Origin: a virus
IMG/VR virus record: IMGVR_UViG_3300025914_000026
Location: 1-38,266 of that record
Strand: one strand, 5' to 3'
Length of the DNA stretch: 38,266 bases
The position numbers and the translations under genes were made by a program. Below the pieces are notes generated by a model that saw nothing but the letters and a program-made list of their open reading frames with translations, did no database searches and was not told the origin of the DNA. Below are positions 1 to 38,266 of the stretch, piece by piece (within the stretch, counting starts at the first letter, position 1; every line of letters starts with the position of its first letter).

Positions 1-41
1 TCGCCCCATTCCTTTTGCGATGTCGGGATCGGCTCGCGATC

Positions 42-116
42 GGGCGCGTAGCTCAGCGGTAGAGCACACCCTTCACACGGGTGGGGTCACAGGTTCAATC
101 CCTGTCGCGCCCACCA
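42..116 (+). tRNA. tRNA-Val(CAC)
   Basis: A full cloverleaf can be drawn: acceptor GGGCGCG (42-48) pairs with CGCGCCC (106-112). The D arm is GCTC...GAGC, the anticodon stem CACCC/GGGTG holds the loop TTCACAC (anticodon CAC, valine), and the T arm is ACAGG-TTCAATC-CCTGT. CCA is encoded (114-116). The integrase gene follows on the opposite strand, the usual layout when a phage has integrated into a tRNA 3' end, so this gene is both host tRNA and probable attachment site. Confidence 0.96.
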
Positions 117-133
117 CTGCCGAAACGCAGTGG
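88..133. other. candidate left attachment site (attL)
   Basis: The T arm and 3' end of the tRNA-Val gene, plus the bases up to the end of the integrase gene, are the expected crossover region for a tRNA-directed tyrosine integrase. I could not find a second copy of the tRNA 3' end in the window, so the core is not delimited. The right copy should lie outside the window. Confidence 0.5.
114..133 (-). terminator. hairpin after the integrase gene
   Basis: CCACTGC-CGAAAC-GCAGTGG is a perfect 7-bp inverted repeat with a 6-base loop. It starts in the encoded CCA of the tRNA and ends 4 bases from the integrase stop codon. It could end the leftward integrase transcript or be a recombination feature. 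No T run follows on the minus strand, so an intrinsic terminator is not proven. Confidence 0.4.
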
Positions 134-137
134 AATC

Positions 138-1367
138 CTAACGTTTTTCCACTTTCGTTGCAACAAATTTCCCACCTTCCCCGCGACCCGTGGACAGCAG
201 GTGGTCAGCGTCGAAGCGCCGCGCCTCCTTACTGATGCCCTGCCAGATCGTGGTCAGCGCCTTGACGGCTTCCGCCAGGCGACTCGGATCGTACTTAGCG
301 TACAGCTTGGTCGTGCGACTCAGCTTGCCTTCGTGCCCCAGCATCTCGCTTACCTGCCGCTCGGGGACGCTCGGGTCATTGTAGAGCATCGTCGCGATCG
401 TGTGCCGGATGGTCTTGGGGAACACGTCGTCCGACAGCCGAAGCGCCTTGCGCATCATTCGCCATGCCGTCTTGTTCGAATCGACTGGTACGTAATTGTC
501 TTTCTGCCAGCGGCGCAGGACGACTTGCATCGGGCGGATTGCCGGGATGATCGCGTTGCGCTTCTTCGTCCGCGACCGTTCATGCGGCTGGAGGTCGATC
601 AACTTGGTGCGATCGTTATATTGCTCGCGGGGGTCGAAGCGCTTGGCGGCTTCCGGGCGTACGCTAGTGCAGACCTGGAGCGCGACGAACCGGAATAGGG
701 CGGGTGAGTGCCGTCGAGCGTACCATGCGATCATGCCCAGCTCGGCTATTGTCAGCACGCGCTCACGCAAGGGGTTCTTGTACTTCGCCTCGACGCCCTT
801 GATCTTCGGGGCATAGGCGATACGCATGTTGTCGGCCGCATGGTTGATCGCAGCGCGCACGTCGTTGAGGTTGCGGTCAACGGTGTCGCCGGAAACGCCA
901 GTCTCGCTTCTATATGTCGCCGGGCCGTCAACCCAATCGACCTCGAATGCGTGCGGCTTCATCCGCCAGATACGGAAACGGTCGATCGTCGCCGGGATCA
1001 TATCGGATATGGTCGCGCTCATGCCGACTTCATCCTGATACAGAAAGCCCATGAACGCCTTGAGGCTGCGTTGTGTTTGGTCGGCGTTCGTGAGGTTCTT
1101 CCCGCGCTCATTCCAATACAGGAATAGCTGCGGGATGACCAACGCCTCATGCGGATCTTGCCTGGGCTCCTTGGCCCGCAACCCCTCGTCATGGGCATGT
1201 ATGAACGCCTTGGCCTCATCTATATCTGCCGTGCGAGTGCTGCGATAGCGGACCTGTCGAGTGCTGGCTTCATACCATGCGACCTGCCAAATACCCTTCG
1301 CGCGCTTGTCGCGGCGCTGGTCGAGCCAGAAATCTCCGACGACGTATGGGCTGTCTTCGCGGGGCAT
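138..1367 (-). CDS. int: tyrosine recombinase / phage integrase
   Basis: This 409-residue site-specific recombinase would integrate and excise the prophage at the adjacent tRNA-Val gene. Catalytic residues can be placed: Arg237 in TSVRPEAA, the second box PKTIRHT with Lys318 in the usual His position and Arg321, His345 in EMLGHEG, and the probable nucleophile Tyr356 in KLYAKYDP. The N-terminal part (about 20-190) has the look of arm-binding and core-binding domains. It is the last gene of the leftward early operon and is transcribed toward the tRNA. The ATG at 1367 has only a weak ribosome site (AGGGAG about 11 bases upstream). The upstream small gene overlaps its 5' end by about 150 bases in another frame. 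Confidence 0.93.
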   Translation of the reverse strand: MPREDSPYVVGDFWLDQRRDKRAKGIWQVAWYEASTRQVRYRSTRTADIDEAKAFIHAHDEGLRAKEPRQDPHEALVIPQLFLYWNERGKNLTNADQTQRSLKAFMGFLYQDEVGMSATISDMIPATIDRFRIWRMKPHAFEVDWVDGPATYRSETGVSGDTVDRNLNDVRAAINHAADNMRIAYAPKIKGVEAKYKNPLRERVLTIAELGMIAWYARRHSPALFRFVALQVCTSVRPEAAKRFDPREQYNDRTKLIDLQPHERSRTKKRNAIIPAIRPMQVVLRRWQKDNYVPVDSNKTAWRMMRKALRLSDDVFPKTIRHTIATMLYNDPSVPERQVSEMLGHEGKLSRTTKLYAKYDPSRLAEAVKALTTIWQGISKEARRFDADHLLSTGRGEGGKFVATKVEKR

Positions 1368-1522
1368 CCTGCCTGCAACTCCCTGAATTTCTCTAGCTGG
1401 ACCACCTCAATCACGCCCAATTCCGACAGGCACAACATTTCCTCGACCGACACGGCAAAGCCGGTGCCGTTTCGCAGGGCGCGCTCCATTTTCTTGGCGA
1501 GTGAGAGGACGGGCGCTGTCAT
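1220..1522 (-). CDS. small hypothetical protein overlapping int
   Basis: A 100-codon frame whose ATG overlaps the stop of the upstream gene as ATGA, the coupling pattern used throughout this operon. The first 50 or so residues look protein-like (SLAKKMERALRNGTG, then VEEMLCLSELGVIEVVQLEKF). The last 50 are Ser/Ala/Arg-rich and lie entirely over the 5' end of the integrase in another frame, so they may be chance read-through, perhaps after loss of an original stop. Function unknown. Confidence 0.5.
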   Translation of the reverse strand: MTAPVLSLAKKMERALRNGTGFAVSVEEMLCLSELGVIEVVQLEKFRELQAGCPAKTAHTSSEISGSTSAATSARRVFGRSHGMKPALDRSAIAALARQI

Positions 1523-1773
1523 CCCTGAATGTCCTTGGGCGACAGTGGTTTAGCGTCTGCCTTCGGCACCGCGCTCTCATGCTGCGCACTCAAAGCCTCC
1601 GGCTTTTCGCCCTCCGGGTTTCGATCGGCTGACGCGGGAATGTTCGTCATATCCCAGACAAATGCGGCGGCGATGTATAGCGCGCTGATCTGCCGCCTAG
1701 AAAGCACGTCCGCATGTTCATCGGCGATGCCTTGCAGGGCGGCCCCCAAGTGATAGACTTTGTCGCTGCTCAC
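1519..1773 (-). CDS. small hypothetical early protein (84 aa)
   Basis: The GTG start overlaps the preceding stop (GTGA) and its own stop overlaps the next ATG (ATGA), so it belongs to the coupled leftward operon. The first 50 residues look like a folded helical domain (LGAALQGIADEHADVLSRRQ, then ALYIAAAFVWDM). The tail is hydrophilic and contains SAVPKADAKP. That tail is encoded by a near-copy of DNA also found at 4946-4974 in another small gene of the same operon. No family recognised. Confidence 0.7.
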   Translation of the reverse strand: MSSDKVYHLGAALQGIADEHADVLSRRQISALYIAAAFVWDMTNIPASADRNPEGEKPEALSAQHESAVPKADAKPLSPKDIQG

Positions 1774-1934
1774 AACCCCGCCCTCCGCTTGATCCTCTGT
1801 AACCTGGGATATGCTTTTGCTCGACGGAGCCAGCGTTCATTGGCGAGAGGATCTAGGGCAAGCATCTGACGACGTACGGATAGGACGTGGGCTTCATGCT
1901 CGAAATTGGGGAGGCGGGTGTGGAGGGCGGTCAT
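1770..1934 (-). CDS. small basic protein (54 aa)
   Basis: ATG at 1934 overlaps the upstream stop (ATGA), and its TGA overlaps the next GTG start (GTGA). The product begins MTALHTRLPNFEHEAHVLSV and ends in a strongly basic segment (RLQRIKRRAGL). No known motif. The exact 4-base overlaps on both sides are the main argument that it is real. Confidence 0.65.
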   Translation of the reverse strand: MTALHTRLPNFEHEAHVLSVRRQMLALDPLANERWLRRAKAYPRLQRIKRRAGL

Positions 1935-2365
1935 GCCTGCCCTCCACGTTTATTGCCCGCGAGGCCGTGATATGCGCGGGCAGAGTCGCGCTGGCCTCGG
2001 ATAGCCGCCTCAATTTGGAGCTTGGGGTTCTTGGCGCTCCTAGGGCCAGTGCCGGGGGCGACATGCCACCCGGATTGCCGCCGACCTGGCTGGGTCAGCC
2101 GGCGCCGCGCTCGCGGCCGATCGAGAGATTGGAATAGGTGAAAGTAGTCAAAGAGCGGAGTCCGCCCATCTAACGAAAGCCCTTCATGATGCTTCTCCTT
2201 GAAATGACCGTAAGACTTCGCTAAAACGTCTAGCGAACGGCCATCGCTAGCACGAATATCGACCTGTGTAAAGCGGGTCATAGCTGGGGCTTTCTGGGCC
2301 GGAACACCGGGGGCGATATCCCGGCCCATCTTTGCGCAAGCGGTATTGCTGCGCTTCGAAGTCAT
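1931..2365 (-). CDS. hypothetical basic early protein (144 aa)
   Basis: Joined to both neighbours by 4-base ATGA overlaps. The middle (TRFTQVDIRASDGRSLDVLA and the following DYFHLFQSLDRP) looks protein-like; the C-terminal half is very rich in Arg, Lys, Gly and Gln. No family recognised. An internal ATG at the residues MTRFTQVD is an alternative start, but the coupled start is preferred. Confidence 0.6.
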   Translation of the reverse strand: MTSKRSNTACAKMGRDIAPGVPAQKAPAMTRFTQVDIRASDGRSLDVLAKSYGHFKEKHHEGLSLDGRTPLFDYFHLFQSLDRPRARRRLTQPGRRQSGWHVAPGTGPRSAKNPKLQIEAAIRGQRDSARAYHGLAGNKRGGQA

Positions 2366-2748
2366 TGCTTGGGCTCCGACCAGACGACGCCGTGTTCGTC
2401 GCCGAAAGCCTGCATGTAATCGATCAACGTGCTCATCTGAGACTTGGTGAGCTGCGATGAGCGGAAGCCCTGGGGAAACGGTCGTCCGTCCAAGCCTTCA
2501 AGAAACTGGCACTCCCAACCGCAGGCGTTCATGATGATGGCCTTCCAGTCTTCGGGGGTGTGGCGCCGGTCCATCGGCTTGGCGTGCGAGATATCGGTCA
2601 GCATCGACCACATTTTGTCATTCTGTTCGCCCGTGCGGCGAGCTTCCCGAAGCTCCATGATGAAGCCGGCCGGCGCGCGTGCGATCAACGCCGCAGCACG
2701 TTCGCGGGAATAGGGACTGGTCAGGGTGACGAGATGACCGTTAGCCAC
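2362..2748 (-). CDS. ninB: NinB-like recombination protein
   Basis: A 128-residue protein resembling lambda NinB (YbcN), which binds single-stranded DNA and helps phage recombination. Recognisable parts are EQNDKMWSMLTDISHAKP, then TPEDWKAIIMNA, the GLDGRPFPQGF segment and the C-terminal LTKSQMSTLIDYMQAFGDEH followed by GVVW. I chose the GTG at 2748, which overlaps the end of the upstream HNH gene by 8 bases. The frame stays open far upstream, but that part is a shadow of the HNH gene. It sits with SSB and ERF genes, consistent with a phage recombination module. Confidence 0.8.
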   Translation of the reverse strand: MANGHLVTLTSPYSRERAAALIARAPAGFIMELREARRTGEQNDKMWSMLTDISHAKPMDRRHTPEDWKAIIMNACGWECQFLEGLDGRPFPQGFRSSQLTKSQMSTLIDYMQAFGDEHGVVWSEPKQ

Positions 2749-3151
2749 GTTCGGCCTCCCATTTCGCCCGGCCAGGCCATGCTTTCCAATAGGCGTTCGC
2801 AACCTCGACAGCGTTGAAGCCGTACTTGATCTGGAACGTCGCCCATCCGCCGCGCTGGCTGAATGCACCGATCTTACCGTGCTGCTCGTCATGGTGGCGC
2901 TGGCAGAGCGGGATAGCGTGCGAGTCAGCAACGCGGGTCGACATGCCCTTGCCACCCGCGCAGTCGACGTGCGCTGCCTCGATCGGCGCGCGGCGAGGCG
3001 GATCGCCAAGGCCACAACCGCCCGCGCGATGGTCGGCCAGATAGCACGGCCTGCCGCGCAGCCACTTCAAATAGCTGTCAGCCACCTTCCAGTCAGGCCG
3101 GGGGCCCTTCTTGAAGCGCGAGCGCAGAGATGCTGGGCCGAGATAGGTCAT
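2741..3151 (-). CDS. DUF968-like HNH endonuclease
   Basis: A 136-residue protein with the zinc/HNH-like core PCYLADHRAGGCG, then EAAHVDCAGGKGMSTRVAD and IPLCQRHHDEQHG. This Cys...AAH...GKG...PLC..HH layout is typical of DUF968 phage proteins, often found beside NinB or RusA genes and thought to be nucleases in recombination or Holliday junction processing. ATG at 3151 overlaps the upstream stop (TGATG). Confidence 0.8.
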   Translation of the reverse strand: MTYLGPASLRSRFKKGPRPDWKVADSYLKWLRGRPCYLADHRAGGCGLGDPPRRAPIEAAHVDCAGGKGMSTRVADSHAIPLCQRHHDEQHGKIGAFSQRGGWATFQIKYGFNAVEVANAYWKAWPGRAKWEAERG

Positions 3152-3366
3152 CAGAATGGTACATCCGAATCATCAACCACGCAGATTTCGTTGGCGGCTT
3201 GGACGGCTGAGATAAACTCGGCGACATTCTCTCTTGCGATGGATATCGAACGACGACCACCGCCGGAAATGACGACCTTGCTACCTTCCGCAAAAACCTC
3301 AATGTCCGCGTTCGTGTGGTAGCGCCCATTGAAGATGCGCCAGCGAGTTTGTGTTTCGAGGGCCAT
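3151..3366 (-). CDS. small protein with SSB-like C-terminal tip
   Basis: A 71-residue protein directly downstream of ssb, start coupled by TGATG. The body (TRWRIFNGRYHTNADIEVF, then VVISGGGRRSISIARENVAEF) looks like a small beta-rich fold. It ends DDSDVPF, closely matching the ending DDLDDDVPF of the SSB next door and the acidic tip DDDIPF by which bacterial SSBs dock their partner proteins. No OB-fold SSB signature is visible. Function unknown; it may occupy SSB partner pockets. Confidence 0.75.
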   Translation of the reverse strand: MALETQTRWRIFNGRYHTNADIEVFAEGSKVVISGGGRRSISIARENVAEFISAVQAANEICVVDDSDVPF

Positions 3367-3818
3367 CAGAACGGCACGTCATCGTCTAGGTCGTCGCGGA
3401 ACGACCCGGCAGTGTTGGCTGTGCCTTCATCAGTTGCAGCCTGTGATTGGCCGCCAGACGCGCCCTGAGGACCATCCAGCATAAGCAGCTTGGCGTCATA
3501 GCCCTGCAACACGACTTCGGTTGAATACCGGTCCTTGCCGTCTTGATCCTGCCACTTGCGGGTCTGAAGCTGGCCTTCGATATAGACCTTAGATCCTTTG
3601 CGCAGGTAGCGCTCGGCGACGTTGGCAAGGCCCTCGCTGAATAGCTTGACCGTATGCCATTCTGTGCGCTCCTTTTTCTCGCCCGAATTACGATCCTTCC
3701 ACGTCTCAGAAGTCGCAATCCGAAGCTCGACAACCTTGCCGCCGTTCTGAAACGAGCGGCTTTCAGGGTCGCGGCCAAGCGCGCCGATGAGCGTAACTTT
3801 GTTGAGACTAGCGGCCAT
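3366..3818 (-). CDS. ssb: single-stranded DNA-binding protein
   Basis: A 150-residue SSB with the N-terminal OB fold: [17 protein letters not shown], then [40 protein letters not shown] and [21 protein letters not shown] Gly/Gln-rich linker follows, ending in the acidic tip DDLDDDVPF that recruits repair and replication proteins. It binds single strands made during phage replication and recombination. The ribosome site AGGA lies 7-8 bases before ATG 3818. It sits between ERF and a small protein carrying the same kind of tip. Confidence 0.96.
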
Positions 3819-3821
3819 GAT

Positions 3822-4874
3822 TTATCCTGCGTTCAAAGGGGTGGGTTTGTTGGCGGTGAGTTGAGCTTCATGCTCTTCCCAAGCGCGCTCGAACTGACGA
3901 CCTTCCGCGCCGTCCAGCGCGTCAACCATTTCCTCGTTTGCCGCGCGCCAAGCCGCGAGCGCCTTCAGCGTGGTCGTCTGGCGCATAGATGCGATCATTC
4001 CGACGAACATGCCGCCGTCCTGCTTGAGGTACGCCCGGCGCGCTTCCACGTCGCCGCGAAGGCCTATGTCCTCTGGCACGTCTGGGAAGCCGGTCAGCAG
4101 CGCGTCCCAATCGCGGGCGGCTTGGTCGATCGTGGCCTTCTCAGCCTTCAGCAGGGCGTTTAGGCTCTCCACGTCGGGACACTGGCCAACCTTGAACCGG
4201 ATGGCCTGGATTGCCTGCTTCAGCGCGGTCTTGCTGACGTGGGGGCCGTCAAGCTTGGTGCGGGCGAGCGGGGCGCCGGTCGGGTCCTTGTAGGACGCCC
4301 TCTCGCCGTCATCATCTTCGCCGGCCACCTTGATATTCAGGATTGCCAGCGTGCCGTAGCGCTTGCCGTAGGACGTGCTCGACCCGACCGCCTGAACGCT
4401 GTTCTTGCTGCCACTGCTATCGTGCGGTAGAACAAAGTCAGTCGTTTCCTCGTGGCCGTCGATATGGGTCAGGATCGTCGTGACCTGAACCTTGCCGTCG
4501 GCTGACAGACCGTTGCGGAATTTCAGGTCGAAACCGTGGCGCGACAGCACCGGAACGACCGCATCGTGGATATCCTCGAACCGCGCGAACGGCGTGTCTT
4601 GTGTAATTGCGTTCGTCTGCTTGTCCCGGATGATGATATGACCCTTCATGGTCACTTCCGGCAGTTCGGGACGCATAGCGATCTTGGCTTCCGTGAAAGC
4701 CTGCTTGGCGCGGCCTTCCTGAACGCGCTCTTGCATCGCCAGGAGGCGTTCCATCTTGTCGATATCGACAGACGGGTCACGTGCCGCCCGCTCGATCACC
4801 GCCAGCAATCCGCCAGCATAGTCGATCGGGGCTTCCTCGCGCTTCGCTAGCGCGCTCGTTGGTTCACTCGCCAT
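3822..4874 (-). CDS. erf: ERF-family single-strand annealing protein
   Basis: A 350-residue recombinase of the ERF superfamily, which anneals complementary single strands in phage recombination and is typical of P22-like phages. Landmarks are LLAVIERAARDPSVDIDKME, the F.EAK motif QAFTEAKIAM, TPFARFEDIHDAVVPVLSRH, LPHDSSGSKNSVQAVGSSTS and YGKRYGTLAILN, with a helical C-terminal half. I prefer ATG 4874 (GGGGAG 7 bases upstream) over a GTG at 4889 that lies within that ribosome site. It works with the adjacent SSB and NinB-like proteins. Confidence 0.93.
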   Translation of the reverse strand: MASEPTSALAKREEAPIDYAGGLLAVIERAARDPSVDIDKMERLLAMQERVQEGRAKQAFTEAKIAMRPELPEVTMKGHIIIRDKQTNAITQDTPFARFEDIHDAVVPVLSRHGFDLKFRNGLSADGKVQVTTILTHIDGHEETTDFVLPHDSSGSKNSVQAVGSSTSYGKRYGTLAILNIKVAGEDDDGERASYKDPTGAPLARTKLDGPHVSKTALKQAIQAIRFKVGQCPDVESLNALLKAEKATIDQAARDWDALLTGFPDVPEDIGLRGDVEARRAYLKQDGGMFVGMIASMRQTTTLKALAAWRAANEEMVDALDGAEGRQFERAWEEHEAQLTANKPTPLNAG

Positions 4875-4926
4875 TGTTGTTCTCCCCACTACTAAGGGCT
4901 GAGACCTTGATCACCTTGGTTGTCAT
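4864..4926 (-). CDS. 20-residue coupling peptide before erf
   Basis: A 20-codon frame, MTTKVIKVSALSSGENNNGE. It starts as ATGA over the previous stop and ends 11 bases inside erf, after crossing erf's ribosome site. Translating it would bring ribosomes onto the erf start, so it may act as a coupling leader rather than as a useful protein. Support comes from spacing only. Confidence 0.4.
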   Translation of the reverse strand: MTTKVIKVSALSSGENNNGE

Positions 4927-5042
4927 GAGGGGTTCTCCGATGGGGTGGTTTGGGCGTCTGCCTTCGGCACCGCGTCACCATCGCCTTCGGCGACCGAGCC
5001 TGTAGTCTCGGCGCTTCGCGTAGGTGTCCCTTGCGCGGTCAC
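4923..5042 (-). CDS. small hydrophilic protein (39 aa)
   Basis: The GTG start at 5042 overlaps the upstream stop (GTGA), and its TGA overlaps the next ATG. The product is Thr/Ala/Asp-rich and contains GDAVPKADAQ, nearly the tail motif SAVPKADAKP of the 84-residue protein at 1519-1773. A near-identical stretch of about 30 bases underlies the similarity. Function unknown. Confidence 0.5.
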   Translation of the reverse strand: MTAQGTPTRSAETTGSVAEGDGDAVPKADAQTTPSENPS

Positions 5043-5239
5043 TCACCCGGCTCCAGCAGCAGAAGGACGGGGTTCGGCGGAGGCGCACTACCGCCCGCAT
5101 TCAGAAGCCCCTGCGCGCAATATGCTTGCTGCCCACGCTGGGCCTGCGCCTCTAGGGCTCGATGCATTTGCCATGCTTCCGCCGACATCTGTGCCCCGGA
5201 GCAGCCCAGCAGGCTTGAGAGGCTTTGCGCCGGTCCCAT
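5039..5239 (-). CDS. small hypothetical protein (66 aa)
   Basis: ATG at 5239 overlaps the upstream TAA (TAATG), and the stop overlaps the next GTG. It is rich in Gln and Ala (AEAWQMHRALEAQAQRGQQA) with three cysteines and a Pro/Leu-rich end. No family recognised; kept because of exact coupling to both neighbours. Confidence 0.55.
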   Translation of the reverse strand: MGPAQSLSSLLGCSGAQMSAEAWQMHRALEAQAQRGQQAYCAQGLLNAGGSAPPPNPVLLLLEPGE

Positions 5240-5529
5240 TACGATGCCGCCGGAAAGAGTTGATCGAGCAGCCGGCCGATCTGCGTCCGCTTGCGATCGA
5301 TCAGCTCGTAGCGGTCGATGTTGGAGATGATCGTGTCAAAGTTGATGTCCTTCGACGCGCATTGCTCATAGATGACACGCTCGGTCGCGACCAAATCTTC
5401 TTCGAGTTTGGCAACGGCGAGATCGGCCTTGGCCCTGGCGGCGCGGGCCCGGATAGGCGCAAGTTCAACGTCAAGCGCCTCCTTGGTCATGCCCACGACT
5501 TCGGCGAACGGTTTAATCTCGAAAGCCAT
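5239..5529 (-). CDS. helical hypothetical early protein (96 aa)
   Basis: Start set at ATG 5529, with AGGAG 7 bases upstream; the open frame upstream of it is non-coding in character. The product is mostly helical and charged: TKEALDVELAPIRARAARAK, then AVAKLEEDLVATERVIYEQ and NIDRYELIDRKRTQIGRLLD. It reads like a coiled-coil or small helical bundle. No family recognised. Confidence 0.75.
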   Translation of the reverse strand: MAFEIKPFAEVVGMTKEALDVELAPIRARAARAKADLAVAKLEEDLVATERVIYEQCASKDINFDTIISNIDRYELIDRKRTQIGRLLDQLFPAAS

Positions 5530-5530
5530 T

Positions 5531-5788
5531 TCAATTCTCCTGTTGCGATACGGATGGAAGCCCGGAGGGGCGAGATGCGAAGCAGCTCGACGGCGAAGCC
5601 GCGACAGCCGGGCCCGAAGGGGATCGCCCAAACAGATGCTTTTCCGCTTCCTCGCGGCGCTCAGCATCATCCCAACAATTCGGGTAAGCCTGCATCTGAA
5701 GTTCAATCATCCTATTCAGGCACACCCCCAAGCTTTCCAGAACAGGAATGGTCTTGTCGGTTACCTTGATCTCGGGGAGGGGGATCAT
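5531..5788 (-). CDS. hypothetical early protein (85 aa)
   Basis: ATG 5788 has GAGGG 7 bases upstream and overlaps the preceding stop (ATGA). The N-terminal half is protein-like (LPEIKVTDKTIPVLESLGVC, MIELQMQAYPNCWDDAE). The C-terminal third is Ser/Pro/Ala-rich and of low complexity. Function unknown. Confidence 0.65.
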   Translation of the reverse strand: MIPLPEIKVTDKTIPVLESLGVCLNRMIELQMQAYPNCWDDAERREEAEKHLFGRSPSGPAVAASPSSCFASRPSGLPSVSQQEN

Positions 5789-5961
5789 GATCGGCCCTCA
5801 GCTTTGGCGGCAGCGATCTTAAGCAGGCGATCGACATTCATCGTCGCCCACATCGCAATCGCTATTGCTGCGGCAGCCCCGTCTTTCTCCGGATCGTTCG
5901 CGTAATCGAGAATCTTGTCCCAACGCTTCCTCGCGTCGCGTACGAAATCTTTATCGGTCAC
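5785..5961 (-). CDS. small helical protein (58 aa), GTG start
   Basis: GTG at 5961 follows a ribosome site (GAGGG, 4-5 bases). The stop overlaps the next ATG (ATGA). The product starts MTDKDFVRDARKRWDKILDY, then has an Ala-rich segment (DGAAAAIAIAMWATMNVDRL) and a basic tail. It resembles small helical phage proteins; no function assigned. Confidence 0.65.
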   Translation of the reverse strand: MTDKDFVRDARKRWDKILDYANDPEKDGAAAAIAIAMWATMNVDRLLKIAAAKAEGRS

Positions 5962-6017
5962 AGAGCCCTCCCATATCCACGGTTGAGCGCCCGATCAGAC
6001 GCAAAGAAGGGGGTCAT
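5958..6017 (-). CDS. 19-residue micro-ORF, paralogous to a neighbour's tail
   Basis: A 19-codon frame coupled on both sides (ATGA at its start, GTGA at its end). Its sequence, MTPFFASDRALNRGYGRAL, closely resembles the C-terminus of the 81-residue protein at 6268-6513 (PFFAPNRALERGYL). It may be the remnant of a duplicated C-terminal segment, or a tiny functional peptide. Confidence 0.4.
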   Translation of the reverse strand: MTPFFASDRALNRGYGRAL

Positions 6018-6268
6018 GACGCACCGCCGATGTAGCGCTGCACCTTCAGGCCAAGCTCTGTCGGCGTCTGGACGCAGGCGATCATGGTGCGCCCGAAGCC
6101 AAGCGACATGGGCGAGTCCGCCAAGCCCTTCTTCTCCAGGGCACGACGCGCCGCATTCAGGCGAGCGTCGTAATTGCCCTTGCCATCATCGCGCAGTTGG
6201 CGAAGAGCGAGTTGCTCATTGTGAGACAGCTTGCGGGCGATCTCGATGACTTCCCAATCGGGGTCCAT
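6014..6268 (-). CDS. small winged-helix-like hypothetical protein (84 aa)
   Basis: ATG 6268 overlaps the upstream stop (TGATG); a GTG just before it (6271) is an alternative start. The pattern of helical LSHNEQLALRQLRDDG, then ARRALEKKGLADSP and TPTELGLKVQRYIGG resembles the helix-helix-wing layout of small phage DNA-binding proteins. This is a fold impression only. Confidence 0.65.
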   Translation of the reverse strand: MDPDWEVIEIARKLSHNEQLALRQLRDDGKGNYDARLNAARRALEKKGLADSPMSLGFGRTMIACVQTPTELGLKVQRYIGGAS

Positions 6269-6513
6269 CACAGGTATCCTCGCTCTAGTGCGCGGTTCGG
6301 CGCGAAAAACGGATCGACCGGATCTAGCTTTGCAGCGATCTCAGCCGCGCGTTCGTTAGCCTGAAAGGCTTCCTCTGTTTCCTGCCAGAGGGTCAGGTCG
6401 ATGATAGAGAGGCATTCAAGACACGTTCCGTCTGATGCCATCTCTGACATTGCTGTGCAGGTAGGGCAGTAACGGAGAGCGTTGTGTGCGGTGAGGGTCG
6501 CGGGCGCGTTCAC
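6268..6513 (-). CDS. small CxxC zinc-ribbon-like protein (81 aa)
   Basis: The GTG start at 6513 overlaps the upstream stop (GTGA). The long open frame upstream of it is a shadow of the DUF6197 gene. It contains two CxxC pairs, CPTC and CLEC, 13 residues apart, a likely zinc site, followed by a charged helix (ETEEAFQANERAAEIAAKLD). The C-terminus PFFAPNRALERGYL is echoed in the micro-ORF at 5958-6017. Confidence 0.7.
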   Translation of the reverse strand: MNAPATLTAHNALRYCPTCTAMSEMASDGTCLECLSIIDLTLWQETEEAFQANERAAEIAAKLDPVDPFFAPNRALERGYL

Positions 6514-6881
6514 TTCCCCTGCTCCCGTGCGATGGCAGCGGCTTCCCGCAGCTTGGTGACTACGGCAGCTTTGGTGCGCCCGTCCGCGTCGTTGAAAGGC
6601 ATTGGCATTTCGCCAGCAGCCAACCGAAAGGCGCGCCTTGTTTCCCATGACCAGTGGTCGGCGGCGCGCACGTTGATAGGCAGCCCGCTCACTCTGTTTA
6701 TGGCGCCAACAATGCAGAAGCACTTGGCTCTGGGGCTGTCGTAATCCACATCGCAACCGTGCGCATCGCGGGCGTCAGCGCCCTGGCACCAAGCGCCTTC
6801 CGGCTCGATCAGATCGGCAGCACGGTCCAGCACGTCAGAAACGCGCATCGGTTCTTCTATAGGGTGGGAGTGAGCGGTCAT
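6510..6881 (-). CDS. DUF6197 family protein
   Basis: A 123-residue protein with the features of DUF6197, found in phages and actinobacterial or proteobacterial accessory regions: VLDRAADLIEPEGAWCQGA, CFCIVGAINRVSG, a Trp-containing middle, FNDADGRTKAAVVTKLREAA and a basic tail. The biochemical role of the family is unknown. ATGA overlap with the upstream gene; GTGA overlap with the downstream gene. Confidence 0.75.
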   Translation of the reverse strand: MTAHSHPIEEPMRVSDVLDRAADLIEPEGAWCQGADARDAHGCDVDYDSPRAKCFCIVGAINRVSGLPINVRAADHWSWETRRAFRLAAGEMPMPFNDADGRTKAAVVTKLREAAAIAREQGK

Positions 6882-7276
6882 GCCGACAGTTCCGGACGCT
6901 CGCGAGTGTATTCAAGAAAGCCGGGGCAGACCTGTGGCTTGCCGTTATCGACAGTTTCGTGACAGCCCCACACGACCTTTTCGCCAGCGCTCATTCGCCC
7001 GAGCAAACGAGCCTTCAACATCCATGCCGCTTCTTCTTCGGCTGGCGTCAGATCGTAGCCGCCGAACGGGCATTTCGCGCAACATGACTTCCGCACCTTG
7101 GGCGGCGCGCTGGCCACGACAACCCGCGTCGCCGGAGTGAACAGGGAACGCAGTGCGTCCAATTCATTGCGCGGCTGATCGTTACCCGTCAGGGCCGCGA
7201 CTACAGGCGCGGTCGGCGTAGCCGATAGAGCAGCTTCCGCGTCAGCGGCGCGCCCAACTTCCACATCCTGAACCAT
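6878..7276 (-). CDS. first gene of leftward operon, Cys-rich hypothetical
   Basis: A 132-residue protein and the promoter-proximal gene of the leftward operon. ATG 7276 has a strong ribosome site (GGAGG, 6 bases). The N-terminal half is Ala/Thr/Val-rich and probably flexible. The C-terminal half has a Cys cluster (KSCCAKCPFGGYD) plus two further cysteines, in WGCHETVD and QVCPGFLEY, with spacing suggesting a metal site (zinc or Fe-S). As the immediate-early leftward gene it is in the position of lambda N, but it lacks an obvious Arg-rich RNA-binding motif, so no such role is claimed. Confidence 0.75.
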   Translation of the reverse strand: MVQDVEVGRAADAEAALSATPTAPVVAALTGNDQPRNELDALRSLFTPATRVVVASAPPKVRKSCCAKCPFGGYDLTPAEEEAAWMLKARLLGRMSAGEKVVWGCHETVDNGKPQVCPGFLEYTRERPELSA

Positions 7277-7286
7277 ATTCCGCCTC

Positions 7287-7305
7287 CAACACTCTGATCG
7301 TGTTG
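7287..7305 (-). promoter_or_regulatory. 5'-terminal stem-loop of the leftward transcript
   Basis: CAACAC-GATCAGA-GTGTTG (minus-strand reading) is a 6-bp stem ending one base before the GGAGG ribosome site of the first gene. The transcription start predicted from the -10 hexamer at 7312-7317 falls on its first base, so the mRNA may start directly with this hairpin, which could stabilise the 5' end. Inference from spacing. Confidence 0.4.
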
Positions 7306-7311
7306 AAGGGG

Positions 7312-7354
7312 GTAGTGCACTATGCACTGTATGATTGCAAGTGCAAAACGCACT
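7312..7354 (-). promoter_or_regulatory. leftward early promoter with two operators (OL)
   Basis: Two 15-bp dyads fitting AGTGC-N5-GCACT lie at 7314-7328 and 7340-7354, with centres 26 bp apart. On the minus strand TTGCAA (7340-7335) and CACTAC (7317-7312) are separated by 17 bases; TTGCAC with CATAGT is an alternative also spaced by 17. The first dyad covers the -10 region. Its reverse complement is identical, all 15 bases, to an operator at the rightward promoter. The repressor encoded at 8636-9091 is the obvious ligand. Confidence 0.75.
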
Positions 7355-7392
7355 AGCGCGGAATTTATTTTCGGGTGGCCCTGCTCTCGGCT

Positions 7393-7758
7393 ATGACTAC
7401 AAGAGTAGGGCAGGGGATGGGGATGATCGGCTTAGCGATGATGCTGGCGGCACAGACAAGCGACCCAGTGAGCATTTCGACTGTCACCGGCGGGATCATC
7501 GCAAGTGAGTGCTCGAAGCGGGATGACCTGTCGCTCGATACATGCGTGAGCTACATTCTTGGCGTGGCGGACACGCTCCAGTTGGACGGCAAAACGTGCC
7601 ACGGTCAGTCAGAGGCTTGGACGCTTCAAACGGTTACCATTGTACGGCGCTACATCGCCGCTAACCCGGAGCAATGGGACACCTCTCCCGCATTCTTGAT
7701 CCGAGAGGCGTTGATGAAAAGCTTCCCTTGTCCTCGGGCAAAATATCAAAAGCGCTGA
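7393..7758 (+). CDS. Rap1a/Tai-like secreted immunity-type protein
   Basis: An exported protein of about 121 residues with the Rap1a/Tai pattern: CVSYILGVADTLQLDG, then C in GKTCHGQSEA, LQTVTIVRRYIAANPEQW and REALMKSFPCP, with four conserved-looking cysteines. Known family members are periplasmic immunity proteins for type VI amidase effectors, but many relatives in phages have no known role. The N-terminus has a hydrophobic stretch (MIGLAMMLAA) fitting a signal peptide. Start uncertain: GTG 7375, ATG 7393 or ATG 7417, the last having the best ribosome site. Located in the immunity region, it is probably lysogen-expressed cargo. Confidence 0.7.
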   Translation: MTTRVGQGMGMIGLAMMLAAQTSDPVSISTVTGGIIASECSKRDDLSLDTCVSYILGVADTLQLDGKTCHGQSEAWTLQTVTIVRRYIAANPEQWDTSPAFLIREALMKSFPCPRAKYQKR

Positions 7759-7803
7759 ATCTTCGGGTCGTACAGCTCTATCGGTAACAAAGGGGAGAAA
7801 CCA

Positions 7804-8037
7804 ATGCGTATATTGATGCTCGCAGCTATCGCGGCAGTCGTCGTCGCCACACCGGCAGACGCCAGGAACACGTCAGTACGGGGCTATTTCAAGCGCTCCA
7901 CTGGAACGTACGTGGCACCGTACCATCGGACATCGCCGAACCGTACCAGAGTCGATAACTGGTCGAGCCGTCCGAACGTCAATCCCTATACGGGGAAGCG
8001 CGGGACCAAAGATCCATACGCGCCGAAGAGGCGCTAG
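7804..8037 (+). CDS. small secreted basic protein
   Basis: A 77-residue protein with a signal peptide (MRILMLAAIAAVVVATPADA) and a mature region carrying the motif series VRGYFKRSTGTYVAPYHRTS, then DNWSSRPNVNPYTGKRGTK, seen in many short exported proteobacterial proteins of unknown role. Strong ribosome site GGGGAG before ATG 7804. It ends tail to tail with the lipoprotein gene, the two stop codons sharing the palindrome CTAG. Confidence 0.8.
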   Translation: MRILMLAAIAAVVVATPADARNTSVRGYFKRSTGTYVAPYHRTSPNRTRVDNWSSRPNVNPYTGKRGTKDPYAPKRR

Positions 8038-8426
8038 GGTATTGCGCACCGTCCTGCCCGAGCCATGGCCACATAGAATCTAGCTAGATCCAGGCCGTCA
8101 TCGCGAAACTTTGTCTCCCAATGGTCGGTCGTGGCTTGGTCGGTCGGCATTTTGTTCTCGACCACAAATAGGGTCGCCTCCACTTCGAACGTGTCGTGAC
8201 ATGCCCCGATTGCAGCTTGAGCCACTTCGTTGATCGACCCTTGGGCGCCGGCTAAGCGGAATGCCCAGCGATGAAGGCAGTTATCCACCTTCGTGATTTG
8301 ATTGGTGTAGTCATGTGGAAGCTTTAGCATTTCGCTTAGCTGCTCTGGCGTTGAGCAAATCTTGTCGTTCGCCAGCCCGCTGCAACCGGTTGCGACCAAG
8401 CCGAGCAAAATCACTAATCGACGCAT
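8034..8426 (-). CDS. lipoprotein, probable lysogenic-conversion gene
   Basis: A 130-residue protein with a lipoprotein signal: MRRLVILLGLVATGCSG, Cys17 in a plausible lipobox. The mature part has three more cysteines (KICSTPEQ, DNCLHRW, GACHDTF) and ends ARFYVAMARAGRCAIP. ATG 8426 has AGGGGG 5 bases upstream. The frame stays open to 8615 and includes a hydrophobic segment, so a longer form cannot be excluded. It lies downstream of the repressor on the same strand, the position of lambda rex or superinfection-exclusion genes, so it may act at the envelope of lysogens. Confidence 0.75.
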   Translation of the reverse strand: MRRLVILLGLVATGCSGLANDKICSTPEQLSEMLKLPHDYTNQITKVDNCLHRWAFRLAGAQGSINEVAQAAIGACHDTFEVEATLFVVENKMPTDQATTDHWETKFRDDGLDLARFYVAMARAGRCAIP

Positions 8427-8635
8427 ATAGGCCCCCTGCCGGGCACAATGCCAAGAGCGTGTGCCAATGGCAACTCCAGCTCCCGCCACCAGTGCCGCCA
8501 TCACCGTAGGAAAAATCTTAGACATGTTGGAGAAGTTAGAACAGAAATAGAACATGGCAAATGCGACTCGACCGCTCACGCTACGGGAACCGGCATGTGA
8601 TGTCGGTTGCCGCACCTGTCTGATGGAATGCGCGA

Positions 8636-9091
8636 TTATGCCCGCGAGGCTGCTTTGGTGGCAGCGGGAGATTGAACGGCTATGCCGGGAGCGGTCGGCT
8701 CGGCCACGCTGTCCGACACTTCGGCATCAGCTCGATAGCGCTCTAACTGTTCATGAAGCACTGGCGCGACGAGCCGAGGAAATTCCGAGAGCGGTACGCC
8801 AGGTGGAAGTCCGAATATTGCCAGGCCAAGCATTTCGGTTAGCGTCGTGATCGGCGGGATGGGATCTGGCGCCGCCATATCGCCAGCGCCCGTCAATAGC
8901 CAATCAAGCGCCACTTTGAACTTGCGGGCGTAGATCGGCGCCTTATCGCGCGGGATGCCGCCCAAATTACGCGTGTCATTCTCGTGTTGGCGATAGGTGT
9001 TGACGCTGATCCCCAACGCCTGCGCGGCCTCATCCTGAGTCTTATAGCCAGCGGCTTCGCGTGCAATGCGGAGTCGTTCGTTTGGTGACAT
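8636..9091 (-). CDS. XRE-family phage repressor (CI-like)
   Basis: A 151-residue protein with an N-terminal helix-turn-helix of XRE type: NERLRIAREAAGYKTQDEAA, QALGISVNTYRQHENDTRN and a following ALDWLLTGAGD, about residues 3-71. The C-terminal part (PITTLTEMLGLAIFGL and onward) is helical and short, with no S24 (LexA/CI) protease domain, so RecA-triggered self-cleavage is not expected. It faces the Cro-like gene across two operators and presumably binds all four AGTGC-N5-GCACT sites to hold lysogeny. ATG 9091 begins the homologous part; upstream frame is shadow. Confidence 0.87.
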   Translation of the reverse strand: MSPNERLRIAREAAGYKTQDEAAQALGISVNTYRQHENDTRNLGGIPRDKAPIYARKFKVALDWLLTGAGDMAAPDPIPPITTLTEMLGLAIFGLPPGVPLSEFPRLVAPVLHEQLERYRADAEVSDSVAEPTAPGIAVQSPAATKAASRA

Positions 9092-9114
9092 GTCGCTCAA
9101 ATAGGCGATATCAC

Positions 9115-9157
9115 AGTGCGAAAGGCACTTGCGCTGTTGGAGTGCATAGTGCACTAT
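9115..9157 (+). promoter_or_regulatory. rightward early promoter with two operators (OR)
   Basis: Two 15-bp dyads, AGTGC-GAAAG-GCACT (9115-9129) and AGTGC-ATAGT-GCACT (9141-9155), have centres 26 bp apart, the same spacing as at the leftward promoter. TTGCGC (9129-9134) and CACTAT (9152-9157) are spaced by 17 bases and read toward the Cro-like gene. The second operator covers the -10, and the first borders the probable repressor promoter on the other strand. Start of transcription is predicted at 9164, the A of the ATG. Confidence 0.75.
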
Positions 9158-9163
9158 CGCCGG

Positions 9164-9361
9164 ATGAGGACGCATGCTGACATCGTTCGCGCCGCCAACC
9201 CAGCGGTTATCGCGGCTCAACGCCGTGTATCTATACATACGGCCAGATCGTGGATTTTGCGCGACAGCATCCCTGCTGAGCATTGGGTGTGGTTCGCCGA
9301 TCGTGATCTCGCATCGCTTGACGAGCTGGCGCGAGCGGCCGCGCAGAAGGCCGCAGCATGA
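9164..9361 (+). CDS. Cro-like helix-turn-helix regulator
   Basis: A 65-residue protein: MRTHADIVRAANPAVIAAQR, then the recognition-helix-like VSIHTARSWILRDSIPAEHW and a short helical tail. This small HTH layout with R.SIPAEHW is typical of Cro/YdaS-type phage regulators. It is the first gene rightward of the operators, divergent from the repressor. ATG 9164 has no ribosome site and lies 6 bases after the predicted -10 hexamer, so it may be translated leaderless. A GTG at 9116 would place the start inside the operators and is less likely. Confidence 0.8.
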   Translation: MRTHADIVRAANPAVIAAQRRVSIHTARSWILRDSIPAEHWVWFADRDLASLDELARAAAQKAAA

Positions 9362-9376
9362 GCGCAGCCGCTGACA

Positions 9377-9643
9377 TCAACTCCCATCGGGAGGCGTCCT
9401 TGGCACGGCTTGAGCGAGCACGGTTCGAACCGACGCCAGCATCCGGGTCGCGTATTCCTGATCATCAGGACCGTCGAGAGTATCAACGAACCGGTCGATT
9501 GATTGCAGGATGCCTTCGACTGCTGCGTTTGACAGCGCGCCTTCTGCTTGGAGGCCGCGCATGACCGCTGACAACACGATCGCATTGAGCGTCCAGAGGT
9601 TGGCGATGCTGCGCGTGATCGCGTCTTGGTCCTCGGGTGACAT
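9377..9643 (-). CDS. opposite-strand small protein in the early region
   Basis: An 88-residue, well-composed frame: MSPEDQDAITRSIANLWTLN, AIVLSAVMRGLQAEGALSNA, then ILQSIDRFVDTLDG and YATRMLASVRTVLAQA. It runs against the surrounding rightward operon and has its own promoter-like sequence, so it may be a separately expressed cargo gene (moron). An overlapping plus-strand frame (9358-9564) is Arg/Leu-rich and judged a shadow. Function unknown. Confidence 0.65.
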   Translation of the reverse strand: MSPEDQDAITRSIANLWTLNAIVLSAVMRGLQAEGALSNAAVEGILQSIDRFVDTLDGPDDQEYATRMLASVRTVLAQAVPRTPPDGS

Positions 9644-9649
9644 TGCTCA

Positions 9650-9678
9650 GGCATCCGGCACCTCGCGCGCTGAGTCAA
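9650..9678 (-). promoter_or_regulatory. promoter of the opposite-strand gene at 9643
   Basis: On the minus strand TTGACT (9678-9673) and GATGCC (9655-9650) are 17 bases apart. Six bases separate the -10 from the ATG at 9643, so the transcript would begin at the start codon. The -35 is a 5/6 match to the consensus; the -10 is poor. Confidence 0.4.
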
Positions 9679-9717
9679 TCGCATGACCCCCAATCCTCAA
9701 CATGACGGAGAAGCCTG

Positions 9718-9903
9718 ATGGCTGACAACATCGACTTTTGGGCGATGCTCATCGGCATCTGCGCGACCGGGATCGTGTCCGGCGGGATCTACGGCCTGAT
9801 CGAGCTTTCCGATGCCCGCCAGCACGCGCGCTACCGCCGTGCTCAGCAGGACAGGGTCAAGGCTAGGGGCTTCATCGATCATTACGGGAGCGCCTCTAAA
9901 TGA
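9718..9903 (+). CDS. small membrane protein (61 aa)
   Basis: One transmembrane helix near the N-terminus (FWAMLIGICATGIVSGGIYG), then a basic cytoplasmic-type tail (RQHARYRRAQQDRVKARG). The ribosome site GGAG lies 7 bases before ATG 9718. The stop overlaps the next ATG (ATGA). Unknown function in the rightward early operon. Confidence 0.75.
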   Translation: MADNIDFWAMLIGICATGIVSGGIYGLIELSDARQHARYRRAQQDRVKARGFIDHYGSASK

Positions 9904-10361
9904 CGCAGCGCAACATTGCCGAGCGGGAAAAGCCAATCTTTTCCGCTTCGACCGTTTTGGACGCTTTGGCGGAATCGCTCTCAGCCATCCGCCGCGACGA
10001 CAAGCTGACCTTCGCCGACATGGCCGCTGTCCTCGGCAAGAGCGAGGATCAGGCCGGCAAGTACGCAAGCGGGCAGCAGGAAATGGGCGTGATCGCCTTT
10101 GCCCGCGCCAAGCGGGAATGGAATGGCCGCTTCACCGGGGCATTCGACCGTCTGTGCGTCGACAGCCGCCCTGCCACCATCGGTACAGACCGCGCCAAGG
10201 GCTCGGCAGTCCTGAAAGCCGCGCTCGCGCTGTCTGTCGCCCTTGAGGACGATGACGCGATCGACAGCAACGAGGTGCGCGCCAATCGCGGCACGCTGGA
10301 GAATGCGCGAGATGCGATCGAGGCGCTGCTGACTAAGCTCCAGCCCAGGGAAGTCGCATGA
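9900..10361 (+). CDS. helix-turn-helix-like early protein
   Basis: A 153-residue protein with a possible XRE-like helix-turn-helix: LTFADMAAVLGKSEDQAGKY followed by ASGQQEMGVIAFARAKREW. The later part is helical and acidic (ALALSVALEDDDAIDSNEVR). It holds the position of lambda cII, after cro and before replication genes, so it could be a regulator of the lysis-lysogeny choice. That role rests on position and a weak motif only. Confidence 0.7.
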   Translation: MTQRNIAEREKPIFSASTVLDALAESLSAIRRDDKLTFADMAAVLGKSEDQAGKYASGQQEMGVIAFARAKREWNGRFTGAFDRLCVDSRPATIGTDRAKGSAVLKAALALSVALEDDDAIDSNEVRANRGTLENARDAIEALLTKLQPREVA

Positions 10362-11095
10362 GCCGCGTAGAGGTCATCGGCAACGCCACGCTGTATCTAG
10401 GCAACGCGCTGGACGTGTTGCCGACAATTGGTCGTGTCGATCACTTCATCAGCGACCCGCCCTACGAGGCTTCACTTCACGCTGCCAAGGCGAATGTCAC
10501 GGCGCTGCGCATGGACTCCGGACCCGAACTTAAGGCTGTTAACTTCGACGCAATCGACGATATCCGCGAGCCCATCGTGGATCTCTTTGCCGCCAATTGC
10601 GACGGCTGGGTGATTGTGTTCTGCACCGTTGAGGGCGTCGCCAGATGGGCGGATGCGTTCAACCCGTCGTCGCTCAAGTACAAGCGCGCCTGCGTATGGG
10701 TGAAGCCCGACAGCACACCACAGCTTAACGGCCAGGGCCCTGCTCAGGGTGCAGAGTGCTTCGTGGTGTGTTGGGGCGGATCTGGCCACGCTAAGTGGAA
10801 CGCTGGCGGCAAGCGCGGGATCTACACGCACCTTGTCAATAATCCGGAGCGCACTGGTCTGCACCCGACCGAAAAGCCCCGCCGGTTAATGAGCGAGATA
10901 ATCGCCGACTTCACCAATCCAGGCGAGCTTATCTGTGACCCCTTCATGGGGTCTGGAACGACTGGAGTCGCCGCCGTCATGGCAGGACGCCGGTTCGTCG
11001 GGATCGAGCTTAACGAGACGTATTTCGACCTATCCTGCAAGCGTCTTGAGGATGCTCAACGCCAAGGCTCGCTGTTTCAGGAGCAAGCGGCATGA
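10358..11095 (+). CDS. DNA adenine N6-methyltransferase (beta class)
   Basis: A 245-residue methyltransferase. The catalytic motif DPPY (residues 33-36) precedes the S-adenosylmethionine-binding motif DPFMGSGTTG (194-203), an order typical of beta-class enzymes; DPPY suggests methylation of adenine at N6. Other landmarks are GWVIVFCTVEGV, CVWVKPDSTPQL and HPTEKPRRLM. No restriction enzyme is next to it, so it is an orphan enzyme, probably protecting phage DNA from host restriction or altering host methylation. The target sequence cannot be read from the gene. Coupled by ATGA to both neighbours. Confidence 0.92.
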   Translation: MSRVEVIGNATLYLGNALDVLPTIGRVDHFISDPPYEASLHAAKANVTALRMDSGPELKAVNFDAIDDIREPIVDLFAANCDGWVIVFCTVEGVARWADAFNPSSLKYKRACVWVKPDSTPQLNGQGPAQGAECFVVCWGGSGHAKWNAGGKRGIYTHLVNNPERTGLHPTEKPRRLMSEIIADFTNPGELICDPFMGSGTTGVAAVMAGRRFVGIELNETYFDLSCKRLEDAQRQGSLFQEQAA

Positions 11096-11238
11096 TCTCC
11101 CATCTCATAGCCTCCTATCGCCAACGCAAAGCCATGAAGCGCTTGGACGAGTTGGTTCAGCAAACCCTCTCAAGCTACGAGCATCGCCAATACCTGGAGC
11201 GCCGCGCCGCTGCCTTGAAGGGGAGGGCGCGGGCATGA
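11092..11238 (+). CDS. small basic helical protein (48 aa)
   Basis: ATGA-coupled at both ends. The product (MISHLIASYRQRKAMKRLDE, then LVQQTLSSYEHRQYLERRAA) is one long basic helix by appearance. No family recognised. Confidence 0.6.
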   Translation: MISHLIASYRQRKAMKRLDELVQQTLSSYEHRQYLERRAAALKGRARA

Positions 11239-11402
11239 AGGTCTACGCTGACATCCCGAAGCGGTGTGTTGCGGCACCGGCTATCATTCGCATCGTCGGC
11301 AAGGCGATGACAGTCGAATGCCTGCGACCCGTTGCGGTCAACACCAAGCATCCCAGCTTGTCCGTCTGGAACTCGAAGGCAACCATGTGGGGGCAGGGGT
11401 GA
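11235..11402 (+). CDS. small hypothetical protein (55 aa)
   Basis: Begins at ATG 11235, coupled to the upstream stop. Sequence features are MKVYADIPKRCVAAPAIIRI and the C-terminal NTKHPSLSVWNSKATMWGQG. Its stop overlaps the GTG start of the resolvase gene. The frame stays open upstream, but that is a shadow of the methyltransferase gene. Function unknown. Confidence 0.65.
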   Translation: MKVYADIPKRCVAAPAIIRIVGKAMTVECLRPVAVNTKHPSLSVWNSKATMWGQG

Positions 11403-11758
11403 TCAAGGTAACACTCCCATGGCCTGACAAGGTCCTGTGGCCCAACGGGCGCACGCGATCATTCCACAAGCGCGCTCGCCTGATCGCATTGCACCGCCAA
11501 TGGGGCAAGATAGCAGCGCTGGGGGCAGGGGCCAGGAACATCGCGCATGGCGACGAGCGCATTCCGGTGCATTTCCTTGTTCACCCCATGCCGCGCGGCC
11601 CTGCGCCCGACCGCGACGCCTGCATCTCGGCTTGCAAGAGCTACCTAGACGGCATCGCGGACGCGCTGGGCGTCAATGATAGCCTGTTCGATCCACAACC
11701 ACCGGTGATCGGTGAGAGGGGCGGTACCATCACGATTACGGTCGGGGAGGCGGCGTAA
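11399..11758 (+). CDS. rusA: RusA-like Holliday junction resolvase
   Basis: A 119-residue protein. It starts at GTG 11399 (GTGA overlap, GGGGGCAGGG just upstream) with VIKVTLPWPDKVLWPNGRTR, then SFHKRARLIALHRQW. The acidic core resembles RusA: PDRDACISACKSYLDGIADA followed by LGVNDSLFDPQPPVIGERGG. RusA enzymes are dimeric nucleases that resolve four-way junctions formed in phage recombination. Consistent with the ERF/SSB recombination set on the left arm. Confidence 0.85.
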   Translation: MIKVTLPWPDKVLWPNGRTRSFHKRARLIALHRQWGKIAALGAGARNIAHGDERIPVHFLVHPMPRGPAPDRDACISACKSYLDGIADALGVNDSLFDPQPPVIGERGGTITITVGEAA

Positions 11759-11781
11759 TGCGCGCATCCACCGTCATGCGA

Positions 11782-11830
11782 TTATCCACAACCAGCATTT
11801 TCAGACACTTATCGTGTTTTATGTGGATAA
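11782..11830. other. candidate replication origin: paired DnaA boxes
   Basis: Two perfect DnaA boxes, TTATCCACA (11782-11790) and its inverse TGTGGATAA (11822-11830), face each other 31 bases apart in the 130-base gap between the resolvase and the next replication gene. The sequence between them is relatively A/T-rich and contains a short dyad ACAC-TTATC-GTGT. With the DnaB helicase gene 250 bases downstream, a phage origin or a DnaA-controlled site is plausible. Confidence 0.5.
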
Positions 11831-11891
11831 GCGTTTTCTCGGCGGCTTGCTCCATTGCTTTACCGCAGTTGCAGGGAGCATAGAATCGTCG

Positions 11892-12089
11892 ATGGGCGCT
11901 ATCCTCCCTTTCGCGAGCAAGCAGACGACTGACGAAACCGCAGTCGAAGCCGCTTGGCGCGAGCTACAGACGCTCGTCAAACAGCGCATGGATGATCCGG
12001 GTCTGTTGGCCAATTTGGATCACTGCATGGCGACAGCGCGCGCCCTCCAAAAATTCGAGAACCTTTTCTTGGCGGAGGATGCCGCGTGA
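11892..12089 (+). CDS. small protein preceding the helicase gene (65 aa)
   Basis: Start at ATG 11892 (AGGGAG 14 bases upstream, rather far). The product is helical: TTDETAVEAAWRELQTLVKQ and then MDDPGLLANLDHCMATARAL, ending FENLFLAEDAA. The stop overlaps the helicase GTG start (GTGA). It may be a replication accessory protein by position; no family recognised. Confidence 0.65.
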   Translation: MGAILPFASKQTTDETAVEAAWRELQTLVKQRMDDPGLLANLDHCMATARALQKFENLFLAEDAA

Positions 12090-13471
12090 ATGCATACAGC
12101 GTCACCCCAAGGCCAGTGGCCAACGTCGATGGCGAACACGCTTTAGTCGCCGCGCTGCTGTTCGATGGCAGCCGGACGGATATTGCTGCTGATCGCGTAT
12201 CGCCCGCCGACTTCACCGACCCGCTCTACTCTGCCATGTACGGTTTGATCGTTCGTGAAGCAGCGCGCGGCGCACCGTTAAACGCGCTCACCATTAAGCC
12301 GTATCTGGACGACTTGCCCGACTTCAAAGAGGCTGGCGGCATGTCGTTCTTGGCTCGTATGAACCAGGGTGCGGCTGGCCTTATCGATCTGGCTGCGACC
12401 GCCAAGCAAATCCACCAACTTTCCCAACGGCGCATGCTCATCGAGAACATGCGCGCCGTGATCAACGATGCTGCCGATAGCGAGATCCAATTGGCTACGG
12501 TCGTGGAGTCCGCTGAAGCCGGCATATTCAACGCCACCGTTACCGATGAGGGTTTGCATCAACCTACAGCGGCCGAGTGTCTGGATGAATTGCTCGCGTC
12601 GTTTGATGAGCCGATTGGCGGCGTCAAGTGCCATGCCATCCCTTCCATTGATCGGCTGATCGGTCCGCTCAAGCCCAAGCAGCTCATCATTGGCGCCGGC
12701 CGCCCCGGAATGGGAAAGACGGCTACAGCGCTCAGCTATGCGATCGGCGCGGCAAAGGCTGGGCATGGCGTCCTGTTTGTCAGCCTGGAGATGGGCAGCA
12801 CGGAATTAGCAGCCCGCATGGCTGCTGATCTATGCTTTGACGGTCACCGTGGCATTCCGTTCGAGAGCATCCGCGACAACACGCTGACTGCGGCTCAGCG
12901 CGAGCAGATCGCCAGCATCCGCTCCGACATACACCATCTCCCCCTTCAGATCATCGACACTGGCAAGCTATCGATCGGCCGGCTGTCGATGATCATCCGC
13001 CGGTACAAGCGCCGCTTTGAGGCGCGTGGCTTGAAGCTGGAAATGGTGATCATCGATTATCTCCAGTTGCTCCAGACGGACAACCCCAAGCGATCGAATT
13101 ATGAAGCGATCAGCGAAATCAGCATGGCGCTAAAGGCCATCGCGAAAGAGCAGGGGCTCACCGTTTTCGCGCTGGCCCAATTGAGCCGAGAGGCTGAAAA
13201 ACGACCCGACAAGCGGCCTCAGCTTTCCGACCTCAGAGACAGCGGCCAGATCGAACAGGACGCAGATGCCGTGCTGTTCCTCTATCGCCACGAATATTAT
13301 CTGAAGCAGGCTCCTGAGGCTGATCCCGCGCACGAGAAACACGACGTTTGGCAGGTCGCCATGCGCAAGTGCGAGGGCATGATTGACTTCATCTGCGCCA
13401 AGCGTCGCAATGGCCGCACGGGCAGCGCGACGGGCGTGTTCTGGGCCGGTAATCAGGCTGTCCGAGGATGA
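12086..13471 (+). CDS. dnaB: DnaB-type replicative helicase
   Basis: A 461-residue hexameric replicative helicase. The N-terminal DnaB domain (about 10-150) begins EHALVAALLFDGS. The RecA-like motor carries Walker A GRPGMGKT (205-212), the SLEM motif (FVSLEMGSTELAARM), Walker B VIIDYLQLL (321-329) and the late motif SDLRDSGQIEQDADAVLFLY. It unwinds phage DNA at the fork. The upstream DnaA boxes and downstream DUF1376 protein form a replication module. GTG start at 12086. Confidence 0.96.
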   Translation: MNAYSVTPRPVANVDGEHALVAALLFDGSRTDIAADRVSPADFTDPLYSAMYGLIVREAARGAPLNALTIKPYLDDLPDFKEAGGMSFLARMNQGAAGLIDLAATAKQIHQLSQRRMLIENMRAVINDAADSEIQLATVVESAEAGIFNATVTDEGLHQPTAAECLDELLASFDEPIGGVKCHAIPSIDRLIGPLKPKQLIIGAGRPGMGKTATALSYAIGAAKAGHGVLFVSLEMGSTELAARMAADLCFDGHRGIPFESIRDNTLTAAQREQIASIRSDIHHLPLQIIDTGKLSIGRLSMIIRRYKRRFEARGLKLEMVIIDYLQLLQTDNPKRSNYEAISEISMALKAIAKEQGLTVFALAQLSREAEKRPDKRPQLSDLRDSGQIEQDADAVLFLYRHEYYLKQAPEADPAHEKHDVWQVAMRKCEGMIDFICAKRRNGRTGSATGVFWAGNQAVRG

Positions 13472-14148
13472 AGGGGGCGGCACTCCCTATATTCGGCGAC
13501 GCCTATCTGGCGGACACGCATCACCTCACGCTTGAGGAACACGGGGCATATTTCAAGCTGCTCTTGCTCGCGTGGCGTTCGCCGGGGTGCTCGCTGCCCG
13601 ACGACGATCAGCGGCTTGCCCGCATGTTGGCGATCGGGCCGGCCAAATGGGCGAAACTGAAGCCCTGCGTGATGGCGTTCTGGACCTTGGCTGATGGAGC
13701 ATGGACGCAGAAGCGCTTGAGCAAGGAAAGGGCTTGGACCGATAAAAAGGCTGCCAGTAATTCTTCGTCGGCCAAGAAGCGTTGGGGAAAGCAAGATATT
13801 GAAAAACCACGAAACGAGGAATGCGAACGCATAAGCGAACGCAATGCCCCTCCACCTCCATTATCCATACCTAACGGTATGGGCGTCCCGCCCGTCGACA
13901 CTGTGAAAGCCATTTGGGATATTGGCATCACGCTCTTGACCGCTTCGGGACACGAAGAACGCGCCGCCCGCTCCATCGTGGGCCGCTGGCGTAAAGAGCA
14001 TGGGGATGGGAAAACGCTCGCAGCCCTCATCGACTGCCAAGCAAAATCCATCACTAGCCCAGTCGAGTGGATGGCGAAGGTTCTCAGCGCCTCGTCATCG
14101 GCTCCCAGCCTGCTTGAACAGGCTCATCGCTACGAGAGGGCCGCATGA
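13468..14148 (+). CDS. DUF1376 replication protein
   Basis: A 226-residue protein with the DUF1376 (YdaU-like) N-terminus: LPIFGDAYLADTHHLTLEEH, GAYFKLLLLAWRSPGCSLPD and then VMAFWTLADGAWTQKRLSKE. A Lys/Arg/Pro-rich linker leads to a C-terminal helical domain (KAIWDIGITLLTASGHEERA). Members lie beside phage helicase genes and are thought to act as initiator or helicase-loader proteins. ATGA overlap with the helicase gene. Confidence 0.85.
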   Translation: MKGAALPIFGDAYLADTHHLTLEEHGAYFKLLLLAWRSPGCSLPDDDQRLARMLAIGPAKWAKLKPCVMAFWTLADGAWTQKRLSKERAWTDKKAASNSSSAKKRWGKQDIEKPRNEECERISERNAPPPPLSIPNGMGVPPVDTVKAIWDIGITLLTASGHEERAARSIVGRWRKEHGDGKTLAALIDCQAKSITSPVEWMAKVLSASSSAPSLLEQAHRYERAA

Positions 14149-14185
14149 CCCATCCCTACACCCTGGCATATCGAGAGGAAGAACG

Positions 14186-14365
14186 GTGAGCGAGTTTCGC
14201 ATTTTCTCCATTTGGTTCGCGATCGGCGCGTCTGCCTTCACGATTATCATTTGGATCGCCACGCCCAACTCGCCGTTGTCGTTTGATGGATTGATGCGGG
14301 CTTATGCCTACGCCGCGAATATTGGGTTTCTCGCGGTCGCTGTGCTCGGACGGAAGCCGTCATGA
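14186..14365 (+). CDS. small membrane protein, two helices (59 aa)
   Basis: The GTG at 14186 follows GAGAGGAAG and overlaps the stop of a 14-codon frame (14145-14189). Two hydrophobic helices: FSIWFAIGASAFTIIIWIA and AYAANIGFLAVAVLG. Function unknown; early-region membrane proteins of this size may act in exclusion or as regulators of host membrane state. Confidence 0.7.
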   Translation: MSEFRIFSIWFAIGASAFTIIIWIATPNSPLSFDGLMRAYAYAANIGFLAVAVLGRKPS

Positions 14366-14391
14366 CCCAAACGGACAAGAGGATCTAAACG

Positions 14392-14484
14392 ATGGGCTGG
14401 ATTCTCATTGGCGTGATTGCGTTGCTGGCGATCACTGGCACCCGCGTGATCGCGGACAAATTCAATTCTGGCGGAAGGTATTAG
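14392..14484 (+). CDS. tiny membrane peptide (30 aa)
   Basis: ATG 14392 has AGAGGA 8 bases upstream. The product starts MGWILIGVIALLAITGTRVI and ends DKFNSGGRY: one transmembrane helix and a short polar tail. The stop lies 5 bases before the NusG-like gene. Function unknown. Confidence 0.6.
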   Translation: MGWILIGVIALLAITGTRVIADKFNSGGRY

Positions 14485-14489
14485 GGCAC

Positions 14490-15065
14490 ATGGCTAAGGG
14501 GCGGGGAGCGACGGACGGTTGGTGTATCCTTCGCACGCGGGGAGGAAGTACACTCAAGCTGGCATCATCACTTGCTGACAGTGGCGTGGAAGCCTGGACC
14601 CCGACAGCGACGATCACGAAGCGCAAGGGAAGGGCGCGAGATCGTGTTGACGCACCCATGCCGATCCTGCCAACGTTCGTGTTCGTCAAGTCGGTCTATG
14701 TTTCCGAGCTACAGCGCATCTGCGCGCTAGTCATGAGCCCGCATCCGGCCTTTTCGATATTCCGTTACCTGAACCGTATTCCCGTGCTGTCTGATCGCGA
14801 TATCTCCAGTCTGAAGGACGCGGAGGATAGAGCGACCATGGATCACCGAAAGCAACAGCGGAAGGTCGTCCCGATCGGCACGCATGTTCGTCTAGACGAT
14901 GGCGCATTCGCCGGACTTCCTGGAGTTGTCGAGCAAAGCGACGGAAAATCCGCGATCGTCGCATTCGGCAGCAACTTCAGGGTTGAAATTGCCACTTGGC
15001 TTTTGCCACAAGATTTGCTAGAGGCGAGCGTGTCTAATTCGGACACTGCCGCTCAAGCGGCTTAG
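14490..15065 (+). CDS. NusG/RfaH-like transcription factor
   Basis: A 191-residue protein with the two NusG domains. The NGN part (about 10-100) runs GWCILRTRGGSTLKLASSLA, DSGVEAWTPTATITKRKG and PMPILPTFVFVKSVY; the C-terminal KOW part (127-172) runs VPIGTHVRLDDGAFAGLPGV, VEQSDGKSAIVAFG and VEIATWLLPQ. NusG-like factors bind RNA polymerase and suppress pausing and termination. As the last early gene before a hairpin-rich gap and the late operon, it is placed like lambda Q, so it is probably the late-gene antiterminator. The long open frame upstream of 14490 is a shadow. Confidence 0.85.
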   Translation: MAKGRGATDGWCILRTRGGSTLKLASSLADSGVEAWTPTATITKRKGRARDRVDAPMPILPTFVFVKSVYVSELQRICALVMSPHPAFSIFRYLNRIPVLSDRDISSLKDAEDRATMDHRKQQRKVVPIGTHVRLDDGAFAGLPGVVEQSDGKSAIVAFGSNFRVEIATWLLPQDLLEASVSNSDTAAQAA

Positions 15066-15118
15066 ACTGCGCGATGGCTTAGCCACCCTGTCGCACCCGC
15101 TAATAGCGGGGAAGCGAC
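15048..15118 (+). promoter_or_regulatory. cluster of three hairpins before the late operon
   Basis: GCCGC-TCAA-GCGGC (15048-15061) covers the end of the NusG-like gene. TGGCT-T-AGCCA is at 15075-15085. A long stem (15090-15118) has CCCGCT-AAT-AGCGGG inside GTCGC/GCGAC. None is followed by a T run, so they are not standard terminators. Position suggests a pause or leader structure for late-gene antitermination. The rest of the gap to 15307 shows no clear gene or promoter to me; a cos or pac site could also lie here. Confidence 0.5.
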
Positions 15119-15267
15119 GCAATTCTTTCAACACATTCGGCGTAGGTCGCCCCCTTTCGACTGATCGCCGATCCCGCCGCCAATCATTCCGACGCAAGCA
15201 TTAGAACCATCGTGGTCAATCGCGGTCGGCACTGTTTGAGCGGCGGGTAACATTCACGGCTGTTGGG

Positions 15268-15303
15268 AGGAGGTGATCCTTTCCTCGCGCGCCGGAAGCG
15301 AGG
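15268..15303 (+). promoter_or_regulatory. 12-base anti-16S match plus hairpin before terminase gene
   Basis: AGGAGGTGATCC (15268-15279) is fully complementary to the usual 16S rRNA 3' end, much longer than a normal ribosome site, yet no start codon lies at normal spacing. A hairpin, CCTCGC/GCGAGG (15283-15303), lies between it and ATG 15308. Folding would shorten the distance and hide part of the local GAGGG site. It may control translation of the late operon. Confidence 0.5.
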
Positions 15304-15307
15304 GCTT

Positions 15308-15637
15308 ATGGCCGATACGGCTCTAGTAGCAAAACGTAGCAATCGCGGAAGCAAGCCAGGCGAGCGGCGCGGAGGCCGACAGAAGGGCGTACCGAACAAG
15401 GCCACAGCGTCGATCAAGGAAGCGGCAAGAGAGTACACAGAGAAGGCGCTAGGAACCTTTGTCGCGTGTATTGACGACGCTCAATCGCCTTGGGCCGCAA
15501 AGGTCGCCGCAGCATCAGCCATTCTCGACAGAGGTTATGGCAAGCCAAGCACGGTCATAAGCGGCGATGAGGATGGCGGCCCGGTCGCGCTCGTCTCCAC
15601 TATCGAGTTGATCGGCGTTCGCCCCGGTGAAGGTTAA
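15308..15637 (+). CDS. terminase small subunit-like protein
   Basis: A 109-residue basic protein: GSKPGERRGGRQKGVPNKAT, then IKEAAREYTEKALGTFVACI, AAKVAAASAILDRGYGKPST and a short tail. The GGRQKGVPNK.T start and ILDRGYGKP motif are common in short phage packaging proteins next to large terminases. It should recognise phage DNA for packaging. ATG 15308 chosen (GAGGG upstream); the frame also opens at a TTG at 15263. Confidence 0.75.
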   Translation: MADTALVAKRSNRGSKPGERRGGRQKGVPNKATASIKEAAREYTEKALGTFVACIDDAQSPWAAKVAAASAILDRGYGKPSTVISGDEDGGPVALVSTIELIGVRPGEG

Positions 15638-16943
15638 GATAAAGATACCGGACAAGCTGGTTCCGGTTTTCGAGGGAAAAGCTGATACGCGCGGGGCGTT
15701 TGGCGGCAGAGGTTCGGCAAAGACCCGCACGTTCGCGAAGATGACTGCGGTTCGGGCCCATATGTGGGATCGCATGGGCCGAACCGGGATAATCCTGTGC
15801 GGTCGCCAGTTCATGAATAGCCTAGAGGATAGCTCGCTTGAGGAAATCAAGGAGGCGATCCGAGAAGAGCCTTGGCTGTCTAGCCATTTCGATATTGGCG
15901 AAAAGTACATCCGGACTAAATCAGGCAGGATTCATTATTCGTTCGTCGGGCTTGAGCGCAACATCAACAGCCTGAAGTCCAAGGCGAGAATTTTGCTTGG
16001 ATGGATCGATGAGGCCGAACCCGTCCCCGAGGATTCATGGATCAAACTGATTCCGACGCTTCGAGAAGAAGACAGCGAGCTTTGGATCACGTGGAACCCC
16101 GAGCGAGAGAAGTCAGCGACAAATAAGCGGTTCCGCAATAGCGACGATCCGCTGACAAAAATCGTGGAGATGAATTACCGCGATAACCCGTGGTTTCCCG
16201 CCATTCTTGAGCGCAAACGCCAGAAGGACAAGAGCGAGCGTCCGCACCTCTACGGTCATATCTGGGAGGGCGAATACATGACCCTCATGGAAGGTGCGTA
16301 TTTCGCCGAGCATCTGATCGATGCGCAGGACAGCGGACGCATCGGGTTCGTTCCAGAAGATCCGCATCTGGTCATCAGGCTGTTCGCGGACATCGGCGGA
16401 ACGGGAGCTAAGGCCGACAATTTCGTGTTCTGGGCGGCGCAGTGGGTCGGGCTCGAAATACGCTGGGTCAATCATTACGAGCAGCAGGGCCAGCCGATCG
16501 CAACGCATCTCAACTGGCTGCGCACTCAAGGTTACACGCCCGACAAGACAGTGATCTACCTGCCGCATGACGGCGACACGAACGACCGTGTGTTCGACGT
16601 CAGCTATCGGACGGCATTCGAAGGCGCGGGCTATACCGTTCACGTTATCCCCAATCAGGGGAAGGGTGCGGCAATGAACCGTGTCGAGCGAGCCCGAGAG
16701 CTGTTCCCGCGTATGCGGTTCGACGAGACGAAGTGCGATCCGGGCCTCAAGGCGCTCGGTTGGTATCACGAAAAGAAGGACGAGAAGCGGGACATCGGGC
16801 TCGGCCCTGAGCACGATTGGGCAAGTCATAGCGCGGATGCATTTGGCGCGGGCTGTGTTGCCTATGAGGAACCCCGTCCCGTCATCGCGTCTCCAACGCC
16901 CCCGCAGATAAACGCAGGATCACAGGGATGGATGGCCGCATGA
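15627..16943 (+). CDS. terminase large subunit
   Basis: A 438-residue packaging motor. The ATPase has Walker A GGRGSAKT (26-33) and Walker B ILLGWIDEAE (Asp127-Glu128), followed by the coupling-type segment ELWITWNPE. The C-terminal nuclease domain includes LFADIGGTGAKADNFVFW with its metal-binding Asp. It resembles PBSX/Terminase_3-type enzymes. It cuts phage concatemers and drives DNA into the prohead through the portal. GTG 15627 overlaps the end of the small-subunit gene by 11 bases. Confidence 0.95.
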   Translation: MKVKIKIPDKLVPVFEGKADTRGAFGGRGSAKTRTFAKMTAVRAHMWDRMGRTGIILCGRQFMNSLEDSSLEEIKEAIREEPWLSSHFDIGEKYIRTKSGRIHYSFVGLERNINSLKSKARILLGWIDEAEPVPEDSWIKLIPTLREEDSELWITWNPEREKSATNKRFRNSDDPLTKIVEMNYRDNPWFPAILERKRQKDKSERPHLYGHIWEGEYMTLMEGAYFAEHLIDAQDSGRIGFVPEDPHLVIRLFADIGGTGAKADNFVFWAAQWVGLEIRWVNHYEQQGQPIATHLNWLRTQGYTPDKTVIYLPHDGDTNDRVFDVSYRTAFEGAGYTVHVIPNQGKGAAMNRVERARELFPRMRFDETKCDPGLKALGWYHEKKDEKRDIGLGPEHDWASHSADAFGAGCVAYEEPRPVIASPTPPQINAGSQGWMAA

Positions 16944-17086
16944 CCGATACCCGTCTCGACGTCCTGCGTCGCAAGCTCGACGCCCGCACCGATCACGAAG
17001 GCAAGGCAAAGCCGGGGTTCGGTGAGAATGTCGAGGCCATCAAGGCTGAGATCGCACGCTTAGAGGGGGTGCCCAAGAATGGCTAG
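16940..17086 (+). CDS. small helical protein before portal (48 aa)
   Basis: ATGA-coupled to the terminase gene and overlapping the portal start by 8 bases. The product is charged and helical: MTDTRLDVLRRKLDARTDHE, then GKAKPGFGENVEAIKAEIAR. Small genes of this kind often sit between terminase and portal in podophages; function unknown. Confidence 0.75.
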   Translation: MTDTRLDVLRRKLDARTDHEGKAKPGFGENVEAIKAEIARLEGVPKNG

Positions 17087-19259
17087 CGCGCCCCTGATGT
17101 CCAACGATCCAGGCGCTCCACGCGACTGGTCGTTGCAGGAAAAGGAAAAGAGCCCGACGTCTCCCGCTGATTCCGGCGGAAAGATGACGGATGAGGAAAC
17201 GCAAGAGTTCCTCGATCATGCAAGGACAGAGTTCCAGGCGGATACTGATTACGATCGCCCGAACCGTGAAGCGGCGCTGGACGATCTGGTATTCGTGTTC
17301 AAGGACCCGTGGGACCCCGTAGTTCGTCGCTCGCGTGAAGCGCAAGGGCGTCCATGCATTTCGATCAACACGCTGCCTCAGACGATTGGCCAGGTGATAG
17401 GCGATCGTCGTCTGAACGAAACATCCATCCGGGTTCTGCCGAAGGAGGATGGCGATAAGGATGTTGCGGAGGTCCGTGCCGATCTGATCCGCAATATCGA
17501 GGCGCAATCGAAGGCCAAGCGCGTTTACGATCGCGCACTGGAAAATCAGGTTGCTTGCGGGATCGGCAACTTCAAGGTCGTGCTGGATTACGCCGACGAT
17601 GACGTGTTCACTCAGGACATTTTCATCAGGACGATCGCTAATCCGCTGGCAGTGATCTGGGATCGCATGTCGGTCGATCCGACCGGACGCGATGCCCGTC
17701 ATTGCTTTGTTCAGGACACGATGCCTCGCAAGGTGTTCGAGCGCCGTTGGCCCGACCATACGCCAGACGATCTCGGCATGGAGCTGTCCACGCGTTTGCG
17801 TCAGAACGGATGGTTCACGAACGACGTCGTTCGCATCGTTGAATATTGGCGGATGGTCTATCGCGACCGCACCATCGCCCTGATGAAGGATGGATCGGTC
17901 CTTGACGTGACCGATAAGGACGAAGCTGAATACGCCGAAAACCTGTATCTCGATGACCAAGGCAAGCCACGTAAGCGCGTAGCTCCGCGCTGTGTTGCGC
18001 AAATGTACCTGATCACGGGTCATGCCATTCTCGACGGCCCATACGAGCTTCCGATCAACCGCTTGCCCGTGTTCCGCGTCAACGGGCGTGAGGGGATGGT
18101 CGGCGACGATCGTGTCCGGTTCGGCTTGACGCGGTTTGGCAAGGACGCGGCGCGCCTCAAGAACTACTGGCGCTCGACATCGGCTGAATTGCTGGCGATG
18201 GCGCCCAAGGCTCAATGGGCGGGGCCAGCGGATGCCTTTGAGGGCTATGAGGAATCGATTAGAAATTCGCATCGCTCTGGAGATCCGATCATCAAGTGGG
18301 CGAAGAATGCCAGCGCTCAACCAATTCGCATGGACCCCCCGCCGCTTCCGGCCGCCGTACTCAACGAAGCCGCGATGAATGCGCAGGACGTCAAGGACAC
18401 GACAGGCATTCAGGACGCGTCGCTTGGCATCCGGTCGAATGAGACAAGCGGTAAAGCGATCATGGCCCGCCAGCGTGAAGGCGACGTGGCCACGATCATG
18501 TACCACGACGAGCTTAACAGCGCGATTGAGGAATGCGGCGACGTCATCAACCAGTTGATCCCGATCGTCTACGATACGGCCAGAACCATTCGAGTAATCG
18601 GCAAGGACGGTGAGGCTCGACTGGTTCGGATCAATGACCCGATGCATCCGGACTCAATCGATCTGGCAAAGGGCAAGTATGACGTCGCGATCACGACTGG
18701 CCCGTCGTTCACCACGCGCAGGGTAGAGGCGGCTGAAGGCATCATCCAGCTTGCACAGGCCGTTCCGTTGATCGGCCAGGCCGCTCCTGATCTTCTCGTC
18801 GCGACGCAGGACATTCCGAACGGTGACGAGTTCGTTGAACGGCTGAAGAAAGCCCTTCCTCCGCAACTGACGCAAAACGACGATGCCGGTTCGGAAGGAA
18901 CGGAGGGGCATGAAGGCGCGCAGCCGCAAGCCGATCCGATGCAGGCCCAACAGCAGCAAATGGCCGCCATGCAGGCGCAGGCCGCACAGGCAGCACAGCA
19001 ACACGCCATGCAGATGGCACAGATCGAATTGCGCAAGGAGCAGGCGAACGCTGAAAAGGCGGAAGCGGACGCCCGTGCTGCGGTCGCCAATGCGGAACGA
19101 GCAGAGGCGCAGGCCGAAGAGGCGCGCGCGAAGCTTCATGGCACCGTTGCCAGCACGATCAACAGTTTGGCCCCCGAAGAGTCGGTACTTGGGGATGAAG
19201 CCGGAACAGCCGACACGCCCCCCGGCGCGCAGCCGGCCGCTCTGGAAGCGCAATTATGA
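17079..19259 (+). CDS. P22-type portal protein
   Basis: A 726-residue protein, about the length of the P22 portal (725). It forms the dodecameric DNA channel at the capsid vertex. Landmarks are QEFLDHARTEFQADTDYDRP, DLVFVFKDPWDPVVRRSREA, RPCISINTLPQTIGQVIGDR, LAVIWDRMSVDPTGRDARHC and TTGIQDASLGIRSNETSGKA. The last 130 residues hold a Gln/Ala-rich coiled-coil (around QQQQMAAMQAQAAQAAQQHA), like the helical barrel at the C-terminus of the P22 portal. The ribosome site GAGGGGG precedes ATG 17079. Confidence 0.92.
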   Translation: MASAPLMSNDPGAPRDWSLQEKEKSPTSPADSGGKMTDEETQEFLDHARTEFQADTDYDRPNREAALDDLVFVFKDPWDPVVRRSREAQGRPCISINTLPQTIGQVIGDRRLNETSIRVLPKEDGDKDVAEVRADLIRNIEAQSKAKRVYDRALENQVACGIGNFKVVLDYADDDVFTQDIFIRTIANPLAVIWDRMSVDPTGRDARHCFVQDTMPRKVFERRWPDHTPDDLGMELSTRLRQNGWFTNDVVRIVEYWRMVYRDRTIALMKDGSVLDVTDKDEAEYAENLYLDDQGKPRKRVAPRCVAQMYLITGHAILDGPYELPINRLPVFRVNGREGMVGDDRVRFGLTRFGKDAARLKNYWRSTSAELLAMAPKAQWAGPADAFEGYEESIRNSHRSGDPIIKWAKNASAQPIRMDPPPLPAAVLNEAAMNAQDVKDTTGIQDASLGIRSNETSGKAIMARQREGDVATIMYHDELNSAIEECGDVINQLIPIVYDTARTIRVIGKDGEARLVRINDPMHPDSIDLAKGKYDVAITTGPSFTTRRVEAAEGIIQLAQAVPLIGQAAPDLLVATQDIPNGDEFVERLKKALPPQLTQNDDAGSEGTEGHEGAQPQADPMQAQQQQMAAMQAQAAQAAQQHAMQMAQIELRKEQANAEKAEADARAAVANAERAEAQAEEARAKLHGTVASTINSLAPEESVLGDEAGTADTPPGAQPAALEAQL

Positions 19260-20137
19260 CCGATACCACGCTCGCACCTGAAGAGGGTGCGAACACTGAG
19301 CAGGATTTTGCTCAGTTCGAAGCCGAGACGCTCGGCAAAACCGGGGCTCATGCCCCCGCAACTGTGACGAATGAAGACGAAACCGGGGAAAATGGCACCG
19401 GTGCAGTCGAGGGCGAAACCGGCGACGGCAAGCCCAAAGCCAATTCCGTCCAGGAACGCATGAACGAAATGACGGCGGCCCGCCGAGAAGCTGAACGTGT
19501 CGCTGAAGAGCGCGCGCGGGAAGTGGAGTATTGGAAGGGCGTAGCCGAAGGGAAGAAGCCGGAGGCCGAAGTTGGGAAACCAGCCGAAGGCGACGATCCC
19601 GAGCCCAAGCCCGATGATTACGAATACGGTGAGGCGGATGCCCGCTTCATCGCCGACAACGCGCGCTGGAACGCGCGAGACGAGTTCCGCCAACAGCAGC
19701 GGCAGGCCAACGAACAGGCCGAAGCCGCCGCGCTGCGACGCGGCCACGAGGCTCGCGTAGCCGAAGCGGTCGAGAAGTACCCCGATTACGCAGAAAAGGT
19801 CCAGGCGTCCGCAGATCGCGGCGAATGGCCCTGCACTCAGGTAATGGCACTTGGCATCATGGCTTCCGAAGTGGGGCCTGATGTCGCTTATCACCTGGCG
19901 TCCAACCACGCAGAGGCAGAGCGCATTGCGAAGCTGCACCCGCTTGAGCAGGCGCGCGAACTCGGGCGGATTGAAGGAGGCTTCCTGAACAAGCCGAAAG
20001 AGCCGGCCCCCAAGGTCGATGCTCCGAAAGCCCCGCCACCGCCTACGCATCAGGCGCGCGGCGTGGGTGGCAAGTTCGAGGTTGACGACGACACTTCCGA
20101 CTTCGCGGCCTTTGAGGCGAAATACCAGCGCAAGTAA
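19256..20137 (+). CDS. capsid scaffolding protein
   Basis: A 293-residue acidic, highly helical protein between portal and coat genes, as in P22 (gp8, 303 residues). Glu/Ala-rich stretches include EMTAARREAERVAEERAREV and REAE-type coiled coil; the C-terminus has a Pro/Lys-rich linker and a final basic tail ending FEAKYQRK, the kind of segment with which P22 scaffold binds coat. It would guide prohead assembly and leave before DNA packaging. ATGA overlap with portal. Confidence 0.87.
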   Translation: MTDTTLAPEEGANTEQDFAQFEAETLGKTGAHAPATVTNEDETGENGTGAVEGETGDGKPKANSVQERMNEMTAARREAERVAEERAREVEYWKGVAEGKKPEAEVGKPAEGDDPEPKPDDYEYGEADARFIADNARWNARDEFRQQQRQANEQAEAAALRRGHEARVAEAVEKYPDYAEKVQASADRGEWPCTQVMALGIMASEVGPDVAYHLASNHAEAERIAKLHPLEQARELGRIEGGFLNKPKEPAPKVDAPKAPPPPTHQARGVGGKFEVDDDTSDFAAFEAKYQRK

Positions 20138-20150
20138 CAACCCGAATGCC

Positions 20151-20201
20151 ACGTCGTGAGACGTCGCTTTCCCTGCGCCCCACGGCTTCGGCCGTGCGGG
20201 C
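20151..20201 (+). promoter_or_regulatory. two hairpins before the coat gene
   Basis: ACGTC-GTGA-GACGT (20151-20164), then CACGGC-TTCG-GCCGTG extended by GCCC/GGGC with one bulged base (20177-20201). The second has a UUCG tetraloop, among the most stable known. No T run follows. Likely an mRNA-stabilising or processing structure that favours coat expression. The coat ribosome site GGAG follows at about 20207. Confidence 0.6.
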
Positions 20202-20220
20202 CTGATGGAGCACTACGGAA

Positions 20221-21495
20221 ATGTCCAATCAGTTCAAACTCACGCAGAAGGTGGCCAACACCTTCCTGATGATCCTCAAGAACCAGCTCGTGATGGGCAA
20301 GATCACGAGTTCCGAATACAGCGAGGAATTCGGCCAGAAGAAGATGCAGATCGGTGATACCCTCACCGTTCGACGCCCTCCGTCGTTCGTTGTGAGCGAC
20401 GGCCCGACGTTCAAGAATCAGGACGTCGTGGTCGGTTCGGCCACCGTCAAGATCGACAAGCAGAAGCATATCGGGTTCACCTATTCGGATCTCGAACGCG
20501 CCCTGTCGGTCGATAACGCGCTGGAAGACGCCACGCTCAACGCCAAGATGGCCGCGCTCGCGCAGCAGATCGACAGCGACGGCATGGCACAGGTACTCAA
20601 GTTCTCGCAGTGGGTCGGCACGCCGGGCCAGGTGATCAACTCGGCGATCGACTTCAACGAGATGCCGAAGCGCCTGGACAACCTCGCGGTGCCGCAGACC
20701 GATCGTAACGCGGTGCTGGCGGTTGATGACTGGTGGGCAACTGCAGGCTCGTTCACCGGCAACAACTTCTTCGACAATGACATCACGAAGAGCGCGTTGC
20801 AGCGGGCACGTCTGCCGATGCTGGGTTCCGTCCAGCCGTATATGTCGCAGAGCGTCCTTGCTCTTACCACCGGCACGCGTACGGCTTCCGGCGTTATCCA
20901 GGTCAATGGCGCGTCGCAGAACGTCGATTACTCGACGGTTCGTGACACCTACGTTCAGAACCTTAACATCAAGGGTCTGACCGTTGGCTGGACGATCAAG
21001 GCCGGCGAGGTGTTCAGCATCGCGGGTGTGTATGCGGTGAACCCGCGCACGCATCAGGCGATGAACTATCTGCAACAGTTCGTCGTCATGTCGGACTTCA
21101 CTGCTGCGGCTGCTACCGGCACCATTTCGGTGTCGTTCCCGATCATCATTCCCGATGCATCGGATACCACGACCGCCCGCACGAACACCGCGTTCTCCAC
21201 GTGCAACTCAGCGCCTGCGGATTCGGCGGCTATCACGTTCCAGGGTGTGGCCAGCACGCCTTATACCCAGAACGCCGCCTTCCATAAGTCGGCGATCCAG
21301 TACGTGTTCGTGAAGCCGCCCCGTCCGCACACCGGCGAGTTCGAATATGCCACTGATCCGGAAACGGGCATCAGCATTCGTCTGTGGGCATTCTCGGACG
21401 GCAGCGCCGACACGCACGCCTATCGCGCGGACGTGATCTACGGCGTCGAGAATCTCGACCCGCGCCTTGGCACGCGCGGCAGCGGCCTCGCCTGA
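20221..21495 (+). CDS. P22-type major coat protein
   Basis: A 424-residue coat protein, close in length to P22 gp5 (430). The start MSNQFKLTQKVANTFLMILK, the segment GDTLTVRRPPSFVVSDGPTF, KIDKQKHIGFTYSDLERALS and GVIQVNGASQNVDYSTVRDT match the P22 coat family pattern (HK97 fold with an inserted domain). It forms the icosahedral head. It is flanked by strong hairpins on both sides, consistent with separately regulated mRNA stability. Confidence 0.93.
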   Translation: MSNQFKLTQKVANTFLMILKNQLVMGKITSSEYSEEFGQKKMQIGDTLTVRRPPSFVVSDGPTFKNQDVVVGSATVKIDKQKHIGFTYSDLERALSVDNALEDATLNAKMAALAQQIDSDGMAQVLKFSQWVGTPGQVINSAIDFNEMPKRLDNLAVPQTDRNAVLAVDDWWATAGSFTGNNFFDNDITKSALQRARLPMLGSVQPYMSQSVLALTTGTRTASGVIQVNGASQNVDYSTVRDTYVQNLNIKGLTVGWTIKAGEVFSIAGVYAVNPRTHQAMNYLQQFVVMSDFTAAAATGTISVSFPIIIPDASDTTTARTNTAFSTCNSAPADSAAITFQGVASTPYTQNAAFHKSAIQYVFVKPPRPHTGEFEYATDPETGISIRLWAFSDGSADTHAYRADVIYGVENLDPRLGTRGSGLA

Positions 21496-21505
21496 TCGAA
21501 CTAAG

Positions 21506-21531
21506 CAGGGGCGTCTTTCGGGGCGCCCCTG
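21506..21531 (+). terminator. hairpin after the coat gene
   Basis: CAGGGGCG and CGCCCCTG form an 8-bp GC-rich stem around a 10-base loop, 10 bases after the coat stop. Only a weak T-containing tail (GTCTGTTG) follows. It may be a partial terminator that reduces expression of tail genes relative to coat, or an mRNA 3'-end stabiliser. Confidence 0.55.
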
Positions 21532-21555
21532 TCTGTTGACGGAAAGGCTGAACCC

Positions 21556-21801
21556 ATGACGGTCAAGAAGTTTCCCGGCTGGCGCTGGGGCAAGGATCAT
21601 CCCGAAGGCGCGATATTCGAGTCCGAGGATGACGTGCCCAAGGGCTATGTCGATGATCCCAATTTGCTGAAGGTTGGCCCGGAGGGGGAGAAGGCCGAAC
21701 GCGCGCGCCTTGCTGCGGAATTGAAGGCGAAGGGCATCAAGTTCTTTGCAGGCGCGACCACAGAGAAGCTCCGCGAGCTTCGCGCGGCCAATCTGGGCTG
21801 A
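21556..21801 (+). CDS. small virion-region protein with HeH/LEM-like end (81 aa)
   Basis: The first half begins MTVKKFPGWRWGKDHPEGAI and contains acidic FESEDDVPKGYVDDP. The C-terminal helix pair (AELKAKGIKFFAGATTEKLR, then ELRAANLG) resembles HeH/LEM or Rho-N-like DNA-binding motifs often found in small phage head proteins. Possibly a head-completion or DNA-contact protein. Confidence 0.75.
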   Translation: MTVKKFPGWRWGKDHPEGAIFESEDDVPKGYVDDPNLLKVGPEGEKAERARLAAELKAKGIKFFAGATTEKLRELRAANLG

Positions 21802-21804
21802 TCC

Positions 21805-22554
21805 ATGACCATCGCGAGCGCGATCATCTTCTCGGCTCTCCGGGAGTCGAACCTGATTGGCGTTAACTCCACGCCGACGACGGGACAGTCGAATGAGGCG
21901 CTATCGCGGCTCAACGCGATCGGCGCGTCTGTGTTCGGCTACGAAGTCGGCGAAAAGCTGGCGGATTGGCCAGTCGGTGTCGTCGGGGTGACCTTCTGCG
22001 GACCGACCTTCTGGTCCGAGCTTCACTGGCGGCGACCGCATTCGAACGTGCGCCTTGTCGTTCATCATGACCAGGCCGAAACGATCATATTGCCCTCGCA
22101 ACCGGATGATGGAGCGCGTCTCGCGCTGATCGACGTCGGGCAGAACCTCGCCACTTATCCGATTACCCTTGATGCTGACGGGCGAAGGATCGAGGACGCA
22201 ACAAACCTCACCCTCGATACCGATGGCGAAAGCAGGGCTTGGCTGTATCGTGCGGATCTGGGCAACTGGATCAGGATCGACAGCCTGACCGCCGACAGCG
22301 AATTGCCCATTCCGCCCGAATATGACGACGCGTTCATCACGATGCTCGCGATGCGGTTGAACCCTCGTTACGGACGCCAAATTACGCAGGAAACCGCGAC
22401 TGCGATGGAGCGGTCGATGAACCAGCTTCGCGCGCGTTATGCGCAGCGGGTGGTCACGCCGGCTGATATCGGCGTCCTGCGGCCCACGGTACAGGTCTAC
22501 AACGCCAATCTCTACTGGCCGTATCGTAACACCGGCCTGGGATGGATGGGCTAA
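21805..22554 (+). CDS. P22 gp4-like tail accessory protein
   Basis: A 249-residue protein in the position of P22 gp4, the head-tail adaptor that closes the portal and prevents DNA leakage. Landmarks are TIASAIIFSALRESNLIGVN, SNEALSRLNAIGASVFGYEV, ELPIPPEYDDAFITMLAMRL and the final QVYNANLYWPYRNTGLGWMG. It is longer than P22 gp4 (166 residues), with a small beta-rich middle region (RIEDATNLTLDTDGESRAW). TAATG coupling with the next gene. Confidence 0.8.
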   Translation: MTIASAIIFSALRESNLIGVNSTPTTGQSNEALSRLNAIGASVFGYEVGEKLADWPVGVVGVTFCGPTFWSELHWRRPHSNVRLVVHHDQAETIILPSQPDDGARLALIDVGQNLATYPITLDADGRRIEDATNLTLDTDGESRAWLYRADLGNWIRIDSLTADSELPIPPEYDDAFITMLAMRLNPRYGRQITQETATAMERSMNQLRARYAQRVVTPADIGVLRPTVQVYNANLYWPYRNTGLGWMG

Positions 22555-23816
22555 TGGTCGCCATACCGCTCGGTCGATCCGACTGGCGTCGCGGCGTTGC
22601 CAAGGAGCCAGAACTACGGTTCGTCAACCGCTATTACGAGACGAATCCAGCCGATCAGACGTCGCAAGCTGCGCTTCTGTCCCGACCGGGGCTTCGCCGG
22701 TTCATGTACGTTGGAAACGGTCCTATTCGCGGCATCTATTCGCAGCCTGGTAGCTTCAACGACGCGTCGTTCGTCGTCTCTGATGACGTGTGGTGGCGCG
22801 TGGATCGCAATGGCACTGCCACGGCCCTTCAGACTGGCCTCAATCCGGGTACTTCTGCGGTCAGCATGGCCGGAACCGGGAACATCGGTGACACGCCCGA
22901 ATACATGTTCCTCGCCGATGGCCGAAACCTCTGGGTCTATGTCGAGAACGGCTACGCGAAGGGCACGGTAAGCGGCTCTCCCGCGAACAACGACGTAATC
23001 CGGATCAACGCGACCTATTACAAGTTCACCAGCGGGTCGGTGAATGCTGGCGCGCCGGCCGGAACCAATGCCGATCCTTGGCTGGTTGCTTTGGGTGCAA
23101 GCGATCCATTTTCATGGGCCAATTTCGCCGCTGCGCTGGGCGCTTCGGGAACGGCCGGCACGGATTACAGCACGGCGCTCACAATCAACACCGATATCGT
23201 CGTGATCGCCGCGTCCTCCACGCTCGTTTCAGTCCAATCAGTCCTGATTGGCGCGCTCGGCAACGGCATTGTCACCACGGAGACGGGTGCTTCTATTGCG
23301 TGGACCGCTGGAACGCTGACCGGGGGCGGAACTCCCACTGTAACTACGGTCGAGACGCCTGATGACGTCGGCGTGATCTCGCTCGGGTATATTGCCTCTT
23401 ATGTCGTGGTGATCCCGTCTCAGGGTGAGGGCGTCAACGGTCGGTTCTTCTGGATACAGCCGGGCGAGACGACGATCGACCCGCTCAATTTCGCGACGGC
23501 CGAGCGCGCCCCTGACCCCATCTTCTCCGTTGTCGTGTTCGGCGATCAATTCTGGTTGCCGGGTTCGAATACGACGGAGGTCTGGTACTTCACAGGGAAT
23601 GCCGACAGTCCCGTCCTTCGGATGCAGGGCGTCGCGTTCGATCGCGGGACATGGGCAGGAACGGCGATCCAAGTGAAAGAAAGCATGATCACCGTCGATT
23701 CTGACGGCGGTGTTTTTCAAATTGCCGGTGGCATCGAGCGGATCAGCAATCCCAGCGTGGAAGAGCGGATTCGTGAGGCGATTGCCTATCAGGCCAAGGT
23801 TTCCGGAGACGTCTGA
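22554..23816 (+). CDS. N-terminal half of a P22 gp10-like tail hub protein
   Basis: A 420-residue protein matching the first part of P22 gp10, the beta-propeller tail-hub/DNA-stabilisation protein: WRRGVAKEPELRFVNRYYET, LSRPGLRRFMYVGNGPIRGI, and later DPIFSVVVFGDQFWLPGSNT followed by TEVWYFTGNADSPVLRMQGV and SNPSVEERIREAIAYQAK. An extra Gly/Ala/Thr-rich domain (about 22970-23370) sits in the middle. The expected C-terminal half is missing here but is found at 24860-25711, beyond an adhesin gene. TGATG couples it to that gene. Start at ATG 22554 preferred over ATG 22542. Confidence 0.8.
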   Translation: MVAIPLGRSDWRRGVAKEPELRFVNRYYETNPADQTSQAALLSRPGLRRFMYVGNGPIRGIYSQPGSFNDASFVVSDDVWWRVDRNGTATALQTGLNPGTSAVSMAGTGNIGDTPEYMFLADGRNLWVYVENGYAKGTVSGSPANNDVIRINATYYKFTSGSVNAGAPAGTNADPWLVALGASDPFSWANFAAALGASGTAGTDYSTALTINTDIVVIAASSTLVSVQSVLIGALGNGIVTTETGASIAWTAGTLTGGGTPTVTTVETPDDVGVISLGYIASYVVVIPSQGEGVNGRFFWIQPGETTIDPLNFATAERAPDPIFSVVVFGDQFWLPGSNTTEVWYFTGNADSPVLRMQGVAFDRGTWAGTAIQVKESMITVDSDGGVFQIAGGIERISNPSVEERIREAIAYQAKVSGDV

Positions 23817-24859
23817 TGCTGCAATGGGCTGACACGATGAATCGTTATGGCACCAACACGGCGCTGATGCTGAACGGCATCTATGCCGAAGTTCATAACG
23901 CGACCCTAATCGCCGATCCAGACCCGACTTCGACACAGAAGGTTCTACATCACTCTCCGAACACGGATTATAACGAACTGTATCGGTTCCCCTTTCCAGG
24001 GGGTTCGAAGGCCACGATGGGCTTTCAGACAAACATCTGGTGCGACCAACTTCCGACGCTTGGAAGCTTCCTGCCAGGTTGGGAATTTCGCGATAGCGCC
24101 AACGTTGCTCAGGTTTCATTTTCAATTGAAACGACTGGCGCGATGTCCATCCGTAGAGGCGGCGTAAACGGTACTCCTCTAGCAACTACGCTAGTCCCTG
24201 TTGTCACAGCGAATGCTTGGCACAGGATTGAGATGAAGCCAACTGTCAATAGCGTTACTGGCGCTGCCGAACTGCGCGTTAATAGAGCATCGGTACTATC
24301 GGTTTCCGGAGCTAATACGCAGTCTAGCGCGTTGTCATCCTCTGCTCAAATTGCTTATAGTAAATCTTACAGCGGAGGAATCGGCACATCTCACAAGAAC
24401 CTTGCGGTGTGGGATACGACTGGTACACGCAACAACGATTTCTTGGGGTCTGTCCAAATGACAGACATCGACACAAACGCTGACACTAGCCTGACGTGGG
24501 TTCCTTCAACTGGAACCGTTGGATGGTCGATTCTTGATAACAACCCTCCGGTCGATACGACATATATCGGCGCCGCTACCCCTCTGTCGAACGTCTTTGG
24601 TCTAGGCAATCTGCCTGCTGATGCGACCAGTGTACTAGGGCTCGTCCTCGTCAATCGCTCGTGGAAGATCGACGGTGGTGACGGCAACACTCAGATGGGC
24701 ATCGTCTCGGGGGCCAGCACCGGCCTTGGCACCGATCGCCCCATTACCACCGCGCCAACCTATTGGTGGGACGTGATGGAGGTAGACCCCGCGACCGGCA
24801 TTCCCTTCACTCCTACCGGTTTCAACGCGGCGTCGCTCAAGCAGTCTCGGACAGTCTAA
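23816..24859 (+). CDS. lectin-like adhesin inserted in the gp10 locus
   Basis: A 347-residue, beta-rich protein that looks like a concanavalin/LamG-type lectin: NRYGTNTALMLNGIYAEVHN, SVSFSIETTG-like strands (VSFSIETTGAMSIRRGGVNG), AWHRIEMKPTVNSVTGAAEL, then GSVQMTDIDTNADTSLTWVP and WSILDNNPPVDTTYIGA. Such modules bind surface sugars. The first 600 bases are visibly more A/T-rich than the neighbours, suggesting recent acquisition. It lies between the two halves of the gp10-like protein and is coupled at both ends (TGATG, TAAATG). Probably a receptor-binding part of the tail hub. Confidence 0.72.
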   Translation: MLQWADTMNRYGTNTALMLNGIYAEVHNATLIADPDPTSTQKVLHHSPNTDYNELYRFPFPGGSKATMGFQTNIWCDQLPTLGSFLPGWEFRDSANVAQVSFSIETTGAMSIRRGGVNGTPLATTLVPVVTANAWHRIEMKPTVNSVTGAAELRVNRASVLSVSGANTQSSALSSSAQIAYSKSYSGGIGTSHKNLAVWDTTGTRNNDFLGSVQMTDIDTNADTSLTWVPSTGTVGWSILDNNPPVDTTYIGAATPLSNVFGLGNLPADATSVLGLVLVNRSWKIDGGDGNTQMGIVSGASTGLGTDRPITTAPTYWWDVMEVDPATGIPFTPTGFNAASLKQSRTV

Positions 24860-25711
24860 ATGGTCGCGACTGCCGGAGTCAGGGCATCTGGTGCGTATGT
24901 CACGTCACTGACGGGAACATCAAACGCTGTCCAGGCCAGCCAGGCGTTCGTGCGTGTCCTCTACAATATCCCAACAACAGGCGTTCTGGCATCGTCGGCT
25001 TACGTCACGACGCTCATGCAGACATCGAACGAAGTCAGGTCATCGGCCGCATATGTAACCGTGTTGTGGCGCGGTCGCGTTGCGCAACCTCAATTGCGCG
25101 CGTGGACCTACACGATGGACGGGCACGATTTCTACGTCCTTCGCCTGGGCGACTTCACGACGCTGGTCTATGATACCTTCTCCAAACAATGGTCGGAATG
25201 GTGCGGGGCTGATCTTCCGTTTTGGCGCGCCAACACAGGCATGAACTGGATCGGGGGCCAGAAATTCGCGACGGACTATGGGTCTAACGTCATCGTCGGG
25301 GATGATACGTGGGGCCTGCTCTGGTTCCTCGATCCGCTTCTGCCCTATGATGAGGCTCCAGACAGCGAAGCGCCGGCACAGCAAATCCCGTTCGATAGGA
25401 TCGTTACCGGAGAGGTTACCCTTAGGGGTCGCGATTCGGTGCCGTGCTACGGGATATTTCTGGCCGGCGATAATTACGGCCTGACCGCAACTGACTTCAC
25501 GCCCGGCGTCACGTTGGAAACGAGCGACGATGACGCACGCACGTTCGACAATCAGGGCACGATCACAGTCCCGGCTGATTACCAGCAAGAAGACCCATAC
25601 GAATGGCTGTCGCTCGGCCTGATGAGTTCGCCGGGCCGCGTCTTCCGGATCACGGATAACGGCGTGTTCACGCGTATCGACGGCATGGACATGAACGACA
25701 ATGCCGGGTGA
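24860..25711 (+). CDS. C-terminal half of the gp10-like tail hub with adhesin repeats
   Basis: A 283-residue protein. The first 72 residues contain four copies of a V.ASxAYV..L repeat. After VLWRGRVAQPQLRAW the rest matches the end of P22 gp10-like proteins: TYTMDGHDFYVLRLGDFTTL, VYDTFSKQWSEWCGADLPFW, then NVIVGDDTWGLLWFLDP, PFDRIVTGEVTLRGRDSVPC, TLETSDDDARTF and SPGRVFRITDNGVFTRIDGM. It therefore seems to complete the propeller begun at 22554-23816. Whether the halves assemble from separate chains cannot be told from sequence. Confidence 0.78.
   Translation: MVATAGVRASGAYVTSLTGTSNAVQASQAFVRVLYNIPTTGVLASSAYVTTLMQTSNEVRSSAAYVTVLWRGRVAQPQLRAWTYTMDGHDFYVLRLGDFTTLVYDTFSKQWSEWCGADLPFWRANTGMNWIGGQKFATDYGSNVIVGDDTWGLLWFLDPLLPYDEAPDSEAPAQQIPFDRIVTGEVTLRGRDSVPCYGIFLAGDNYGLTATDFTPGVTLETSDDDARTFDNQGTITVPADYQQEDPYEWLSLGLMSSPGRVFRITDNGVFTRIDGMDMNDNAG
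24878..25069 (+). repeat. four 17-18-residue protein repeats
   Basis: Encodes VRASGAYVTSL, VQASQAFVRVL, VLASSAYVTTL and VRSSAAYVTVL, separated by 6-9 residues. The DNA copies have diverged, so this is an old protein repeat rather than a recent tandem duplication. Similar short repeats occur in phage adhesins. Confidence 0.7.
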
Positions 25712-26702
25712 CCTCCAGCCACTCGCTCAGAATTTCCAGATCGTTGACGGCAACGGCTTCCCGACGCTCTATTTCATCAAGTGGGCGCAGCAGCGGCAGA
25801 TCGATATAACCGCCGGGATCACGGCGGCACAGGCGCAGCAGCTTATTGATGATTGGGCAACCGCAAGGTCGGTGATCGCGGGCAATGGCTTAAGTGGTGG
25901 CGGTACGCTGGCTGCGAATAGTACGTTCGACGTCAATACGGGCACGGGTCTAACGATCGCCAGCGATCAAGTAAGGCTTGCCGATACGGCGGTTACGCCG
26001 GGCACATATGGCGACTCCACGCATGTCGCGCAGATCACGGTGGATCAGCAGGGCCGAATTACTGCAGTAGCCAACGTTGCGGTAAGCGGTGGCGGCGGCG
26101 GGGGGGGAACTCCCGTCGTCAGGGCTAGTAAGATAAGCTCATCAAGCGCTTCTTCATATACGATCACTTGGCCTACCGGGACCATCGCAGGAGACACCGT
26201 AATTTTCTTCGGTGGTCACGGGTATAATTATAATGCGCCCGCTGGATGGTCTACTATAAGCAATCTCGCCGGATCAAATTTCAATGGAGCTATATTTCTC
26301 AAGGTTTTATCAGCGGCGGATATCACAACAGGTAGTGTTACAGTAACCACCGGCGGTGCATATAACGGAGTGGTTTGTCTTGTTACTCTCGTCGGATATT
26401 GCCAGATAAGGGGCACTCCTGTCGCCTCTAGAAACGGATCAGGATCATCTACAATAGGTTTGAACACAGATGGTGCAGGACAGTTAACTGATCTGAATTT
26501 ATATTTTGGCAGCAACCGCAGCACTCCCGGTTCTACCGATACTGTTTCGCTAGGGTCTGGCCTTCAAACCGTGACAGCAACTGAGGCTAGCGGCGTTCTG
26601 ACTGCGGCATCTCCGTCCGGTTTGGGGGGCGTATCGGCTACATTCAGTTACAGCGTGGCTGGGACCGGAAATTATCAAGCCATCCTGACGATGTTCAAAT
26701 GA
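25701..26702 (+). CDS. tail fibre / tailspike-like protein
   Basis: A 333-residue fibre. The N-terminal part (PLAQNFQIVDGNGFPTLYFI, then KWAQQRQIDITAGITAAQAQ) should attach to the tail. A repeat-like trimeric section follows (GNGLSGGGTLAANSTFDVNT, TPGTYGDSTHVAQITVDQQG, RITAVANVAVSG) and a run of seven glycines. The C-terminal 190 residues are a separate Ser/Thr/Gly-rich domain, encoded by visibly more A/T-rich DNA, probably a swapped receptor-binding tip. It overlaps the previous gene by 11 bases. Confidence 0.82.
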   Translation: MPGDLQPLAQNFQIVDGNGFPTLYFIKWAQQRQIDITAGITAAQAQQLIDDWATARSVIAGNGLSGGGTLAANSTFDVNTGTGLTIASDQVRLADTAVTPGTYGDSTHVAQITVDQQGRITAVANVAVSGGGGGGGTPVVRASKISSSSASSYTITWPTGTIAGDTVIFFGGHGYNYNAPAGWSTISNLAGSNFNGAIFLKVLSAADITTGSVTVTTGGAYNGVVCLVTLVGYCQIRGTPVASRNGSGSSTIGLNTDGAGQLTDLNLYFGSNRSTPGSTDTVSLGSGLQTVTATEASGVLTAASPSGLGGVSATFSYSVAGTGNYQAILTMFK

Positions 26703-27115
26703 TGGAGATTTGGCGCTTGCGCGATGCAAGCCCTCTGTTGTCGCTACTGAAACGCCCTGAGATAGCCTCACTGGATTATGGCTTCGACGCTCCGGACTGG
26801 ATCGCAAGCCCAAGCAACGTCGCCCTGACAGATGGCTCTAGCGTTGGCCTGTTCGGGTCGTTCGGGTCACACGTTTTCGAGGCGCATTGGCTGTTTGTGG
26901 CGCGGGGCAGGAAAGCCCTCGATCTTGGCGCCGACATGCTGGCTGCAATGTTCGATCTCTACGGCGCTCGCGTCATCAAGGGCATGATTCCCACGGAGCG
27001 CAAGGCGTCGCGCTGGTTCACCCGCAAGCTCGGGTGCCGTTCGCTGGGCATAATTGAAACGATCAGAGGGCCGCACGAGCTGTTCATGCTCGCCCGCGCC
27101 GACTTCGAAAGGTGA
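26699..27115 (+). CDS. GNAT-like virion protein (gp14/gp13 position)
   Basis: A 138-residue protein with an acetyltransferase-like fold pattern: EAHWLFVARGRKALDLGADM, LAAMFDLYGARVIKGMIPTE, then RKASRWFTRKLGCRSLG. Podophages often carry such GNAT-fold proteins in the virion module (T7 gp13-like; P22 gp14 holds this position). It may be structural or needed for ejection-protein assembly rather than an enzyme. ATGA overlap with the fibre gene. Confidence 0.72.
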   Translation: MMEIWRLRDASPLLSLLKRPEIASLDYGFDAPDWIASPSNVALTDGSSVGLFGSFGSHVFEAHWLFVARGRKALDLGADMLAAMFDLYGARVIKGMIPTERKASRWFTRKLGCRSLGIIETIRGPHELFMLARADFER

Positions 27116-27119
27116 ATTA

Positions 27120-27644
27120 ATGGGTAGTCTCGTCAGCGGGATCATCGGGGGCATTGGGTCGATCTTCGGCGGCAATTCCACCAAGAAGGTGGCGAACCAA
27201 GCGTTCGACTACGCGAAGTCCTCTCCGCTAACCAACTATCTCGGGACCGGCGCGAACGCGAACAGCATGCTTGCTGGGGCTCTTGGGGTTGGTGGCGATG
27301 CATCTGGGTTCAATACCGGACTGAACAACTACCTTGGCTCGTCCGGATACAACTTTACGCTGGATCAAGGCTCCAAGGCGATCACAGGCAATGCGGCTGC
27401 GCGCGGGCTGTTGGGGAGCGGGGCGACCGCCAAGGCCCTGACGAATTACGGGCAGGGGCTCGGGCAGCAGTATTTCAACAACTATTTGGCGCAGCTTGCC
27501 GGCTTGTCCAGCCAAGGGTTGAGCGCTGGAAATTCGATTGTCGGCGCCGGATCGGCCGCAGCACCGAACGCTGCCAAGGCGGAAGAGGGCAAGTGGCAAG
27601 GTATCACCAGCGGCGCTTCTCAGATCGCTGGTTTCTTCATCTAG
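27120..27644 (+). CDS. ejection protein 1 (gp7/gp20-like)
   Basis: A 174-residue Gly/Ala/Ser-rich protein with a hydrophobic start (MGSLVSGIIGGIGSIFGGNS) and segments such as AITGNAAARGLLGSGATAKA and LTNYGQGLGQQYFNNYLAQL. The position and composition fit the first internal ejection protein of P22-like phages, which leaves the head first and helps make a channel across the cell envelope. ATG 27120 follows AAGGTG. Confidence 0.78.
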   Translation: MGSLVSGIIGGIGSIFGGNSTKKVANQAFDYAKSSPLTNYLGTGANANSMLAGALGVGGDASGFNTGLNNYLGSSGYNFTLDQGSKAITGNAAARGLLGSGATAKALTNYGQGLGQQYFNNYLAQLAGLSSQGLSAGNSIVGAGSAAAPNAAKAEEGKWQGITSGASQIAGFFI

Positions 27645-27655
27645 GGGCGGCTTAA

Positions 27656-29329
27656 ATGGCAACAGACTATAGCGCGCTTGGCCCTTGGGCAGGAGCGGCG
27701 GCGGCCGGATATGACCGCGCGCATGCCGATAAATTGCAGCGTGCGACGCAAAACGCCTTGGCCGGATACGGCCAGGACCCGGATACGGCTGTTAAGAACT
27801 TCATGGCGGTCGATGCGCCTGCTGCGATCGGGCTTCAGCAGCAGCTTACGCAGCAGCGGGCGGCTATGGCCGCCATGCAGGAGGAAAGCCGCAAGCGTGC
27901 CTTGGGAGCTATCACGGGTGCGACAGACATGTTGCGCAAGGTTCGTGACAGCGGAGGCGATGTAGGATCGGCCTACGATCATCTTGACCAAGGTGGCATT
28001 CTCGACACGCTCGGCATGTCACCACAGGAAAAGGCGCAGTACCGCGCGGCGATCGTCGCAAATCCTGCCCTGATCGACATTATCGGCCAGAAGGCTGCGG
28101 AAGGCGTCGTGCTGGCCCAAGGTGCCCAGCTTCGCGACAAGAACACGGGTAGGTTGCTCGGCGAAAACCCGATGACGCCGAAGCCGCTTGTCGTGCGCCG
28201 TGGAGATGGCGGTTCGGACGTGATCTATCCGACGCCGCCAAGAGGGATGCCCGGCACAGGACAGGGCATAGCCCCCAGTGTTCCGGCAACGCCCGGTACT
28301 CCTCTTACCGTCGAAACTGCGCGCCCGCTGTTCAAGGCGCAGGAATCCAGCGGAAACTATGGGGCCGTCAATAAGGACACCGGCGCGCTCGGCGCCTATC
28401 AGGTCATGCCGAACACCGGTGCGGCGCTCGCAAAGCAACTCGGCCTTGCGTGGCGCCCTGACATGATGACGCGCGATGATCCCGCAAGCGTGCGATATCA
28501 GGACGCGATCGGCGGTGCCGCGATCAAGGAAGCGCTTAATGCTTCCGGCGGCGATCCGCGCACGGCGTTCATGTACTATTACGGCGGCCCCGATCGGTCG
28601 AAATGGGGGCCGAAAACCCGCCAATATGCCGATGAGATGCTTGCGCGGACTGGTGGTGCCAACGCAGCACCGCAAAGCGCCGGTGTCGCGTACAGCACGC
28701 CGGGCGCCCCGCCAAAGCCGAAGGAAGCGCCGGCAGGCTATCGCTTTAAGCCAGATGGCAGCCTGGAGTTCATTCCCGGCGGCCCCGCAGATCCCGGCGT
28801 CAAGGGCCCCGGAAAGGGAGACAAGGCGAAGACCCAAGCCCTTGCCGCCGCTGACCAGATCGATTCCGCGATTTCGGCAGCGCAAGACTTGCTGAACAAC
28901 AAGGACATCGATAGCTACCTTGGCAACTTCCAAGGTCGCCTTCCGTCGTGGATCAGTTCGGGCCGAAACGATTTCAATCGCGACCTTGAAGCTCTGAAAA
29001 CCAAGGTCGGCATCAATGCCCTTCAGACGATGCGCGCTATGTCGCCAACCGGTGGCGCCTTGGGTCAGGTGTCCGACTTCGAAAACAAGATGCTTCAGCA
29101 ATCCTTGGCGAGCCTCGATACAACGCAGTCTGAGGATCAGTTCAAGAAGAACCTGCAAACGGTAATCGGCTCATTCCAGAAGATGAAGCAGCGCTTGCTT
29201 GCTGAGGTTCCCACTGGTGACGTTGCGCAGCCTGCGGCCCCCATAAGGGTGCGTACCGTACAACAGGCTATGGCGCTTCCTCCTGGCACCGTCTTCATCA
29301 CCCCAGACGGTCGTAGGAAGGTGCGCTGA
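27656..29329 (+). CDS. ejection protein 2 with lytic transglycosylase domain
   Basis: A 557-residue internal virion protein. The centre is an SLT-type transglycosylase domain: RPLFKAQESSGNYGAVNKDT (catalytic Glu about residue 230), GALGAYQVMPNTGAALAKQL, then GDPRTAFMYYYGGPDRSKWG. The N-terminal helices are Gln/Ala-rich; the C-terminal half after a Pro/Lys-rich linker is helical (GALGQVSDFENKMLQQSLAS). It should be ejected with the DNA and open the peptidoglycan. Start ATG 27656. Confidence 0.87.
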   Translation: MATDYSALGPWAGAAAAGYDRAHADKLQRATQNALAGYGQDPDTAVKNFMAVDAPAAIGLQQQLTQQRAAMAAMQEESRKRALGAITGATDMLRKVRDSGGDVGSAYDHLDQGGILDTLGMSPQEKAQYRAAIVANPALIDIIGQKAAEGVVLAQGAQLRDKNTGRLLGENPMTPKPLVVRRGDGGSDVIYPTPPRGMPGTGQGIAPSVPATPGTPLTVETARPLFKAQESSGNYGAVNKDTGALGAYQVMPNTGAALAKQLGLAWRPDMMTRDDPASVRYQDAIGGAAIKEALNASGGDPRTAFMYYYGGPDRSKWGPKTRQYADEMLARTGGANAAPQSAGVAYSTPGAPPKPKEAPAGYRFKPDGSLEFIPGGPADPGVKGPGKGDKAKTQALAAADQIDSAISAAQDLLNNKDIDSYLGNFQGRLPSWISSGRNDFNRDLEALKTKVGINALQTMRAMSPTGGALGQVSDFENKMLQQSLASLDTTQSEDQFKKNLQTVIGSFQKMKQRLLAEVPTGDVAQPAAPIRVRTVQQAMALPPGTVFITPDGRRKVR

Positions 29330-31275
29330 TGGCCGGGCAAAAGAAGGACCCTTGGGCACAGTTCGGCGATGCTCCAGCGACCCCCGGTAATACGATGGCT
29401 GCCACGACGCCGAATAGTTCTGATCCGTTCGGCAACTTTGCGGATGCGGGAGAGCCGACTGCGCAGCCTATGGCTCAGCCCATGCCACAGCAACCAGCCA
29501 CTCCTAAGACTGGTGCCGGTGACGCTGCATTGGGCGGTTGGAAATCTGGCGCATTGCTCGGCTTTGATGATGAGATCAGCGGTGCTGGCGCTGCGGCTGG
29601 TAACTGGCTCGTCAACAACGTCCTGAATACAGACACGGGTCAGAAGTTTGCGCCGTACATCGCGGCATTGCTCGGGAAGGGCTATGACCCATCGTGGCGC
29701 TTCAACAACACCGGCCAGTCCGAAGCGCAGGCGTATGAGGCTGAGCGGGCCAAAGAGGAGGCGACCAAAAACCAGCAATGGCAAGAGCATCCTGGCTGGT
29801 ATAGCACAGGCTTTGCGCCCGGCATGGTGGCGTCCGCACTTGCCTCTCCAGAAGTAAGGCTTGCTTCAGGCGAAACCGCGCTCGGCCGGGCTGCTAACGC
29901 AATGGCGAGTGGGGGTCTGTATGGCGCTATGAGCGGCGCTGGGAATGCAGAGCCGGGAGCCCGCATGAGCGGTGCTGCAACTGGAGCCGCTCTTGGCTCC
30001 GTCGCCGCACCTGTCGGCAATGCGCTCGCCCGTGGTGTTGCGAACGTGATCAGCCCCAACGTGGCTCCAGTCGTCGCCCGTCTGCAAGCGGAGGGGATTC
30101 CGCTGACGCCTGGCCAGATTCTCGGCGCCAACGGAGGAGCAATCGGTCGCGGAGTTCGCAGTGCGGAAGAAATGGCCACTAGCGTTCCTGGACTAGGCGC
30201 GGTGATCAAGGGCGCGCAGACACGCGGCGTCGAAGCGTTCAATCGTGCTGCGATCAATAAGGCCCTATCTCCGATCGGGGAAAGCCTACCGGATGGGGTC
30301 GCTATCGGCCCTGTCGGGGTGAAATATGCCGGAGACAAGCTAAGCAATGCCTATGAGGCCATTTTGCCGAAGCTCGCCGCCAAGGCTGACGGGCAGTTCG
30401 CAACGGATCTAGGCACCGTCGCGGAGGCAATGGATACGATGGTTGGCCCACGTGCCGAGCAGTTCGCGAAGATCATGGATAGCGACGTGCGCCGGTTCTT
30501 CAATGACGACGGCTCTATCACTGGGCGAGGCATGAAAGACGTAGAAACACGACTTGGCCAACGAATCCGCTCTTTCATGTCGAGCCCAGATGCCGATCAG
30601 CGGGAAATGGGTATCGCGCTCCGGACAGTGCAGGAAGCTATCCGCGACATGGCGGCGCGGCAGAATCCCAATCAGGCTGCGGCGCTGCGATCGATCAACG
30701 ACGGATGGGCGGCGCTTACGCGCGTGGAGACTGCTGGCGCCAAGGGAACGGACGCCGGGTTCTCTCCGGGCAATTTCCGGCAGGCGGTGAAAGAGGGAGA
30801 CAAGACGGTTCGCAAGCGCGGTTTCGCACGTGGCGATGCCCTGCTGCAACAGTTCGCCGACGATGCCAATACCGTTCTCCCGAACAAGACGCCGGATAGC
30901 GGATCGGCTGGGAGGGGATTGTTGGGGTTGCTCCTTACGGGTCAACTCGCCCTAGGGCCGAAGGGAGTCGCTATCGGTGGCGCTGCGGCGGCCCCTTATA
31001 CCAAAATGGGCGGAAAAGCGGCCGAGTGGGCTTTGACGGGGAGGCAGGGACCAGTCGCTAAGGCAGTGGCGAATAGCTTCCGCACGTTATTCAAAGGCGG
31101 TGCGGCACCTAGGGACACCGCTAATGCCGCCACCCCCGGTGCGAAGGCATCAAATCGCGGCAATGTGCCTCCTAATTCAGGCTATCCCAAGATGGATCCT
31201 GACGGTCAGACGGTATGGTTGTCGGATTCGGTCGGGATACCGATCGAGTCATTTCGCGGCTTGCCGGCGAAGTAA
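29329..31275 (+). CDS. ejection protein 3 (large, Gly/Ala-rich)
   Basis: A 648-residue protein, last of the virion block, in the place of P22 gp16. Hydrophobic Gly/Ala-rich segments (SGAATGAALGSVAAPVGNAL; LLGLLLTGQLALGPKGVAIG) could insert in membranes. The middle is helical (PNQAAALRSINDGWAALTRV). It starts with low-complexity QPMAQPMPQQP-type sequence. Likely function: inner-membrane part of the ejection channel. ATG 29329 overlaps the previous stop (TGATG). Confidence 0.8.
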   Translation: MAGQKKDPWAQFGDAPATPGNTMAATTPNSSDPFGNFADAGEPTAQPMAQPMPQQPATPKTGAGDAALGGWKSGALLGFDDEISGAGAAAGNWLVNNVLNTDTGQKFAPYIAALLGKGYDPSWRFNNTGQSEAQAYEAERAKEEATKNQQWQEHPGWYSTGFAPGMVASALASPEVRLASGETALGRAANAMASGGLYGAMSGAGNAEPGARMSGAATGAALGSVAAPVGNALARGVANVISPNVAPVVARLQAEGIPLTPGQILGANGGAIGRGVRSAEEMATSVPGLGAVIKGAQTRGVEAFNRAAINKALSPIGESLPDGVAIGPVGVKYAGDKLSNAYEAILPKLAAKADGQFATDLGTVAEAMDTMVGPRAEQFAKIMDSDVRRFFNDDGSITGRGMKDVETRLGQRIRSFMSSPDADQREMGIALRTVQEAIRDMAARQNPNQAAALRSINDGWAALTRVETAGAKGTDAGFSPGNFRQAVKEGDKTVRKRGFARGDALLQQFADDANTVLPNKTPDSGSAGRGLLGLLLTGQLALGPKGVAIGGAAAAPYTKMGGKAAEWALTGRQGPVAKAVANSFRTLFKGGAAPRDTANAATPGAKASNRGNVPPNSGYPKMDPDGQTVWLSDSVGIPIESFRGLPAK

Positions 31276-31528
31276 GGCGGGCATCACGCTTGGCGTGGAT
31301 CGCACCACGAAGGCCGACGACGAAACCAAATGCCAGCGTGATTCCGAGTAGCTGCAAAGCGAGGGTTGGGTCCACATGGGCAATGTATGGCATTCGCAGG
31401 CATTTGACCACACCCTGACATTCCGGCCCCGTTCCGCGCGAGTTCCAAAAGACGAAGCCAACGACGATGAGGCCGCGAAGCTCGTTCGCGATGATCAGGA
31501 TCAGCCCGATCTTAAATAGGCGGCGCAT
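31172..31528 (-). CDS. opposite-strand membrane protein (possible moron)
   Basis: A 118-residue protein with two membrane helices: MRRLFKIGLILIIANELRGL plus IVVGFVFW, and LALQLLGITLAFGFVVGLRG. A loop between them holds two cysteines (GPECQGVVKCLRM), and a basic Ser/Arg tail follows. It is encoded against the late operon, its 3' end overlapping the ejection gene by about 100 bases, and fills an otherwise empty 350-base gap. It has its own promoter-like sequence. Likely a lysogen-expressed envelope protein; function unknown. Confidence 0.65.
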   Translation of the reverse strand: MRRLFKIGLILIIANELRGLIVVGFVFWNSRGTGPECQGVVKCLRMPYIAHVDPTLALQLLGITLAFGFVVGLRGAIHAKRDARLTSPASREMTRSVSRPNPTTIPSDRQDPSWDSLN

Positions 31529-31534
31529 TGGGGC

Positions 31535-31562
31535 AGTATGAACCCGCCTTCCTGATAAGCAA
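31535..31562 (-). promoter_or_regulatory. promoter of the opposite-strand membrane gene
   Basis: Minus-strand TTGCTT (31562-31557), 16 bases, CATACT (31540-31535), then 6 bases to the A of ATG 31528. The transcript would therefore start at the start codon; no ribosome site is visible. Confidence 0.4.
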
Positions 31563-31589
31563 TCATTGATTTTGTGACTCACCGGCAAG

Positions 31590-31614
31590 AATTTGATCGA
31601 TTTTGGATCAAGTT
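31590..31614. promoter_or_regulatory. dyad before the lysis genes
   Basis: AATTTGATC-GATTTTG-GATCAAGTT is a 9-bp inverted repeat (one G:T pair) ending 18 bases before the ATG at 31632. A regulator-binding dyad or an mRNA leader hairpin is possible. Confidence 0.4.
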
Positions 31615-31631
31615 GACCAAGGAGAATAACC

Positions 31632-31727
31632 ATGCCCGATGACGGACAAGTTGGCCCGGCGCCCACACCAACCCCTACGCCTACTCCCACGCCGACGCCT
31701 CCACAGCCGAAGCTACCGACAAGGTGA
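31632..31727 (+). CDS. Pro-Thr repeat peptide (31 aa)
   Basis: ATG 31632 follows a strong ribosome site (AAGGAG, 7 bases). The product starts MPDDGQVGPA, then has seven Pro-Thr pairs and ends PPQPKLPTR. It is extended and low-complexity, with no membrane segment. First gene of the lysis segment; it may serve as a spacer or regulator of the following GTG-started gene, or be a real peptide. Function unknown. Confidence 0.6.
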   Translation: MPDDGQVGPAPTPTPTPTPTPTPPQPKLPTR

Positions 31728-31731
31728 TAGT

Positions 31732-32184
31732 GTGCCTCCTCATATCTTCTATCTCTGCATCCTGCTCATGTGCATCGCGGCGGAATCCGTTTTCATCGCG
31801 TGCGGCAGGCCGAGCTTCGGACGCCTGCTATGGATAGTGTCGGCGGTAGTCGGCTGGTCTTACGCGGCGCTGTGGCTCGGCTACAACCTGCCGACTTCGC
31901 AACTGTGGGCTCATGTTGCAGCTTTCGCGATAGGCATTCCGATAGCGCGGGGGTTGGCAAGCCATATCTGCGCCGGCCTGTTCTTCCCGATGCTGACGAT
32001 CGACGCGCTCAAAGTAGCGGGTGTCATCGATCCGACAACGTGGTGGTGGGCTATTTTCTATCTGGCGTGCGCTCAACTTATAGCGATCGGTCTTGGCGCG
32101 GATTTCCATCCGATCGGCAAAGCCATCAGGAAGATGGCGGAAGAGATGCATTGTTGGTTCCCATGCGTGATGGCAACGCTGTGA
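31732..32184 (+). CDS. four-helix membrane protein, holin candidate
   Basis: Start at GTG 31732 (AAGGTGAT just upstream). A 150-residue protein with about four hydrophobic segments: IFYLCILLMCIAAESVFIAC, LLWIVSAVVGWSYAALWLG, VAAFAIGIPIARGLASHICA and WWWAIFYLACAQLIAIGLGA, then a short cytoplasmic tail. Its place just upstream of the endolysin suggests holin or holin-partner function, but no holin family is recognised. Confidence 0.7.
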   Translation: MPPHIFYLCILLMCIAAESVFIACGRPSFGRLLWIVSAVVGWSYAALWLGYNLPTSQLWAHVAAFAIGIPIARGLASHICAGLFFPMLTIDALKVAGVIDPTTWWWAIFYLACAQLIAIGLGADFHPIGKAIRKMAEEMHCWFPCVMATL

Positions 32185-32486
32185 CAGATGGGGGGGATGG
32201 CGGCCTTATCGCGGGCGCCGCAATGGCGGCATGGGCTGCCGCGACCGCATTCTGGATGGGCGTGGGCGCTGTCATCTGGCGGCTGTTTTTCGAGCCTCGC
32301 ATCGCCGAACTCAAGGAAGCGCTCGCGACCGAGAAGACCGAGTGTGAGATCAAGCTCGCGGCCATGGCGGCTCGCGCTGACCGCCTAGAGGGCGTGCTAT
32401 TGTTCCACGGCCCACCAGAGATGCGCAACGCGATGCAGGCGGCCTTGAGCGAGGTCCGCACCGAAATGGACGAGGTGAGGAAATGA
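32181..32486 (+). CDS. membrane-anchored coiled-coil protein (101 aa)
   Basis: The GTG at 32181 overlaps the upstream stop; ATG 32163 is an alternative. One N-terminal membrane helix (AMAAWAAATAFWMGVGAVIW) is followed by a charged coiled coil (PRIAELKEALATEKTECEIK and onward). This could be a holin-associated or lysis-timing protein. Another gene pair downstream fits spanins better. Confidence 0.7.
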   Translation: MTDGGDGGLIAGAAMAAWAAATAFWMGVGAVIWRLFFEPRIAELKEALATEKTECEIKLAAMAARADRLEGVLLFHGPPEMRNAMQAALSEVRTEMDEVRK

Positions 32487-32953
32487 CCGACGCAGACCTA
32501 ATCCCAGCCGATTATTGGCCGCTGCTCGCGACCATCGAATCCGCCAACCGTCCGTACGTCAAGGCGCCCACCTCCAGCGGCTCGGGGCTGTACCAGTTCC
32601 TCAAGTCGACGTGGATCGGCGAGGGCGGCCAGTGGGGCGGCAATCCGGCGCTCGCGTTCGGCGGTCTGAAGCCCAGCCCAGAGGAGCAGACGCAGCGCGC
32701 CAAGACCTTCACCGCGAAGAACGTGTCCATCCTGAAGGCCAAGGGCATCCCGATCAACAAGGCAAGTTTGTACGCCGCCCACTTCTTCGGGGCTGGCATG
32801 GCGGCTCAAGTGATCAAGGCTGACGTGACAGCGCGGGCGGATCTGATTGCCGGGGAGGCCGCAACGAAAGCAAACCAGTCAATCCTGAAGGGCAAGACGG
32901 TCGGGCAATTCCTGTCGTGGCTGCATGCGAAGACCGGGGACTGGGCGCGCTGA
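32483..32953 (+). CDS. endolysin, lysozyme/transglycosylase-like
   Basis: A 156-residue soluble cell-wall enzyme. The catalytic region DYWPLLATIESANRPYVKAP (probable catalytic Glu19), then SGSGLYQFLKSTWIGEGG, has the E-S.......GLYQF pattern of SLT-type muramidases. No signal peptide is visible, so it needs a holin. It would degrade peptidoglycan at lysis. ATGA overlap with the upstream gene. Confidence 0.85.
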   Translation: MTDADLIPADYWPLLATIESANRPYVKAPTSSGSGLYQFLKSTWIGEGGQWGGNPALAFGGLKPSPEEQTQRAKTFTAKNVSILKAKGIPINKASLYAAHFFGAGMAAQVIKADVTARADLIAGEAATKANQSILKGKTVGQFLSWLHAKTGDWAR

Positions 32954-32955
32954 TG

Positions 32956-33459
32956 TCAGATTGTGCATCCGACATGGAGGCGCCGCTTCGCTTCCACATA
33001 GCAGGCATGGGCCTCTTTCGCCGTAGAGAATTGCCCGAGGTGAATGCTTTTCTTGTTCACCTTGATTTGCGCAGCCCATCTCCTGTTCTTCCGATGAAAA
33101 TAGACGCTGAGAAATCCGCTGGTGTTGTGCGCCATGGGACCGTGAATGTTCTGACCGTTCACCGACCGACTGGCCTCTCGAAGATTGCGCCAGCGATTGT
33201 CGGACCGCTGTCCGTTGATGTGGTCAATCTCTCCTTTTGGCCACTCGCCCAGAAACAAAATGAAGGCAACCCTATGGCCTTGGTACGATCGCCCTTTAAA
33301 CGAAATTCTTCGATACCCTTTGCGGTCTATATTCCCTGCGATCTCGCCTATCGCACCGCGACGACCAGGACGCTTTATCCAGCGGATGTCTCCGGTTTCT
33401 GGGTCGTACGAAAGATATTCCGAAAATTGGGCGTAGCCGGTAGGAAGATCGTCAGCCAT
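32956..33459 (-). CDS. HNH homing endonuclease with AP2 domain
   Basis: A 167-residue protein. The HNH core has His62 in GHRVAFILFLGEWPKGEIDH, then INGQRSDNRWRNLREASRS with the expected Asp-His and Asn. The C-terminal AP2-like DNA-binding part runs TSGFLSVYFHRKNRRWAAQI and NKKSIHLGQFSTAKEAHACY. This is the standard free-standing phage homing endonuclease design. It runs against the lysis operon, ends 3 bases after the endolysin, has its own ribosome site (AAAGGA) and more A/T-rich DNA: a mobile gene insertion. Confidence 0.92.
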   Translation of the reverse strand: MADDLPTGYAQFSEYLSYDPETGDIRWIKRPGRRGAIGEIAGNIDRKGYRRISFKGRSYQGHRVAFILFLGEWPKGEIDHINGQRSDNRWRNLREASRSVNGQNIHGPMAHNTSGFLSVYFHRKNRRWAAQIKVNKKSIHLGQFSTAKEAHACYVEAKRRLHVGCTI

Positions 33460-33572
33460 TTCGCGGTCCTTTCGCGTGGTGGTCAGGGCCGGGCGCTGTT
33501 GACGCAGCGTTTCCGGCCCGCTTTTTATGCCAGATTCCTCATTTGTTCGCAACAAAAAGGATGGCTTCCAGC

Positions 33573-33917
33573 ATGAGACTTCGCACCATCCGCTACAAGG
33601 ACGGCAGGGCCCCGCTCACCGTCCTGCACAATCGACCGGCACCGAACGGTGAAAACGACTGGCGCGGCAAGCTGATCGAGAACGCGAAGGCGATAGCCGA
33701 ACTGGGCGAAGATGATTCGGCGTTGTGCGGCTACGTCGTGCTCGGCATTTATGCCGATGGCAAGACATCGCTCGGCTTTCGGTACGATGGCGATCAGCCG
33801 CATTCCATCCCACGCGCAATGATCCCGTCGTGGATCGCAGAAGTGGTCCGCAGGGACATCATCGCAGGCCCAGAAGCCCGCGAGGTGTTCGATGACATGT
33901 TCCAGTGGGTGGAGTGA
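33573..33917 (+). CDS. hypothetical late protein (114 aa)
   Basis: A mixed alpha/beta protein: MRLRTIRYKDGRAPLTVLHN, KLIENAKAIAELGEDDSALC, GYVVLGIYADGKTSLGFRYD and a helical acidic end (GPEAREVFDDMFQWVE). Compact, with no membrane segment. ATG 33573 chosen, with ATG 33561 possible. Function unknown; within the lysis segment. Confidence 0.75.
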   Translation: MRLRTIRYKDGRAPLTVLHNRPAPNGENDWRGKLIENAKAIAELGEDDSALCGYVVLGIYADGKTSLGFRYDGDQPHSIPRAMIPSWIAEVVRRDIIAGPEAREVFDDMFQWVE

Positions 33918-33921
33918 CCCA

Positions 33922-34149
33922 ATGACCCCCAGAGAGCAGCTAATCGCCTACCTCGCCACCCTGAGCGCGCTTGTCACTGTGTTTGTTGCAGCGCTGGTTG
34001 CTGCCGGCGCTGGGGTCAGCATCACCGAAAGCTTTGCGCTGGGCACTGTCACCGGAGGCTTGATCGGCGTCCTGCGCATCCCTTCTCAGCAGCAGAGGGC
34101 GACCGGTACGACCGAAAGCGGCGACGTGAATATGGGAGATGGGAAATGA
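33922..34149 (+). CDS. small two-helix membrane protein, holin-like (75 aa)
   Basis: ATG 33922 has GGAG 7 bases upstream. Two hydrophobic helices (YLATLSALVTVFVAALVAAG and ESFALGTVTGGLIGVLRIP), then a polar tail. Size and topology fit class II holins, and it precedes the spanin pair. Either this or the protein at 31732 may be the holin. Confidence 0.7.
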   Translation: MTPREQLIAYLATLSALVTVFVAALVAAGAGVSITESFALGTVTGGLIGVLRIPSQQQRATGTTESGDVNMGDGK

Positions 34150-34493
34150 CCGTGGTCTGGGCATTCATCAAAGCTCGCTGGCCCTTCTTCGCGGGCGGCG
34201 TGGCGATCGGGCTCGTCATCGTCCTGCTGGCGACCTGCCACCGCGACAACGGCGCCGGCAAACAGGCGGAGCAAACCACGCGATCGGGCGACGCCATGTC
34301 CAACGCAGCAGCCAACGCAATTGACACTCTCCAGAACCGCACCGCGACCGACGATACGATCAACGCGGCGACCGACAATGCTATGAAGGAAATCGGAAAT
34401 GCGCAAAGCCCTGACGATGTTCGCTCCGCTGTTCTTGCTGGCGTGTGCGCATCAGCCAGTCATCGTTCAGACCCCGCCTGCCGCGTGCGGTAA
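34146..34493 (+). CDS. i-spanin-like protein
   Basis: A 115-residue protein with an N-terminal inner-membrane helix (WPFFAGGVAIGLVIVLLATC) and a mostly helical periplasmic part (SGDAMSNAAANAIDTLQNRT onward). The next gene, a lipoprotein, starts inside its 3' end in another frame, the classic Rz/Rz1 layout. It would join inner and outer membranes at the end of lysis. ATGA overlap with the holin-like gene. Confidence 0.75.
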   Translation: MTVVWAFIKARWPFFAGGVAIGLVIVLLATCHRDNGAGKQAEQTTRSGDAMSNAAANAIDTLQNRTATDDTINAATDNAMKEIGNAQSPDDVRSAVLAGVCASASHRSDPACRVR

Positions 34494-34734
34494 GCTCATC
34501 CCGAGTGGCTGGAAGGACGGTGTAGGGGCAACGCCGGTTCCGACCAATGCGGATATGGCGGACATGCTTGGCAAGCCTCTCACGCCAGCTATGGCGGCGG
34601 CAATCATAGGGCCTTGGGCTGGGGCCTATGTCGGCATGTCGGGGCAGCTCGATAAGGCCAATGGGCGGACTGCTGACACGATCAGCATCGTTGGGGTATG
34701 CGAGAGCCAAGCGAACGCCGCGCGCGTAAAATGA
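34399..34734 (+). CDS. o-spanin-like lipoprotein
   Basis: A 111-residue lipoprotein: signal MRKALTMFAPLFLLACAHQP with lipobox LLAC (Cys16). The start lies 95 bases inside the i-spanin gene in another frame. The Pro-rich segment after the Cys (VIVQTPPAACGKLIP) resembles o-spanins; the rest is longer than lambda Rz1. Outer-membrane partner of the i-spanin for membrane fusion. Confidence 0.75.
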   Translation: MRKALTMFAPLFLLACAHQPVIVQTPPAACGKLIPSGWKDGVGATPVPTNADMADMLGKPLTPAMAAAIIGPWAGAYVGMSGQLDKANGRTADTISIVGVCESQANAARVK

Positions 34735-34790
34735 TCGAGGCGCCGTGGACACGAGGCAAGTAACGACTCAAGCAGAATGCCCACGGCTGG

Positions 34791-35003
34791 TTATGGGTTA
34801 GAGCGGGCCGTTCCCAACAGCGCAATAGGGGGATCAGGAAACTTCATCCAATGGGTTGGGTAAACCTGGCCATCTTTTTCATCCCGCCACTTCCCATGAT
34901 GGTCGTTCCATGCCGCAAAGACGCGGTTGCCGTCAAATACGATGAAGTTTTCCAACGACCTTCCGGCTGCTTCTGACCACGTATCGATCGGTTTCCATTT
35001 CAT
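34791..35003 (-). CDS. DUF551-like small protein (70 aa)
   Basis: The pattern is typical of DUF551 phage proteins: MKWKPIDTWSEAAGRSLENF, then FIVFDGNRVFAAWNDHHGKW and VYPTHWMKFPDPPIALLG. Function of the family unknown. AAGG lies 7 bases before ATG 35003. Last gene of the leftward right-arm operon, convergent with the lysis genes. Confidence 0.75.
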   Translation of the reverse strand: MKWKPIDTWSEAAGRSLENFIVFDGNRVFAAWNDHHGKWRDEKDGQVYPTHWMKFPDPPIALLGTARSNP

Positions 35004-35025
35004 CCCCGAACCTTACTCCTTTCCT

Positions 35026-35253
35026 CTACCGAACGCGAGTGTAGCCAAAGATGGCAAACGGCGGCAGCGCAACGGCCATGCACAGGGCAGAATACATCAT
35101 CGCCGTGTGACACCATGGGCTATCTAGAACACTGCCGGCAATGATCGCAGCGACGATGCTGGAAATAATGAACCCAAGGCCACCCAGCCACGCTATCGCC
35201 AGCCAGATTCCGCTTATTATGGCGACCTTATTCCACGTTCTTTCCGACATCAT
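35026..35253 (-). CDS. small membrane protein, two or three helices (75 aa)
   Basis: ATG 35253 follows AGGAGG. Hydrophobic segments are VAIISGIWLAIAWLGGLGF, IISSIVAAIIAGSVL and MYSALCMAVALPPFAIFG. Unknown function; may be an envelope cargo protein. Confidence 0.75.
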   Translation of the reverse strand: MMSERTWNKVAIISGIWLAIAWLGGLGFIISSIVAAIIAGSVLDSPWCHTAMMYSALCMAVALPPFAIFGYTRVR

Positions 35254-35271
35254 ATATCCTCCTAGCCTATC

Positions 35272-35487
35272 TCAGGGATTGGGAGAAACGGCCTGGATCG
35301 TCGCGTATGGATCTCGCGCGGCATCTTGGTTGATCGCAGAGGCTATCCCCGCAGCAAGGGTGTCGTTAGCACAAACCGCGATCGTATCGCCGCCGTTGTC
35401 GAGGATGCTGTTCCCGACCGCGCGAACCGGCACGAATATCTGACGATCATGCACAGCAAGCGGCGTCATCGCCTGTAGGATCGTCAT
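35272..35487 (-). CDS. small hypothetical protein (71 aa)
   Basis: Start at ATG 35487, overlapping the upstream stop (TGATG) with GGAGG 8 bases before. The product starts MTILQAMTPLAVHDRQIFVP and has the segment GGDTIAVCANDTLAAGIASA. No family recognised. The longer open frame upstream overlaps the 30-residue membrane peptide gene and is rejected. Confidence 0.65.
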   Translation of the reverse strand: MTILQAMTPLAVHDRQIFVPVRAVGNSILDNGGDTIAVCANDTLAAGIASAINQDAARDPYATIQAVSPNP

Positions 35488-35579
35488 CACCATCTCCTCC
35501 TCACCCAATGTATAGCAGCAGCTATAAGGGTGAAAGCTAGTATCCATAGACCGAGTTCAACGAGGGTGGGACCGGTCAT
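35487..35579 (-). CDS. tiny membrane peptide (30 aa)
   Basis: MTGPTLVELGLWILAFTLIA continued by AAIHWVRRRW: one membrane helix with a basic C-terminus. Start overlaps the upstream stop (ATGA); stop overlaps the next ATG (TGATG). The tail codons encode the ribosome site of the next gene, a clear coupling design. Confidence 0.6.
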   Translation of the reverse strand: MTGPTLVELGLWILAFTLIAAAIHWVRRRW

Positions 35580-35938
35580 GCTTCACCGATCGGAAGGGAG
35601 CGGATAGCAGCGCGCAGAGCCTCAAGCTCTTCCCCATAGGTCGGGCCGCTGTACAGATGATCATGCGCCAGCGCGAAGCTGAACACGCTAGTCAGGTGCG
35701 GGTCGCATTCGTCCAGCTTGGCGACCAGCGCGACCGCTGCCTCTCTGACCCTCTCGGCAGTTGTTTGCGTTTTCTGCAAAGAAGTCGACTCTCTGACCCT
35801 CTCGGCTTCGGACGCACGATGGCGGGCGAAAGCTTGGACGAGCAGGGGATATGCGGGGCCGCCCTCGTTGAAGAACGGTTTAGCCGCATCGTAATCCGCC
35901 TGCGTCGGCGTCACCTCCACTATAGATAGATCAGACAT
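35576..35938 (-). CDS. hypothetical helical protein (120 aa)
   Basis: ATG 35938 has AAGGA about 8 bases upstream. Begins MSDLSIVEVTPTQADYDAAK. The middle carries AERVRE twice, 16 residues apart, coded by an 18-base direct repeat. The end (HDHLYSGPTYGEELEALRAA) is helical. Function unknown. Confidence 0.7.
   Translation of the reverse strand: MSDLSIVEVTPTQADYDAAKPFFNEGGPAYPLLVQAFARHRASEAERVRESTSLQKTQTTAERVREAAVALVAKLDECDPHLTSVFSFALAHDHLYSGPTYGEELEALRAAIRSLPIGEA
35741..35806 (-). repeat. 18-base direct repeat within a gene
   Basis: The plus-strand sequence CTCTCTGACCCTCTCGGC occurs at 35741-35758 and 35789-35806, 48 bases (16 codons) apart and in frame. It encodes the doubled AERVRE of the 120-residue protein. 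Exact identity suggests a recent internal duplication. Confidence 0.8.
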
Positions 35939-36503
35939 TGGTGGGATCCTTGCTAACGGGGTCGGCAGGCTCGGCTCCGAACAGGTTGAAGCGCATGCGG
36001 AGCACCCTCGCGCGCTTGCGGCGTCCAGCGATGTCATCCGGGTATTTCAGGTCCATGATCTCGTTCAACTCGGTGTCGGTTTCTACGGAGGTAAGCATGT
36101 CCACCTCCATCCGGTCGAGCGGCTTGCGCCACCATCCGAGCGCGACGATCGGCGGGAACATCTTACTGCGGAATCCACCGCACTTGCGGCACCATGCCGA
36201 GCCGTTGGTGTACGTCCCGAACCGGACATGCTGGCGACCCCAAACATGGTCGCACATGAACTCGCTCTGATATTGAGCGAACGCCTCGATCTCCGCATCC
36301 GCGATCGTCGGTCCTTCTCCTCGAATGAATGTGCCGCGTGGAAACGCCTCAAAGAACGGTGTCGCTGGAATGATGCCGTGCCCCCACTGGACGATGCAAT
36401 CATCGGGCCACGCGCATGCTGGCTCATACTCAGTTTCGGTGCCGAGCAAGGCTGAGAGGCGGTGTTCAGCCGTCCCCTCGATGTGGTGAGCTGCGATCCT
36501 CAT
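35931..36503 (-). CDS. hypothetical protein with CxxC and DUF-like features (190 aa)
   Basis: ATG 36503 overlaps the upstream stop (TGATG). Contains RIAAHHIEGTAEHRLSALLG, acidic middle parts, and SAWCRKCGGFRSKMFPP, a CxxC that could join Cys residues in EFMCDHVWG and CAWPDDC as a metal site. The C-terminal part (RMEVDMLTSVETDTELNEIM) is helical. No family recognised. Confidence 0.72.
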   Translation of the reverse strand: MRIAAHHIEGTAEHRLSALLGTETEYEPACAWPDDCIVQWGHGIIPATPFFEAFPRGTFIRGEGPTIADAEIEAFAQYQSEFMCDHVWGRQHVRFGTYTNGSAWCRKCGGFRSKMFPPIVALGWWRKPLDRMEVDMLTSVETDTELNEIMDLKYPDDIAGRRKRARVLRMRFNLFGAEPADPVSKDPTNV

Positions 36504-36955
36504 CACTCTTCCCCTGGTATCGGCGCTACGTCGAGCATGGCGGAGAGCGTAGTCTGCTTCGGCGGAACAGCTTCATCAAACGGCGACTGCCCGACCGTGA
36601 TTTTCCCGTTGCGATGAGCGACCAGCCAGCGCCCGTCAGGCCAGCATACGGTGAAATCGTCGTCGTCCAGATCGACCGTAAACCCGTCGTCGAGCGACAC
36701 CGTCTCCTTTGCTGGCTGCTGTGCAAAGGCGAGCAGGACTGCATCAGCGCGGCGCTTGTTGCGCTCCGCGCTGACGTATTCGTTGGCGTCCTCGTTGCTC
36801 TCAAACTCCATCGGCTCTGCACCGGGAAGCCTAAGGGTATACGTAGCTTCACCATCGACCAGCCTAGTTAGTCGGATGCTATAGCCGAAATCCTCATCGG
36901 CGTTGCGTATCGCATCGGTCACAGCCGCCCGCGCTCGTTCAGCATCATCCTTCAT
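36503..36955 (-). CDS. hypothetical protein (150 aa)
   Basis: Starts MKDDAERARAAVTDAIRNAD. Beta-rich centre (YSIRLTRLVDGEATYTLRLP) followed by SLDDGFTVDLDDDDFTVCWP, an acidic repeat-like stretch. Function unknown. Overlaps the upstream gene by 11 bases. Confidence 0.7.
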   Translation of the reverse strand: MKDDAERARAAVTDAIRNADEDFGYSIRLTRLVDGEATYTLRLPGAEPMEFESNEDANEYVSAERNKRRADAVLLAFAQQPAKETVSLDDGFTVDLDDDDFTVCWPDGRWLVAHRNGKITVGQSPFDEAVPPKQTTLSAMLDVAPIPGEE

Positions 36956-37463
36956 GGGGCGCTCCTAGTGTTGCGAGGGCGGCTTTAGCTTTGTCGTAAA
37001 AGCCGTTCTTCCACGCATCGTTCATCACAGCAGCGGGATCGTCTGGCCATCCGGGCATTTCGGCGCTTGGATCCGTGCGCGCGTCCCACTCCCGGAAGAT
37101 AATCTCCAGCGCCTCCCGTACCTCATCCCCCTGCGCGGCTACGGGGGTGGAGAGGGCGGCGTTCATGGCCTCTGCTACACTGATAGCAAGCGAGTCTCCG
37201 TCTACCCGGTTGACTGGCACAACCTGAAACGTGTTGTGATCGTCCACGTCGACAACATGATCGCCCGATGCCGAATAGCGCTCCCCCACCACCGGCTTGA
37301 CGTGGAAGGCTTCTAGTCTGTCTGCGGCGATGAGGTGCGAAACCGCAGCGACAACATCGTCAGTGCGATAGTAGGTTTGTGGACCCGCTACCTTCGTCAA
37401 CGCCTGTCCGATCAGGTCCGCAAGCGCTCGATCATCTGTGTTCATCGGGGTGTCCTCGCTCAC
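36945..37463 (-). CDS. hypothetical protein (172 aa)
   Basis: ATG 37463 overlaps the upstream stop (ATGA); a second ATG at 37445 is possible. The sequence has DDRALADLIGQALTKVAGPQ, YRTDDVVAAVSHLIAADRLE, and the C-terminal EALEIIFREWDARTDPSAEM and NDAWKNGFYDKAKAALATLG. It looks like a small phage adapter protein with helical ends; function unknown. Confidence 0.7.
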   Translation of the reverse strand: MSEDTPMNTDDRALADLIGQALTKVAGPQTYYRTDDVVAAVSHLIAADRLEAFHVKPVVGERYSASGDHVVDVDDHNTFQVVPVNRVDGDSLAISVAEAMNAALSTPVAAQGDEVREALEIIFREWDARTDPSAEMPGWPDDPAAVMNDAWKNGFYDKAKAALATLGAPHEG

Positions 37464-37696
37464 TTGCTCGCTTCCTTCTGTAGGTGGGTGCGGACAAACT
37501 CGCGGACCTGTTCGGCCAGTTCGTTTGCGCGATGCAGATCATCCGTTATGGCCTTCGCCTCATCGGGGCTTATCCGGGGCCATTTGCTGTGATCGGGGCC
37601 AGCGCGCCGCGCCTCACGCAGAATCGCATAGCCCTCAGTGCCGAACGTACCTGCGATGCTCGTCAGCTTGGACGCTATCGTGGGGATGGAGGTCAT
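37460..37696 (-). CDS. helical hypothetical protein (78 aa)
   Basis: ATGA-coupled at both ends. MTSIPTIASKLTSIAGTFGT, then ISPDEAKAITDDLHRANELA and EQVREFVRTHLQKEASK: mostly helices. No family recognised. Confidence 0.7.
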   Translation of the reverse strand: MTSIPTIASKLTSIAGTFGTEGYAILREARRAGPDHSKWPRISPDEAKAITDDLHRANELAEQVREFVRTHLQKEASK

Positions 37697-38133
37697 GCCG
37701 CACCACCTTGGGCGATGTCCTTCGGACCCGCGCTGTCGCCTACGGTCGAGCCGGTTCCCGTCTCGCCGGCTTTGCCGCTTCCATCGCTATCGCGTCCGAA
37801 CAATTCGTGCGCTCGTTCGAATATCGGGAAGGTCCACCCGTCCTCGCCGTTATCGACAGCATCCATGTAGCTTAGGATGTCCCCAAGGGTTTCCATGAGC
37901 GCGGCGCTGTCTTCACCCGTAAGGCGCCAGATGGTTGGCCACGCACCCTGCTCAAAGGCATCTGCCTTGTGATTGTAAACGCTGGCCAAGGCAGTGGCTA
38001 AATGGGCCACAACGCGGCATTGAGATACCACCTGCGGCAAGTCGCGCGAGGGATCGAAGCCCGAAGGGTGATGACCCGCAGGGTCATCATTCACGAGAGC
38101 CCGGTCGGGCACCGACGCGCCGGAATTATCCAT
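37693..38133 (-). CDS. hypothetical protein (146 aa)
   Basis: The N-terminal 35 residues are polar and probably flexible; the core VVSQCRVVAHLATALASVYN, then GEDSAALMETLGDILSYMDA, is helical, and the tail is Gly/Ser/Asp-rich. ATG 38133 lies 8 bases inside the end of the partial upstream gene. Function unknown. Confidence 0.68.
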   Translation of the reverse strand: MDNSGASVPDRALVNDDPAGHHPSGFDPSRDLPQVVSQCRVVAHLATALASVYNHKADAFEQGAWPTIWRLTGEDSAALMETLGDILSYMDAVDNGEDGWTFPIFERAHELFGRDSDGSGKAGETGTGSTVGDSAGPKDIAQGGAA

Positions 38134-38266
38134 GGCTTTTCATATCCTTATCCATGTCAGGGGAAGGTGAAGGGGGTGTGGCCCACGACATGCGCGACAG
38201 AGCAACGCGCTCATCATCGATCGCGGTGGCCGGCAGCCCAAAGTCACCAGGGTGGGCAAGCGGTTG
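38126..38266 (-). CDS. partial gene at the right edge
   Basis: The 3' end of an open frame that enters from beyond the window: 46 visible residues starting QPLAHPGDFGLPATAIDDER and ending DMDKDMKSHG before TAA at 38126. It overlaps the next start by 8 bases, the usual operon spacing here. Too short to assign. Confidence 0.5.
   Translation of the reverse strand, partial: QPLAHPGDFGLPATAIDDERVALSRMSWATPPSPSPDMDKDMKSHG

Follow-up and report, generated by a model that had tools for sequence, protein, structure and literature searches.

How temperate phages that carry their own DnaB helicase and no recognisable initiator choose the place and time at which copying starts is, to our knowledge, poorly understood. 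The locus considered here raises this question, as two exact DnaA boxes face each other in front of the helicase operon of such a phage. The window, that is, the whole stretch of DNA analysed, is a complete virus record of 38,266 bases (IMGVR_UViG_3300025914_000026), in which terminase, P22-like portal, ERF, NinB, RusA-like, DnaB and DUF1376 proteins were recognised; L and G numbers below are our own handles for loci and genomes.

The box pair, its operon and the host

The replication block contains the following features, in window coordinates:

11264..11758, plus strand: RusA-like resolvase gene, upstream, weak match (phrog_34, E 5e-7)
11758..11883, plus strand: short open frame of 41 codons that spans the gap, with a possible role in translational coupling; its peptide is not conserved
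11782..11790, plus strand: DnaA box 1, exact TTATCCACA; also perfect in L410, one mismatch in L237
11791..11821, no strand: AT-rich spacer of 31 bases; L237 and L410 have one of the same length, L412 has none
11822..11830, minus strand: DnaA box 2, exact TTATCCACA on the minus strand (TGTGGATAA as read); perfect in L410, one mismatch in L237
11859..11886, plus strand: promoter-like TTTACC-16-TAGAAT, starting 28 bases past box 2; the ATG of the 65-aa gene follows 6 bases later
11892..12089, plus strand: 65-aa gene before the helicase, its protein predicted to be a helical hairpin; many family loci have a relative
12086..13471, plus strand: DnaB-like replicative helicase (PF03796, 8.2e-66; PF00772, 3.7e-12)
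13468..14148, plus strand: DUF1376 protein, PHROG "primosomal protein" (PF07120, 6.3e-16; phrog_9327)

The inverted pair with its 31-base separation, reported in the preliminary description, was confirmed at 11782-11830, and these two are the only exact DnaA boxes of the whole record, where six one-mismatch boxes are scattered elsewhere. Both match TTWTNCACA, the DnaA-box consensus printed in a passage of PMC5835720. The earlier view that two exact 9-mers this close are unlikely by chance also holds: dinucleotide-shuffled windows contained a mean of 0.12 exact boxes, at least two occurred in 14 of 2,000 shuffles, and two within 60 bases, in any orientation, in none of the 2,000. The 60-mer that starts at 11780 has a GC content of 36.7%, within the lowest 0.1% of the window; L412, a relative described below, is without the spacer.

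The gap that holds the boxes (11759-11891, 133 bases) had been taken for the only sizeable one of the replication block, wrongly, as 155 bases separate the end of the DUF1376 gene (14148) from the next recognised gene, which starts at 14304. The strand skew of the window has its GC-skew minimum at 13,333 and its T-A extreme at 7,048. An iteron origin of the lambda type was set aside, since no iterons were found in the replication block and, with the settings of the tool used, 9300-15700 contains seven two-copy repeat families and none with more than two copies. The 65-aa protein, with a pLDDT of 87 for its predicted helical hairpin, gave no PHROG or convincing Pfam match and no PDB match at E <= 0.001; it is possibly a partner of the helicase.

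The first 116 bases of the window, made of 41 bases followed by a tRNA-Val at 42-116, match the host-family genome G203 at 98% and are probably bacterial, and 138-1367 gave a weak integrase match, scoring 24.5 bits where the cut-off is 27.1. From this bacterial-like tRNA-Val end and the weak integrase, the record is most likely an integrated prophage with its left end within the tRNA-Val; no copy of at least 12 bases of the 116-base stretch was found at the right end. The host is likely a Sphingomonas-like bacterium, of the family of the Sphingomonas bacterium genome (L297, G044). G203, the nearest host genome, contains 10 exact boxes in 4.6 Mb, against 20 for the backwards control, and no cluster of them, so the preference of the host DnaA for the exact box is deduced from domain IV of DnaA in two other host-family genomes, which keeps the GGRDHTT motif. 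Inverted exact pairs with a gap of 16-46 bases were found in 9 of 249 host-family genomes (backwards control, 0 of 249), none with a 31-base gap.

Conservation of the boxes in close relatives

Conservation in related phages, which had been proposed as a check, was found in the closest relatives and in a minority of the loci of the wider family, treated in the next section. The perfect pair recurs, with the same 31-base gap, in the L410 phage (helicase about 41% identical), which adds a third perfect box, and all three exact sites of the L410 record fall in this element. When the window is aligned with L410, none of the 18 box columns differs, against 10 of 35 other columns; with L237 the corresponding counts are 2 of 18 and 9 of 35. 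In L237 the third box is perfect, in addition to the two that carry one mismatch each. L412, a sister of L410, has lost most of the spacer and keeps three boxes, TTATCCCCA, TTATCCACA and TTTTCCACA, all in one orientation, which are the only sites with at most one mismatch in its 20,815-base record. The boxes are thus conserved as DNA, whereas the spacer and the flanks change.

The window and L237 also have 47 identical bases in common at the start of the 65-aa gene, and part of their likeness is therefore recent exchange. On the left of the element, the RusA-like gene of the window (11700-11758) is unrelated in sequence to L410:3800-3835, which by eye belongs to an L222-like nuclease; a recombination joint therefore lies just left of the boxes.

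These same variants bear on the explanation that the element acts as a stem in RNA or as a translated leader, the box match being incidental. The stem of the window folds better than its shuffles (z -3.28), with 1 of 200 shuffles equalling it, and a short open frame ends at the same TAG in all four variants, with length differences that preserve the frame. However, L237 folds another stem and L412 is without the arms; the window and L237 differ in the frame in which the spacer core is read, and the boxes too lie in different frames. We therefore consider this explanation very improbable. Two of its specific forms were rejected: the RNA stem, as L237 has another fold, L412 does not have the arms and Rfam, which returned only a tRNA, has no match at the box site; and a conserved short peptide across the gap, as frames and residues differ between variants. 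The short open frame may nevertheless serve translational coupling.

The spacer is also the place to consider a titration site, or a datA/DARS-like site that would shift the host DnaA pool or its nucleotide state in favour of the phage. Two facing boxes with AT-rich DNA between them would suit this, datA requiring, according to a passage of PMC5835720, boxes with an IHF site between them. Scored against the IHF consensus, the spacers of L237 and L410 each hold a one-mismatch IHF-like site (25 and 26 of 500 shuffles as good, respectively), whereas the best site of the window has two mismatches and is equalled in 285 of 500 shuffles. L412 is without such a spacer, and two boxes per copy would offer little for titration. 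On balance we regard a titration or datA-like role as improbable.

Boxes and DnaA domain IV genes across the helicase family

Relatives of the helicase were collected from viral contigs (the best 80 rows), from phage records and from prophage-like loci in 5 of the 249 host-family genomes. Of 50 scanned loci 38 were used, after removal of near-copies (L006, L230, L236, L239) and of L252-L258 and L260, with helicases of 32-35% identity; upstream of the helicase, the removed loci held no boxes beyond those of the copies, except for a one-mismatch site at -603 in L253. Counting from about helicase residue 11, 12 boxes with at most one mismatch lie at -450..-150 in 7 of the 38 loci, a post hoc count since this region was picked after an initial scan of the loci. 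For the same region, shuffles gave 0.87 (maximum 4 in 300) and permuted motifs 0.96 (maximum 7 in 300); outside it, the 38 loci contained 0.028 boxes per 300 bases. One of the 12 boxes (L221) is inside a coding gene; without the phage of the window itself (L003), 10 boxes in 6 of 37 loci remain.

With L410, L412 and five prophage loci added, 45 loci could be compared, and 17 boxes were found at -340..-263 before the helicase in eight of them (L003, L237, L410, L412, L005, Pam1, L220 and L222), which we count as six lineages because L237, L410 and L412 share one helicase type. The other 37 have no box at -340..-263, so the replication module can work without boxes; L430 has none with at most one mismatch on either strand of 4,353 bases. 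Among 41 whole family records there are six exact boxes, four of them at the element (the two of the window, one in L237 and one in its near-copy L239). Of the remaining two, L231 has one, 785 bases ahead of its helicase, and the other is at another place in the L227 record. Family members differ in the number, orientation and spacing of their boxes. In the prophage-like locus L426, which has no gap before the helicase, TGAGGATAA and TGTGGATAA were observed 12 bases apart at 3257-3277, inside the DUF1376 gene and near A-rich stretches.

Could the boxes of the window be two functionless 9-mers that arose by chance or were neutrally inherited? The 47 identical bases and the recent exchange with L237 are in keeping with this, as is the absence of boxes from most family loci. 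Against it stand the 0 of 2,000 shuffles, the sparing of the box columns from change, the keeping of boxes in L412 and the boxes found at the same place in Pam1, L005 and L220 despite different flanks; we consider chance or neutral inheritance extremely improbable.

The idea that viral contigs in general have inverted box pairs near such helicases was rejected: a family helicase lay within 3 kb of none of the 99 non-redundant places among the matches listed, from which the window's own kind was absent. Loci with a single box had such a helicase in 3 of 80 cases, two of which were the window's own phage. The inverted geometry with a 31-base gap occurs in 12 viral stretches, three of which belong to this helicase family (L163, L197, L437), while the other nine showed no such helicase in the DNA examined. 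Since the inverted pairs listed from other viral contigs have no such helicase nearby, the finding is restricted to this DnaB family. Searches with the DNA of 11740-12090 returned two short weak matches each in phage and plasmid records, none relevant.

Some family members encode a piece of DnaA themselves. Bac_DnaA_C (PF08299) scored above its cut-off in 7 of 41 family records, two of which are near-copies (L235, L236), and in 9 of 41 at E <= 0.01. In L221, L222, L224, L251 and L218, a gene that consists of domain IV or has it as its last part precedes the helicase by 0.3-1.1 kb, and three of these genes (94-112 aa, PF08299, no other domain found) are located as follows:

L221:4403-4738: DnaA domain IV gene
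L222:3940-4224: DnaA domain IV gene
L251:4026-4364: DnaA domain IV gene

The L221 and L222 proteins match solved DnaA domain IV chains and keep GRDHTT, which L251 is without. No PF08299 match was found in the records, some of them fragments, of the window, L237, L410, L412, L005, L220 and Pam1. The two forms do not strictly exclude each other, since L222 combines a domain IV gene with a one-mismatch box. The phage domain IV could be an origin-recognition protein or a competitor of host DnaA. We suggest, as a tentative idea with the balance against it, that DnaA-box recognition is an exchangeable part, some modules recruiting host DnaA via boxes in front of their DnaB operon and others encoding their own domain IV nearby, which would recognise such boxes and recruit the phage DnaB independently of the ATP-controlled DnaA of the host.

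Origin or operon control, and known systems

The preliminary description had suggested either an origin that recruits host DnaA or DnaA control of the helicase operon. The tie between the boxes and the helicase module stands, by their position, by their conservation amid changing surroundings and by the domain IV genes of related modules; between the two functions, which are not separated, the evidence leans towards an origin.

If DnaA controlled only a promoter, it would activate or repress the operon formed by the 65-aa gene, the helicase and DUF1376, and the origin would be elsewhere. A promoter-like site does lie between the boxes and the operon, TAGAAT and its distance to the ATG are kept in L237, L410 and L412, and host DnaA of lambda acts on transcription at the origin region, as stated in passages of PMC3985674 and PMC7466680. 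The distance of 6 bases between TAGAAT and the ATG also makes a leaderless transcript possible. The match is nevertheless weak alone, because 3 such sites were found in 9000-14200 against 1.7 expected in shuffles. Moreover, L412, L005, Pam1 and the window differ in how many boxes they have, in how these are oriented and in how far they lie from the gene start, and in one case, L426, an exact and a one-mismatch box are inside the DUF1376 gene and not before the operon. Promoter control by itself is a possible but rather unlikely explanation.

The facing boxes are most likely a binding site for host DnaA, putative as read from sequence, and replication of the phage is probably started or timed by this protein. 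We favour, at slightly better than even confidence, the reading that host DnaA at the boxes would help to start replication with the phage DnaB, the element being an origin or an origin plus promoter. The boxes, the only exact ones of the record, occupy a fixed place before the helicase operon, and a cluster of boxes beside replication genes is kept in relatives (two here, three in L410 and L412). In the proposed mechanism, host DnaA would bind the boxes at the AT-rich stretch and open or mark the place where the phage, after excision or infection, starts to replicate; bound DnaA would help to load the DnaB that the phage encodes, probably assisted by the DUF1376 protein, and firing would thereby be tied to active host DnaA. 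Transcription may also start at TTTACC-16-TAGAAT and, with this site 28 bases past box 2, origin and DnaA-responsive promoter may be one element.

Among the matches listed in open-licence PMC literature, no title concerned DnaA boxes before a phage DnaB operon. The conserved two-box site is a target of less than 100 bases that lends itself to mutation, and the relatives in which DnaA domain IV is free-standing provide natural variants for comparing initiation under host control with initiation under phage control.

DARS sites consist of a few strong DnaA boxes close together. E. coli datA, as described in part of PMC5835720, resembles the window in the same respect. The window differs from both by having no convincing IHF site and by the placement of its boxes in a phage replication operon. 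Closer at hand is the Pam1 phage (ON014753), of the same helicase family (50.5% identity), which has GTATCCACA and TTATCCACG in the gap before its helicase operon; these boxes, however, are in one orientation with one mismatch each, and a nuclease gene replaces RusA upstream. Origins of plasmids and plasmid-prophages, for example P1 oriR, have a small number of strong DnaA boxes next to a replication gene where the replicon starts. The P1 oriR type carries a Rep protein and iterons, whereas none were recognised in the window, which looks like an integrated prophage. Lambda differs by its iterons bound by the O protein and its use of host DnaB, the phage of the window having no iterons that we found and its own DnaB. 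The likeness to lambda pR, pO and ori is that of host DnaA near a phage replication module, bound in lambda near promoters and the origin (passages of PMC3985674 and PMC7466680) and putative here. In the same passages lambda combines transcription acted on by DnaA with origin function, and the promoter-like site of the window suggests a similar combination.
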